Assembly (NCBI GenBank): GCA_026390735.1
Contig: JAPLFJ010000053.1
Span: 1 to 48,284, forward strand
DNA: 48,284 nt
Source of the DNA: Ignavibacteriota bacterium
GTDB lineage: Bacteria > Bacteroidota > Ignavibacteria > Tepidaquicellales > Tepidaquicellaceae
Direction: 5' to 3'
Part shown: positions 1-48,284 of the stretch, one piece after another
Layout of the letters: each line of letters opens with the position of its first letter
Numbering within the stretch: the first letter of the stretch is position 1
Notes under the pieces: model-generated
What the model was told of the DNA's origin: nothing
Database searches by the model: none
The model's input: the letters and a program-made list of their open reading frames with translations, nothing else
Made by a program: the position numbers and the translations under genes

Positions 1-105
1 ATGGACAAGTTGAGAACGAGAATACGAAGTAAGTTAATACCACAAAGACCAGGTAGGCACTTTCCAAGAAGAACAAAGTTAAAAGGATATAAGAAATACA
101 TATGA
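1..105 (+). CDS. Partial ORF, possible transposase C-terminus
   Basis: An open frame runs from the window edge to a TGA at 103-105 and encodes about 34 residues. They are rich in Arg, Lys and Pro, with a stretch reading RPGRHFPRRTK. A basic RPxRxFPR tail of this kind resembles the extreme C-terminus of some IS4-type DDE transposases, but no catalytic residue lies inside the window. The ATG at position 1 coincides with the cut edge, so the true start is probably upstream. A strong hairpin follows 44 bases later. The IS identity is inference only; the gene could equally be a chance open frame. Confidence 0.3.
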   Translation: MDKLRTRIRSKLIPQRPGRHFPRRTKLKGYKKYI

Positions 106-148
106 ACTCTTATGTTAGCGCCATTACTCCAAGGAGGGGAATCTTAAA

Positions 149-184
149 AAACCATACAGCCCTGCGTCCAGGACTGTTTGGTTT
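149..184. terminator. Imperfect hairpin after the left-edge ORF
   Basis: Positions 149-163 can pair with 170-184 around a 6-base loop, with two internal mismatches (155/178 and 160/173). The arms begin AAACCA and end TGGTTT. The stem is long enough to be a transcription terminator for the partial ORF to its left, or a subterminal palindrome of a mobile element. There is no clean T-run beside it, so the terminator role is uncertain. Confidence 0.4.
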
Positions 185-360
185 ATATTGTTGTTTGAAA
201 TACTGTTATTGAACAGGATGCGGGAGTATGCTGATATGGAAGGCGATGGCGGGGTAATCCTATTAACGTGTATGGTTTTGAGGGAATGTTCCGCGAAAGA
301 CCTCCTTGTTTGAGCACTGCTGTTGTATATGTTTTGCATACTGTTCATTTGTTTATGATA

Positions 361-1062
361 TTAAGCTGAATGGAACGTTGTTGAAAACTGCACCGGATTT
401 CCATCGGCGTCCAGAGTGATTAAAGCGAAGAATGCTTTTTTCGTAGTGTACGCGTCGAAAATTTCTTTCTTGGAGCCGCTTAGCGGAGCCGTGAAAGATA
501 ACGGGTTAGTAAGGCTGAGTACCTGCTGGTCTGATAACTGCCAGATGAATTCATACGGAGCCAAACTTTCGTCGATTACCGGTGTTTTTGCGAACAAAAT
601 GCACGCGAGCACTGCTGTGGTTTCGACGGCAAGATTAATACCTGTGTCTGAACCGAGTGCTGCGAGTGTAACGTTTATTTCAGTGTTTGTGAGTTCGATA
701 GTTGTAGAAGTGACACCAAACCCAAATGTCGGAACGACATAGGTAAGGTTAGTCAAGTCAGTATCGCTCACGAGGGAATAGTTCTTCTTGATCATTCGGC
801 TAAAAGCGCTTTTATGATCATCTGTAGAAGTTGTTCCCACGTTTTTCCAGAAGTATTTCAGAAAAAGCAAGTGGTTAATAGCAGATGCGAGTCTGCACGC
901 CATCTTGAACTTATTCTTTCTTGCGATTACTTCCGGTTTAGTACTTGCCTTCGGTTTCAGCGGCGGCGAGCACAAGGAAGTTTTGCCATTTGTGATTCGG
1001 TAAACCAAGTTACCGACTTTTCCACTGGCTCTCCCTGTCAGTTCATTTAATATATCAGCCAT
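361..1062 (-). CDS. DUF6266-like hypothetical protein
   Basis: The product is about 233 residues if the internal ATG at 1062 is used, or 244 from the ATG at 1095. The N-terminus carries GRASGKVGNLVYR, followed by a polar segment with KASTKPEVIARKNKFKMA. This resembles the start of DUF6266 proteins of Bacteroidota, whose members typically read xGKxGNxxG and then TKPxTxxQ. The rest is Thr/Ser-rich and probably beta-structured, and no signal peptide is visible. The function of the family is not known to me. I prefer the start at 1062 because a TAnnTTTG-like box (AATTTTTG, minus strand, about 1098-1105) would then leave a leader of roughly 30 bases. The gene sits alone between a possible IS remnant and repeat-rich DNA, which fits an accessory, possibly transferred, gene. 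Confidence 0.6.
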   Translation of the reverse strand: MADILNELTGRASGKVGNLVYRITNGKTSLCSPPLKPKASTKPEVIARKNKFKMACRLASAINHLLFLKYFWKNVGTTSTDDHKSAFSRMIKKNYSLVSDTDLTNLTYVVPTFGFGVTSTTIELTNTEINVTLAALGSDTGINLAVETTAVLACILFAKTPVIDESLAPYEFIWQLSDQQVLSLTNPLSFTAPLSGSKKEIFDAYTTKKAFFALITLDADGNPVQFSTTFHSA

Positions 1063-1249
1063 AATGCTTATAATATTTAATGAGTTTTCAGTCATACAAA
1101 AATTGTAAACTGATTTGTAGCATTCAAAAACAATTCATTAATCGGGCGGACGGGGAAAATACTGCGGTATAGGTTTGAGGAATCCGTACGGAATGTTTGT
1201 TAGAATATTTAATAGTGTTTGAGTGCATCCAGAACGACGATACATCGAG

Positions 1250-1374
1250 GCTACTACGACGCTACTACGACGATACAACGACGGGTGATCGAGAAACCAT
1301 CGAGCTGGAATCGAAGAATGATCGAAGAGTGAACGAGAAACCATCGAGCGGCAATCGAGGAATGATCGAGAAAG
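1250..1374. repeat. Short tandem repeats (11-bp and 44-bp units)
   Basis: GCTACTACGAC occurs twice in direct tandem at 1250-1260 and 1261-1271. Immediately after lies an approximately 44-bp unit in two tandem copies (1286-1329 and 1330-1374), sharing the cores CGAGAAACCATCGAGC and GAATGATCGA. The whole tract is dense in ATCGA. The family is unknown, and the copies differ at only a few positions, suggesting recent duplication. Confidence 0.75.
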
Positions 1375-1385
1375 AGAAGAAATAT

Positions 1386-1451
1386 GCACACTGAAAGAAA
1401 ATGACAATGACTGATTCTCACTGATAAAGAATTTCTCAGGGTTAAAGACAG
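1386..1451. repeat. Degraded copy of the dispersed intergenic repeat
   Basis: The string of short motifs CACACTGA, TGACTGATT, CACTGATAAAGA and CAGGGTTAAAGA follows the same order as the unit at 14.54-14.61 kb (CACACTGATA, CTGATTTTAAGA, CACTGATAAGATA, TTTTAGGGTAAGAG). The similarity was found by eye and the copy is diverged. Confidence 0.4.
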
Positions 1452-1676
1452 AAAGAGAAGAACAGAAGTTCTGTGCTTCCCTGTTGTCACTTTTCGATAT
1501 TTTAATGTTTTGTGTTTGCATGGTATTTATACACCATGCGAAACTTTCAGATAATCATGAAATAATCGGGAGGACTACAAAAATAAGATATTGATATTAA
1601 GATATTTATAAAATATTAAGAGGAAATATAATTTTCAGATAATCGAAATTAACACAGCAGAAAAAGAACAATAATA

Positions 1677-3128
1677 TTAATAAGAATTACTATCATCATC
1701 GTCTTCGGATTGATAATTATTCTCGTTGAAGCCTTTATTTCTTCTGGAGGTTTGACCTGATTTGGATTTATCTGTGGAGGTTGCTATTTCAATTTTTGAA
1801 TCTATATCAAGTTTAAGTTTGATGTAGATTTCTTTGGTTATTGCGTTAATTCTTTTATTGTTAAGTTTTTTCTCAATTCTTTGAGAAAGGACATATAAGA
1901 AAACTTTATTGTCGAACATTTTGCTCCAAGTTGGGACGCTATATTTATTGGAAGCTAAATCTTCGAGTTTTGGAACGCCAAAGACTTTTTGAGCAACCTC
2001 AAAGTACTCTTTAATAAGGCCGCCAAAAGCCTGAGTATCTGGTGCCTTTTTCTTTTCCGATTTTGCAGTAGAATCATCTATCTTTTCGATAATATGATTA
2101 ATTCCCTTTACCAAACCGGAAGTATCGATATTAATATTCGGGGTTATTGGTTTTTCTTTATTATGATTTAATTCGTAGACGGTTTTAAGATGAGCAAGTT
2201 TTTGCTCGAATGGCAAGATAGCAGATTTATTCTTTTCAGCGTTTGCGCTATCCTGTTTATGGGTCAGATTATACGACAAGATAATATGACTAAAGTATTC
2301 AATTTTTTCTTCAATTAATTTGAAGATGGATTCACAATACGAATTTGCATATTGAAAATCATATTTAAACAGAGGGAATTTATCCTCAACATCTTCAAAC
2401 TGGTCAGGGTATTTATAAAAAGCGGTATTTAGTGTAATTTTAAAATCAAGTTCATCTATGAAATATTCGATTGCAGGTAATAAAACCGTTACAAGTCTTT
2501 CTTTGAAGAAAGAACTTTGTGGATGAGTTGACCTATTTATTACAACTTTATTATCTTTTACAAAAACATATTGAGACACTTTATATTTTATCTGAATTTT
2601 CTCAAAAAGCTCAAAATTATAATGTTTTATAATTCCAGATATTTTATCGTGCTCAATGGATACCCAACCGAAAGCGGAATAAATGTCATCTTCGTATGAA
2701 TATATAATTTTATAAAGTTCGTCTTTATCAAAACATATTTTAAAATTATCATCAAAGACTGTTACTGTAAACTCATAATCACTCAACAACTTTTCTGCAT
2801 AGCGAATTAAAAGAAGCATCTGGTATTGAAAATTTTTATATTCGTAGCTTAAATGATTAAATTTAGAAAAGTCATACTCGGTTAGGTCAATTATTGAATC
2901 AATGTTCTTAAGTGACAAGAAGATACCTTTGCGAACAAGAGATCCTATCTTATGTTTTTGTATATACTGTTTAATCTGATAATCAGACTCGTGTGAATAA
3001 ATTTCTTCATATATTTTAAGCTGGGATTTAAGATAGTTAATTTTATCGTCAATGGAGTTTAAGGTATATAAGTGACTTTTAATCTTGGTTTGACTAAAAA
3101 ATGATTTATTTTCGGACATACTGTACAA
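1677..3128 (-). CDS. Hypothetical protein downstream of hsdS
   Basis: This 483-residue protein is not one I recognise. It is rich in Lys, Ile, Tyr, Phe and Asp/Glu, and appears largely helical. It has no signal peptide or membrane segment, so it should be cytoplasmic. The last roughly 30 residues are polar and acidic with a DDDD run. The central part (LNTAFYKYPDQFEDVEDKFP onwards) resembles hypothetical proteins I associate with Bacteroidota accessory regions, but I can name no domain. An ATG three codons in (MSENK) is an equally good start. The gene begins 46 bases after hsdS on the same strand, so it may be the last gene of the restriction operon. An AATCTTTG box just upstream of the start could instead be its own promoter. 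It could be a modulator of the restriction system or an unrelated passenger. Confidence 0.7.
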   Translation of the reverse strand: MYSMSENKSFFSQTKIKSHLYTLNSIDDKINYLKSQLKIYEEIYSHESDYQIKQYIQKHKIGSLVRKGIFLSLKNIDSIIDLTEYDFSKFNHLSYEYKNFQYQMLLLIRYAEKLLSDYEFTVTVFDDNFKICFDKDELYKIIYSYEDDIYSAFGWVSIEHDKISGIIKHYNFELFEKIQIKYKVSQYVFVKDNKVVINRSTHPQSSFFKERLVTVLLPAIEYFIDELDFKITLNTAFYKYPDQFEDVEDKFPLFKYDFQYANSYCESIFKLIEEKIEYFSHIILSYNLTHKQDSANAEKNKSAILPFEQKLAHLKTVYELNHNKEKPITPNINIDTSGLVKGINHIIEKIDDSTAKSEKKKAPDTQAFGGLIKEYFEVAQKVFGVPKLEDLASNKYSVPTWSKMFDNKVFLYVLSQRIEKKLNNKRINAITKEIYIKLKLDIDSKIEIATSTDKSKSGQTSRRNKGFNENNYQSEDDDDSNSY

Positions 3129-3174
3129 AGATTGATTTATATAATGTTTTCAATAAAATATTCATATGTATGAT

Positions 3175-4449
3175 TTATGTGACTTTTACCTGACCGTTCA
3201 TGAGCATAGGGAGGAGCCAGTCACGGAGTTCCGCAAGTTTTTGGTTTTCAGCTATATTGTTAATCATCTTTTCATAAAAACATAAAAGTTTTGAATTAAA
3301 TAAATCCACTATTATCGTTTCAGGGATCATTAAAGGAATGGCGTCTATTTGATCACTACTAATATTTGGTTGTGCGGCACCACTTGCAATAACAAAAATA
3401 GTTTTTCTAAAATAATCTTGCTTTAGCGAATTAATTAAGAATGGTAATTTTAGAATTGGGTTTTTACCTAAATTAAATAAACCAACGCGTTGATTAACAA
3501 GAATTGAACTGCCCGTTTTTGGAACAATTCCATATTTGCCAACAGTGGCACCCGTCATTGCAATGACTATATCCCCAGGGTGTGCTTCATAATTTTTAGC
3601 AATATCACGCTTATCTTCACTAACAAACGAACAATTATTAATTGATAGAGTGTAATCTTCATTAATATCTTTAATTTTTATAACTGGAATGCCCTGTTCT
3701 GACCACCAACTTGACTTAAAAGCAAAACCACCTTTTAGATTAGCATAGTCGCCCAGTGTTCCATTTTTCCAACCATCGGGGATTTCTCTTTTTAGTTCTT
3801 TGTTGAAGAGCATTTTACCGCCAGTGGATTTGTAGGGTTTGCCGTTTTTATCGGGGAAATCAAACTGGACGAACCAATAGTCGTAGAGGGTTTTTGCCAT
3901 TGCTTCGAGTTCTGCGTTGATGCGGTTATTGAGTTCGATTTTGGAATCTAAGGAGGAAAGAACGGATGCGATTTTTTGCTGTTTGCTTTTGTCGTTAGGG
4001 ATTTCTAATTCCAAATTTCCCAAATCATCAGGATTTATAGAAGGATATGATGAAACATTATTTGCCGCAATAGTATGCAAATAATCTGTAATGTGTTTTC
4101 TTGTTATAGAATAATAAAGGAATTTGGAATCAATCTCTTTGTCGATAACATCAATAGTTAAAAATCCCGTTGACACAATAAGATTTTCTTCGGGGTTATC
4201 TAAATATCCATAGTGTTCTAGATTTGGTCTAACAGTTGAATATATTATTGTTCCCTTTTTTACTTTCCGTTTTGCTCTACTTGGAAAAGGTGCTAAACTA
4301 CTATCTAATAATTGTATATCTTCAATTTTATTCTTAGTTATACTACTAGTATCCAGATAACGGATAATTAAGGGTGCGTTTGGCGTACTGAGAGTTTCAG
4401 AATTTAGTTTACAAACATTACCAATAATAATATTTCTAGTTTCTATAAT
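3175..4449 (-). CDS. hsdS: Type I restriction-modification specificity subunit HsdS
   Basis: HsdS gives the type I enzyme its DNA target. Two target-recognition domains are visible. The first includes VCKLNSETLS, YLDTSSIT, RAKRKVKKGTIIYSTVRPN and ends near PSINPDDLGNLELEIP. The second starts near IPDGWKNGTLGDYANLKGG and includes GDIVIAMTGATVGKYG and GAAQPNIS. Each is followed by a helical spacer (KQQKIASVLSSLDSKIELNN; AELRDWLLPMLMNGQVKV). A GTG at 4176 would remove most of domain 1, yet the frame stays open and homologous up to a TGA at 4450-4452. No ATG, GTG or TTG occurs in that segment. With the upstream extension the length is about 424 aa, normal for HsdS. Initiation at ATT (4449) or ATA (4446), 4-7 bases after AGGAGGG (4460-4454), and overlapping hsdM by 14 bases, is my best reading; a lost start codon is the alternative. 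Confidence 0.88.
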   Translation of the reverse strand: MIETRNIIIGNVCKLNSETLSTPNAPLIIRYLDTSSITKNKIEDIQLLDSSLAPFPSRAKRKVKKGTIIYSTVRPNLEHYGYLDNPEENLIVSTGFLTIDVIDKEIDSKFLYYSITRKHITDYLHTIAANNVSSYPSINPDDLGNLELEIPNDKSKQQKIASVLSSLDSKIELNNRINAELEAMAKTLYDYWFVQFDFPDKNGKPYKSTGGKMLFNKELKREIPDGWKNGTLGDYANLKGGFAFKSSWWSEQGIPVIKIKDINEDYTLSINNCSFVSEDKRDIAKNYEAHPGDIVIAMTGATVGKYGIVPKTGSSILVNQRVGLFNLGKNPILKLPFLINSLKQDYFRKTIFVIASGAAQPNISSDQIDAIPLMIPETIIVDLFNSKLLCFYEKMINNIAENQKLAELRDWLLPMLMNGQVKVT

Positions 4450-6067
4450 TCAACCCTCCTAACTGTTTCTGAATTTCTTTCTCTAAAGATTTTGATTCAG
4501 CAAAAAGATTATTCAAATTATTCTTGAATTCATCCATTTTCTTTTCAAATTCTTTTGGAGTTATTTCTGTGTATTCAATCTTCACTTCGAAATACTGACC
4601 TGCAGAGAAGGAATAATTCTTCTCTTTAATCTGGTCGTAAGAAACAACGATGCTGAAATCTTCTTTTGGTTCGTGACTGTTGAATGTGTCTATTATGAGT
4701 TGTTCTTCTTCATGAGAAAGCAAAGTCTTTTGATTGCTGCCATCTTTTACTGTAGTGCCGAGTTTTGAGGCATCCATTAAAACAATGCTGCCTTTTGTGT
4801 TTGCCTTATCTATGAATACTATAGAAACGTTTGTGCCTGTGGTAGCGAAGATGTTGCTTGGCATTGAGACAACACCGCGGAGCATTTTTTCGTCAACTAA
4901 TTTCTGACGGATTTTCTTTTCTATTCCGCTTTGGGCTGTGAGAAAACCAGTGGGGACTACAATTGCGGCTTTGCCATTATCAGCGAGAGAATATATTATA
5001 TGCTGAATGAAGAGAAGATAGATTGCCATCTTATTCTTATCTTTATTCGGGACGTTTGGAACACCTGCGAAGAAACGGTTTTTGTGTGTATCGCTTGCGA
5101 GTAATTCGCGGTCGTCGCTGAAGTCTGTTTTGAAGGGCGGGTTTGAGACTATATAATCAAACTTTTTCAGATCGTGCTTTTTATCGTTTTTATGGAACGG
5201 GTTTGTGAGAGTATTACCGTTTATGACGTTGTTTAAAGAATGTACAAGATTATTGAGGATTAAATTCAGACGGAGGAACTCTGATGACTTCTGAGAAATA
5301 TCCTGAGTATAGATTGTACATTTGTCTTCGCCGATTTGATGGGCGAGAGACAACAATAAACTGCCCGAGCCTGCGGCGGGGTCGTTCAGGGTGACGCTTT
5401 TTACTTTTTCGGGTGCAAGGATTTTTGCCATAATCTTTGCGACTGCGGCGGGTGTGTAATATTCAGCATACTGACCTGAATCCTTGTTGTAATCTTTTAT
5501 AAGGAACTCGAATATGCCAGCGAAGAAATCATACTTTTCCTCGAAGATGTTTTCGAAACTGAAACCACCGATTTTATCGATGATAGCTTTGCAGAATGGA
5601 GATTTCCGAGAACTGTCAATAACATACTGCGAGATGCTTTCGAACAGGCGGACTTTTTCGCTGCCAGTAGTGGAGACGGAAAAGATGTCTATGTTCTGGT
5701 TAGCGATTTCGATTAATGTGCTATCGAACAATGCGGCAAAGTTTGCTTCGTTCTGACGGTTGAAGAGATAGCTGATGAAATGGGTCTTTTGAAGCTTCGC
5801 GGCTTTGGTACCGATTTTTTCGAGCATATACCTGTAGCGCTCGACAGAAAGTTTCTGAATATCGGCTTCAATGTTAGGGCTGTTGTTGAGTTCTTTGAGA
5901 GCTTTGCGGGCTTCGTAGAAAAACTTGTCGTTAAGGTATTTATAGAGAAAAACTTCCGTGATGATTTTGTATTCAAAGCTGGAATTTCCGAGACCATAGT
6001 TTGAGCAGATGGTTTTCAGGTTTCGGATGAGTTCTTCGGTCTTCTGCTTATATTCAAGAGTTTTCAA
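4436..6067 (-). CDS. hsdM: Type I restriction-modification DNA methyltransferase HsdM
   Basis: HsdM transfers a methyl group from S-adenosylmethionine to adenine N6 in the site chosen by HsdS, protecting host DNA. The 543-residue protein has an N-terminal helical HsdM_N-like part (residues 1 to about 150). The methyltransferase core follows, with the SAM-binding motif NDPAAGSGSLLLSLA (about residue 230) and the catalytic motif DYIVSNPPF (about residue 305). The C-terminus is coiled and probably contacts HsdS. The frame opens with TTG directly after the hsdR stop (TAA then TTG, no gap), with a weak AAAGGG upstream, so translation is probably coupled to hsdR. The end overlaps the inferred start of hsdS. 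Family assignment is secure. Confidence 0.95.
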   Translation of the reverse strand: MKTLEYKQKTEELIRNLKTICSNYGLGNSSFEYKIITEVFLYKYLNDKFFYEARKALKELNNSPNIEADIQKLSVERYRYMLEKIGTKAAKLQKTHFISYLFNRQNEANFAALFDSTLIEIANQNIDIFSVSTTGSEKVRLFESISQYVIDSSRKSPFCKAIIDKIGGFSFENIFEEKYDFFAGIFEFLIKDYNKDSGQYAEYYTPAAVAKIMAKILAPEKVKSVTLNDPAAGSGSLLLSLAHQIGEDKCTIYTQDISQKSSEFLRLNLILNNLVHSLNNVINGNTLTNPFHKNDKKHDLKKFDYIVSNPPFKTDFSDDRELLASDTHKNRFFAGVPNVPNKDKNKMAIYLLFIQHIIYSLADNGKAAIVVPTGFLTAQSGIEKKIRQKLVDEKMLRGVVSMPSNIFATTGTNVSIVFIDKANTKGSIVLMDASKLGTTVKDGSNQKTLLSHEEEQLIIDTFNSHEPKEDFSIVVSYDQIKEKNYSFSAGQYFEVKIEYTEITPKEFEKKMDEFKNNLNNLFAESKSLEKEIQKQLGGLNYRN

Positions 6068-9000
6068 TTATGCTGCCCTTTCGTAGAAATATTCTTTTAC
6101 AAGATTGCTGTTTATAAATTCGATTAGTTTCATATCTTCGATACCTTTTTCTTCGAGGACTTCGATGATGATGCTTTTAGTTTCGGCAAAGAAAACAGCT
6201 TCGTTGTCAAGAATATTGTAATTATTAATTACCATTATGTCAATTTTATGTTTGATGGAGATTAAGACATCGTGCAAGACGGCTTTGGAGCTAAAATCTT
6301 TGAGATAATTGTTTTCGACGATGCGCTTGTGGACTTTGGCGTATTTGGTATCGTTTTCGTATTTAGTAGCGATGTTTTCGTTTTGAATGTTGAGGTCGCG
6401 GGACTTTTTGAAATTGGATTCAAGAGTTTTGACGACTCCATTCATTTCTTCGGAGGATAACTCCTCTATATTCTTCTTTTTAAAGATGCGTTTTAACTCT
6501 TCGAAGAGGGTGATAAAGCGCGGGTCTTTTTTATCGAAATTGCCTTCGAGTTCACGGCGGGCTTTTTCGAGCCAGTCGCGGAACTTATCTGTGATGCTGA
6601 GTTCGTGCTCGGAGATTTTTTTGAAATCGAAATGGATTTTTTCGAGAGCGATATTGAGAAGGTTTGTGTTCTCGGAATCGTTTTCGAGATTGCTTTTCAG
6701 GTTGATAGTGTCGATACGGTTTGAGACCTCGGTAAGAAGTATTTTAACTTTATCGAACGGGAAGATCTTCAGCAAATCGCGGTATTCCATAAGCCTGATT
6801 ATGTTGTAGAGACTCTTCAGGTTTTCGAGAGACTTTTTGATTTCGAGGATAGTGCTTTTGTCTGATATACGGCTTATGACTTTCTGGAACTCTTCGATGT
6901 TTGAGAAGTCGTATTCGAATAATTTTTCGTTAATGTCTTTTATTTCTGCTTCGATTTCCTCGTAGGACTTAAAGAGGTTTGAGTATTCGGTGAACTCGTT
7001 ACCCAATTCTTTTTGAAGTTCTTTGAGATAAGCCCGATTGGTTTTATCGAACTCGGAACGGATATCGGCAAAGTCGACAACAAAGCCGTAGCGGAAATTT
7101 TTGTAAGGACGATTTACACGAGTGAGGGTTTGCAAGAGACCGTGCTCTTTGACGACGCGAGCGAGGTACAACTTTTTGAGCCGCTTGGCATCGAAGCCAG
7201 TGAGGAGCATATTATAAACGACAAGGATATCAATTTCGCCCTGTTTGAAAGCAGTTTGATTATCTTTCCTGATGGACTTTGTGTCTTCGTCGTGAAGAAT
7301 GAGAGCAGCTTTAATGGTTTTGTTTTCAGCGGCAATGCTGTATGAAACGACATTATCCGAGTCGGTTAAGGTTTCGTTATCAGACTTGCCTGTGTTTGAG
7401 AGTTCAGCAAATATCATTCGAGCCTGTTCTGAAGAATCGCAGACAATCATACCGCCGATAGAATTATCACCGTGTATATCACGGGAGCGGAGAAAGTCCC
7501 TGACGATGTAATCAGTTAACGGAGTTACAAACTTTTTATGAGCGAAGAGTTTACTTTTATTTAGAGAGCCTTCTTCGGTTTCGATGTTTTCGAGAATGGA
7601 TTTAACATCGGAAGAGAACTTTGTTTCGATACCTTCGCGGATAAGTTTTAATGTGTAACCATCGGCGATGGATTTGTTGTAATAATATTTATGAATGTAG
7701 TCACCGAAGATATCTACAGTGTTGATTTTATCCAAGATTAAAGGAGTGCCTGTTAAGCCGATGATAATTGCGTCTCTATCGGATGCGATAAGGTTGTACA
7801 GGAACGAGCCGTGCGGGTTGTAGCTCCTGTGGACTTCGTCGAGAAAATATATGCGCTGAATGTTCAGGTTGTATTCGGGTGCGATGGTAATGGAATCTGC
7901 GGAAAACTTCTGAATGTTCAGGACTGTGATGGTTTGCTCGCCTGTGTTCGCGGCTGATGCGCCGGGGTTCTGAATATTGCGAATGAAATCTTCTCTTGAG
8001 CTGACGACTTCGACCTTTAAGCCTCTATCGTGGAATTCGTTGCTTGCCTGAATGGTTAAATCGTTCCGGTCTGTGATAAAGTAGAACTTAGCGATTATGT
8101 TCTGTTTGCTGTAATAGTCGCGGAGAAAGTGGACGTTGTAGAATGCGAGTGCTGTTTTGCCGCTGCCCTGAGTGTGCCAGATGACGCCTTTTTTTATACC
8201 ACTGCTGAGTTTCTTTTCGATAGCGAGAGTGGCGAAGAGCTGGGGGTAGCGCATAATGTGCTTCTCTGTTTTAGTGACGGATTTTTCTGTGGTGGTAACG
8301 TATGCGATGCCGTACTTCAATAAAATACTGAGACGGCTGCGGCTAAAGAGAGAAGTGATGGTACGGTTTGTTGGTGTGTTTACGTGATTATTAGTTTTGT
8401 ATTCCTCAGTGTTGATGATTGAGACGATGTTGTTATCGAGTAAAATCTGATTTTCTATATCTATGTCTAATGGGGTAACGTTGTGATAAATAGTAGTATC
8501 TTCTTCGCGAAAGAAATTGAACTTAACCTTTTCTTTATCGGGAGTAGCGTAAAAAGCGCCCTGAATAGGAGCGACGGGGTCGTCGTCGTACTCGCAATTG
8601 TTGGAGAACATTAATAACTGAGTGATGTTCATAAATTTTTTGAACATCGGGTTTTTGAAACGAGTATCGATGCGGTTTCTTTCTGCGAGGACACCTTCTT
8701 TGTTGTTAGGCTTTTTGACCTCGATGAATGCGAGGGGAATGCCGTTGATTAATAAAGTGATGTCGGGGCGGAACTCTTCTTCTCCGTTTTTGTAGGTTAA
8801 TTCAGTGACGACGTGGAAGAGATTGTTATCGAAGTTATCAAAGTCTATGAGTTTACATTCGAAATCACCGCAGAGGCATTTATAGAATGCTTTGCCAAGG
8901 TCATCGTAGCTGAGTTTTATGTCGAGTTCGCTGATAAAGTGAGTGATTTTAGAGTCGCTGAACTTCTTAGGGTTGATTTTATTTATACCTTCTTTGAATA

Positions 9001-9127
9001 AATCTTTGAAGATATTGGTTTCGGGATGGATATTGACCATATCAGATTTAGGAAGAAAAGTGTAGCCAAGCCTTGTCAGGTGGACAATAGCTGGTATTTT
9101 CACTCTTGAGTCTTCGTTAAAAATCAT
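6068..9127 (-). CDS. hsdR: Type I restriction enzyme endonuclease/translocase HsdR
   Basis: HsdR is the motor and nuclease subunit that translocates and cuts unmethylated DNA using ATP. The 1019-residue length is normal. The N-terminal nuclease has the PD-(D/E)XK signature: PDITLLINGIPLAFIEVKKP near residue 120. The SF2 helicase part follows, with Walker A in WHTQGSGKTALAF (about residue 320), the DEAH-box variant FLDEVHRS (about residue 430), GLTGTP (motif III) and LTRVNRPY (motif VI, about residue 690). The C-terminal third is helical and charged, as expected for the HsdM-binding region. It is the first gene of the minus-strand operon hsdR-hsdM-hsdS. Both nuclease and ATPase motifs are intact, so the system looks functional. 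Confidence 0.96.
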   Translation of the reverse strand: MIFNEDSRVKIPAIVHLTRLGYTFLPKSDMVNIHPETNIFKDLFKEGINKINPKKFSDSKITHFISELDIKLSYDDLGKAFYKCLCGDFECKLIDFDNFDNNLFHVVTELTYKNGEEEFRPDITLLINGIPLAFIEVKKPNNKEGVLAERNRIDTRFKNPMFKKFMNITQLLMFSNNCEYDDDPVAPIQGAFYATPDKEKVKFNFFREEDTTIYHNVTPLDIDIENQILLDNNIVSIINTEEYKTNNHVNTPTNRTITSLFSRSRLSILLKYGIAYVTTTEKSVTKTEKHIMRYPQLFATLAIEKKLSSGIKKGVIWHTQGSGKTALAFYNVHFLRDYYSKQNIIAKFYFITDRNDLTIQASNEFHDRGLKVEVVSSREDFIRNIQNPGASAANTGEQTITVLNIQKFSADSITIAPEYNLNIQRIYFLDEVHRSYNPHGSFLYNLIASDRDAIIIGLTGTPLILDKINTVDIFGDYIHKYYYNKSIADGYTLKLIREGIETKFSSDVKSILENIETEEGSLNKSKLFAHKKFVTPLTDYIVRDFLRSRDIHGDNSIGGMIVCDSSEQARMIFAELSNTGKSDNETLTDSDNVVSYSIAAENKTIKAALILHDEDTKSIRKDNQTAFKQGEIDILVVYNMLLTGFDAKRLKKLYLARVVKEHGLLQTLTRVNRPYKNFRYGFVVDFADIRSEFDKTNRAYLKELQKELGNEFTEYSNLFKSYEEIEAEIKDINEKLFEYDFSNIEEFQKVISRISDKSTILEIKKSLENLKSLYNIIRLMEYRDLLKIFPFDKVKILLTEVSNRIDTINLKSNLENDSENTNLLNIALEKIHFDFKKISEHELSITDKFRDWLEKARRELEGNFDKKDPRFITLFEELKRIFKKKNIEELSSEEMNGVVKTLESNFKKSRDLNIQNENIATKYENDTKYAKVHKRIVENNYLKDFSSKAVLHDVLISIKHKIDIMVINNYNILDNEAVFFAETKSIIIEVLEEKGIEDMKLIEFINSNLVKEYFYERAA

Positions 9128-9592
9128 GCGTCAAATTTGAATTTATGATTTGGGAACATAGATAATATACTGATTGTAAATATTTTTTTCTAATTAAAAA
9201 GGGGGGAGTCGAAAAAGTGATATTATTTGTGAGTTGGGGGTTCTTTGAAATATCTGTTTTTATTTAAGGAAATATTTCTTAAATTATATTGGGTCAAGAA
9301 ATAATTAGGGATGGGTCAAAAGTTCTTTGACATCATTTGATTTATTTCTAATCAACAGCAGTTGAAAGTTATTTTATTACCCGAATCGAGAGCACAAGCC
9401 AAAACAAATCCCAAATAATTTAATGAAATTATTTAAAATTGAAGAAATTCCAAAAATGATACTCACTTTACTTATACAATTATTCACTCATCAAGGCAAT
9501 AACATAATCATATACAGGCAAAAACACATAAACAAGCCATCCTAAATATTAACTTATGAAGGAGGATTATTCAAAAACTATAAAAAACTATT
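9128..9592. other. Divergent promoter region between hsdR and the 9593 gene
   Basis: This 465-base AT-rich gap separates divergent transcripts. It holds a perfect 6+5+6 dyad at 9315-9331. A G-run is at about 9201-9207. An AAGGAGG lies at 9559-9565, 27 bases ahead of the next start, too far to act as its Shine-Dalgarno site. A 40-codon open frame at 9423-9545 has no support. The region must hold promoters in both directions, but I could not place a convincing box. Confidence 0.5.
9315..9331. promoter_or_regulatory. 17-bp dyad, possible operator
   Basis: GTCAAA and TTTGAC form a perfect inverted repeat around AGTTC. It lies between hsdR and the divergent exported-protein gene. A dyad of this size is compatible with binding of a dimeric regulator, but no regulator gene is nearby, so the role is speculative. 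Confidence 0.3.
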
Positions 9593-10288
9593 ATGTCAAA
9601 AAAATTATTACTGATTTCAGCATTGATCACATTGTTATTTATCTCTCAGTTGTCTTACGCACAAGAAATGGAAGACATTGTGTATTTAAAAAATGGAAGT
9701 GTCATCAGGGGTACTATTATCGAGCAAGTACTTAATGAGACGATTAAAATTAAAACAAGGGACGAGAATGTCTTTGTTTATAAATACGATGAGATATTAA
9801 AAATTGCAAAAGAAGAAAGTTCTTATTCAAAAAACAGTACGGGAAGCAGATACATTGGGACACTGAGCGGAGGCGTCACAATTCAGATTCCTTCAAAATC
9901 CTGGGGGGATGAAGGAGTTGGATTTAATGTAAACTTATCAAACGGGTTACTATTTAATAATAATTTTGGAATGAGATTAAATTTAAGGTATAATGGATTT
10001 AAAGGTTTAAATGACGGGAATGTAACAGCGGGAGTAATGGTAGGAGATTTTGGTAAATACAAACGACTGAAAACTTACGGACTTATAGACTTAGGGGTTG
10101 ATTATCTGAACGCTTCCGGTTACAGCAAGGTATATTTAGGGATTGACATAGGAGGCGGAATAAATTATGAGTTGTCACCCAAAAGCGGCTTATATCTGAA
10201 TGTTGAAACTAAATATCACCATAATACAAATAGCGGAACCGCAAAAGGATTTGTTCCGATAAATATTGGTATAACTTACATAAAGTAG
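9593..10288 (+). CDS. Exported beta-barrel-like protein, tandem copy 1
   Basis: The product is 231 residues. It starts with a signal peptide of about 23 residues ending LSYAQ. A conserved module at about 25-80 follows (VYLKNGSVIRGTIIEQ, then DENVFVYKYDEILKI). The last 145 residues are a Gly/Asn/Tyr-rich alternating pattern typical of a small outer-membrane beta-barrel, with glycine-flanked strands and a C-terminus in GITYIK. The module is widespread at the N-terminus of exported Bacteroidota proteins, but its function is unknown to me. The gene lies 64 bases before a paralogue at 10353, from which it differs mainly in the barrel part. The ATG at 9593 is chosen because the signal peptide begins there. 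Confidence 0.75.
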   Translation: MSKKLLLISALITLLFISQLSYAQEMEDIVYLKNGSVIRGTIIEQVLNETIKIKTRDENVFVYKYDEILKIAKEESSYSKNSTGSRYIGTLSGGVTIQIPSKSWGDEGVGFNVNLSNGLLFNNNFGMRLNLRYNGFKGLNDGNVTAGVMVGDFGKYKRLKTYGLIDLGVDYLNASGYSKVYLGIDIGGGINYELSPKSGLYLNVETKYHHNTNSGTAKGFVPINIGITYIK

Positions 10289-10352
10289 GGAGATAAAAAT
10301 TTTAGGAAAGAATATCTTTTAAGAATAAAACATACAACTTAATTAAATAATC

Positions 10353-11108
10353 ATGAAAAAATTATTACAGATTTCAGCATTTACGGCAATATTGCTGTTT
10401 GCGTCAATATTATCGTACGCACAAGAAATGGAAGATATTGTTTATTTAAAAAACGGAAGCGTTATCAGGGGTACAATTATTGAACAGGTACTTAACGAAT
10501 CGATAAAAATTAAAACAAGGGATGAGAATGTATTTGTTTATAAATACGATGAAATTTTAAAGATTGCGAAAGAAGAAAGTTCTTATTCAGGAAGCAAATC
10601 AAATACTGTTTACATAGGGACCTTTGGATTTGGACTATCCCTACCCGTAACCGATAGTGATTTTCCTGATAGTTATAAATCAGGTTTTAACATCAACGTT
10701 TCAAATGGTATTTTATTATCAGAAAATATTGGGATAAGGGCTGATTTAAGGTATAATTATTTTAAAGGAAAGACTGTGACTTATTATTACTATAATTATG
10801 GCACATATACGTATACAAACTCGGCACTTTCTTTTGGGAATTTAACTTTTAGCGGTATTTTTGGTGACTTCAAAAAAAGCAGCATAATTAAACCATATGG
10901 TATTTTGGGAATAGGTTTAGATTATATGAGTGCAGAGGGAACGGGAGAAGTTTATTTCGGATACGAAGTAGGCGGCGGAATAAATTATGAAATAGGTAAG
11001 AAAAGCGGTATATCGTTGAACCTTGAGGCAAAATATCACGGGAATACAAATGAGGGATATGCAAAAGGGTTTGTTCCGATTAATTTGGGAATAACATATA
11101 TTAGATAG
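10353..11108 (+). CDS. Exported beta-barrel-like protein, tandem copy 2
   Basis: This 251-residue paralogue of the 9593 product has a signal peptide ending LSYAQ. It carries the same EMEDIVYLKNGSVIRGTI module, almost unchanged, and ends with a diverged C-terminal barrel-like half containing an extra Tyr/Thr-rich loop (about residues 145-165). The C-terminal strands again end GITYIR. Residues 22-85 are nearly identical between the two copies at protein level and very similar in DNA. The rest is clearly less alike, which suggests the module is under constraint or has been homogenised by gene conversion. The two genes are probably co-transcribed, and a strong hairpin follows at 11162-11182. Confidence 0.75.
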   Translation: MKKLLQISAFTAILLFASILSYAQEMEDIVYLKNGSVIRGTIIEQVLNESIKIKTRDENVFVYKYDEILKIAKEESSYSGSKSNTVYIGTFGFGLSLPVTDSDFPDSYKSGFNINVSNGILLSENIGIRADLRYNYFKGKTVTYYYYNYGTYTYTNSALSFGNLTFSGIFGDFKKSSIIKPYGILGIGLDYMSAEGTGEVYFGYEVGGGINYEIGKKSGISLNLEAKYHGNTNEGYAKGFVPINLGITYIR

Positions 11109-11161
11109 ATAGAAGATTAGTAATCTATAATGATGTTTTATAAAAAAATAAAAATTATATT

Positions 11162-11182
11162 CCCCTCCTTAAAAAGGAGGGG
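11162..11182. terminator. GC-rich hairpin
   Basis: CCCCTCCTT and AAGGAGGGG form a perfect 9-bp stem around an AAA loop, 53 bases after the second duplicated gene. There is no good T-run on the plus side. On the minus side the flanking A-rich tract would read as a T-run. It may be a plus-strand terminator or a dispersed hairpin element. Confidence 0.6.
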
Positions 11183-11248
11183 AGTTATTAAGTTAATTTG
11201 TTTCCGATAAGAATATCGAAACTACAAACCTAATTCCCTTATTCCGTT

Positions 11249-11256
11249 TATGTTTG
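11249..11256 (+). promoter_or_regulatory. Candidate -7 box for the 11314 gene
   Basis: TATGTTTG matches the Bacteroidota -7 consensus TAnnTTTG exactly. It would give a transcript starting near 11262 and a leader of about 50 bases before the ATG at 11314. No good TTTG is seen at the -33 spacing. Confidence 0.35.
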
Positions 11257-11313
11257 ACTTTCAAACACTATTTTTATGAAACAATATGTGCGAAAAAGGC
11301 GTTTTAAATATAG

Positions 11314-14300
11314 ATGAATAACTCGGGAACAATAAATAACGATGCGGCACTTTCAAACCTTGAGGGGCGCGTTTATAAAGTTTTTAAGAGAGAGAAAACA
11401 TTTTTCTCTTTGCGGAATTTTATAATCGCCTCGCTGGCGTTTGCGCTGCTGCTTTTTGCGATTGTTGTGATGGAGTCTGTGCTTTCGTTTTCTTCGCGAA
11501 TGAGGACGGTTTTGTTTTATTCGTATTTGTTGTCTTTGCTGAGTACTCTTACTTTTATAATCCTTTCCTATGTGATGAGTTCGGGGAAAAGCAAATTTGA
11601 TTCGATAAAATATTCTTTTAAAGTGGGTGCTTTCTTTCCTGCGGTGAAAGATAAAATCGCAAACGCAATTTCGCTGTACAAGTCCAGAGGAAAACAGGTT
11701 ACTACTTCGGGCGATTTGATTAATGCTAATCTTAATAAAGTTTACAGCGATACTTCTTCAGTTGATTTAAACTCATTTATAAATTATGATAATCTTCGCA
11801 AACCTTTTGTTGCAGCCATGGTTACGCTTTCCATTGTTGCGTTGTTGCTTGCCTTTGTAGCACCGCTTTCAAAAGCTTTTAACAGGTTTGTTAATTTCAA
11901 TAAAGAGTTCAACAGTAATTTATTGCTTAATAACAGTAAGGATAAAGAGTTAAACGATTCGTTCATAAAATCTTTTTCTGTAACGATTGTCTATCCTGAA
12001 TACACAAAGCTTGAACCGAAAACGATGGAGCAGAACCGCGGAGATATAGTTTGCATCGAAGGAAGTACGGTAAAGTTTAAAATAGAATCTGTTGAAAAAT
12101 TGTCGTCGGGAGAAATTGAATTCAACGGGAATAAAACTGCTCTGAACATAAATGAATATTTCGCAGAAGGAAATATCATTGCCGATAAAGACGGCGAGTA
12201 CAGGTTTGTTCTGAAGAATGATGCGGGAAAAGAAAACCTTAACAGGCAGACGTATGCAATAAAAGTTTTAAAGAATGAAGCGCCGAAGATTTCTATAGTT
12301 CAGCCGAACGATGTGAACTACAATGTTTACGGCGAGAAGGAAGTACTGCTGAAAGCACTGATATCCGATGATTACGGTTTCTCAAAATTGTCATTGTCTT
12401 ATAAATCAGCGAACGGGATTTCTTCTGCAGGCGGAAACTTTGCCACTGTGAACATTCCTCTTCAAAACCTTGATGCTACTTCGCTTGAGGTTTCATATCA
12501 GTGGTTTATACAAAGCATCGGGTTAAGGCAAAACGCGCAGGTTGAATATTTTATGGAAGTAACTGACAATGCAGGACTCAGCACAAAGTCTGATGTGAGA
12601 AGACTTGTGTATAATTCCAATGCTGATTTTCTTAAGAAGACCGAAACAGCAACGAAGGAGATTAAGGCAGATTTGAAAACCCTTTTGGACGATGCTAAGA
12701 ATATTCAGAAGAACGTGAACGAACTGAAAAAGTCGCAGGAAGAAAATGCAGTGAATGAACAGCGCAAGAAAGATTTGAAAGAGAAGGTTGAGAATATGCA
12801 GAAGAACCTTGAAGATGCTCAGAATAAGATTAATCAGACGATGAACGAGATGAAGGAAAATCCTAACCTGAGCGAGAAGACACTCGAACAGTTTATGAAA
12901 CTTCAGGAACTGTTCAACAAGATTAACACTCCCGAGTTCAGGGAAATGCTGAAGAAACTTCAGGAAGCGATGAAGAAGAATAACGAACAGATGAAACAGG
13001 ATTTGAATAGCATTAAGTTTGATGAAGAGGCTTTCAAGAAACAACTTGAACAGGTGATGGAACTGATGAAGAAGATTGAGAACCTGCAGAAGATGGGAGA
13101 ACTGACGCAGAAGCTGGACGAACTTACGAAGAATCAGGAACAGCTTAAAAAGGAAACGGAACAAACAGATAAGAATAATGAAAGCAAGATGAACACTCTT
13201 GCCGATAAGCAAAAACAGATTAAGGAAGACTTCAATAAGTTCAAGCAGGATATGAAAGACCTTATTGATAAGATGAAGGATACGAAGGGCGAGATGGACC
13301 CGAAAGATTTGCAGGACCTTCTGAAGAAAATGCAGGATAAGAAGACCGAAGACAAGATGCAGAAATCTTCGAGCGAACTTTTCAAACAGCAGAAAGAATC
13401 TTCGGAGCAGACGCAGAAAGAAATTTCCGAAGACATGAAAGAGTTTAACGAGCAGATGCAGAACTCTATGGAAAGTGCTATGAGTAATATGGATTCGCAG
13501 AAGAAGATGATGGATAAAGCGCAGCAGATTAAGAAGAACCTTGAAGAGTTGAGCAGGAAAGAGCAGGAGCTGAAGGACGAAACGGGGAAGCTGGATAAGT
13601 CGGATAAGCAGGAGTTTAATGATAAAGCAAAGGAACAGGGAAATGTTCAGCAGGAACTCTCGAAGGAAATAAATGATTTGATGAACCTGACAAAGGACGG
13701 AATGCAGATTACTCCCGAACTCGGAAAGGAGCTCGGCAACTCATACAACAAGATGGATAAGGCGGGTAACGACCTGAAGAATACTGACAAGACAAATGCG
13801 ATGAGCAATCAGGGCAAGGCGAAGGAGTCTCTGGACAATGCGGCAAAGATGCTTGGCGAGATGCTGGATAAGATGGGTAAGCAACAGGGAAAGGGAAGCA
13901 AGGGTGATGGGAAGATGGGTCAGCTTATGCAGAAACTTGCACAGTTGATTGGACAGCAGCAGGGTGTGAACGGAAAGATGGATAAGATGGGACAGAACGG
14001 ACAGACGGGAAAAGACGGCAAGGGCGGGAAAGAAGAGATGTCGCAAATGCAGAAAGAGCAGATGGACAGACTGCGTATAGATCAGATGCAGATACAGAAA
14101 TCGCTCGAAGAACTTAACGAAGAGTTTGAGAAGGAAAAGCAAAAGAGCGGTGAAAAGTTACTGGGCGATATGAAAGAGGTACAGAAAGATATGATGGAAT
14201 CTATAAGACAGATGAGTGAGTATAATGTTGATACAAAACTGCTGGAAAGACAGAATAAAATTATCTCAAGAATGCTGGATGCACAACTTTCGCAGAGGGA

Positions 14301-14493
14301 AAAGGATTTTGAACAGAAGAGAGAATCAAAACCGGGTGAGAATGTTTCGAGGGTTTCGCCGAAGGAGGTTGTGATAAGCGGACCGAGGACTGTTAATTCG
14401 CTGAAAGAAGATTTGCTGAGACTGGAGAAGGAGAGTTTTACTGAAGACTATGAGGCGCTGATACTGGAGTATAATAAGTTGATAAAGAAGTAG
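11314..14493 (+). CDS. DUF4175-like membrane protein with long coiled coil
   Basis: The product is 1059 residues. It has membrane segments near 31-53, 65-88 and 166-187. A beta-rich extracytoplasmic part follows at about 215-430 (SFSVTIVYPEYTKLEP begins an Ig-like stretch). From about 440 to 1000 there is a very long Lys/Gln/Glu/Met-rich coiled coil, broken by a Gly/Lys/Met-rich segment near 850-910. This layout matches large DUF4175-type proteins of Bacteroidota, often found beside MoxR ATPase and VWA-domain genes. None of these partners is in the window, so the gene stands alone here. The coding strand from about 12.65 to 14.3 kb is strikingly purine-rich, which creates long antisense open frames that are not genes. 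The function is unknown; a structural or envelope-spanning role is a guess. Confidence 0.75.
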   Translation: MNNSGTINNDAALSNLEGRVYKVFKREKTFFSLRNFIIASLAFALLLFAIVVMESVLSFSSRMRTVLFYSYLLSLLSTLTFIILSYVMSSGKSKFDSIKYSFKVGAFFPAVKDKIANAISLYKSRGKQVTTSGDLINANLNKVYSDTSSVDLNSFINYDNLRKPFVAAMVTLSIVALLLAFVAPLSKAFNRFVNFNKEFNSNLLLNNSKDKELNDSFIKSFSVTIVYPEYTKLEPKTMEQNRGDIVCIEGSTVKFKIESVEKLSSGEIEFNGNKTALNINEYFAEGNIIADKDGEYRFVLKNDAGKENLNRQTYAIKVLKNEAPKISIVQPNDVNYNVYGEKEVLLKALISDDYGFSKLSLSYKSANGISSAGGNFATVNIPLQNLDATSLEVSYQWFIQSIGLRQNAQVEYFMEVTDNAGLSTKSDVRRLVYNSNADFLKKTETATKEIKADLKTLLDDAKNIQKNVNELKKSQEENAVNEQRKKDLKEKVENMQKNLEDAQNKINQTMNEMKENPNLSEKTLEQFMKLQELFNKINTPEFREMLKKLQEAMKKNNEQMKQDLNSIKFDEEAFKKQLEQVMELMKKIENLQKMGELTQKLDELTKNQEQLKKETEQTDKNNESKMNTLADKQKQIKEDFNKFKQDMKDLIDKMKDTKGEMDPKDLQDLLKKMQDKKTEDKMQKSSSELFKQQKESSEQTQKEISEDMKEFNEQMQNSMESAMSNMDSQKKMMDKAQQIKKNLEELSRKEQELKDETGKLDKSDKQEFNDKAKEQGNVQQELSKEINDLMNLTKDGMQITPELGKELGNSYNKMDKAGNDLKNTDKTNAMSNQGKAKESLDNAAKMLGEMLDKMGKQQGKGSKGDGKMGQLMQKLAQLIGQQQGVNGKMDKMGQNGQTGKDGKGGKEEMSQMQKEQMDRLRIDQMQIQKSLEELNEEFEKEKQKSGEKLLGDMKEVQKDMMESIRQMSEYNVDTKLLERQNKIISRMLDAQLSQREKDFEQKRESKPGENVSRVSPKEVVISGPRTVNSLKEDLLRLEKESFTEDYEALILEYNKLIKK

Positions 14494-15120
14494 ACCCTTG
14501 GATTAGGTTCACAGAGACCACAGAGAAGAGTTTAAAAAATGGCACACTGATACAAGCTGATTTTAAGAATGATTACCACTGATAAGATAAAAGATTTTTT
14601 AGGGTAAGAGATTAGGAATGGCACGCGGATAAAAGACGATTTTAAGAGCGATGACCACTGATTAAGAATAAGAGAAGATCCTCCCAACAAGACGGCGGAC
14701 ACAAAGAACGTGGATTTTTTAGGGTAAGAGATTAGGAACGGCACGCGGAATTAAACTGATTTTAAGAGCGATGACCGCTGATAAGACAAGAGATTTTTTA
14801 GGGTAAGAGATTAGGAATGGCATCCGCCTCGGAGGAATAAAACTGATTTTAAGAACAAGAGAATTTTTAGGGTAAGAGATTAGGAATGGCACGCGGATAA
14901 AAGACGATTTTAAGAGCGATGACCGCTGATAAGAGCAAGAGATTTTTTAGGGTAAGAGATAAGAGATTAGGAATGGCACGCGGATAAGAGACGATTTTAA
15001 GAGCGATGACCGCTGATAAGAGCAAGAGATTTTTTAGGGTAATAGATAAAAGATTAGGAATGGCATCCGCCGCAACGGATGATTTAATCTTTAAAACAAA
15101 AACACACCAACAACTAATAA
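14494..15120. other. Non-coding tandem-repeat region
   Basis: No gene is seen in this 627-base gap. It opens with a CACAGAGACCACAGAGAAGAG tract (14510-14530, a 9-bp CTCTGTGNN-type repeat on the other strand). It then consists almost entirely of the roughly 80-bp repeat array described separately. The last 30 bases are A-rich, next to the porin stop. Confidence 0.7.
14537..15089. repeat. Tandem array of roughly 80-bp non-coding units
   Basis: TTTTTTAGGGTAA or a close variant recurs with its preceding G at 14593, 14713, 14792, 14861, 14941 and 15028 (spacings 120, 79, 69, 80, 87). Each is followed by AGATTAGGAATGGCA, then either CGCGGATAAAAGACGATT or a CATCCGCC variant. Most units then carry TTTAAGAGCGATGACCGCTGATAAGA; the 14792 copy is shortened and the last copy is truncated before this segment. 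A partial diverged unit precedes the first at 14537. Units vary by small insertions. There are no spacers of constant size and no cas genes, so this is not CRISPR. Related pieces lie at 1386-1451, 30714-30780, 33210-33290 and 37722-37750. Confidence 0.85.
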
Positions 15121-16197
15121 CTAATAAGTAAAGCCTATAGACACGTTTACGTCTGTTCTGCTGTTAGTATTGTCATAGAAAACTTTCTGTTCTTCGCCAA
15201 GTCTTAAATAGCGGGTCTGGAACCTTACGTATGCTGCGTCTATTGGTTTGTATTCCAGTCCGAGTGTTACCCCGTTTCCTTTTATACCTGAATTGTTTGT
15301 AATAAGTCCTGAATAAACTCCGTCGAGGTCCTGGTAGAAATCACCTCTGACTGTTGCGCTGAATTTCTTTGTGAAACGGTAACGCACGGAAAGCATTCCG
15401 CCGTATGTGTATGCAGTTGCAGTCGGGTCGGATAACTTCGAACCTTCCTGTGAACCGAATTCACCGCTTAAGATTGCATCCCATTTTGCACACGGACAGC
15501 CGTAGTTTACGATAAAGTTATTTAATATTCTTGTTTTCCCTGGTAACGGGCTTGGCTGCTCATTACCTATGATGTTATTGTATGTAAGTTTTACAAAGTC
15601 GTTTACCTGATAGTTTAACTGTACGCCTAATGATTTATTCTTGTTGTTGTCTTCGATTACGTTGTAACCGTTTATCAGATAAAAACTTCCGCTGAATTTG
15701 TTGGCTTCATAACTTACTTTTACGCCGCTTTGATAAAACGGTTCGTAGTATGAAGGCAGAGAGAAAGAATTTATAAAGTTGTTTTTAAGCATTCCTTCGG
15801 GACCGATGTGAGTAAGAAAATATCCCGCATCAACCCATAATCCTTTTGTAACCTGAATTCCTACGTTTGCTTCCTGAAGGTTTGGGTTTTCTGTAGTCCA
15901 GTTGTACTTTGCATAGTCACCGTATTGAAAAGTTACTATACCTCTCATAATACTTGAAGTATAATACAGGGATAACATTGCAATGTTAAGTCTGAATTGA
16001 TCCCTTGTCATATCCATTCCGTCAAACTTTCTTATCTTGCTGGTCTTGTCTGTATTCCAGCCATAATAAGCATCTGCATAAGTTGATATAGAAAAGTTTT
16101 CAAGGTATTTTAATATTCCTTCTTTTCCCTGAGAGAATGCGGAAGAGGAAACAGATAAAAGTATTGTTAGTATTAAAATTGTCTTAATAAATTTCAT
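15121..16197 (-). CDS. Outer-membrane porin (OmpL-like beta-barrel porin-2)
   Basis: The product is 358 residues with a 22-residue signal peptide ending SSAFSQ. The body is built of alternating, aromatic-capped beta strands and ends in SIGFTY, the expected C-terminal Phe/Tyr signature of an outer-membrane barrel. The sequence style (ISTYADAYYGWNTD, QFRLNIAMLSLYY, GYFLTHIGPEG, FYQSGVKVSYE) matches the 'beta-barrel porin-2, OmpL-like' family of Bacteroidota. It lies 69 bases downstream of amtB on the same strand, separated by a hairpin. This suggests passage of small nitrogen compounds across the outer membrane at a level below that of amtB. The substrate is not shown by the sequence. Confidence 0.8.
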   Translation of the reverse strand: MKFIKTILILTILLSVSSSAFSQGKEGILKYLENFSISTYADAYYGWNTDKTSKIRKFDGMDMTRDQFRLNIAMLSLYYTSSIMRGIVTFQYGDYAKYNWTTENPNLQEANVGIQVTKGLWVDAGYFLTHIGPEGMLKNNFINSFSLPSYYEPFYQSGVKVSYEANKFSGSFYLINGYNVIEDNNKNKSLGVQLNYQVNDFVKLTYNNIIGNEQPSPLPGKTRILNNFIVNYGCPCAKWDAILSGEFGSQEGSKLSDPTATAYTYGGMLSVRYRFTKKFSATVRGDFYQDLDGVYSGLITNNSGIKGNGVTLGLEYKPIDAAYVRFQTRYLRLGEEQKVFYDNTNSRTDVNVSIGFTY

Positions 16198-16218
16198 GAT
16201 AAAGTTATTTAATTTAAA

Positions 16219-16250
16219 AAACCCTGTTTAAATATATATAAACAGGGTTT
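16219..16250 (-). terminator. Hairpin between amtB and the porin gene
   Basis: AAACCCTGTTTA (16219-16230) pairs perfectly with TAAACAGGGTTT (16239-16250) around an 8-base AT loop. On the minus strand the stem is followed by TTTTTAAATT. It lies after the amtB stop and before the porin start, so it can terminate amtB transcripts or act as a partial terminator that lowers porin expression. Confidence 0.8.
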
Positions 16251-16266
16251 GTATAAAAATCTAAAA

Positions 16267-17508
16267 TTAAAATTCGTCTGTGTATGCAGTTTCACCGTGA
16301 AGTACGGCATCAAGACCTTTCATTTCCTCTTCTTTCGAAAGTGCTACAGGTGTGAATTTATTAATAAGCCAAAGCATTCCGTATGTGAAACCGAACGCCC
16401 AGATTGAACTGATTATTACGCCAAGTGCCTGAACCCAGAGGAAACCTGCATTGCCGTGAAGTAATCCGTTTGTTCCTGCCGGGTTAACTGCTATTGTGCC
16501 GAATATTCCGAGGAAGAAAATTCCGATTAATCCGCCAACACCGTGAACACCCCATACGTCGAGTGCGTCATCCCATTGAAGTTTGTTCTTTAATGCGACT
16601 GCGAAGTAACATATAACACCTGCAAGAATACCGATGATGATTGAAGCTTTTGGTGTAACGAAACCTGCTGCAGGTGTGATTGTTGCAAGCCCTGCAACTG
16701 CACCTGTTAAGAACCCTACAAACTTTGGTTTCTTTTCAAGCCACCATGCAAGCAGTAACCAGGTTACTGATGCAAATGATGCTGCAAGGTCAGTGTTTAA
16801 GAATGCCGTTGCTGTTATTGAGTCAACTGCGAATTCACTTCCTGCATTGAAACCATACCATCCGAACCATAACAAACCTGTACCGAGTGCGATAAGTGGA
16901 ATGCTGTGCAAACCCTTATCTTCAACTTTTCTTTTACCGAGATATAGAACAGACGCAAGTGCCGCAAATCCTGCGATGTTGTGAACTACTATACCGCCTG
17001 CAAAATCTTTTACGCCCCATTGTGCTAAAATACCACCGCCCCAGATCATGTGAACGAACGGGAAATAAACGAACAGTAACCATAACACCAAGAAAAACAG
17101 ATATGCACCGAATCTTACCCTGTTTGCAAATGCACCTGTAATAAGGGCAGGTGTGATGATTGCAAACATCATCTGGTAAGCGATGAAAACATACAGCGGA
17201 ATCGACGGATTGATAGGTGTCGGTGTGTTAAGACTGATTCCGTTTAAAAATGACATGTTGAAATTTCCGATTATCCCTCCGATGTCAGTTCCTGTGGCAA
17301 GGTCGCCGCTGAAACACATCGAATATCCAACGAGCCACCAGATAACCGATGTAACACCCATTGAAACGAAAGATTGAATCATGATTGCAAGGACGTTTTT
17401 TCTCCCTACGAGTCCTCCGTAGAAGAACGCCAGTCCGGGCGTCATTAACATAACCAGACTCGTTGCCAAGAGCATGAATCCGGTATTGCCAGTGTCGAAA
17501 GTTGGCAT
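16267..17508 (-). CDS. amtB: Ammonium transporter AmtB
   Basis: This inner-membrane channel takes up ammonium. The 413-residue protein has eleven predicted membrane segments and begins without a cleaved signal. Family features are present: MLMTPGLAFFYGGLV at the N-terminus, DFAGGIVVHNIAG with the first pore histidine, and VWGVHGVGGLIG with the second. The twin-His site is therefore intact. The C-terminal tail ends in AYTDEF, similar to the PII-binding cytoplasmic tail of other Amt proteins, but no glnB/glnK gene is in the window. The ATG is preceded by AAAGGG at 8 bases. The gene is flanked downstream by a porin and upstream by glutamate dehydrogenase on the same strand, so the block deals with ammonium uptake and assimilation. 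Confidence 0.96.
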   Translation of the reverse strand: MPTFDTGNTGFMLLATSLVMLMTPGLAFFYGGLVGRKNVLAIMIQSFVSMGVTSVIWWLVGYSMCFSGDLATGTDIGGIIGNFNMSFLNGISLNTPTPINPSIPLYVFIAYQMMFAIITPALITGAFANRVRFGAYLFFLVLWLLFVYFPFVHMIWGGGILAQWGVKDFAGGIVVHNIAGFAALASVLYLGKRKVEDKGLHSIPLIALGTGLLWFGWYGFNAGSEFAVDSITATAFLNTDLAASFASVTWLLLAWWLEKKPKFVGFLTGAVAGLATITPAAGFVTPKASIIIGILAGVICYFAVALKNKLQWDDALDVWGVHGVGGLIGIFFLGIFGTIAVNPAGTNGLLHGNAGFLWVQALGVIISSIWAFGFTYGMLWLINKFTPVALSKEEEMKGLDAVLHGETAYTDEF

Positions 17509-17881
17509 AGTATTATCCCTTTGATTTAATTTTGGAAATAGTAATCGATAGATATGTTATAATATCTTTATACCCTGATAATGATGTGTGTTTTTTAAAC
17601 AATAAATAAGTTTAGATACACAAAATTAGAGATATTGAATTATAATTTCAATTTAAAAATCTATGGTAAATACTTTTGATATTATAGTTGTTGTAAAAAC
17701 AAATATATAACGAGCAAAAAAGGTTTTCGGCGTCTGATTAAAATCTTTATTATAGTCTGATTTGGGATGATGATATTATAAATTTGAAAATTCAAAGATG
17801 GAAGGCGCAATTTTGTTTTTAATAAAAAAGACCTGCGCTTATGGTGCAGGTCTTTTAAATTATACGTTTTAAATAAATCTG
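17509..17881. other. amtB upstream region
   Basis: The 373-base gap is AT-rich and holds the gdhA terminator at its right end. Nearest amtB the minus strand has TATTATAAC and an AAAGGG ribosome site. No sigma-54 signature (TGGCAC-N5-TTGC) and no exact TAnnTTTG box were seen. No open frame of interest is present. Confidence 0.5.
17826..17856 (-). terminator. Rho-independent terminator of gdhA
   Basis: AAAAGACCTGC (17826-17836) and GCAGGTCTTTT (17846-17856) form a perfect 11-bp stem with a 9-base loop, 25 bases after the gdhA stop. A T-run follows the stem in either direction. Confidence 0.9.
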
Positions 17882-19312
17882 TTACGGGAATATTCCGAGG
17901 TCCATATAGGACACTGCAATCTTATCTATTGCAACAACGAATGCCGCTGTTCTGAAACTGTCTATCTTTGGATTCTTCATCTTCACTTCTCTTATCTGGT
18001 GGTAAGAGTGAATCATAGTGTCTTCCAGACCTGAGTTAACGAGGTCGAGTTCACTCGGTCCTGTAATTACGATGCTTCTCTGATGCTGGGTTAGTGCTTT
18101 GCCTGTTATGTTTTCGATTACGTTAACAAGGTTTGTGTGTGTTGATTCGTCGTACCTTCTGTCCATTCTTCCGAATGATACGTGGGAAAGATTCTTAAGC
18201 CATTCAAAATATGAAACGGTTACACCGCCTGCGTTTGCGTACATATCGGCAAGTACGAGAATACCTTTCTTTAAAAGTATTTCTTCTGCTTCTGCTGTTA
18301 CGGGTCCGTTTGCACCCTCAACAACTATCTTTGCTTTTATGTTGCCTGCGTTCTGTGCCGTGATTTGATTTTCAAGTGCCGCAGGAACGAGTATGTCGCA
18401 ATCCATTTCAAGTGCTTCGACAGAATTTGTAATATTCTTTGCTTTCTTATAATTTAAAATTGAACCTGTTTCTTTTCTGTGTTTGAAAACTTCTTCTACG
18501 TTCAATCCGTTTGCATCATATATTGCACCTTCGCGCTCTGCAAGTCCGACTATTATTGCGCCGCCTTCATTCTGCATTAAGTAACCTGCCCAGTAACCTA
18601 CGTTACCAAGTCCCTGCACGATTACTTTCTTTCCTGAAATACCTTCTGTTAATCCGAGCTTCTTCATATCTTCGCCGACTCTGCAGGCTTCTCTTGTTGC
18701 ATAATAAACTCCGCGCCCTGTTGCTTCTTTTCTTCCCTGAATTCCGTGCTGACTTAACGGCTTTCCTGTAACGCATGCCATTGAGTCTGTCTGTGATGTG
18801 TTCGATGAATTGAATGTTGCATAAGTATCTGCAATCCATGCCATTTCACGAGGACCCGTTCCGTAATCAGGAGCTGGAACGTCAATTCCGGGACCTATAA
18901 AATTCTTCTTAATTAATTCAGATGTGTATCTTCTTGTAATTCTTTCAAGTTCGCCGACTCTGAACTTCCACGGGTCAATCTTGATACCGCCCTTAGCACC
19001 GCCGAACGGAACGTTTGCAACTGCGCATTTATAAGTCATAAGTGCTGCGAGTGCTTTCACCTCATCTTCGTTAACCATTTCGCTGTACCTTATTCCGCCT
19101 TTTACGGGAAGCATGTGGTGCGAGTGTTCAACTCTGTAAGCATCTACGGTAACATAGTTTTCGTCATCGAGTCTTAACGGAAACTGAAAATGATAAACAC
19201 TGTTGCACATCTTAATCTGTTGTAAAAGTCCTGCCGGGTAATGCAGATGTTTTGCCGCTTTGTCGAAGAAGTTACATACATCTCCAAAGAAATTTGTATT
19301 TTCCATATTCAA
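17882..19312 (-). CDS. gdhA: Glutamate dehydrogenase family protein (Glu/Leu/Phe/Val dehydrogenase)
   Basis: The enzyme interconverts glutamate with 2-oxoglutarate and ammonium using NAD(P). The 476-residue protein has the substrate domain with [29 protein letters not shown] (catalytic Lys) and [15 protein letters not shown]. The Rossmann domain follows with [15 protein letters not shown] (glycine-rich loop) and AALENQIT. Length fits the hexameric class with a slight extension. The choice among Glu, Leu and Phe is by the ammonium-transport context rather than a diagnostic residue. It lies upstream of amtB on the same strand but ends in its own strong terminator, so the two are separate transcripts. 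The ATG at 19312 is one of two near the start (MNMENTN). Confidence 0.92.
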
Positions 19313-19809
19313 TTGTTTGATTTGTTAATTGCCTGAAAATAATTAATATATATCACTTAATAAATTTAAAACCAATAAAATTCCCTATTTATTTATTGTA
19401 CTGAAAATAATAAAGGATTCGCTGAAATGTGGTTTGCCGTTTGAGTCGATTATATAATACGGAATGTTTCTGTAATTTCCCTCTGAAACTTTTTCCCATC
19501 ACCTGTAATACCCATATTAAATAAGCATAACGTTAGACGGAAAATGAACAGGGTCACTTTTTTTGAATATAAAATGTGTGAAATATCGCCAAAAACGCAA
19601 CATTTGTAAATCCGGAAACACAAAAATTACTTGATTTGTGTTTAAATAATTCATAAATTTATATTAAGTAAAGGGGAATTATACTTACAAATTCAGGATC
19701 AGAGAATATTTCGGCAGATATAATGAATTGTTTTCTGTAATTCTTTGTTTAAATATAATTAACATAGTCCGGTTTATATCGGCACAACAATTAATGTAAA
19801 GGGGTTTAC
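19313..19809. other. Divergent intergenic region with a gene relic
   Basis: This 497-base gap separates gdhA (minus) from the S15-type hydrolase (plus). It holds a coding-like fragment at 19385-19498 and otherwise AT-rich DNA. AAAGGGG at 19797-19803 is the ribosome site of the hydrolase. No convincing -7 box was placed. Confidence 0.5.
19385..19498 (-). pseudogene. Possible C-terminal relic of a decayed gene
   Basis: Between two stops, the minus strand reads 37 codons that look like a true protein end: WEKVSEGNYRNIP, then YYIIDSNGKPHFSESF, ending in INK and TAG. Composition is protein-like, with alternating aromatic and polar residues and a turn at DSNGKP. There is no start codon and the frame is closed just upstream by TGA. 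I read it as the last strands of a degraded exported protein. Chance cannot be excluded. Confidence 0.35.
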
Positions 19810-21777
19810 GTGTACAATATTCGTATATTATTGAGTATTATTGTGAGTTTCACGATAATATCTTCTGCTGTTTCACAGCAAAAAATTTCCAAAAGAATCG
19901 ACTCTCCTGCTGTTCACAAAAGATTTCAAAGGGGTGATAAGCCAACAGCGCAGACAGATTTTACACTTACAATGACAGACGGCACAATTATAGACTGTAC
20001 TCAGTTTACAGCCACTGGTACTCCGCCATCGGGCGGCTGGCCTGCGATGGTTTTCTGCCACGGATTCGGAGGAAATAAAGACGAAGTGATGTCTGACGCA
20101 GATGATTTATCTTCAAACGGTTATTTTACTATTTGTTACAGTATGCGCGGACAGGGTGAATCAACTGGTCTTTCAAATCTGATAAGTGCAACTGAAATGA
20201 ATGATTTTGTTGCCATCGTTAACTATGTAAAAGCACAGAGCGGTATTAACGTAAATAAAGTCGGGGCGATTGGAGCCTCACAGGGCGGAACAATTCCATT
20301 AATGGCATCCTGCAATTATCCGGGTTTACTGCGCTGCGTTATTTCGGACGTAGGCACACCGGAATTAGGTACAGACTGGATTACAAACAATTCTGTAAAA
20401 ATGTCACTCTTGTGGTCTTTATCATACGATAACACAATAGCGAGGTACAACGACCAGGTTACGGCATACAGAAACTGGATACTTGAAGATACACCTGCAA
20501 AAATGGACAGTTTAAATTTTTATATGCCTTTGAACAGAGTTTTCTACAACAAGATAGTACAGAATACAACGCCTGTTTTTATTGGTATGGTCTGGCAGGA
20601 TAAGTTTTTCAGCACATATCCATACTTAAAAAATGTGTATTCGTTTGCCAATCCATACAGGTTCTACATGGGAACTTTTGATGCACACGGAGCAGACGCA
20701 AATACAAACGAGGGAAATTTCCATGATGACTGTATAACAAACTGGATGGACTATTATCTCGGTGGTGTTGCAAACGGTGCTCCCGATTCAGTAAGGTTTA
20801 CTTATGCGTCGAGCAGTTATCCGAGAGGAACAAGCGGCTGGACATGGAGAAGATTTAATACAAACACATGGCCGCCTGCGGGAGTAAACGATGTTAAGTT
20901 TTACTTACATCCGAATGGCCTTATAAATAATAAGGTTCATACTACATTACCCGACACAGTAAATTTGTTAAATAATGTAATAGACCCTACACTTACAATG
21001 ACAGAAGCCGTTAATTATGAATTTACGGGTACTGTATTCGATACAAAGTTTGGCAAAACACAGTTAACGTTTGAAACCAATCCACTTGTAGCAGATGCAA
21101 GGATGATAGGAACACCGTATATAAATTTACACTACATACCAAGTACAAACATTTCTCAGTTTAATGTACAGTTCTACGAAATAAAGGCAGGCACAACGCC
21201 TTTCTTAATCGGCCGTGCCAATTACACTGACAGAAAATTAACGCCAGGCGCCTTAAAACAACTCGCGTTCTTCGGAACTTCGTTCTCGCATATATTTCAG
21301 GCGGGAAGCAAAATAAGGGTGGTGATTACAAACCTCGACAACATTGCAGACGACCCGTTCTTAAGGACAAACCCGTATGTACTACCTTCGCTTAAAAGGG
21401 CTAATAACAGAATATACACAAATGCTACGAATCCTTCTTACGTACAACTTCCGCTTATTAATTATGTGGACGTAAACGTAAACCCGATTTCGTCGGAGAT
21501 TCCTTCGAGCATTGCATTGTTCCAGAACTATCCTAATCCGTTTAATCCCGTTACCAACATTAAGTTCAGCATTCCTGAAAAGTACAGTGGAAGTAACGTA
21601 AAACTTACGGTGTACGATATCAAAGGACAGGAAATAAAAACTTTAATCAATGAGAACTTAAGCGCAGGTGTGTATGAATCAAGGTTTGACGGCAGCAGTT
21701 TGTCTTCAGGAGTTTATTTCTACACTCTTTCGGTAAAAGACTTTAAGGAAACAAAAAGATTACTGCTGGTTAAATAA
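19810..21777 (+). CDS. Secreted S15/CocE-type alpha/beta hydrolase with T9SS sorting domain
   Basis: The product is 655 residues, starting at GTG with AAAGGGG 6 bases upstream. A signal peptide ends near SSAVSQ. The alpha/beta-hydrolase domain has MVFCHGFGGNKDE (oxyanion strand) and the nucleophile elbow GAIGASQGGT with Ser157. A later DAHGAD is a candidate catalytic His region. Residues about 390-555 form a PepX_C-like jelly roll. The last roughly 95 residues are a type IX secretion sorting domain beginning FQNYPNPFNPVTNIKF and ending KRLLLVK. The layout matches X-Pro dipeptidyl-peptidase or CocE/NonD hydrolases, with an exported, cell-surface or extracellular location. The substrate is unknown; a peptidase role is favoured by the neighbouring DPP IV gene. 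A strong terminator follows, so it is its own transcript. Confidence 0.85.
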   Translation: MYNIRILLSIIVSFTIISSAVSQQKISKRIDSPAVHKRFQRGDKPTAQTDFTLTMTDGTIIDCTQFTATGTPPSGGWPAMVFCHGFGGNKDEVMSDADDLSSNGYFTICYSMRGQGESTGLSNLISATEMNDFVAIVNYVKAQSGINVNKVGAIGASQGGTIPLMASCNYPGLLRCVISDVGTPELGTDWITNNSVKMSLLWSLSYDNTIARYNDQVTAYRNWILEDTPAKMDSLNFYMPLNRVFYNKIVQNTTPVFIGMVWQDKFFSTYPYLKNVYSFANPYRFYMGTFDAHGADANTNEGNFHDDCITNWMDYYLGGVANGAPDSVRFTYASSSYPRGTSGWTWRRFNTNTWPPAGVNDVKFYLHPNGLINNKVHTTLPDTVNLLNNVIDPTLTMTEAVNYEFTGTVFDTKFGKTQLTFETNPLVADARMIGTPYINLHYIPSTNISQFNVQFYEIKAGTTPFLIGRANYTDRKLTPGALKQLAFFGTSFSHIFQAGSKIRVVITNLDNIADDPFLRTNPYVLPSLKRANNRIYTNATNPSYVQLPLINYVDVNVNPISSEIPSSIALFQNYPNPFNPVTNIKFSIPEKYSGSNVKLTVYDIKGQEIKTLINENLSAGVYESRFDGSSLSSGVYFYTLSVKDFKETKRLLLVK

Positions 21778-21802
21778 AATCAGTTTCACTACGTTTATAA
21801 TT

Positions 21803-21831
21803 AAGAGGCTGCTTATGCAGCCTCTTTTGTT
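21803..21831 (+). terminator. Rho-independent terminator
   Basis: AAGAGGCTGC (21803-21812) and GCAGCCTCTT (21817-21826) form a perfect 10-bp stem with a TTAT loop, followed by TTGTTAT. It closes the S15-type hydrolase transcript. Confidence 0.9.
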
Positions 21832-21905
21832 ATAGCCCAAATATTAATGTTTCAAATTAACTTTATTTAGAATATTTTTTAGGAAATAACCTTTAAACTT
21901 ATAAT

Positions 21906-24089
21906 ATGAAGAAAAATATATTAACTGCCTTACTCATAGTATTGATGTTATCTTCTGTTTCCGTTGTGTTTGCTCAGGATAATGAGATAACACTCGAATC
22001 GATATACCTTAAACCAGAGTTTATGCCAAAAGGCGCAGGCGAGTACAATTCAATGAAAGACGGCAATTATTATTCGGCATTGGACGATGATTTAAGTATT
22101 AATGTGTATGACTATGAAACAGGAACACTGAAAAATACACTGATGAATGGTGCAGATTTTATATCGGCCATTAATAACGATAAAATTGCAATTCGTGACT
22201 ATAAGTTTTCTGTTGACGAAACGAAAATTCTTATATCGACCGATATACAAAGAATATACAGAACCTCGTTTGTTGCAAATTATTATGTCTGGGATGTGAG
22301 TAAGAAACAATTAACTAAAATTACGAAGGATAATAAAGCACAGCTCGCGGAATTATCTCCCGACGGGTCTAAAGTATTTTACATATCCAACAATAATATA
22401 TTCATTTACGATTTATCCGAAAATGCGGTTAAGCAGATAACCAACGACGGCAAGAAGAATTTTATAATCAACGGTACTTCCGACTGGGTTTACGAAGAAG
22501 AACTCGGACTATCGAAAGCATACAGCTGGTCTTCTGACAGCAGACGTATTGCTTTTATGAAATTTGATGAGTCGAAAGTTAAAGAAATGAACCTGACCTT
22601 TTACGGCGAACTTTATCCGACTGAGTTTAAGTATAAGTACCCAAAAGCAGGAGACGACAACTCAGTTGTAACAGTCTGGGTTTACGATTTGAACGATTCA
22701 AAAACCACGAAAGTTGATATCGGCAGCAATACAGACCAGTATATTGCCCGTGTTAAGTTTACTAATGAAGCAAACACTCTTTCAGTTTTCAGACTGAACA
22801 GATTACAGAACAAACTCGATATTATGTTTGCCGATGCCTCAACAGGTAAGTCTAAAGTAGTTTTCACTGAAGAGAATAAATATTACATAAGCGAATCGTA
22901 TGAACTTACATTCTTAAGTGACGGCAGATTTCTGAGAGTCAGCGACCGCGACGGGTATGCACATATTTATCTTCACGACAAAGACGGACAGATTAAGAAT
23001 CAGGTAACGAGCGGTAAATATGAAATCTCAGAACTTAAAGGTGTTGACGAAGAAAACAGAACTGTTTACTATACTGCGTTCAGCCCTGACGGAATCAACA
23101 AAGATGTTTATATCATAAACCTCGACGGAAGCAACAATAAAAAGTTATCGGATAAGACCGGTTTTAACAATGCAACTTTCAGTTCAGGTTTTAAGTATTA
23201 TGTAACAAGTTTTTCAGACGCTAACACACCCGGTTATTATGAACTGAAAAGAAAAGACGGAACGCTTGTGAAAATACTAAACGACAATAAAGATTTAAAC
23301 GACAAGATGAAGGAGTACAACTTCACATCGAAAGATTTCTTTAAGTTTAATACTTCGGACGGAGTTGAACTGAACGGATGGGTGATGAAGCCAAAGAATT
23401 TTGATGCGAACAAAAAATACCCTGTACTTATGTACGTTTACGGCGGACCCGGTTCACAGTCGGTTACGAATACATTCGGCTATTTTGATTATGTCTGGTA
23501 TCAGATGCTTTGCCAGAAAGGCTATATCGTTTCCTGTGTTGACGGAAGAGGCACAGGTGCAAGAGGTACAGAGTTTGAAAAACAGATATACGGAAAGATG
23601 GGAAAACTGGAACTTAACGATCAGATTGAAGGGGCAAAGTATTTTGCTTCTCTGCCTTATGTTGATAAAGACAGAATAGGAATCTGGGGATGGAGTTTCG
23701 GCGGATATATGTCAGCATTGTGTATAACGGCAGGGGCCGATTATTTTAAAACAGCAGTTGCAGTTGCACCTGTTACTAATTTCAGGTATTACGATAATAT
23801 TTACACAGAAAGATATCTTGGCCTGCCGAAGGATAATGTATCGGGTTACGACGATAATTCTCCGATAACTTATGCAGATAAGTTAAAAGGTAATCTGCTT
23901 GTGGTGCATGGTTCGTCGGATGATAACGTGCACTTTCAGAACACGATAGAATTTGTTAATGCTTTGATAAAAGCAAACAAACAGTTTGAAATGCAGGTAT
24001 ATCCGAACAGGAATCATAACATCAGCGGCGGAAACACGCGATATCATTTGTTTAAGAGAATAACGGAATATTTACTGAGGAATCTGTAA
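21906..24089 (+). CDS. Dipeptidyl peptidase IV family serine peptidase (S9B)
   Basis: This exported peptidase removes N-terminal dipeptides, typically X-Pro. The 727-residue protein has a signal peptide ending SVVFAQ. An eight-blade beta-propeller of DPP IV type covers about 90-450 (AELSPDGSKVFYIS, SWSSDSRRIAFMKFDE; the propeller Glu motif is DWVYEEELG). The catalytic domain covers about 490-727. The triad is visible: Ser597 in GWSFGGYMS, Asp672 in HGSSDDNVH, His704 in NRNHNISGG. Length matches bacterial DPP IV, and the location should be periplasmic or outer-membrane associated. It begins a tightly packed run: the next gene starts 2 bases after its stop. Confidence 0.93.
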   Translation: MKKNILTALLIVLMLSSVSVVFAQDNEITLESIYLKPEFMPKGAGEYNSMKDGNYYSALDDDLSINVYDYETGTLKNTLMNGADFISAINNDKIAIRDYKFSVDETKILISTDIQRIYRTSFVANYYVWDVSKKQLTKITKDNKAQLAELSPDGSKVFYISNNNIFIYDLSENAVKQITNDGKKNFIINGTSDWVYEEELGLSKAYSWSSDSRRIAFMKFDESKVKEMNLTFYGELYPTEFKYKYPKAGDDNSVVTVWVYDLNDSKTTKVDIGSNTDQYIARVKFTNEANTLSVFRLNRLQNKLDIMFADASTGKSKVVFTEENKYYISESYELTFLSDGRFLRVSDRDGYAHIYLHDKDGQIKNQVTSGKYEISELKGVDEENRTVYYTAFSPDGINKDVYIINLDGSNNKKLSDKTGFNNATFSSGFKYYVTSFSDANTPGYYELKRKDGTLVKILNDNKDLNDKMKEYNFTSKDFFKFNTSDGVELNGWVMKPKNFDANKKYPVLMYVYGGPGSQSVTNTFGYFDYVWYQMLCQKGYIVSCVDGRGTGARGTEFEKQIYGKMGKLELNDQIEGAKYFASLPYVDKDRIGIWGWSFGGYMSALCITAGADYFKTAVAVAPVTNFRYYDNIYTERYLGLPKDNVSGYDDNSPITYADKLKGNLLVVHGSSDDNVHFQNTIEFVNALIKANKQFEMQVYPNRNHNISGGNTRYHLFKRITEYLLRNL

Positions 24090-24090
24090 G

Positions 24091-24954
24091 TTGAAAGAAG
24101 CATCTTTCTATATTACTGAAAAAGACGGAAAGTTAAAGTGTTTACTGTGCCCGAAAGAATGTTTTATCTCTGAAAATAAAACAGGTGTATGCGGTACACG
24201 TGAAAATATTAACGGAGTTCTTTACGCACTTACGTATTCAAAGCCTGTGGCAATTCATCTCGACCCGATTGAGAAAAAACCGCTTTACCATTTTCATCCG
24301 GGCGAGGTAATACTTTCAATAGGTACTCTTGGCTGCAATCTTGACTGTAAGTTCTGCCAGAATCACGGCATTAGTCAGGACTTTGATGAGTCTTCATTTG
24401 AGGGACTTAAAGAAGTATCACCTGATGGCATTATAGATATTTGCAAAAAGAACGGATACAAGTTTGTTGCCTTCACTTACAACGAACCAACAATATTCTT
24501 TGAGTATATGTTTGATGTTGCAGTAATGTGTAAGGCTAACGGAATTAAAACGGTTATGGTTTCAAACGGACAGATTAATGAAGAACCGCTTCTTAAACTG
24601 ATTGAATATATGGATGCATTCAATATAGACTTAAAATCGTTTAATCCCGATTTCTACAGAAAGGTATGCGGCGGCGAAATTGAAACAACGAAACAAACTA
24701 TTGAAACAATAGTTAAACAAAAGAAGCACCTTGAAGTAACTATGCTGGTGATAAAAGGTTATAACGATAAGGAAGAAGAGTTTGAAAATATGTGCAAATA
24801 CTTATCTTCACTCGATAAGAACATAGTGCTTCATTTATCAAGGGCTTTCCCTGATTATAAAATGGAGTTTGAAATAACACCGATAAAATTAATTAACAGA
24901 TTTTACGACATTGCAAAATCACACCTGAAAAATGTATATAAAGGAAACATATAA
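24091..24954 (+). CDS. amrS: AmmeMemoRadiSam system radical SAM enzyme
   Basis: This 287-residue enzyme belongs to the AmmeMemoRadiSam group, where a radical SAM protein occurs with Memo and AMMECR1 proteins. The reaction has not been settled to my knowledge. The cluster-binding motif is in LGCNLDCKFCQNHGIS (CxxxCxxC), with an N-terminal zinc-like LLCPKECFIS ... GVCGTRE characteristic of the family. SAM-site features TYNEPTIFFEY and DAFNIDLKSF follow. The start is TTG, one base after the DPP IV stop, so translation is coupled. The stop overlaps the next ATG (TAATG). Its partners AmrB and AmrA are fused and lie two genes downstream, which confirms the identity. Confidence 0.93.
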   Translation: MKEASFYITEKDGKLKCLLCPKECFISENKTGVCGTRENINGVLYALTYSKPVAIHLDPIEKKPLYHFHPGEVILSIGTLGCNLDCKFCQNHGISQDFDESSFEGLKEVSPDGIIDICKKNGYKFVAFTYNEPTIFFEYMFDVAVMCKANGIKTVMVSNGQINEEPLLKLIEYMDAFNIDLKSFNPDFYRKVCGGEIETTKQTIETIVKQKKHLEVTMLVIKGYNDKEEEFENMCKYLSSLDKNIVLHLSRAFPDYKMEFEITPIKLINRFYDIAKSHLKNVYKGNI

Positions 24955-25769
24955 TGACTAAGAAATTAAAACTGCTCTTAATAATAATATTCATACCGCT
25001 TCTGTTTTCATTCAATTGCAGCGAAACCAAAAGCGTAGAGCAATCCAAAGATAATAAAACAGATTTAACACCCAAGAAAGATTCTACCAAAAAGCTTTCA
25101 AATAAATTGCAGATTCTTGTAAAGGCATATCCTGATTTTATTGAGAAGGCAGAGAATAACAAGATATACTGGAAAGACGGAACAACGATGGTATATGACG
25201 ACGGTAAAAATAAAACATACGATGATTTGCTTGAGAATCCCGACATTGAAGATATGCTCTCGCAGGAATATACCATTGGTGCCAACTGGGACGTACCGCC
25301 TGCAAAGAACTTTGAACCAGGCAGGTTCAGGAACGAACCATTCTTTGAAAAGATGTACGGGGCATCAAAGTCTGCCGTTACAAGCAACCTGACAACCATA
25401 AACTGGTTCGGAACGAGTGTTCAGGTGAGCACCGTGAACGGCGTTGATGAACAGTTTAAATCGGTAATGAAAGAACTTGAAAAACTCCCGGCAGAATTTC
25501 ATAAGTACTTTAATAAAACGGCAGGAACATTCAACTACAGAAAGATTGCGGGAACAGACAGGTACAGCGCTCACTCATACGGAATAGCTATTGATATTAA
25601 TACTTCGTACTCTGATTACTGGCAGTGGGATAAATCTATGACTTATAAGAATAAAATTCCAATGGAAGTTGTTGAGGTCTTTGAAAAGTATGGCTTTGTC
25701 TGGGGAGGTAAGTGGTATCATTACGACACTATGCATTTTGAATTCAGACCGGAGTTAATAATAAAATAA
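24954..25769 (+). CDS. M15-family L,D/D,D-peptidase, probable lipoprotein
   Basis: The product is 271 residues. An N-terminal hydrophobic stretch (residues 5-20) ends in FSFNCSE, where Cys22 is a plausible but relaxed lipobox. The C-terminal domain carries the M15 zinc signature SAHSYGIAIDI (SxHxxGxAxD) and HYDTMHFEFRPEL (second His site). These match VanY/CwlK-like peptidases that cut stem peptides of peptidoglycan. The gap between (about 25-180) is polar and unassigned. The start overlaps the amrS stop by one base and the gene sits between amrS and amrBA. That is unusual and suggests co-expression of cell-wall or peptide processing with the radical SAM system. Confidence 0.85.
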   Translation: MTKKLKLLLIIIFIPLLFSFNCSETKSVEQSKDNKTDLTPKKDSTKKLSNKLQILVKAYPDFIEKAENNKIYWKDGTTMVYDDGKNKTYDDLLENPDIEDMLSQEYTIGANWDVPPAKNFEPGRFRNEPFFEKMYGASKSAVTSNLTTINWFGTSVQVSTVNGVDEQFKSVMKELEKLPAEFHKYFNKTAGTFNYRKIAGTDRYSAHSYGIAIDINTSYSDYWQWDKSMTYKNKIPMEVVEVFEKYGFVWGGKWYHYDTMHFEFRPELIIK

Positions 25770-25780
25770 CCATTAAGATT

Positions 25781-27130
25781 ATGAAAGAAGGCACACGTAA
25801 AGCTGCATTTGCAGGAAGCTGGTATCCGGACAATCCTGCAGAATTGTCTAAGCAGATAAAATCTTTTCTGGATAAAGTAGAATACCTGAACCTGAATGTA
25901 AAAGCAATTGTAGTCCCTCACGCCGGTTATATGTTCTCGGGGCAGACTGCGGCCTATGCTTTTAAACAGATTAATAAATCCACGAGAAAAGTTATTATAC
26001 TCGGCACTGCGCACAGATACTCACTTAATGGTTCCTGTGTCATAGATTATGATTATTACGATTCACCCCTCGGTAAGGTTAGATTAAGTAAGGATGTAAA
26101 AGAATTCCTTAGTGAAAGAAATGTGTTTAGTATTCCCGAAGCCGACACAGAAGAACACTCTATTGAAATCGAGATACCATTCCTTCAAACCGTACTGGGT
26201 GATTTTGAAATCCTCCCTGTTATAGTCGGGAAAACCGAGCATAAACAATTCTCTGAACTTCTTGAAAAATATTTAACGAATGATTCAGTTATTGTTGCAT
26301 CTGTAGACTTAAGTCATTTCAATAAGTATAACGATGCTGTAAAAATAGACGCGCATTCTATTGAGTGTATATTGAACTTCAATTCGGGTGGGATAAGAAA
26401 AGCCCAGATAGATTCTCCGTACGCAATTGCAGCCTTGCTGGACCTTGCAAAAAGAAAGGACTGGGAAGTAAAACTTCTTGACTACAAGAACTCGGGTGAT
26501 ATTGTTTCTGACAGAAGTTCTGTTGTAGGTTATTCTGCTATAGTATTTTATGAAGTAGAAAAAGCTGAGGAAATTAAAGAAGCCGAATATTTTACTGCGG
26601 CCGAACAGGTGTCTATGGTTAACATAGCAAAGAATTCCGCTGAGATGTTTGTAAAGACAGGCAAAAGATATTCCGAAACAGAATATCACTCAAAATTTAA
26701 AGAAAGTCTTGCCTGTTTTGTTACTGTGAAAACCGGCGATGAATTAAGAGGGTGTATCGGTACAATCGAACCCGTCGATTCTTTATATAATAGTCTGATT
26801 GACAATGCCATATCCGCAGTCTCAAGAGACCCGCGATTTTCTCCTGTCGGGGAAAAAGAATTATCAAAACTCAACTACGAAGTCTCAGTTCTTTCTCCGC
26901 CTGAATTGTTCGACCCTCAATCACTCGATGAACTCTTTGAGGGAATAAAGGGCAAAGGTTTAATCATTAAAAAAGACTACCGCTCTGCAGTTTACCTGCC
27001 GCAGGTCTGGGAACACTTTTCAGACGAAAAGGGTTTTCTACGCAGTTTGTGTCAGAAAGCAGGAATGTTTGTTGATGAATGGAAGAATTATAAGGATATG
27101 AAATATTATGTGTTTAGTTTAATCAATTGA
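25781..27130 (+). CDS. Fused AmmeMemoRadiSam proteins B (Memo) and A (AMMECR1)
   Basis: The product is 449 residues and joins two proteins usually encoded separately. Residues 1-265 are Memo-like: RKAAFAGSWYPDN at the start, VVPHAGYMFSGQTAAY, HSIEIEIPFLQ and SVDLSHFNKYNDA, with the conserved His residues of the family. Residues about 275-449 are AMMECR1: ACFVTVKTGDELRGCIGTIE contains the hallmark LRGCIG, followed by RDPRFSPV and LPQVWEHF. With amrS two genes upstream, the set is complete. The biochemical role of the system is unsettled. The start lies 11 bases after the M15 gene, with AAGATT upstream and no strong ribosome site. Confidence 0.93.
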   Translation: MKEGTRKAAFAGSWYPDNPAELSKQIKSFLDKVEYLNLNVKAIVVPHAGYMFSGQTAAYAFKQINKSTRKVIILGTAHRYSLNGSCVIDYDYYDSPLGKVRLSKDVKEFLSERNVFSIPEADTEEHSIEIEIPFLQTVLGDFEILPVIVGKTEHKQFSELLEKYLTNDSVIVASVDLSHFNKYNDAVKIDAHSIECILNFNSGGIRKAQIDSPYAIAALLDLAKRKDWEVKLLDYKNSGDIVSDRSSVVGYSAIVFYEVEKAEEIKEAEYFTAAEQVSMVNIAKNSAEMFVKTGKRYSETEYHSKFKESLACFVTVKTGDELRGCIGTIEPVDSLYNSLIDNAISAVSRDPRFSPVGEKELSKLNYEVSVLSPPELFDPQSLDELFEGIKGKGLIIKKDYRSAVYLPQVWEHFSDEKGFLRSLCQKAGMFVDEWKNYKDMKYYVFSLIN

Positions 27131-27149
27131 ATAAGAGGTTAAAATCTTA

Positions 27150-27181
27150 TTTGACAATAACGAATATTTTAGTCATTTTTG
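27150..27181 (+). promoter_or_regulatory. Candidate promoter of the Cys-rich/TonB/YHS operon
   Basis: TTTG at 27150-27153 and CATTTTTG at 27174-27181 have a 20-base spacer, the usual -33/-7 distance in Bacteroidota. The -7 box differs from TAnnTTTG only in its first base. Transcription would begin almost at the GTG of the 27187 gene, implying a leaderless message, which lowers confidence. Confidence 0.3.
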
Positions 27182-27186
27182 TGTAA

Positions 27187-27615
27187 GTGAAATTGTTTAT
27201 TAAAAAATATTGCAACGCTAAAGTTTTAACAGTAATCTTATTATTGTTATCGTTTAACCTCGTGTCTTTCGGACAGGACATCAACAACTGTTTGTGCAAA
27301 AAACAATCTGTTGAAAGCAAACATTCCTGCTGTAAAAAGGAAGCAAAGAAGGAAACTTCTTCGAAGAAATGTTGTGCACCTAAAGAAAATCAGGAATCAA
27401 AGAATTGCAATACAGATAAAATAGATAATAAATCGCAAAAAGACGAGGGTACTTTAAACGAAAGTAAACTCCCAAAACTTGAAGCGAAAACAATAGTTCA
27501 GGAATCACTTAGTTCTACATTCAATAAAACTACTAATCTAAAATCATATCGTTCAGACAATTCGCCCGGCTTACGGTCGAAAGTCTTTCTTGATATATCC
27601 AGTCTCCGCATTTAG
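27187..27615 (+). CDS. Small Cys-rich exported protein
   Basis: The product is 142 residues and starts at GTG. A hydrophobic signal segment covers about 11-28 (VLTVILLLLSFNLVSFG), ending near FGQ. The mature N-terminal half is Lys- and Cys-rich, with NNCLCKK, HSCCKKE, KKCCAPK and KNC. Repeated CC pairs and CxC are typical soft-metal ligands. The C-terminal half is polar without motifs. It lies 49 bases upstream of the TonB receptor on the same strand and shares the CCK style with the 29965 product. I infer a periplasmic metal-binding role. The protein is not one I recognise. Confidence 0.7.
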   Translation: MKLFIKKYCNAKVLTVILLLLSFNLVSFGQDINNCLCKKQSVESKHSCCKKEAKKETSSKKCCAPKENQESKNCNTDKIDNKSQKDEGTLNESKLPKLEAKTIVQESLSSTFNKTTNLKSYRSDNSPGLRSKVFLDISSLRI

Positions 27616-27664
27616 AAACACGGAATAGGTACGTCCGTTTTTAGTTTCTAAATTTCAAAATCTA

Positions 27665-29914
27665 ATGAAGAAAATATTATTAATGGCATTATTGCTTTTA
27701 CTTGGAGTAAGTAAAGTAAATGCTCAGACAAGTCTGGATAAAACCTTAAACGGTATAGTTTACGGTGCTAACGACAAAGGCAAAGAGCCTCTGGACGGCG
27801 CTGTTATTAAGTGGATTAATACCAGGAAAGGCGACGTTACAAGCCCCGATGGAAAGTTCAGCCTTTCAGCCGAAGGAATCAGCGACAAAAGAATCATTGT
27901 GTTCTACGTGGGATATAAAAGAGATACAATAAATGCCGAGGGCAAGAATTTTGTGGAAGTTGTTCTGCAGAATAATTTTTCAACTCAGCAGATTGTTGTT
28001 GAAAGCAAAGTGAATTCTTCTTTCATTGAAAACGGTAACGCAAAAACAGAAGTTATCACACAGGGCGAACTGAAGAAAGCCGCCTGCTGTGATTTGTCAG
28101 GTATGTTCGGAAGCAACACTACAGTTGAAGTAACAGTATCCGATATTCTGACAAACACAAAAGAACTTAAAATGCTCGGACTTGAAGGGGCATACACACA
28201 GGTATTGCTGGATAATATGCCTATTATGTCAGGTCTTGTTACAAAGTATGGTGTAACGAGCATTCCCGGAACGCTTGTTAACAAAATAACAATTTCCAAA
28301 GGTTCAAACTCTGTTATGCAGGGATACGAATCAATCAGCGGGATTATGAATGTTCTTCTGAAAGACTACAATACCTCCGATGCATTTCTGTTCAACGGTT
28401 ACCTGAACAGTATGCTTGAGAAACAGATAAACCTGAACACAACCGCAAAGATTAACAACTGGAAAACGCTCCTGGCATTTCAAACAGTTCAGGAAGCAAA
28501 AAGACTGGATGAAAACGGAGACGGATTTCTCGATGCCCCACTAACGACAAGGTATATGTTTTTTAACAAATGGAAATATGGCAATACAGATGATGATTTT
28601 ACGAACGTAACTATCGGACTTAAGTATCTCGACGAGAAAAGAATCGGCGGACAGAAGAACTTTGATTACAACAAAGACCTTGGAAGCAATACCATATACG
28701 GACAAACAGTGAACATTCAGAATGGTGACGCATACACGCGCATCAGTCAGGAAATTGGTGCCGACTTACACCTGAAACTATATGCCGCTGGTTCATTCTT
28801 TAATCAGGAATCTTATTATGGAGTAACGAAGTACGACGCAAAGCAAAGAAATTTCTACACTAATGCAACTATTGAAATTCCAGTTGGTTTGAGAAGTTAT
28901 GTAAGGCTCGGAACATCATATAAATACGAAAAAATCAATGAGGACATAAAGTTTCTTCAGCCGGAAAACAAAACTTATGCAGGACCGTATGAAAAGCTTG
29001 AATCCATTGCAGGTGTGTTTTCCGAAGCATCGCTTGATTTTAAAAACCTGAAATCTTCTGTCGTTGGCGGTCTAAGACTCGATTACCACAACAAGTACAA
29101 CCTTATAGCAACTCCGCGTGTTATGCTTCGTTTCCAGTTATCGAAAGAAACCACAATAAGGGCTACCGCAGGAACTGGATTCCGCACAATCAATCTGTTC
29201 AGTGAAAACTCAAATTTACTGGCAAGCGGAAGAAATATACTTGTACCGCAGGAATTGAAACCCGAAAAGATGATTAATTACGGAATAGATGTTCTGCAGT
29301 ATTTTGACTTCGGTAAGGTGTCGGGAAATTTGAACCTTGATTTTTACAGGACGGAATTCAGCAACAAGATAATGCCTGATTATACAGTGAACCCGCTTGC
29401 CGTGACCTTCATGAATGTTTCTGACGCTGCGACAAATGTATTTCAAATAGAATCAACTTTTTCTGTTTTTAACAACGTCGATTTCAAATTAGCATATAAA
29501 TACATAGACCAGTATTATTATCATAAGGGAATGAAAATGCAGCAGCCGTTCAATTCAAAACACAGAGTGGTTTCGTCGCTACATTACAGCCCTAAAGACA
29601 ATAACTGGAATGCGAATGTATCGTTACAATGGTTTGGAGTGCAGGCATTGCCTTCAACGAAGGATTATCCCGTTGAACTCCAAAGACCGTCGGAGTCAGA
29701 CCCTTATACGATAGTTAACGGACAGTTCACGAAGAACTTCAAACATTTTGAAGCTTATGTTGGTGTAGAGAACATATTCGACTTCAGGCAGCAGAATCCT
29801 ATAGTCGATCCTGCACAGCCGTTCAGTCCTTATTTTGATACATCGTACATATGGGGACCGACAACAGGCAGAACGTTCTATTTCGGATTCAGATTATTAT
29901 TCAACAAATTATAA
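27665..29914 (+). CDS. TonB-dependent outer-membrane receptor
   Basis: The receptor is 749 residues with a signal peptide ending KVNAQ. An N-terminal carboxypeptidase-regulatory-like domain covers about 28-110 (LNGIVYGAN through VEVVLQNN). The plug follows (about 115-235), with TQVLLDNMPIMSGL and GTLVNKITISKGSNSVMQGYESISG. The barrel (about 240-749) ends FYFGFRLLFNKL with the expected C-terminal aromatic pattern. The plug carries a vicinal pair, Cys141-Cys142, in ELKKAACCDLSGMF. Related Bacteroidota receptors with ACCNLSE at this position are, from memory, often found near metal-handling genes. The flanking genes are Cys-rich here too, so I infer metal or metallophore transport. No TonB or ExbBD gene is in the window. 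Confidence 0.92.
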   Translation: MKKILLMALLLLLGVSKVNAQTSLDKTLNGIVYGANDKGKEPLDGAVIKWINTRKGDVTSPDGKFSLSAEGISDKRIIVFYVGYKRDTINAEGKNFVEVVLQNNFSTQQIVVESKVNSSFIENGNAKTEVITQGELKKAACCDLSGMFGSNTTVEVTVSDILTNTKELKMLGLEGAYTQVLLDNMPIMSGLVTKYGVTSIPGTLVNKITISKGSNSVMQGYESISGIMNVLLKDYNTSDAFLFNGYLNSMLEKQINLNTTAKINNWKTLLAFQTVQEAKRLDENGDGFLDAPLTTRYMFFNKWKYGNTDDDFTNVTIGLKYLDEKRIGGQKNFDYNKDLGSNTIYGQTVNIQNGDAYTRISQEIGADLHLKLYAAGSFFNQESYYGVTKYDAKQRNFYTNATIEIPVGLRSYVRLGTSYKYEKINEDIKFLQPENKTYAGPYEKLESIAGVFSEASLDFKNLKSSVVGGLRLDYHNKYNLIATPRVMLRFQLSKETTIRATAGTGFRTINLFSENSNLLASGRNILVPQELKPEKMINYGIDVLQYFDFGKVSGNLNLDFYRTEFSNKIMPDYTVNPLAVTFMNVSDAATNVFQIESTFSVFNNVDFKLAYKYIDQYYYHKGMKMQQPFNSKHRVVSSLHYSPKDNNWNANVSLQWFGVQALPSTKDYPVELQRPSESDPYTIVNGQFTKNFKHFEAYVGVENIFDFRQQNPIVDPAQPFSPYFDTSYIWGPTTGRTFYFGFRLLFNKL

Positions 29915-29964
29915 ACTTTAACATTAATAAAAACCAAACAAAACCTTAGAAAGGAAAAACAAAA

Positions 29965-30549
29965 ATGAAGATGAAAATCTTATTAGCATTGGTTGCAATA
30001 TTGTTTGCAACATCAGTAATCGTCAAAGCACAGGAAAACAACTGCTGCAAAGATAAACAGAAATCAGAATGCAAGATGAACAAAGAAGAATGCAAGATGA
30101 ACAAAGAAGAATGCAAAATGGATAAGTCAGAATGTAAGATGAACAAGGAAGAATGCAAGATGGACAAATCAGATTGCAAAATGAAAAAGGAAGACTGCAA
30201 GATGAACAAACCTGAAGTAGAAAAAACAGGAAACGCACAGGGTTCTGGAACATCAGATTCGGCAAAAGTGTGTCCTGTATCGGGCGAACCTTTAGGTCAC
30301 GAAGGTGAACCTGTCAAGTTCACATATTTAGGAAAAGAATATGAATTCTGCTGTGCGGGCTGCGTAAAGAAATTCAAAGCAGAACCAATGACATACATCA
30401 AAACAGAATTAACATGCCCAGTAATGGGTGAAGCCGCATCAAAAGACGTCTCAACAGTCGTCGACGGCGTAAAGTATTATTTCTGTTGCGAAGGTTGTAT
30501 CTCAAAATTCCAGAAAGACCCAAAGAAATACTTAGATAAAATCAAATAA
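29965..30549 (+). CDS. Cys-heptad repeat protein with two YHS/TRASH-like domains
   Basis: The product is 194 residues with a signal peptide ending IVKAQ. Residues 35-83 are seven perfect heptads of the form (E/D)CKMxK(E/S/P), placing Cys at 36, 43, 50, 57, 64, 71 and 78. Two similar metal-binding domains follow. One begins CPVSGEPLG and has YEFCCAGCVKKFK; the other begins CPVMGEAA and has YYFCCEGCISKFQ. They match the YHS/TRASH-like pattern CPVxGE...YxFCCxGCxxKF used for soft metals. The Cys-heptad segment is highly charged and probably helical, presenting all thiols on one face. It is the last gene of the operon and is followed by a strong terminator. Function is inferred: periplasmic metal sequestration or delivery. 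Confidence 0.85.
   Translation: MKMKILLALVAILFATSVIVKAQENNCCKDKQKSECKMNKEECKMNKEECKMDKSECKMNKEECKMDKSDCKMKKEDCKMNKPEVEKTGNAQGSGTSDSAKVCPVSGEPLGHEGEPVKFTYLGKEYEFCCAGCVKKFKAEPMTYIKTELTCPVMGEAASKDVSTVVDGVKYYFCCEGCISKFQKDPKKYLDKIK
30067..30213 (+). repeat. Seven 21-bp in-frame repeats encoding Cys heptads
   Basis: Each unit reads roughly GAATGCAAGATGAACAAAGA in DNA and differs by one to five bases from its neighbours. The copies encode one Cys every seven residues. The low-complexity DNA also makes long reverse-strand open frames, which are artefacts. Confidence 0.85.
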
Positions 30550-30576
30550 ACTTAACCGGAATAATTAAGCTTATTC

Positions 30577-30612
30577 AGCAGCCCTCTTGTTCTCACATCA
30601 GGGCTGCTTTTA
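30577..30612 (+). terminator. Rho-independent terminator of the metal operon
   Basis: AGCAGCCCT (30577-30585) pairs with AGGGCTGCT (30600-30608) around a 14-base loop and is followed by TTTATTTG. It lies 28 bases after the YHS protein stop. Confidence 0.85.
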
Positions 30613-30918
30613 TTTGTAACCATACATTTCCCAACTTGTCATTCCTGCGTGTTCTTAGCAGGAAACGTTCTTTGTTCAGCGAAGCTAATCTCTACTCATA
30701 CAATTCCTTCTCTAAATCTTTTACCCTAAAAAATCTTTTCTCTGTGAACCTCTGTGTCTTCTCTGTGTGCTCTGTGAACCTCTTTTAAGATTCCCCTTTG
30801 TAAAAATATGTGATAATCTGTGGGAGTTAGATTCTCTCAAATTTCATACCCAGTTTTAAATTTCAAATATCTTGTAACCTTTCCCCCCGCCCTTACGTCT
30901 AAATAATAAAAGACCAAT
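30613..30918. other. Intergenic region with dispersed repeat pieces
   Basis: No gene is seen. It holds an inverted repeat TTCCTGC/GCAGGAA (30642-30664) and TTTTACCCTAAAAAATC (30720-30736), the reverse complement of the core of the 14.5-15.1 kb array. A CTCTGTGAACCTCTGTGTC-type tandem tract follows (about 30741-30783). A poly-C tract is at about 30883-30890 ahead of the RDD gene. Confidence 0.6.
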
Positions 30919-31338
30919 ATGGAAAACCCAGATTTATACATAGACGAAAAAGGCACACTCGCAGTACCGCTTGTAGATGCCGACGCAGGCAAAAGATTTC
31001 TGAACCTGATAATAGACATCGGAGTAGTAATATTCTTAATTGTTGTATTTAACAAAATTCTCTACCATCACAGCATATTCTCTTATCTCGGAATGTTCAA
31101 AATACTCGACATAGCCGTTGTCTTTGCCTACTTCTACGGACTTGAAAATTCACTCGGACAGACAGTCGGCAAAATGATAACTAAAACAAAGGTCGTAACC
31201 CTCGATGGAGGCAAGCCCACTACTCAGCAAATGCTCGTAAGAACATTCTCAAGAGTAATTCCGCTTGAACCCGTATTATTAATCGGAGGCAAATGGCTTC
31301 ACGACTCACTTTCACAGACAAGAGTCGTAAACCAGTAA
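30919..31338 (+). CDS. RDD family membrane protein
   Basis: The product is 139 residues with membrane segments near 34-51 and 60-78. The family's Arg and Asp signature appears as DAGKRFLNLIIDIGV at the first segment. A conserved second part contains LGQTVGKMITKTKVV and LVRTFSRVIPLEP, with a C-terminal half that re-enters the membrane. RDD proteins are small inner-membrane proteins of mostly unknown function; some act in ion transport. It is transcribed with the TspO-like gene 55 bases later. Confidence 0.85.
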   Translation: MENPDLYIDEKGTLAVPLVDADAGKRFLNLIIDIGVVIFLIVVFNKILYHHSIFSYLGMFKILDIAVVFAYFYGLENSLGQTVGKMITKTKVVTLDGGKPTTQQMLVRTFSRVIPLEPVLLIGGKWLHDSLSQTRVVNQ

Positions 31339-31393
31339 AACTATATAAAGGAAATATTGTTTTGATTAACAGAACATAATCAGGACAATAAAA

Positions 31394-31861
31394 ATGAAAA
31401 ACATACTAAAGCTGATAGCAAGCGTTGTCATTAGTCAGGCAGCAGGAGCTATCGGCTCTTTATTTACAGTACAAAACATCCCAACCTGGTACGCAGGATT
31501 AAACAAGCCGTCTTTCAATCCTCCAAACTATCTTTTCGGACCCGTGTGGATTTCGCTTTATTTCATAATGGGAATCGCGTTTTTTCTCGTATGGAAAAAA
31601 TCAGAAACCCACAGCATCAAAGTCCCCGCAGTATTGTTTATAGCCCAGCTTATCTTAAACGCACTCTGGAGCATACTCTTCTTCGGAATGAAAAACCCCG
31701 CACTTGGCTTTATGGAAATTATACTTCTCTGGATATTTATTGTTCTGTGCATCATCAAGTTTTACCCTGTATCCAAAACTGCAGCGTGGCTGATGCTACC
31801 GTATTTACTCTGGGTAAGTTTTGCCTCAGTCCTTAACTTCAAAATCTGGATGCTCAACTGA
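31394..31861 (+). CDS. TspO/MBR family membrane protein
   Basis: The product is 155 residues with five hydrophobic helices, the usual TspO fold. Signature residues are seen in WYAGLNKPSFNPPNYLFGPVW and in AQLILNALWSILFFGMKNP near helix 3-4. The family binds porphyrins and related ligands, and in bacteria is linked to stress and tetrapyrrole regulation. It follows the RDD gene on the same strand. The Trp-rich character is retained and the length is normal. Confidence 0.93.
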   Translation: MKNILKLIASVVISQAAGAIGSLFTVQNIPTWYAGLNKPSFNPPNYLFGPVWISLYFIMGIAFFLVWKKSETHSIKVPAVLFIAQLILNALWSILFFGMKNPALGFMEIILLWIFIVLCIIKFYPVSKTAAWLMLPYLLWVSFASVLNFKIWMLN

Positions 31862-31934
31862 TATTAAAAACTCGGTATCTATGAGAGCACCAGCTTTGTT
31901 TTTAATAAATTACTTAATCATCAATCCCGATACA

Positions 31935-31969
31935 CTTCGCTATTCCCGATTCATCGGGATTTCGCGAAG
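31935..31969. terminator. Compound palindrome between convergent genes
   Basis: CTTCGC (31935-31940) pairs with GCGAAG (31964-31969), and nested inside TCCCGAT (31944-31950) pairs with ATCGGGA (31953-31959). It sits in the 120-base gap between the TspO gene (plus) and the sorting-domain gene (minus). It could serve as a bidirectional terminator or be a dispersed palindromic element. Confidence 0.55.
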
Positions 31970-31981
31970 AACGCTCAACAA

Positions 31982-33037
31982 TTATTTAATCATCAGCATT
32001 CGTTTTGTGTCTGTAAAACCATTCGCAGTCAGTTTATAGAAATAAACCCCGCTGTTTAGCCTAGAGCCGTCAAAAGTAACATCATACGTTCCTGCCTGCA
32101 ATCTTTCATTCACCAGTGTCTGCACTTCTCTACCCTGAATATCGTATACAACTATCTTTACGTCCCCCGCATTTACAATTGAAAATTTAACATTTGTACT
32201 TGGATTGAAAGGGTTCGGATAATTCTGTTTTAATGAGAATGCTGCAGGTATTTCAGATGATATATTCTGAATACCAATCGACGGATTTGCTAACTCATAG
32301 ATGTTTCCCGGTACTGAAAAACTTATAGGTACTCCAAATTGCGAAAGGTCAACGTTTGCCGAAGGACTTACGCGCTTAACCATCCATACATTCTGTGAAA
32401 ACCAGGTTGTGTCGGGTTTTTCTAAAACGGGTATGTCGATTATTATGAAATGGTAGTATATGCCGTATATAGATACGAATTTCTTACAGGTGTAATTTCC
32501 GTTAACAGTCGAAATTGTTTCATCGTTTAACCGTTTAACTCTTACCTTTACTCTGATTGGAGCCGATGTTGCCGTATCAATGGCAATTGTTGTGTCCTTC
32601 TGCAGAACTACGTATTCGGAGTTAACTGCATTTGCAAACCTGAACATGCTGTACCAGTTTTCAAGCCCTCTTAAGAAGTTAAGAAATCCCGGAACAGGTA
32701 TTGTATCCGATATCATTGATGCCTTTAAATATTCCCATCCGTTTGTTGTCTGAAAGTTATGGTAGTTCGTATCGTTGTATGCTGTGTTCTGATTAAACGA
32801 AAGCAGATTGTCTTTTAGTCTTACTACGTTTGCTGATAATCCTCTGTAGTCCGTAACCACTGCAAACGAATCTATTCTGTACCTGGTTAAAGCTATAACA
32901 GGATTGTTGAGCGAGTCGAGCGGAATGTTTTTGTAATACCACTTGTATCCCGTTGCCGCAGGAAAATATGTAGATGCATTCTGTGCGAAACTGTATGCAC
33001 TGATAAATAGTATTAGCAGTATTAATATCTTTTTCAT
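31982..33037 (-). CDS. Secreted protein with T9SS sorting domain
   Basis: The product is 351 residues with a signal peptide ending YSFAQ. Residues about 20-255 are a beta-rich region without a domain I recognise; it starts ASTYFPAATGYKWYYKN, a form common in Ignavibacteria-type exported proteins. The last roughly 90 residues are a type IX secretion sorting domain, with LKQNYPNPFNPSTNVKF and a KRMLMIK end. The protein should be exported across the outer membrane and either released or anchored. It lies alone on the minus strand, convergent with TspO. Function is unknown. Confidence 0.8.
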   Translation of the reverse strand: MKKILILLILFISAYSFAQNASTYFPAATGYKWYYKNIPLDSLNNPVIALTRYRIDSFAVVTDYRGLSANVVRLKDNLLSFNQNTAYNDTNYHNFQTTNGWEYLKASMISDTIPVPGFLNFLRGLENWYSMFRFANAVNSEYVVLQKDTTIAIDTATSAPIRVKVRVKRLNDETISTVNGNYTCKKFVSIYGIYYHFIIIDIPVLEKPDTTWFSQNVWMVKRVSPSANVDLSQFGVPISFSVPGNIYELANPSIGIQNISSEIPAAFSLKQNYPNPFNPSTNVKFSIVNAGDVKIVVYDIQGREVQTLVNERLQAGTYDVTFDGSRLNSGVYFYKLTANGFTDTKRMLMIK

Positions 33038-33354
33038 AATGTTATGTATTTAGGCAAATATTGTTTATTTATAGAATTAAAACAATTCCGAATCGTATAA
33101 CGTTTTACATTCATATCAAATCTCTTATCTTTTTGCCTGAAAAAAGTTCTTGTTCCTAATTAGTGTCAATTTGCTTGCAAATCGCTTTTTTAATTCGTGT
33201 CCAAAATCTTTTATCTCTAACTCTAAATAAACATCAGTGAGAATCAGATCTAATCATCTTTAATTCCTCCACGGCGGATGCCAATCTTTCTCTTTCCCGA
33301 AATTATTTGCCTAACTATATTGTTTCTATAAATGAAGGAAAATTAACACTTTAT
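33038..33354. other. Divergent intergenic region with repeat copies
   Basis: The 317-base gap holds another diverged copy of the dispersed repeat. ATTCCTCCACGGCGGATGCC (33263-33282) is close to the reverse complement of the 14815-14838 piece of the array. AAAATCTTTTATCTCTAACT (33211-33230) corresponds to its TTTTTTAGGGTAAGAGA core. AAGGAAAATTAAC ahead of 33355 provides the ribosome site of the next gene. Confidence 0.6.
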
Positions 33355-34014
33355 ATGATTAAACTTGAAAACGTCAGCAAAGGATACAGCGAGGGTAAGG
33401 TTCTCCACACAATTCTGTCAGGTGTAAACCTGAATATTAATAAAGGTGAAATAGTAATTCTTTACGGCAAAAGCGGCTCGGGAAAATCTACACTCCTGAA
33501 CCTGCTTGCAGGAATTGATTTACCCGATGAGGGAAGTATATTCTTTGAGGATGTAAACATTACCGCTCTTAGCGAAAAGGAACGTACACTTTTCCGCCGA
33601 AAAAGAATCGGGTTTATATTTCAGTTCTTTAATCTTATCCCCACTCTAACGGTTTCGGAAAACCTGAAGCTTCCTCTTGAACTGAATTCAATGCCATTCA
33701 AAAAAGCAGATGAAATTCTCGGTGAAGTCGGACTTCTGGACAGGATAAATGCATATCCCGATGTTCTTTCTGGCGGCGAACAGCAACGTGTTGCCATTGC
33801 CCGGGCCCTTATACATAATCCTGATTTTATTCTTGCCGATGAACCGACGGGTAACCTGGATTTTGATACGAGTAAACAGATTATAGATTTGATTGACAGA
33901 ATAGTTAAACAGCAGGGAAAGACTATGATTATGGCAACGCATAGTAAAGACGTGATGGGACTCGCAGACAGAGTGCTGACACTCAAAGACGATAAATTCA
34001 TAGAAATGAATTAG
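33355..34014 (+). CDS. ABC transporter ATP-binding protein, LolD/MacB type
   Basis: The product is 219 residues from the ATG at 33355. A TTG at 33307 would add 16 residues that do not fit the family. Motifs are complete: GKSGSGKST (Walker A), [15 protein letters not shown] (signature) and [11 protein letters not shown] (Walker B), then ATHSKDV (switch His). It powers the FtsX-type permease encoded 3 bases downstream. With the AttH/CrtC-like lipoprotein gene after that, the set matches the three-part att-like ABC arrangement. The substrate is unknown; the LolD resemblance is at family level only. Confidence 0.93.
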
Positions 34015-34017
34015 AAA

Positions 34018-36549
34018 ATGAAAATTATTCACAGGTCAAGCCTCAGGTACATCTTCAAACATAAACTTCAGTTTGGTTTATCCATACTCGGCATTGCTAT
34101 AGGCGTTGCAATCATAGCGGCTATCGACATCGCAAACATTAGCACTTCCAAAGCTTTTAACCTTTCTCTTAATTCCGTAACCGGAAAAGCAACTCATAGA
34201 ATAATTTCAACGTCGGGATCTATTCCTGATTCCGTTTATTCTTTCCTGCGTATTCAAAAAGGTCTGAAAGATATTGCTCCCGTCGTTGAAGACAATATTA
34301 CTATTGGAGATTCCACAAAGAAATCATTCGTTCTTCTCGGCGTTGATGTCTTTGCAGAAAAACCTTTCAGGGATTATACATCTTCTTCAGGCAGTGATAA
34401 TAAAAACGGGTTCAAAGAGTTTCTGACTGCGAAAAACACTATAGTCCTTTCAGCTGAAAATGCCAAGCTCTTAAAGAAATCAATCGGTGATACTATCAAT
34501 GCCTCAATCAGAGGTATTAAGAAAAAGGTTGTTTTATCTGGTATCATTAATAATTACGGAAACCCGTCACAGCTGGAAAACCTGATTATATCTGATATTG
34601 CAACAGCTCAGGAGTTAACAGGTAAACGCGGAACCATTGACGTAATAGATATTATTATAAATGAAAACCTGAAGGAGGATTACGTAAAAAACATTCTGCC
34701 CGCAGGACTTGAACTGCAGCGCTCTTCTTCCCGTTCGGACATAGCCGAACAGATGCTGAGTGCCTTTAACGTAAACTTGAATGCCTTAAGTATGCTCGCA
34801 CTTATTGTTGGTGTGTTCCTTATTTATAATACGATGACTTTCTCCGTTGTGCAGAGAAAAAAGATTCTTGGTATTTACCGTTCGCTCGGTGTGACGGAAA
34901 ACGAAATATACAGACTTATCATTAGCGAGGTTTTGTTGATAGGGTTTATCGGTACCGTGCTGGGCTTTCTACTCGCAATACTAATCTCTAAAAACTTACT
35001 GGTTCTTATAAGCCGCACTATTAATGATTTATACTTCATCGTATCGGTTACTGAGATTGAAGTTACTCCGTTTATTGTTTTGAAAACTCTGATTGTCGGT
35101 ATTGCCGCTTCATTGTTGTCTGCTTTAAAGCCCGCGCGGGAAGCATCACAGTCAAAGCCCGGTATTTCAATAGTGAGGTCAAACCAGGAATCTAAAATAC
35201 TCGGAAACATTTACAAACTTTCTGTTTATGGAATTATCTCGGGACTGCTTGGTGCTGCAATACTTATGCTTCCATCAAAGAATGTCTGGCTCAGTTACGT
35301 TGGAGTACTACCTGTAATAATCGGCTTTGCACTTATGTCACCGCTTGTAATTAAAGTATCTGATAAAATACTGACTCCTTTGTCGGGAAAGTTATTCGGT
35401 ATTGCAGGAAGAATATCTTCGAGGAGTATTATTCAAAACATAAGCAGAACTAATACTGCAATTTTCTCTTTAAGCATTGCAGTCGCTGCGACTGTTGGGG
35501 TCGGGACTATGATTAGCAGTTTCCGCGAGACGGTTGTAACGTGGCTCGAGAACGGCCTTAAAGCCGATATATATGTATCTGCACCATCTCTGATTTCAAA
35601 CAGTAATGACCCGATTATTCCTTATTATATACGCGACAGCATTATTAATATGAAAGAAGTCAGGAATATAAATTACTACAGCGAGTTTAAACTTTTTCAG
35701 GACGGTAAACTTATAAACATTCTTGCTTCGGGGTTTACTGACCCGAGTTCAAAAGACTTCAGACTTCAGGGCAATGACGATGAAAAGGTTATAAGTAAAT
35801 TTCAGAACGGTGAAGTGCTCGTTACCGAACCTTATGCATACAAGAATAACATAAAAGCGGGAAACGTGATTCAACTGAAAACAGATGAGGGATATAAAGA
35901 TTTTAAAGTGGCAGGCATTTACTACGATTATTCGTCCGACAAAGGTTTTGTAAGCATAGAGTATTCGGTTTTTAAGAAGTACTGGAAGAGTAACGGACTC
36001 TCAGGAATTGCCGTTTATCTGAAGAACGATAAAGATGCCGAAACAGTGAGAAATAAAATATCGTCTTTTGCCGGAAGCGATGTAGAATTAATTATACGGA
36101 GCAATAAGTTTTTAAGGGAGTCATCTATACAGATATTCGACAGAACATTCATAGTTGCAAAGGTTCTTCAGTTATTATCAGTCGTTGTTGCATTCATTGG
36201 AATTCTAAGTTCACTTATGTCCTTACAGCTTGAACGTAATAAAGAGATGGGAATATTGCGTGCAGTTGGTTTTCTGCCCTCGCAGTTGTTTAAAATATCC
36301 ACTCTACAATCAATTCTTATGGGGTTAATTTCAGGGCTGCTCTCATTGCCGCTCGGTGCATTGCTTGCGTACATTCTTGTGTTTATAATTAATAAGCGTT
36401 CGTTCGGATGGACGATGCAGTTGTCTTTAGAGCCGCGTGTATTGGTTGAGGCAATGGTGCTTGCAATCGTAGCCGCTGTTCTTGCCGGCATTTATCCCGG
36501 ATACGAAATTTCTAAAATATCGCCCTCTGCGGCACTCAGGGAGGAATAA
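34018..36549 (+). CDS. FtsX-family ABC transporter permease
   Basis: The permease is 843 residues with two FtsX-like halves. An N-terminal segment (about 13-35) is followed by a periplasmic MacB_PCD-like domain (about 40-245). Membrane helices lie near 255-280, 310-335 and 350-372. A second membrane anchor and helices are near 400-450. Another periplasmic domain covers about 490-700, and final helices lie near 715-835. VQRKKILGIYRSLGVTENEI and LERNKEMGILRAVGFLPSQL are the paired conserved cytoplasmic loops of the family. Double-unit permeases of this size occur with AttH-type lipoproteins. The start follows the ATPase stop by 3 bases, so the genes are one operon. Confidence 0.9.
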   Translation: MKIIHRSSLRYIFKHKLQFGLSILGIAIGVAIIAAIDIANISTSKAFNLSLNSVTGKATHRIISTSGSIPDSVYSFLRIQKGLKDIAPVVEDNITIGDSTKKSFVLLGVDVFAEKPFRDYTSSSGSDNKNGFKEFLTAKNTIVLSAENAKLLKKSIGDTINASIRGIKKKVVLSGIINNYGNPSQLENLIISDIATAQELTGKRGTIDVIDIIINENLKEDYVKNILPAGLELQRSSSRSDIAEQMLSAFNVNLNALSMLALIVGVFLIYNTMTFSVVQRKKILGIYRSLGVTENEIYRLIISEVLLIGFIGTVLGFLLAILISKNLLVLISRTINDLYFIVSVTEIEVTPFIVLKTLIVGIAASLLSALKPAREASQSKPGISIVRSNQESKILGNIYKLSVYGIISGLLGAAILMLPSKNVWLSYVGVLPVIIGFALMSPLVIKVSDKILTPLSGKLFGIAGRISSRSIIQNISRTNTAIFSLSIAVAATVGVGTMISSFRETVVTWLENGLKADIYVSAPSLISNSNDPIIPYYIRDSIINMKEVRNINYYSEFKLFQDGKLINILASGFTDPSSKDFRLQGNDDEKVISKFQNGEVLVTEPYAYKNNIKAGNVIQLKTDEGYKDFKVAGIYYDYSSDKGFVSIEYSVFKKYWKSNGLSGIAVYLKNDKDAETVRNKISSFAGSDVELIIRSNKFLRESSIQIFDRTFIVAKVLQLLSVVVAFIGILSSLMSLQLERNKEMGILRAVGFLPSQLFKISTLQSILMGLISGLLSLPLGALLAYILVFIINKRSFGWTMQLSLEPRVLVEAMVLAIVAAVLAGIYPGYEISKISPSAALREE

Positions 36550-36551
36550 GC

Positions 36552-37688
36552 GTGAAGAATATTATATACATAATATTATTATCATTAACCGTTTATTCCT
36601 GTTCGGATAAGAAAGCAATTACTCAGAAAGAATCTTTTACTGTTTCAAATGCTTTGAGTTCTGCAGATACAACAGGTTTTGAAAAGGCAGTAAAGGAAAG
36701 GAAGTTTATATTCCCCGATGATAATGGCGCGCATCCTTCGTTCAGAACCGAGTGGTGGTATTTTACCGGAAACCTTTCTACAAAGGAAGGAAAGAACTTT
36801 GGTTATCAGTTTACAATATTCAGAAATGCCATATCTCCATTCAAGCAGGACACTGCTTCTGCGTGGCGCTCTAATCAGGTATACATGGGACATTTTACAC
36901 TTACCGATATAGACAATGATAAGTTCTACTTCTTCGAAAGGTTCAGTCGCGACGGAAATAAACTTGCAGGTGTGGAAGCAAATCCTTTTAAACTTTGGCT
37001 TGAGGACTGGACTGTATGCGAAACAGGGAAGAGCAATTATCAATTTCCCGAAGTAAGATTGTCTGCAAAGGATAAAGATGTCAGTGTTGAATTTAACCTT
37101 GAGCTTCTGAAATCAATAGTCTTGCAGGGGGAAAACGGATTGAGTATAAAGAGTAATGACGCGGGTAATGCTTCGTATTACTATACTGCAACAAAGATTA
37201 AAACTTCGGGAAGAATAAACATAGAAGGGAAAGAGTATTCAGTCGATGGTTTTTCCTGGCTCGACAGGGAATGGAGCACAAGCGCATTGTCACAAAACCA
37301 GAAAGGCTGGGACTGGTTCTCGCTGCAGCTTGATAACAACACCGAACTTATGTACTACCAGTTAAGAAATAAAGACGGAAGTATTGATGCCTCGAGCAAA
37401 GGCTCTATCGTCCTGCCCGACGGATTAAAAGAAAACCTGAAACCAGAAGATGTATCCCTGAAACCAACAGGGGAATGGAAGAACAATACAGGGAAAGTCT
37501 ATCCTTCGGGATGGAAACTAAGCATTCCGTCACGAAATATTGAACTGGATATAACCCCTGCAGTCAGAAATCAGGAACTAAACGTATCTGTAAAATACTG
37601 GGAGGGCTCGGTCTTAATAAACGGAACATACGCAGGAAAGAATGTATCCGGCCGCGGCTACGTGGAGCTGACCGGTTATGCTGATTAA
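36552..37688 (+). CDS. AttH/CrtC-like lipocalin-domain lipoprotein
   Basis: The product is 378 residues. It starts at GTG two bases after the permease stop, with GAGGAA upstream. The N-terminus has a lipoprotein signal ending TVYSCSDK, with Cys17 as the lipidated residue. The body matches the AttH/CrtC-like fold: FRTEWWYFTGNLSTKEGKNF is the hallmark first strand, followed by GYQFTIFRNAI and SVDGFSWLDREWST. A second lipocalin-like half ends GRGYVELTGYA. Related proteins include the secreted AttH component of an ABC system and carotenoid 1,2-hydratase; the ABC neighbours favour the former. The ligand is not known. Confidence 0.88.
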   Translation: MKNIIYIILLSLTVYSCSDKKAITQKESFTVSNALSSADTTGFEKAVKERKFIFPDDNGAHPSFRTEWWYFTGNLSTKEGKNFGYQFTIFRNAISPFKQDTASAWRSNQVYMGHFTLTDIDNDKFYFFERFSRDGNKLAGVEANPFKLWLEDWTVCETGKSNYQFPEVRLSAKDKDVSVEFNLELLKSIVLQGENGLSIKSNDAGNASYYYTATKIKTSGRINIEGKEYSVDGFSWLDREWSTSALSQNQKGWDWFSLQLDNNTELMYYQLRNKDGSIDASSKGSIVLPDGLKENLKPEDVSLKPTGEWKNNTGKVYPSGWKLSIPSRNIELDITPAVRNQELNVSVKYWEGSVLINGTYAGKNVSGRGYVELTGYAD

Positions 37689-37721
37689 TAACTATATTCT
37701 TTTCTCTTTTTGATGTTTTAA

Positions 37722-37750
37722 GCTCTGTGTGCTCTGTGCGCTCTGTGGTG
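37722..37750. repeat. Three 9-bp CTCTGTGNN repeats
   Basis: CTCTGTGTG, CTCTGTGCG and CTCTGTGGT follow one another at 37723-37749. The same motif occurs at about 30733-30780 and, inverted, at 14508-14529, always in gaps that also hold the larger repeat or lie at operon ends. Confidence 0.7.
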
Positions 37751-37808
37751 AGATATTATATAAAACTGCTTTTCATTCAATTCCCTAATTTATATTAACA
37801 TAATTATT

Positions 37809-37816
37809 TATATTTG
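37809..37816 (+). promoter_or_regulatory. Candidate -7 box for alr
   Basis: TATATTTG matches TAnnTTTG exactly and lies 34 bases before the ATG, giving a leader of about 28 bases. AAGGA at 37842-37846 is the ribosome site. No TTTG is seen at -33. Confidence 0.45.
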
Positions 37817-37849
37817 TACTTTCATATATTGAATGATGATTAAGGATAA

Positions 37850-38992
37850 ATGAATCCAACTAGAGCAGAAATATCGTTAAACAAACTTGAGTTTAATTAC
37901 GGTCAGATTAAAAAACATTTGCACCGCAACAATCCGCATAAGAAAATTAAAATCTGCGGAGTGGTTAAGGCAAATGCTTACGGGCACGGAATAAGAGAAA
38001 TCAGCCAGAAGCTGATATCTCTTGGCGCTGATTTTCTTGGCGTTGCGAACTATGATGAGGCAATTAAATTACGTGCAACCATTCCCGAAGCAAACATACT
38101 CGTATTCGGAACACTTATACATTCTAAACTTAAACCCGCGGCATACGTTTCTAAATTATTGAAGTATAATTTAATAGCAACGGTTGCATCTCTCGATACT
38201 GCAAAGTTTCTTGACCAGTATTCTAAGAAGCTGAACAAGAAGTTTAAGGTACACATTAAAGTTGATACTGGTATGAAGCGTATTGGTTTTGATGTTAAGA
38301 ATGCTTTTAAAAATATAGAACAGATATTCACATATAAGAATCTTGAGATAGAAGGAATCTTCACTCACTTCGCAACAGCAGAAAGCGGAGATAAGTCATT
38401 TGCAAAAACACAGTTAAATAAGTTTAAAGAACTTCTGCATATGTTAAAGCAGTCGGGGATGGAGTTTCCTATCGTTCACGCCGCAAACAGCGGTGCGATA
38501 CTCGACCTGAAAGATTCATACTTTGATATGGTAAGACCCGGGCTTCTGCTCTACGGTTATTACCCCTCCGACGAAGCTAAGAATAAGATTGAACTTATGC
38601 CGATTATGAGTCTGAAGTCGAAAGTAACGTTCATTAAAAGAGTTGACGCGAGCACGAGCATATCTTACGGAAGAAAGTACTTCACTGCTGATAAAACTTT
38701 TATAGGCTCTATACCTGTCGGATACGGAGACGGTTACTGGCGTTCGTTATCGAACGTTGGAAAGGTTTGTATTAATGATAAGTTGTATCCGATATCTGGT
38801 GTAATAACGATGGACTGGCTGATGGTAAACCTTGGTGTGAAAAACACAGTAAAGATTGGTGATGATGTGTTGTTGATTGGCAAAGAGGGAGGTAATAATC
38901 TCGGTGCCGATAAAATCGCAAAAATAGTAAAATCTATTCCTTATGAAGTAATCTGTTCAATGGCGGACAGGGTACAAAGGGTATATGTATGA
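37850..38992 (+). CDS. alr: Alanine racemase
   Basis: The enzyme makes D-alanine for peptidoglycan using pyridoxal phosphate. The 380-residue protein has the PLP lysine Lys40 in GVVKANAYGHG. The TIM-barrel substrate strands include HIKVDTGMKRIGF and FTHFATAES. The C-terminal domain has the catalytic Tyr in STSISYGRKYF, with GSIPVGYGDGYWR and ITMDWLMVNLG. It has no signal peptide and is cytoplasmic. The gene overlaps the following PAP2 gene by 4 bases (ATGA), so the two are translationally coupled. Length is normal. Confidence 0.97.
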   Translation: MNPTRAEISLNKLEFNYGQIKKHLHRNNPHKKIKICGVVKANAYGHGIREISQKLISLGADFLGVANYDEAIKLRATIPEANILVFGTLIHSKLKPAAYVSKLLKYNLIATVASLDTAKFLDQYSKKLNKKFKVHIKVDTGMKRIGFDVKNAFKNIEQIFTYKNLEIEGIFTHFATAESGDKSFAKTQLNKFKELLHMLKQSGMEFPIVHAANSGAILDLKDSYFDMVRPGLLLYGYYPSDEAKNKIELMPIMSLKSKVTFIKRVDASTSISYGRKYFTADKTFIGSIPVGYGDGYWRSLSNVGKVCINDKLYPISGVITMDWLMVNLGVKNTVKIGDDVLLIGKEGGNNLGADKIAKIVKSIPYEVICSMADRVQRVYV

Positions 38993-39819
38993 TATATAAA
39001 TCAATAATTTTGCTTTATGTTTTAATACTGTCTTCTGTGTGTAATGTATCATTAGCACAGAAATCAGATTCATTTGACTCAACAAATTGCTCCTGCGTGA
39101 ATTTGTGGGATGTGGTAGGGGGCGACTTTGAAGTATCGTTCAATCACGGAGTAAAAACATTTGTCTCGCCATTCCATTACAGCACAAAAGATGCAATAAT
39201 TGCAGGAGCGGTAATAACGACCACTGCATTGCTTTTCACGGTTGACGAATCTTCAAGAACATATTTTCATAAGCAGCACAGCAGTTTCAACGATAAACTA
39301 AAAGACCTCGGGAATTTTTATGGTACAATATATCCTACTCTGATAGCGGGAGGCGGGCTTTATGCTATAGGGCTTTTTGAGGGTAACGATAACGTGAGAG
39401 TAACTGGCAGAATGGTCTTTGAATCAGTAGCAATAGCGGGACTTCTTACTACGATTACCAAATCTGTTTTAGGTAGGCACAGACCTTATACGAATGACGG
39501 CTCAACTAAGTTTGAAGGACCGACGTTTGAGTCGGATTATCTTTCGCTTCCTTCGGGACACGCGACAGTTGCTTTTGCACTTTCAACAACGCTTGCAAAC
39601 AGAATACATAACACATATGTATCCATCGGGCTTTATTCTCTTGCTGGAATAACCGCACTCGCAAGAGTATACGATGATAAACACTGGGTATCGGATGTTT
39701 TCCTTGGTTCGGCAATCGGCTATTTTGTTGGCGATTTCATTTCGGGGAAAAAGAACAAGGAAACTTCTTGTCGTATATATCCTACACTCAATGGTTTGAA
39801 ACTGGTTTATAATCTGTAA
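38989..39819 (+). CDS. PAP2-family phosphatase, exported
   Basis: The product is 276 residues with a signal peptide ending VSLAQ. The three-part phosphatase site is present: KSVLGRHRPYTND (motif 1), LPSGHATVAFA (motif 2) and RVYDDKHWVSDVFLGS (motif 3, with catalytic His). Two or three hydrophobic helices cover about 62-80, 100-125 and 145-165. PAP2 enzymes act on lipid phosphates, including undecaprenyl diphosphate in cell-wall synthesis. The overlap with alr makes a cell-wall role plausible, but the substrate cannot be read from the sequence. Confidence 0.9.
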   Translation: MIYKSIILLYVLILSSVCNVSLAQKSDSFDSTNCSCVNLWDVVGGDFEVSFNHGVKTFVSPFHYSTKDAIIAGAVITTTALLFTVDESSRTYFHKQHSSFNDKLKDLGNFYGTIYPTLIAGGGLYAIGLFEGNDNVRVTGRMVFESVAIAGLLTTITKSVLGRHRPYTNDGSTKFEGPTFESDYLSLPSGHATVAFALSTTLANRIHNTYVSIGLYSLAGITALARVYDDKHWVSDVFLGSAIGYFVGDFISGKKNKETSCRIYPTLNGLKLVYNL

Positions 39820-40140
39820 ACTTTTCTTTGCGATCTTAAATATGCAATACCTACGGCATTGTTGTAGTGTATATACCTAATCTACAGATATGCAATACCT
39901 ACGGAATTTTCCTGATTATAAAGTTATTGTTGTAACAGCCACAAAATATTCAACCGTAATTAAATCTCGTAGAGATTTTACATCTGTAGAAAACAGCATT
40001 CACCAAAAATACAATCTCGTAGAGATTGCGTATCGAAGTATTAAGTTGTAACAAGTGCCTGGAGATATTCTTTCTCCTTCTTCATTTTTTGTATGCTAAT
40101 ATTCAATTAAATTGATACTTATTATTTATAATAAAAAGTA
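39820..40140. other. Intergenic region with inverted-repeat element
   Basis: No gene is seen. It holds two copies of ATATGCAATACCTACGG (39840-39856, 39888-39904), two copies of the palindrome AATCTCGTAGAGATT (39963-39977, 40013-40027), and a MITE-like element described separately. The last 60 bases are AT-rich before the yejB start. Confidence 0.7.
39881..39990. repeat. MITE-like element with 9-bp terminal inverted repeats
   Basis: TCTACAGAT (39881-39889) is matched by ATCTGTAGA (39982-39990). The inner arms continue the pairing imperfectly: CTACGGAATT on the left and AATCTCGTAG on the right. The element is about 110 bp, carries no gene, and is followed and preceded by extra copies of its inner motifs. 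It is probably a non-autonomous or palindromic repeat. No target-site duplication could be confirmed. Confidence 0.55.
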
Positions 40141-41166
40141 ATGAGGACTTACATTATAAAACGTATTTTACTTATGATACCAACTTTGATTGGTCTCACT
40201 ATCATTACTTTTTTTCTTCTTCAGTTTGTACCCGGAGGACCAGCCGAAGTTGCACTGATGAAACTTCAGTCAGGACAAATGCAGGGCTCGGAATCATCAA
40301 CCACCTTTTCAAACTCCAAACTTACCGAATCTGCACTTCAGAAAATGAAAGAGTTCTACGGATTCGATAAGCCTGTTCATATAAGATATCTAATCTGGAT
40401 AAAAGGAATTGCCACGGGAAATTTTGGTACATCAACGCAGTTTGCAGAACCCGTTCTTTCGGTCGTTGCAAGCCGTTTGCCTGTTTCAATATACTTTGGT
40501 GTGATAGGATTAATCATAACATACATTGTCTGTATTCCGCTCGGTATTATAAAGGCAATGCGCAGCGGTTCCAGATTCGATTTGTTCACCTCGTTCTTTA
40601 TATTTCTGTGCTATTCAATTCCCGGCTGGGCACTTGGCGCCTTGCTGCTTGTACTGCTCGGCGGAGGTTCGCACTGGAGCATCTTTCCGCTGGGAGGATT
40701 TACGTCCACAAACTTTGAATCTCTTTCATTCTTAGAAAAAGTACTCGACCTTGCAAAACATACATTCCTTCCTGTTCTCGCTTATGTGATATCAGGTTTT
40801 GCTACTCTGACTATTTTAACAAAGAATTCGGTGATTGATGTTTTAAGCAAGGATTACGTCAGGACTGCTTATGCTAAAGGACTTAAAAATAAAAGAATAG
40901 TTGCCAGGCATATTCTTCGTAATGCACTTATCCCGCTTGCTACGGGGTTCGGACATTTTTTGAGTGTATTATTAACAGGCAGTATATTAATAGAAAAAAT
41001 ATTTAACATTCAGGGAATCGGCCTGCTTGCTTTTAACTCTGTACTGAACCGTGACTTTCCTGTCAGTATGGGGCTTCTTGTTCTTTCAAGCTTTTTGCTG
41101 CTGCTTGGAAACCTGATAACCGATGTTCTGTATGCATTTGCCGACCCGAGGATAAGATTCGAATGA
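40141..41166 (+). CDS. yejB: YejB-like ABC peptide transporter permease
   Basis: This inner-membrane permease is 341 residues with six membrane helices. The start resembles YejB: RIL...IPTLIGLTIITFF followed by QFVPGGPAEVAL. The conserved EAA-type cytoplasmic loop is in YVRTAYAKGLKNKRI. The C-terminus (YAFADPRIRFE) is typical of OppB/DppB-type permeases. The next ORF overlaps by 4 bases. YejB with YejE and YejF imports oligopeptides and, in some bacteria, muropeptides or microcin C. No substrate-binding protein gene is in the window. Confidence 0.9.
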   Translation: MRTYIIKRILLMIPTLIGLTIITFFLLQFVPGGPAEVALMKLQSGQMQGSESSTTFSNSKLTESALQKMKEFYGFDKPVHIRYLIWIKGIATGNFGTSTQFAEPVLSVVASRLPVSIYFGVIGLIITYIVCIPLGIIKAMRSGSRFDLFTSFFIFLCYSIPGWALGALLLVLLGGGSHWSIFPLGGFTSTNFESLSFLEKVLDLAKHTFLPVLAYVISGFATLTILTKNSVIDVLSKDYVRTAYAKGLKNKRIVARHILRNALIPLATGFGHFLSVLLTGSILIEKIFNIQGIGLLAFNSVLNRDFPVSMGLLVLSSFLLLLGNLITDVLYAFADPRIRFE

Positions 41167-42221
41167 TGAAGCAACAATCAAATATTAATTCTTTATTCCA
41201 TAAACGATGGCTTAAGTTCAGGCTTCATAAACGCGGATACTATTCATTGTACATTACAGTTATTCTTTATGCTCTTTCGTTTTTTCTTCCGTTATTAGTG
41301 AATAAGGACCCGCTTTTAGTAAGGTATGACGGCAACTACTATTTTCCTGTGTTTAAATATTATTCTGCTACTACTTTTAATGTGGGGTCTAACGGCGAAG
41401 CAAATTACAGAAAACTTAAACAGTCATTTAAAGTAAAGAATAACGATGATTTTGTTTTGATGCCTTTCTACCCATACGGTCCGACTGAAAACCTGCTTGA
41501 CGAATTGAATATAATACCGCCGACAAAACCCTCAGCAGTTAACTGGTTCGGAACTGATGACAGGGGGCGTGATGTGTTTGCACGTGTGCTTTATGGTTTT
41601 AATGTATCTGTGTCATTCGGATTACTGGTCACGTTCTTTTCGTTCCTGCTCGGTACTATAGCAGGTGCACTGTCAGGATTCTATGGCGGAAAGACGGATA
41701 TGTTCTTCCAGCGTGCCGTGGAAGTGTGGGCGGCACTGCCGTTTCTTTATCTTATAATCATTCTAAGCTCTATTATAACTCCGGGATTTTCACTGCTGAC
41801 TTTTATTCTTGTTCTGCTTAACTGGGTAGGAATTACTCTGTACGTCAGGGGCGAGGTCCTGAGAGAAAAATCAAAAGAATATGTCTTTGCCTCTTATGTT
41901 TCTGGTTCATCGAAGTTCAGGATAATCACAAAACATATTCTCCCAAATTCAATAAGTCCGATTGTTACATTTGCGCCGTTTGCAGTCGTCGGAAACATTG
42001 CACTGCTTGTTTCTCTCGACTTTCTCGGCTTTGGTCTTCAGCCTCCAACTGCGAGCTGGGGGCAGCTTATTCAGCAGGGGATGTCGTATCCGACACTCGA
42101 CAGATGGTGGCTGATAATTATTCCGCTGGTATTTCAGTTCGCAACTTTAATATTGATAGTTTTTATCGGCGAAGGATTCCGCGATGCATTTGATTCCAAA
42201 CAATATTCAAGACTGAAATGA
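41163..42221 (+). CDS. yejE: YejE-like ABC peptide transporter permease
   Basis: The product is 352 residues. A membrane helix at about 28-48 is followed by a periplasmic insert (about 50-125) peculiar to YejE proteins: KDPLLVRYDGNYYFPVFKYY, then SAVNWFGTDDRGRDVFARV. The permease domain follows, with five helices and LREKSKEYVFASYVSG as the cytoplasmic ATPase-contact loop. The insert distinguishes it from DppC/OppC. It overlaps both neighbours by 4 bases, and its start may be either of two adjacent ATG codons (MMKQQ). The assignment to YejE is confident from the insert. Confidence 0.9.
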   Translation: MMKQQSNINSLFHKRWLKFRLHKRGYYSLYITVILYALSFFLPLLVNKDPLLVRYDGNYYFPVFKYYSATTFNVGSNGEANYRKLKQSFKVKNNDDFVLMPFYPYGPTENLLDELNIIPPTKPSAVNWFGTDDRGRDVFARVLYGFNVSVSFGLLVTFFSFLLGTIAGALSGFYGGKTDMFFQRAVEVWAALPFLYLIIILSSIITPGFSLLTFILVLLNWVGITLYVRGEVLREKSKEYVFASYVSGSSKFRIITKHILPNSISPIVTFAPFAVVGNIALLVSLDFLGFGLQPPTASWGQLIQQGMSYPTLDRWWLIIIPLVFQFATLILIVFIGEGFRDAFDSKQYSRLK

Positions 42222-43219
42222 AAAAGATACTTCAGATATTAAACCTAAAGACTTATTTCTTTACTGCTGATGAAAAGAGCAACAAAGAAATAGTTCTTAA
42301 GGCAGTTGACGATGTGTCGCTGGATGTTTACGAAGATGAAATTCTTGGAATAGTGGGTGAATCGGGTTCGGGTAAAACTGTTACTGCTCAATCCATTATG
42401 CAGCTTATTCCCGAGCCGTCGGGAAAAATTGTGAGCGGAGAAATATTTTATAAAGGCGAAGATATTCTGAAGAGACACGGAGAAGAGTTAAGGAAAATCA
42501 GAGGAAAAGAAATCGCTTACATATTTCAGGAAACATATTCTTCTCTGAATCCTGTTCTGACCATAGAAGAACAGATTTGCGAAGTTATCACAACACACCT
42601 TGATAAATCTTACGAAGAAGCGGCAGAAATATCAGCAGGGCTTCTTGAGAGCATGGGAATTAAAGATGCGGCTGACAGAATTAAGGATTATCCGCATCAG
42701 TTCAGCGGCGGAATGCGTCAGCGTATTGCTCTTGCAATGGCTCTTGCTGCAAAGCCTGCGCTGCTGATTGCCGACGAACCGACAACAATGCTGGACGTTA
42801 CGATTCAAAAGCAGATACTTGATTTATTTTTGTCAATTAAAAAGAATAAAACATTGACGTCGGTAATATTCATAACTCACAACCTTGGACTTGTTTCAAA
42901 GTATTGTGACAGGGTTGCGGTGATGTATGCAGGAAAGATACAGGAAATATCAGCCGTTGAAGAATTAATAAAGTCTCCTTTACATCCTTACACGAAGGGA
43001 CTGCTTTATGCATCTGCTTTTGTAAAAGACAAAGACAATAAAGTTTATACAATACCCGGCAATACACCGAGTTTAAAAGAACTTCCTCAGGGATGTAAGT
43101 TCTGTAACAGATGCACAGAAACAACCGATAACTGCTTCATAGATGAACCGCCACTGATTGAGATAAAGCCGAACCATTTCGTAAGATGCCATTTGTACAG
43201 AGAGGACGATATTAAATGA
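42218..43219 (+). CDS. ABC peptide transporter ATPase, first half of a split YejF (OppD-like)
   Basis: The product is 333 residues with complete motifs: GESGSGKTVTAQS (Walker A), FSGGMRQRIALAMALA (signature), LLIADEPTTMLD (Walker B), ITHNLG (switch). The C-terminal oligopeptide-binding extension contains LPQGCKFCNRC, whose Cys residues resemble the iron-sulfur site reported in some Opp/Dpp ATPases. In E. coli both ATPases are fused in YejF; here they are two genes overlapping by 4 bases. It works with the 43216 product at the YejBE permease. Confidence 0.92.
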   Translation: MKKILQILNLKTYFFTADEKSNKEIVLKAVDDVSLDVYEDEILGIVGESGSGKTVTAQSIMQLIPEPSGKIVSGEIFYKGEDILKRHGEELRKIRGKEIAYIFQETYSSLNPVLTIEEQICEVITTHLDKSYEEAAEISAGLLESMGIKDAADRIKDYPHQFSGGMRQRIALAMALAAKPALLIADEPTTMLDVTIQKQILDLFLSIKKNKTLTSVIFITHNLGLVSKYCDRVAVMYAGKIQEISAVEELIKSPLHPYTKGLLYASAFVKDKDNKVYTIPGNTPSLKELPQGCKFCNRCTETTDNCFIDEPPLIEIKPNHFVRCHLYREDDIK

Positions 43220-44031
43220 ATAAAATGTTTGAAATAAAGGATTTGTCGGTAAAGTATTCTTCGAAGAAGAAAGTATTCGGTATTAAAGGCAAATATGTAA
43301 ATGCTGTTGAAGGTGTTAGTTTTGATTTTATAAAAGGAGAAGTGCTCGGTATTGTTGGTGAATCGGGAAGCGGAAAGTCAACTGTTTCGAGGACTCTGCT
43401 GAGTATTATAAAGCAGATAGACAAATCTTCAATAGTCTGCGGAAGCGTTCTTTATAATGGCGGCGGTAAGTCAATCGATTTGCTGAAAGCGAAGGGCAAA
43501 GAACTAAAGCAAATAAGGAAAAAGATTCAGGGTGTGTTTCAGGACCCAGACTCCTCGATGAATCAGAGACTCACTGCAGGGAAGATAATAGAAGAGCCAT
43601 TGCTGAATCTTACGAACTTAAACAAAAATGAACGCGAAGAAAAGATTAAAGACGTTCTGAAGAAGTGCGGACTAAGCGAAGACGACATAAACAAATATCC
43701 GAATGAATTCTCCGCAGGTCAGAAGCAGCGCATTTGTATTGCACGTGCAATAGTTGTTGAGCCCGAAATACTGATTGCCGACGAACCGCTTTCCTCTCTC
43801 GATATTTCCATTCAGGCACAGATACTGAATCTGTTCGTTGACTTGAAAGAAAAATACAACCTCAGCATAATATTTATCACACACGACCTGAACATCGTAA
43901 AAGTTTTCTGCGACCGCATTATAGTTATGCAGAACGGTAAGATTGTTGAACAGGGAATCACGTCAGAAGTTCTTGCAAACCCGAAAGACGAATACACAAA
44001 AACACTATTCACATCGAATGTAACGCTGTAA
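43216..44031 (+). CDS. ABC peptide transporter ATPase, second half of a split YejF (OppF-like)
   Basis: The product is 271 residues with GESGSGKSTVSRT (Walker A), FSAGQKQRICIARAI (signature), ILIADEPLSSLD (Walker B) and ITHDLN (switch). The signature reads SAGQ rather than the usual SGGQ; the Gly to Ala change is at a position that contacts ATP. OppF-type C-terminal extension is short, consistent with the second ATPase of the pair. It overlaps the previous gene by 4 bases and is the last gene of the four-gene operon. Confidence 0.9.
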   Translation: MNKMFEIKDLSVKYSSKKKVFGIKGKYVNAVEGVSFDFIKGEVLGIVGESGSGKSTVSRTLLSIIKQIDKSSIVCGSVLYNGGGKSIDLLKAKGKELKQIRKKIQGVFQDPDSSMNQRLTAGKIIEEPLLNLTNLNKNEREEKIKDVLKKCGLSEDDINKYPNEFSAGQKQRICIARAIVVEPEILIADEPLSSLDISIQAQILNLFVDLKEKYNLSIIFITHDLNIVKVFCDRIIVMQNGKIVEQGITSEVLANPKDEYTKTLFTSNVTL

Positions 44032-44127
44032 TACTTAAAGGATTGTACACATAATTTATTTTCATATATAATTTAGTTGTGAAAAGTTATTTTAAACAAA
44101 CATATTTTAATAATTAATTAAAATCGT

Positions 44128-46152
44128 ATGAAGATAAAGTATTTACTTGTGTTGTTTTCGCTGTTTGCAATTCTGAACCAGTCAGAAGCTCAATGGGTTC
44201 AGTCCAGCGGCTTATATTTTGGTGAAAATTTACGCGGTCTGGCTGCAAGCGGAACTAACGTTTATTGCGGTTCTTTCAACGCAGGTGCTTACCGTTCAAC
44301 TGATAACGGTAATAACTGGAACCAGACACCGCTGAACACAGGTTATGTTTATTCTTTTGCCGCCGAAACCAATTTTGCATACGCGGGCACTTACGGAAGC
44401 GGTATCTACACTTCTACAAACAACGGCGCTAACTGGACAAATACTTTAGCAGGGCAATACGTAAGAACTATTGTGATAAGCGGCACCAATATTTTTGCAG
44501 GAACAGACGCCTGCGGTATTTATCTTTCAACAAATAACGGAAGCAACTGGACTCAGTATGCCCTGAACGGTAAGAACGTCTGGTCTCTTGCAGTAAACGG
44601 AAGCACTGTGTTTGCCGGCACAACGGACTCCGGTGTGTTTCGCTCAACTAATAATGGATTAAACTGGGCTTTAACTCCTCTTAACAATGCAGCCGCAGTT
44701 TCTCTCGGTGTAAACGGTACAAATGTTTTTGCAGGAACATATTCAGGTTTTTATACTTCAACCGATAATGGAAATTCGTGGAACCTCGATAATACTTTCA
44801 GCGGTCAGAATATTTTTGCAGTTACCGTAAAAAGCGGTAACGTTTTTCTTGGAAGTTTCAGTCAGGGAATATTCCGTTCATCTAATAATGGTTTAAACTG
44901 GATACAGACTGATTTAACGACAGGATGGATAAGGTCTATTGCATATTCTGGGACTAATATGTTTGCGGTGAACGATAACGGTGTTTACGTTTCGGTAAAC
45001 GACGGCGTGAACTGGGCATTCTCCACGTTTGGAAATCAGGATATCCGTTCGGCGTCTTGTTTTGGTAACAATGCGTTTGCCGGCTCAGGAAACGGCGGTG
45101 GGGTTTATTATTCTTCCAACGGAGGTACAAGTTTCAGCAGAACAGGACTGGGAAACAAAACAGTTTATTCTCTCGCAAACAATGCCGGATATGTGTTTGC
45201 CGGTACTTATAATTCCGGTGTTTATTTATCAGCCAATAACGGCGCTAACTGGACCCAGACTTCACTTAATAACAAAACTGTTTCTGCTCTTACAATCAGC
45301 GGAAGTACTTTGTATGCCGGTACGTGGGTAAGCGGTGTATACATATCAACCGACAACGGTACCTCATGGCAGCAGACTTCCCTGAATAATAAATATGTTT
45401 ATGCCATCGCAAAGAGCGGAAATCTTCTTTTTGCAGGAACAGAAACCAGCGGTGTTTATTCTTCAACTGATAATGGAACGAGCTGGCTTCAAACATCATT
45501 GAATAATAAAACAATATTTTCTCTCGCAGTCAGCGGGACCAATGTTTATGCAGGTACAACTGACTCGGGTGTTTATGTTTCAACAAACTCAGGTTCAAAC
45601 TGGAGCAAATCGGCATTAAACGATAAATACATTACTTCTCTTGCGGCGTACAATACGACCAGTGTGTGGGCAGGTACAGCAGGATACAACGGAATATATT
45701 TTTCAACAAACAGCGGAGCAAACTGGGTGCAGAAAAACGAAGGGTTTACTACTTTGCCTTATGTGTTCGGTCTTACTTACAGTCTTTCAAACAATTACAT
45801 AATAGCTTCTGCAAGCGCCAGTTCAATCTGGAAAAGGCCACTGGCAGAGTTTGTAAACGGAGTAATCAGTGTGTCATCCGTTGCCCCTGATAAATTTATG
45901 ATTCATCAGAATTATCCTAACCCGTTTAACCCGACGACGAAGATTAAGTTTGATATAACGAGAAGTGAGTTCGTCAGCATAAAAGTATATAATTCTCTCG
46001 GAAAAGAAATTGAAACACTGGTAAGCGACAATTTAAACGCAGGTATTTATCAGGTGGAATGGAATGCTGTAAATTATCCGAGCGGAGTATATTATTACAG
46101 ATTACAGACTAATTCTTTTACAGAAACAAAGAAGATGACTCTGATTAAATAA
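44128..46152 (+). CDS. Secreted Asp-box beta-propeller protein with T9SS sorting domain
   Basis: The product is 674 residues with a signal peptide ending SEAQ. The body is about 13 repeats of roughly 40 residues, each with an Asp-box-like S(T/S)xNGxxW motif (STDNGNNW, STNNGANW and so on), alternating with a G-x-x-V/I-F-A-G-T strand. This is the BNR/Ycf48-like propeller pattern. Thirteen motifs suggest two propellers or one large solenoid. Residues from about 585 to the end are the sorting domain (HQNYPNPFNPTTKIKF ... KKMTLIK). No sialidase catalytic residues are visible, so it is probably a binding or adhesin-like protein. It is followed after 14 bases by another sorting-domain gene. Confidence 0.85.
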   Translation: MKIKYLLVLFSLFAILNQSEAQWVQSSGLYFGENLRGLAASGTNVYCGSFNAGAYRSTDNGNNWNQTPLNTGYVYSFAAETNFAYAGTYGSGIYTSTNNGANWTNTLAGQYVRTIVISGTNIFAGTDACGIYLSTNNGSNWTQYALNGKNVWSLAVNGSTVFAGTTDSGVFRSTNNGLNWALTPLNNAAAVSLGVNGTNVFAGTYSGFYTSTDNGNSWNLDNTFSGQNIFAVTVKSGNVFLGSFSQGIFRSSNNGLNWIQTDLTTGWIRSIAYSGTNMFAVNDNGVYVSVNDGVNWAFSTFGNQDIRSASCFGNNAFAGSGNGGGVYYSSNGGTSFSRTGLGNKTVYSLANNAGYVFAGTYNSGVYLSANNGANWTQTSLNNKTVSALTISGSTLYAGTWVSGVYISTDNGTSWQQTSLNNKYVYAIAKSGNLLFAGTETSGVYSSTDNGTSWLQTSLNNKTIFSLAVSGTNVYAGTTDSGVYVSTNSGSNWSKSALNDKYITSLAAYNTTSVWAGTAGYNGIYFSTNSGANWVQKNEGFTTLPYVFGLTYSLSNNYIIASASASSIWKRPLAEFVNGVISVSSVAPDKFMIHQNYPNPFNPTTKIKFDITRSEFVSIKVYNSLGKEIETLVSDNLNAGIYQVEWNAVNYPSGVYYYRLQTNSFTETKKMTLIK

Positions 46153-46166
46153 TAACAATTATCATT

Positions 46167-47891
46167 ATGAAAAATATTATACTCGCAACTTTAATCTTAT
46201 TGTCCACGTCCGCGTTTGCGCAGAACTGGTCAACTCTTGCAGGCAATAACCAGAAGAACGGCTTAACTAAAATGAACGGACCCGTTTCTGTTACAACGCC
46301 ATACTGGACTGTAAATAGTACGAACTCATCCGTCTGGGGAAATGCGATTTACACTTTCGGAAATAAGTTTGCGACTTCGAGAATCACGTTCTCTCCTTCG
46401 TACAGAGGCAAGGTTGAACTTCGCGATATGACTAACGGCGCGCTGATTTGGGAAAAGACGATTGCCGATACTTCTATAATGTATGTTGTGGGATTCACAG
46501 AAGATGCAGTGTATGCCTGCGATTACAAGACCGCAAAGCTTTACTCGCTCAGTGTTGACAGCGGCAAGGTGAAGTGGTCAATCACATCTGACATGTTTCC
46601 GGGAAATACGGGAATTTGTTTTGCCGATGACGGCGACCCAATTATTTTCGGCAAAAGATTAAACAGAATAACTGGCGTTCCAAAGTGGACGTATAATTAT
46701 ACGATTCCAGTAGGTCCTGACGGCGGCTTCGTTGTCAGTGGAAACACTTACTACCACTGGACAGGTTCAATAGTCACTCCGAAAAAACTTATTGCAGTTG
46801 ACGTTACAACAGGCGCTTTGAAATATCAGTCCGCAGATTTGCCCGGCGACGGCGACCAGGAAAATGATTTAGTCATCGGTCCCGACGGCACGATTTATAT
46901 CGCACGCGACGGCGGAGCGCTTTATGCATTCACCGACAACGGAACAGGCTTCACGCAGAAGTGGAGCATGTCTCCCGCAGTGCTCGTAAAATCTTTCGGA
47001 CCTGATAATGTTTTGTACTGCGCAAACGTAAACTACGGTTCAACAAACGGAAAACTTATGAGGGTGAACGGTGCTACAGGAACAGTGATTGACTCCGTCT
47101 CTTCAAGCATTCCCGGAGTTTATGTTACTGTTGGTTATGACTCAACAGTTTACGTAGCAACGGGCGAGGCAGGTAACGGAAGATACTTTGCATTCACTCC
47201 CGACCTGCTTACAGTTAAATGGCAGTTGAGCGTTCCGTATAATTATTATTCAGGATGTCCTCTCGGAAAAGAAGGCGTGTTTATCACCGCAGGTTCGGGC
47301 ACAGCTTTGACAGCATACAAACCAACGCTGAACCGCAAACCCGCAGCAGACTTCCGTTCAAGCGGAAGAGACATTGTTGCAAGCACAAATACTGTTAGCT
47401 TCTTCGATCAGTCATCTTACGCGCCGACCTCGTGGCAGTGGACTTTCGAAGGCGGAACACCGAACACATCCACATCACAGAATCCGGCGAACATACAGTA
47501 TACACTTGCAGGAGTTTATCAGGTAAAACTTATCGCAGCGAATTCGTTCGGAAGCGATACAATCATAAGAACAAAGTATGTTCACGCAACAGCGATGATT
47601 GGAATCGGCAACAACGAAACAACAGTAAACGATTACAAACTCGAACAGAACTTCCCGAATCCGTTCAATCCGGCAACGAACATAAAATACTCAATCGCCA
47701 AAAGCGGATTCGTAACGCTGAAAGTGTATGACGTAATGGGACGCGAAGTAGCCGCACTCGTTAACGGAAGAATGAACTCCGGAAATTACGAAGCAGCATT
47801 CGACGGAAGTAAACTAACCAGCGGAATATATTTCTATAAATTAGTGTCAGACGGATTCACAGAAACAAAACGGATGTTGCTGATTAAATAA
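46167..47891 (+). CDS. Secreted PQQ-like propeller protein with PKD domain and T9SS sorting domain
   Basis: The product is 574 residues with a signal peptide ending SAFAQ. A beta-propeller of PQQ/pyrrolo-quinoline type (about 20-390) has repeats such as GKVELRDMTNGALIWEK, AKLYSLSVDSGKVKWS and GALYAFTDNG. A PKD domain follows at about 395-475 (FDQSSYAPTSWQWTFEGGTP ... GVYQVKLIAANSFG). The sorting domain begins EQNFPNPFNPATNIKY and ends KRMLLIK. It lies 14 bases after the previous gene and is probably co-transcribed. Location is cell surface or extracellular. The ligand is unknown. Confidence 0.88.
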   Translation: MKNIILATLILLSTSAFAQNWSTLAGNNQKNGLTKMNGPVSVTTPYWTVNSTNSSVWGNAIYTFGNKFATSRITFSPSYRGKVELRDMTNGALIWEKTIADTSIMYVVGFTEDAVYACDYKTAKLYSLSVDSGKVKWSITSDMFPGNTGICFADDGDPIIFGKRLNRITGVPKWTYNYTIPVGPDGGFVVSGNTYYHWTGSIVTPKKLIAVDVTTGALKYQSADLPGDGDQENDLVIGPDGTIYIARDGGALYAFTDNGTGFTQKWSMSPAVLVKSFGPDNVLYCANVNYGSTNGKLMRVNGATGTVIDSVSSSIPGVYVTVGYDSTVYVATGEAGNGRYFAFTPDLLTVKWQLSVPYNYYSGCPLGKEGVFITAGSGTALTAYKPTLNRKPAADFRSSGRDIVASTNTVSFFDQSSYAPTSWQWTFEGGTPNTSTSQNPANIQYTLAGVYQVKLIAANSFGSDTIIRTKYVHATAMIGIGNNETTVNDYKLEQNFPNPFNPATNIKYSIAKSGFVTLKVYDVMGREVAALVNGRMNSGNYEAAFDGSKLTSGIYFYKLVSDGFTETKRMLLIK

Positions 47892-48284
47892 TTATTCAAA
47901 GCCCCTCTATAGTATAAAAGTTAGAGAGGTATTAAAGCACATATTATTGCCAAAAACAGTAATATATCAGCAAAAATGTGTTATATTTGGCAAATATTTA
48001 GCAAAAATCAATTGTTTTTGTGATTTCTGATGTGAATACTCCCACTATAATTACTTATTACAAACCATAGACTAATCATAGACCAATCAAAGGCCAATCA
48101 TAGACCAAGATAAGAAATATAAAAAAACGGGTGTTTCATTCGCCTATGCACACGACAGTAAATTAACAAGGTTATAAAACTCATCAAGATAACAATTTAT
48201 GTTACATATGATTTTCCGTAAATACTTAAACCCTTGATCGAAAATACTTTTAACCCTTTTTGGATTTGTGATTACTTTAATTTT
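47892..48284. other. Right-edge non-coding region
   Basis: No credible gene is seen in the last 393 bases. The region is AT-rich and holds an operator-like dyad and a 4 x 11-bp repeat described separately. A weak stem near 47903-47929 may end the upstream transcript. Confidence 0.5.
47983..48108. promoter_or_regulatory. Operator-like dyad and four 11-bp tandem repeats
   Basis: ATATTTG-G-CAAATAT (47983-47997) is a perfect dyad that overlaps a TATATTTG-like box. Further on, CCATAGACTAA, TCATAGACCAA, TCAAAGGCCAA and TCATAGACCAA follow head to tail at 48065-48108, an 11-bp period close to one DNA turn. They may regulate a gene beyond the window edge. No such gene is visible. Confidence 0.4.

Follow-up and report, generated by a model that had tools for sequence, protein, structure and literature searches.

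A putative metal-sensing leader peptide encoded upstream of a TonB-dependent receptor gene in an Ignavibacteriota bacterium

The window (the whole analysed stretch of 48,284 nt) carries a three-gene locus whose first product, ORF 1, is probably a nascent-chain metal-sensing leader governing an envelope metal operon in the manner of CruR or CutF. This reading is suggested by the location of ORF 1-type genes upstream of metal genes of any kind, by the distance from the Cys residues to the C-terminus, which is constant despite approximately 21% identity in the stretch between them, by the conserved C-terminal end, and by the lack of a predicted fold combined with RNA pairing anchored at the stop codon. 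These features, as well as the coding character of the leader, were computed; from them we infer an arrest of translation, its topology, the metal sensed and the sign of the switch.

Organization of the locus

The features of the locus are as follows:

27150..27181, + strand: candidate weak Bacteroidota-like promoter, TTTG, 20 nt, CATTTTTG (sequence and scan)
27187-27615, + strand: ORF 1 (P0001), putative leader, 142 aa, GTG start
27187..27615, + strand: parts of ORF 1, i.e., signal-like helix, Cys cluster (last Cys C74), unstructured stretch, and C-terminus SPGLRSKVFLDISSLRI-stop
27610..27619, + strand: closing stem, 5' arm AUUUAGAAAC, including the last codon and the stop codon of ORF 1
27620..27643, + strand: inner hairpin, ACGGA, 9-nt loop, UCCGU, then a U run; attenuator-like (fold)
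27644..27653, + strand: closing stem, 3' arm GUUUCUAAAU, ending 11 nt 5' of the receptor AUG (duplex and fold)
27665-29914, + strand: ORF 2, TonB-dependent receptor, 749 aa (Pfam, AF2, fold comparison)
28085..28090, + strand: Cys pair C141-C142 (codons) of the conserved motif ACC[D/N]L in the plug (receptor alignments)
29965-30549, + strand: ORF 3, 194 aa, putatively exported, two YHS/TRASH domains (Pfam)
30066..30210, + strand: seven Cys heptads of the CKMNKEE type (21-nt repeat)
30577..30616, + strand: intrinsic terminator (stem 30577-30608)

The ORF listing of the window places all three genes on one strand, with 49 nt between ORF 1 and the receptor gene. The original prediction had named these genes together with their Cys pairs, heptads and YHS/TRASH domains, and all of them were found again by ORF, Pfam, repeat and alignment analyses. 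It had also bounded the operon by a candidate promoter and a strong terminator, of which the former is weak and the latter was confirmed: the terminator stem reached −19 kcal/mol (z −5.0, RNA fold against shuffles). A sigma-70 promoter and terminator scan of the locus gave nothing useful and overlooked this terminator because of its long loop. The candidate promoter (TTTG-N20-CATTTTTG) lies 5 nt upstream of the GTG codon of ORF 1, so the mRNA would be nearly leaderless. A scan of 31 leaders with the Bacteroidota promoter consensus revealed such sites in 5/31, no excess over the 9.8% in shuffles. Since a same-strand gene (25781-27130) ends just 56 nt upstream of ORF 1, the upstream boundary of the operon is putative. 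No Rfam match was found within 27000-30700.

ORF 2 is a TonB-dependent receptor with plug and barrel, according to both Pfam (barrel, plug and CarbopepD_reg_2 matches, all over cut-off) and its fold (AF2 model, pLDDT 85.1). The nearest solved fold indicated by Foldseek was BtuB (13–14% identity); the copper receptor OprC, also of the TonB receptor fold, ranked lower (ranks 38, 42, 43, and 50), and a sequence search of solved structures gave only distant plug and CarboxypepD-type matches. The vicinal pair C141-C142 in the plug is kept in 44 of 49 receptor rows and in at least 90% of alignment A1. It marks the ORF 2 receptor family, whereas CrtA, also a copper TonB receptor and in many operons also preceded by a leader, has no conserved Cys. 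Co-occurrence of the receptor with cytochrome oxidase was checked as well, but COX1 was too uniform (55/59 genomes) to be informative, and no link was drawn.

ORF 3 is a YHS/TRASH domain protein whose domains carry Cys triads (YHS PF04945 in two stretches and TRASH_HVO_1752_C PF24273, over the Pfam cut-off); a sequence search of solved structures gave no significant match. Its heptads, seven by eye, are encoded by the 21-nt repeat (6.9 copies, 30066-30210). As they occur in only the window and the congener L148 among 23 such proteins, they were rejected as the core of the system and are regarded as a recent expansion rather than a defining part.

Conserved neighbourhood and metal context

Co-occurrence of the three genes was counted by hand. 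A close homologue of the receptor is present in 29 of 44 order-level genomes, in 24 of which a double-TRASH gene lies within 3 kb; a small Cys-rich ORF likewise stands in front of the gene group in 24/29, and three of the five exceptions are contig edges. The three genes thus form a conserved neighbourhood.

The soft-metal role originally proposed is also consistent with the surroundings of related loci, which adjoin Cus/Czc-type RND pumps, HMA or HMBD proteins; this setting indicates the handling of a soft metal, probably copper. A P-type ATPase was found beside a relative's locus once, and the 831-aa HMA-bearing ORF of one receptor group (L114) is probably this single E1-E2 ATPase. The original view that the system dispenses with a P-type ATPase or RND pump applies to the window but not to sister loci: six g17 genomes (G029, G031, G034, G035, G036, and G038) and the congener L149 carry an RND pump next to the locus. 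The window's own genome encodes CusA-like and CopA-like proteins outside the window. L149 lacks the receptor but has kept the leader beside the TRASH gene, and a second leader of the ORF 1 type precedes a Cus-type operon.

A comparable family, HYC_CC_PP (NF047658), was found in 58 of the 198 sampled genomes of the phylum (77 matches, of which 40, some sharing a genome, were fetched). The next ORF was on the same strand in 39/40 loci, and the first genes included 18 RND, 8 TonB plug, 4 HMBD, 3 HMA, and 2 OEP; in 12/40 the leader preceded a receptor of the ORF 2 family. The leader as the first gene of its operon is only putative, because in 17/40 another ORF of the same strand lies no more than 150 nt upstream.

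HYC_CC_PP proteins share with ORF 1 this receptor family, a Cys pair, a near-constant tail and a C-terminal hydrophobic-[L/R]-I-stop. ORF 1 has the CC pair and the [FLY][LRI]I end but lacks the HYC and PP motifs, and its tail is 68 instead of about 72 aa. It gave no match to the HYC_CC_PP profile up to E 1 (curated cut-off 28 bits), and the window's own genome gave none. The hhalign comparison of the window group with the HYC_CC_PP group (95.9%) covered the signal and Cys region only.

The putative leader peptide and the stop-anchored RNA pairing

ORF 1 has a signal-like N-terminus (a hydrophobic helix, residues 2–38, in the AF2 model) followed by a Cys-rich stretch with conserved Cys positions (alignment A4). 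These properties, together with its many Cys, would suit a stable exported protein capturing metal for the receptor or the TRASH protein, which was the role originally assigned to gene 1. We consider this role unlikely. No fold was predicted for ORF 1 (pLDDT 55.9, pTM 0.23), and it is the length from the Cys to the C-terminus that is fixed, not the sequence; the stem anchored at the stop codon and the presence of ORF 1-type leaders before RND pumps likewise favour a regulatory leader, which appears to fit the sequence features better.

The distance from the last upstream Cys to the C-terminus is 62–69 aa in 23 relatives of the order, including the window (68 aa from C74), and 72.1 ± 1.9 aa from the last CC in HYC_CC_PP (n = 40). 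Its standard deviation (1.8 and 1.9 aa, respectively) is smaller than that of the Cys cluster itself (4.6 and 5.0 aa). Measured from the last CC, the distance is 63–70 in 18 of 22 relatives, 79–90 in L002, L003, L037, and L038, and 80 in the window. The 23-member set does not include L055 (same order, spacing 65), L004, L005, L056, L057, L059, L061, and L062 (other orders or unrelated MAGs), or L063 and L064 (contigs identical with those of L003 and L002); for the spacing, later Cys were disregarded in L040, L042, L051, and L052 (last 40 residues; 4/23), as was a CC among the final 35 residues of L107. The Cus leader of the window's own genome has a spacing of 52 and no closing stem.

The C-terminal end [FL][LR]I-stop is conserved among the leaders; in the form [FLY][LRI]I it occurs in 22/23 order relatives, including the window, and in 29/40 HYC proteins. 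The Arg at −2 is encoded by five codons and the Leu at −3 by four. The L002 and L003 leaders differ at 24, 16, and 58 sites at codon positions 1, 2, and 3, respectively, which indicates that the leader is coding. The PP motif, considered as a stall site, is disfavoured: in HYC_CC_PP it lies about 17 codons 5' of the stop, where a ribosome would be too far upstream to cover the stem, and it has been lost in the window, where ORF 1 has SPG in place of the PPG of L002, L003, and L149 (alignment A4). Among the order relatives it is present in 3/23.

RNA at the leader stop codon pairs with RNA upstream of the next start codon, with z −10.8 for HYC_CC_PP and −3.4 for the window group against swapped partners, and in the positional scan (36 and 22 loci) the signal peaked exactly at the stop codon. 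Over 65 loci, own arms scored −7.72 versus −4.19 (sd 0.26) for permuted arms, compared with −5.55 versus −4.94 for 155 other gene pairs; ranks of at most 0.05 were reached by 26/65 leader loci and 18/155 other pairs. Loci L057, L058, L061, L116, L130, and L137 were not part of the intergenic fold tests. In the window, the closing stem reached −12.5 kcal/mol (z −2.75, 2/200 shuffles; duplex −9.7), and with more flank (27590-27690) the fold z was −0.34. In the inner hairpin, three of five pairs are changed on both sides among four congeneric sequences. In L002 and L003 (receptors 70–71% identical) the closing stem is absent (duplex −1.8 and −1.9) and only the hairpin is found; the Ignavibacteria (class, window) group is weak overall, with a median pairing rank of 0.39.

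The stop-codon stem and the hairpin with its U run could also be explained if ORF 1 were translated just for coupling or attenuation through RNA, with metal control by a transcription factor or RNA elsewhere; this is very improbable, as conservation of Cys, spacing and C-terminal residues at the amino acid level would be needless for pure coupling, and no Rfam match was obtained.

The proposed switch and its known counterparts

We propose that ORF 1 would be exported during its own translation. With the ribosome at the conserved C-terminus, the Cys cluster, 62–69 residues behind, would be clear of the ribosome and probably past the Sec channel too, and its metal state would decide between arrest of the ribosome at the end of ORF 1 and its release. 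A held ribosome would cover the 5' arm and block the stem, and the receptor gene would be expressed; in the window's genus it would also block the hairpin with the U run. After release, the stem would form near the next start codon and expression would drop. The substrate of the receptor would be a metal chelate, and the plug Cys pair and the TRASH domains may hand the metal on. The metal sensed is probably copper.

Neither the metal nor the sign of the switch can be read from the sequence. It is quite conceivable, if short of an even chance, that the leader switch responds to Zn, Cd, Co or Ag, or that it controls a detoxification set induced by excess and not uptake by need. ORF 1-type leaders precede RND efflux genes (18/40 first genes), the L114 receptor group holds an HMA-bearing ORF, and neither the TRASH/YHS nor the RND families are restricted to copper; on the other side stand the HMA partners and the functional relatives CruR and CutF, which sense Cu.

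The studied examples that we found of a nascent exported peptide sensing metal are these two, both from Pseudomonadota. CruR (DUF2946), the Bordetella bfrG/crtA uORF, is, as predicted for ORF 1, a small exported Cys ORF directly 5' of a TonB receptor gene, with a Cys motif at a fixed distance from a conserved C-terminal motif and a poorly structured product (PMC9426467, PMC12914433). It differs in its CXXC, 45 residues and RAPP (68 residues and neither RAPP nor PP in ORF 1) and in a 162-bp intergenic region with Rho-dependent termination, as opposed to 49 nt and a stop-anchored stem (PMC9426467, PMC12914433). ORF 1 gave no match to Pfam DUF2946 and lacks the CXXC-45 aa-RAPP arrangement. CutF (Rhodobacter cutFOG) shares with ORF 1 a Cys motif, a signal peptide (putative in ORF 1), downstream metal genes and a short intergenic stem-loop close to the next start, but its stem shields the SD sequence, whereas that of ORF 1 starts at the leader's last codon (PMC9973294). 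CutF alone is described as not stalling strongly. The paper on CutF-like proteins defines them by size (<150 aa), a same-strand gene within 1000 nt, a signal peptide and PP in the last 15 residues, and already lists such proteins of Bacteroidota, there without a mechanism (PMC9973294). ORF 1 falls within the size and neighbour limits (142 aa, 49 nt) and has no PP within its last 15 residues. CruR and CutF are described as responding to Cu in opposite senses. A 2025 survey reports no RAPP/RGPP-type copper-related uORFs in Bacteroidota (PMC12992588), and our literature searches listed no direct study of copper-regulated receptors in this phylum.

More speculatively, a widespread leader family of Bacteroidota and Ignavibacteria, of which ORF 1 would be a diverged form, may be a molecular ruler in function. 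Through termination arrest at [FL][LR]I-stop, the Cys pair would come to lie immediately beyond the Sec channel, the ribosome would read periplasmic metal, and the stop-anchored stem would turn arrest into expression, a single switch serving receptor operons and efflux pumps; a second type with a spacing of about 45 residues (…PPPKA-stop, before the g17 RND pump) would read another depth. The stop-anchored stem and the fixed Cys-to-end distance offer a concrete mechanism that is open to reporter testing, and the same two features offer prediction of metal operons from DNA alone.

The three-gene group and its conservation

The three genes assigned by the original prediction to one metal-handling operon were all recovered on the forward strand:

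27187-27615 (+), ORF 1, candidate leader
27665-29914 (+), ORF 2, TonB receptor
29965-30549 (+), ORF 3 (P0003), double YHS/TRASH protein

The identities proposed for ORF 2 (TonB receptor) and ORF 3 (two YHS/TRASH domains) were confirmed by Pfam matches above cut-offs, and the DNA repeat coding for the ORF 3 heptads is real; ORF 1 matched no family in the profile search, Pfam included. As for the proposed operon bounds, the terminator held, while the candidate promoter is weak and a same-strand gene ends 56 nt ahead of ORF 1, so the 5' boundary is putative only. At 27174-27187, a -7-like element ends just 2-5 nt ahead of the leader start codon, as it does in L004, L041, L051, L059, L103, and L120, and an mRNA start so close to this codon would, judged from sequence, resemble that of a leaderless mRNA; across the whole leader set the element was not above shuffles. 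Memo-like and AMMECR1-like sequences are joined in one ORF at 25781-27130 and form two ORFs in L149; these putative genes adjoin the metal group in the window and its congeners L002 and L149.

Of the 44 genomes in the order, the window's own among them, 29 carry receptor homologues (E below 1e-100; families f1 and f2). By hand count, 24 of these 29 have a P0003 homologue no more than 3 kb from the receptor (exceptions G014, G018, G019, G035, and G039, of which G019 and G039 have a contig end next to the receptor), and a small Cys-rich ORF stands in front of the group also in 24 (missing in G007 and G017, and in G031, G039, and G041 at contig edges). The predicted conserved neighbourhood is therefore found in the order. 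The window, L002, L003, and L037 have the order leader-receptor-TRASH, and the majority of the remaining loci read have leader-TRASH-receptor; in the Bacteroidota MAGs L004 and L005, the leader is followed by a small exported protein, HMA-domain-like by motif, and the receptor. The plug motif ACC[D/N]L occurs in 44 of 49 receptor rows.

ORF 1 as a proposed leader

We propose that ORF 1 is a metal-sensing nascent-chain leader resembling CruR and CutF. Wider-class relatives at L005, L061, and L062 matched HYC_CC_PP (NCBIfam NF047658, a family of Cys-pair proteins) over the cut-off, with L059 just under it, and this family is present in 58 of 198 genomes sampled from the phylum. Of the 40 loci fetched (from 77 matches), 39 have a next ORF in the leader's orientation, mostly 48-200 nt off, and the Pfam families of the next ORF are RND (18), TonB plug (8), HMBD (4), HMA (3), and OEP (2).

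The distance from the last Cys to the C-terminus is nearly constant, i.e., 64.3 residues (sd 1.8; Cys cluster sd 4.6) in the 23-member Ignavibacteria set and 72.1 from the last CC (sd 1.9; HYC to CC sd 5.0) in HYC_CC_PP, although the middle part is only about 21% identical in both sets. The end [FLY][LRI]I-stop is shared by 22 of 23 and 29 of 40 members, respectively. In the former set, Arg at -2 (19/23) is encoded by five codons and Leu at -3 by four, and the residues are thus under selection there, while Ile at -1 is ATT in 23/23, so that residue and nucleotide conservation are not separable at this position. Codon-position differences show, at the level of sequence, that the leader is translated; AlphaFold2 gave ORF 1 no fold past the signal helix. 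At L056 (9212-9706, reverse strand), the leader ends HPPRG-stop, 45 aa beyond its last Cys, and the receptor gene's SD-like GGAG is covered by an 11-bp stem that starts at the leader's stop codon.

The stem at the leader stop codon

Intergenic folds were more stable than shuffles in 37 HYC loci (mean z -3.22, p<0.05 in 24) and 27 class loci (mean z -1.69, p<0.05 in 10), with a recurring closing stem in which the leader stop codon pairs with bases immediately 5' of the next start codon. In 65 loci, own arms paired at a mean of -7.72 kcal/mol vs -4.19 (sd 0.26) for permuted partners (-9.39 vs -4.81 in the 37 HYC loci; -5.51 vs -3.78 in the 28 loci of the class with the window). When the 5' segment was slid along, a sharp peak appeared at the stop codon (z -10.8 in HYC, -3.4 in the window group), and at least 12 nt away pairing was at background, except at -12 among the HYC loci (z -2.7). 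Other adjacent gene pairs of the same loci gave a small effect (-5.55 vs -4.94), with 18 of 155 ranking at 0.05 or less, compared with 26 of 65 leader loci. The window has one such stem:

27610-27619 with 27644-27653, ten pairs around a hairpin with a U run

Its fold significance depends on the segment (27607-27667, z -2.75; 27613-27667, p 0.04; 27590-27690, z -0.34). Four loci of the genus share the inner hairpin, in which both bases of three pairs have changed (matched by 22 of 500 shuffles). By arm duplex comparison the outer stem is absent from the closest relatives, L002 and L003, and hairpin attenuation may therefore be the working part in this genus.

Efflux pumps and the sign of the proposed response

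Six genomes of g17, a genus of the same order (G029, G031, G034, G035, G036, and G038), have an adjacent TIGR00914 pump in divergent orientation. Four of the g17 loci read (L045, L048, L050, and L070) carry a second small Cys ORF ahead of the RND pump; it has CNCxCC and ends PPPKA or PPPRS-stop, and in the three measured its last Cys lies 43 residues before the C-terminus. The two leader types stand back to back, the pump side divergent from the receptor group. The congener G002 (L149), which shares the window's flanking genes, carries leader, TRASH, second leader, CusC-like and CusB-like ORFs, and a TIGR00914 pump; the receptor is absent from this group. On another contig, the window's own genome encodes a TIGR00914 pump (L145); the 115-aa ORF before it (contig C16, L145:4524-4871) ends ILHSTFLI, has a spacing of 52, and lacks a closing stem. 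A CopA-like ATPase is likewise encoded on a contig other than the window's. In L127, L131, L133, and L139, the CusA-like pump appears split between two successive ORFs, about 430 and 645 aa long.

As the leader's last codon and stop lie within the stem, it would form only once the ribosome has left the leader end, and a held ribosome would mean ON. Arrest would occur at the C-terminal residues, with the PP, about 17 residues ahead of the end, presumably in the exit tunnel. A stretch of 62-72 residues is roughly long enough to pass through both ribosome and Sec channel, and we therefore propose that the metal is read in the periplasm.

Neither a stem starting at the leader stop codon nor a spacing of about 65-72 residues is described in the text examined of PMC9426467, PMC9973294, PMC12914433, PMC12992588, and PMC10987492, and a literature search of freely accessible article text found no paper on HYC_CC_PP. 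Bacteroidota are already among CutF-like proteins (19% of 5,334, or 40% normalised; PMC9973294). Cu relieves the arrest in CruR (PMC9426467) and holds it in CutF (PMC9973294). For the group described here, induction by metal is somewhat more likely than induction by starvation, because the same leader type precedes efflux pumps.
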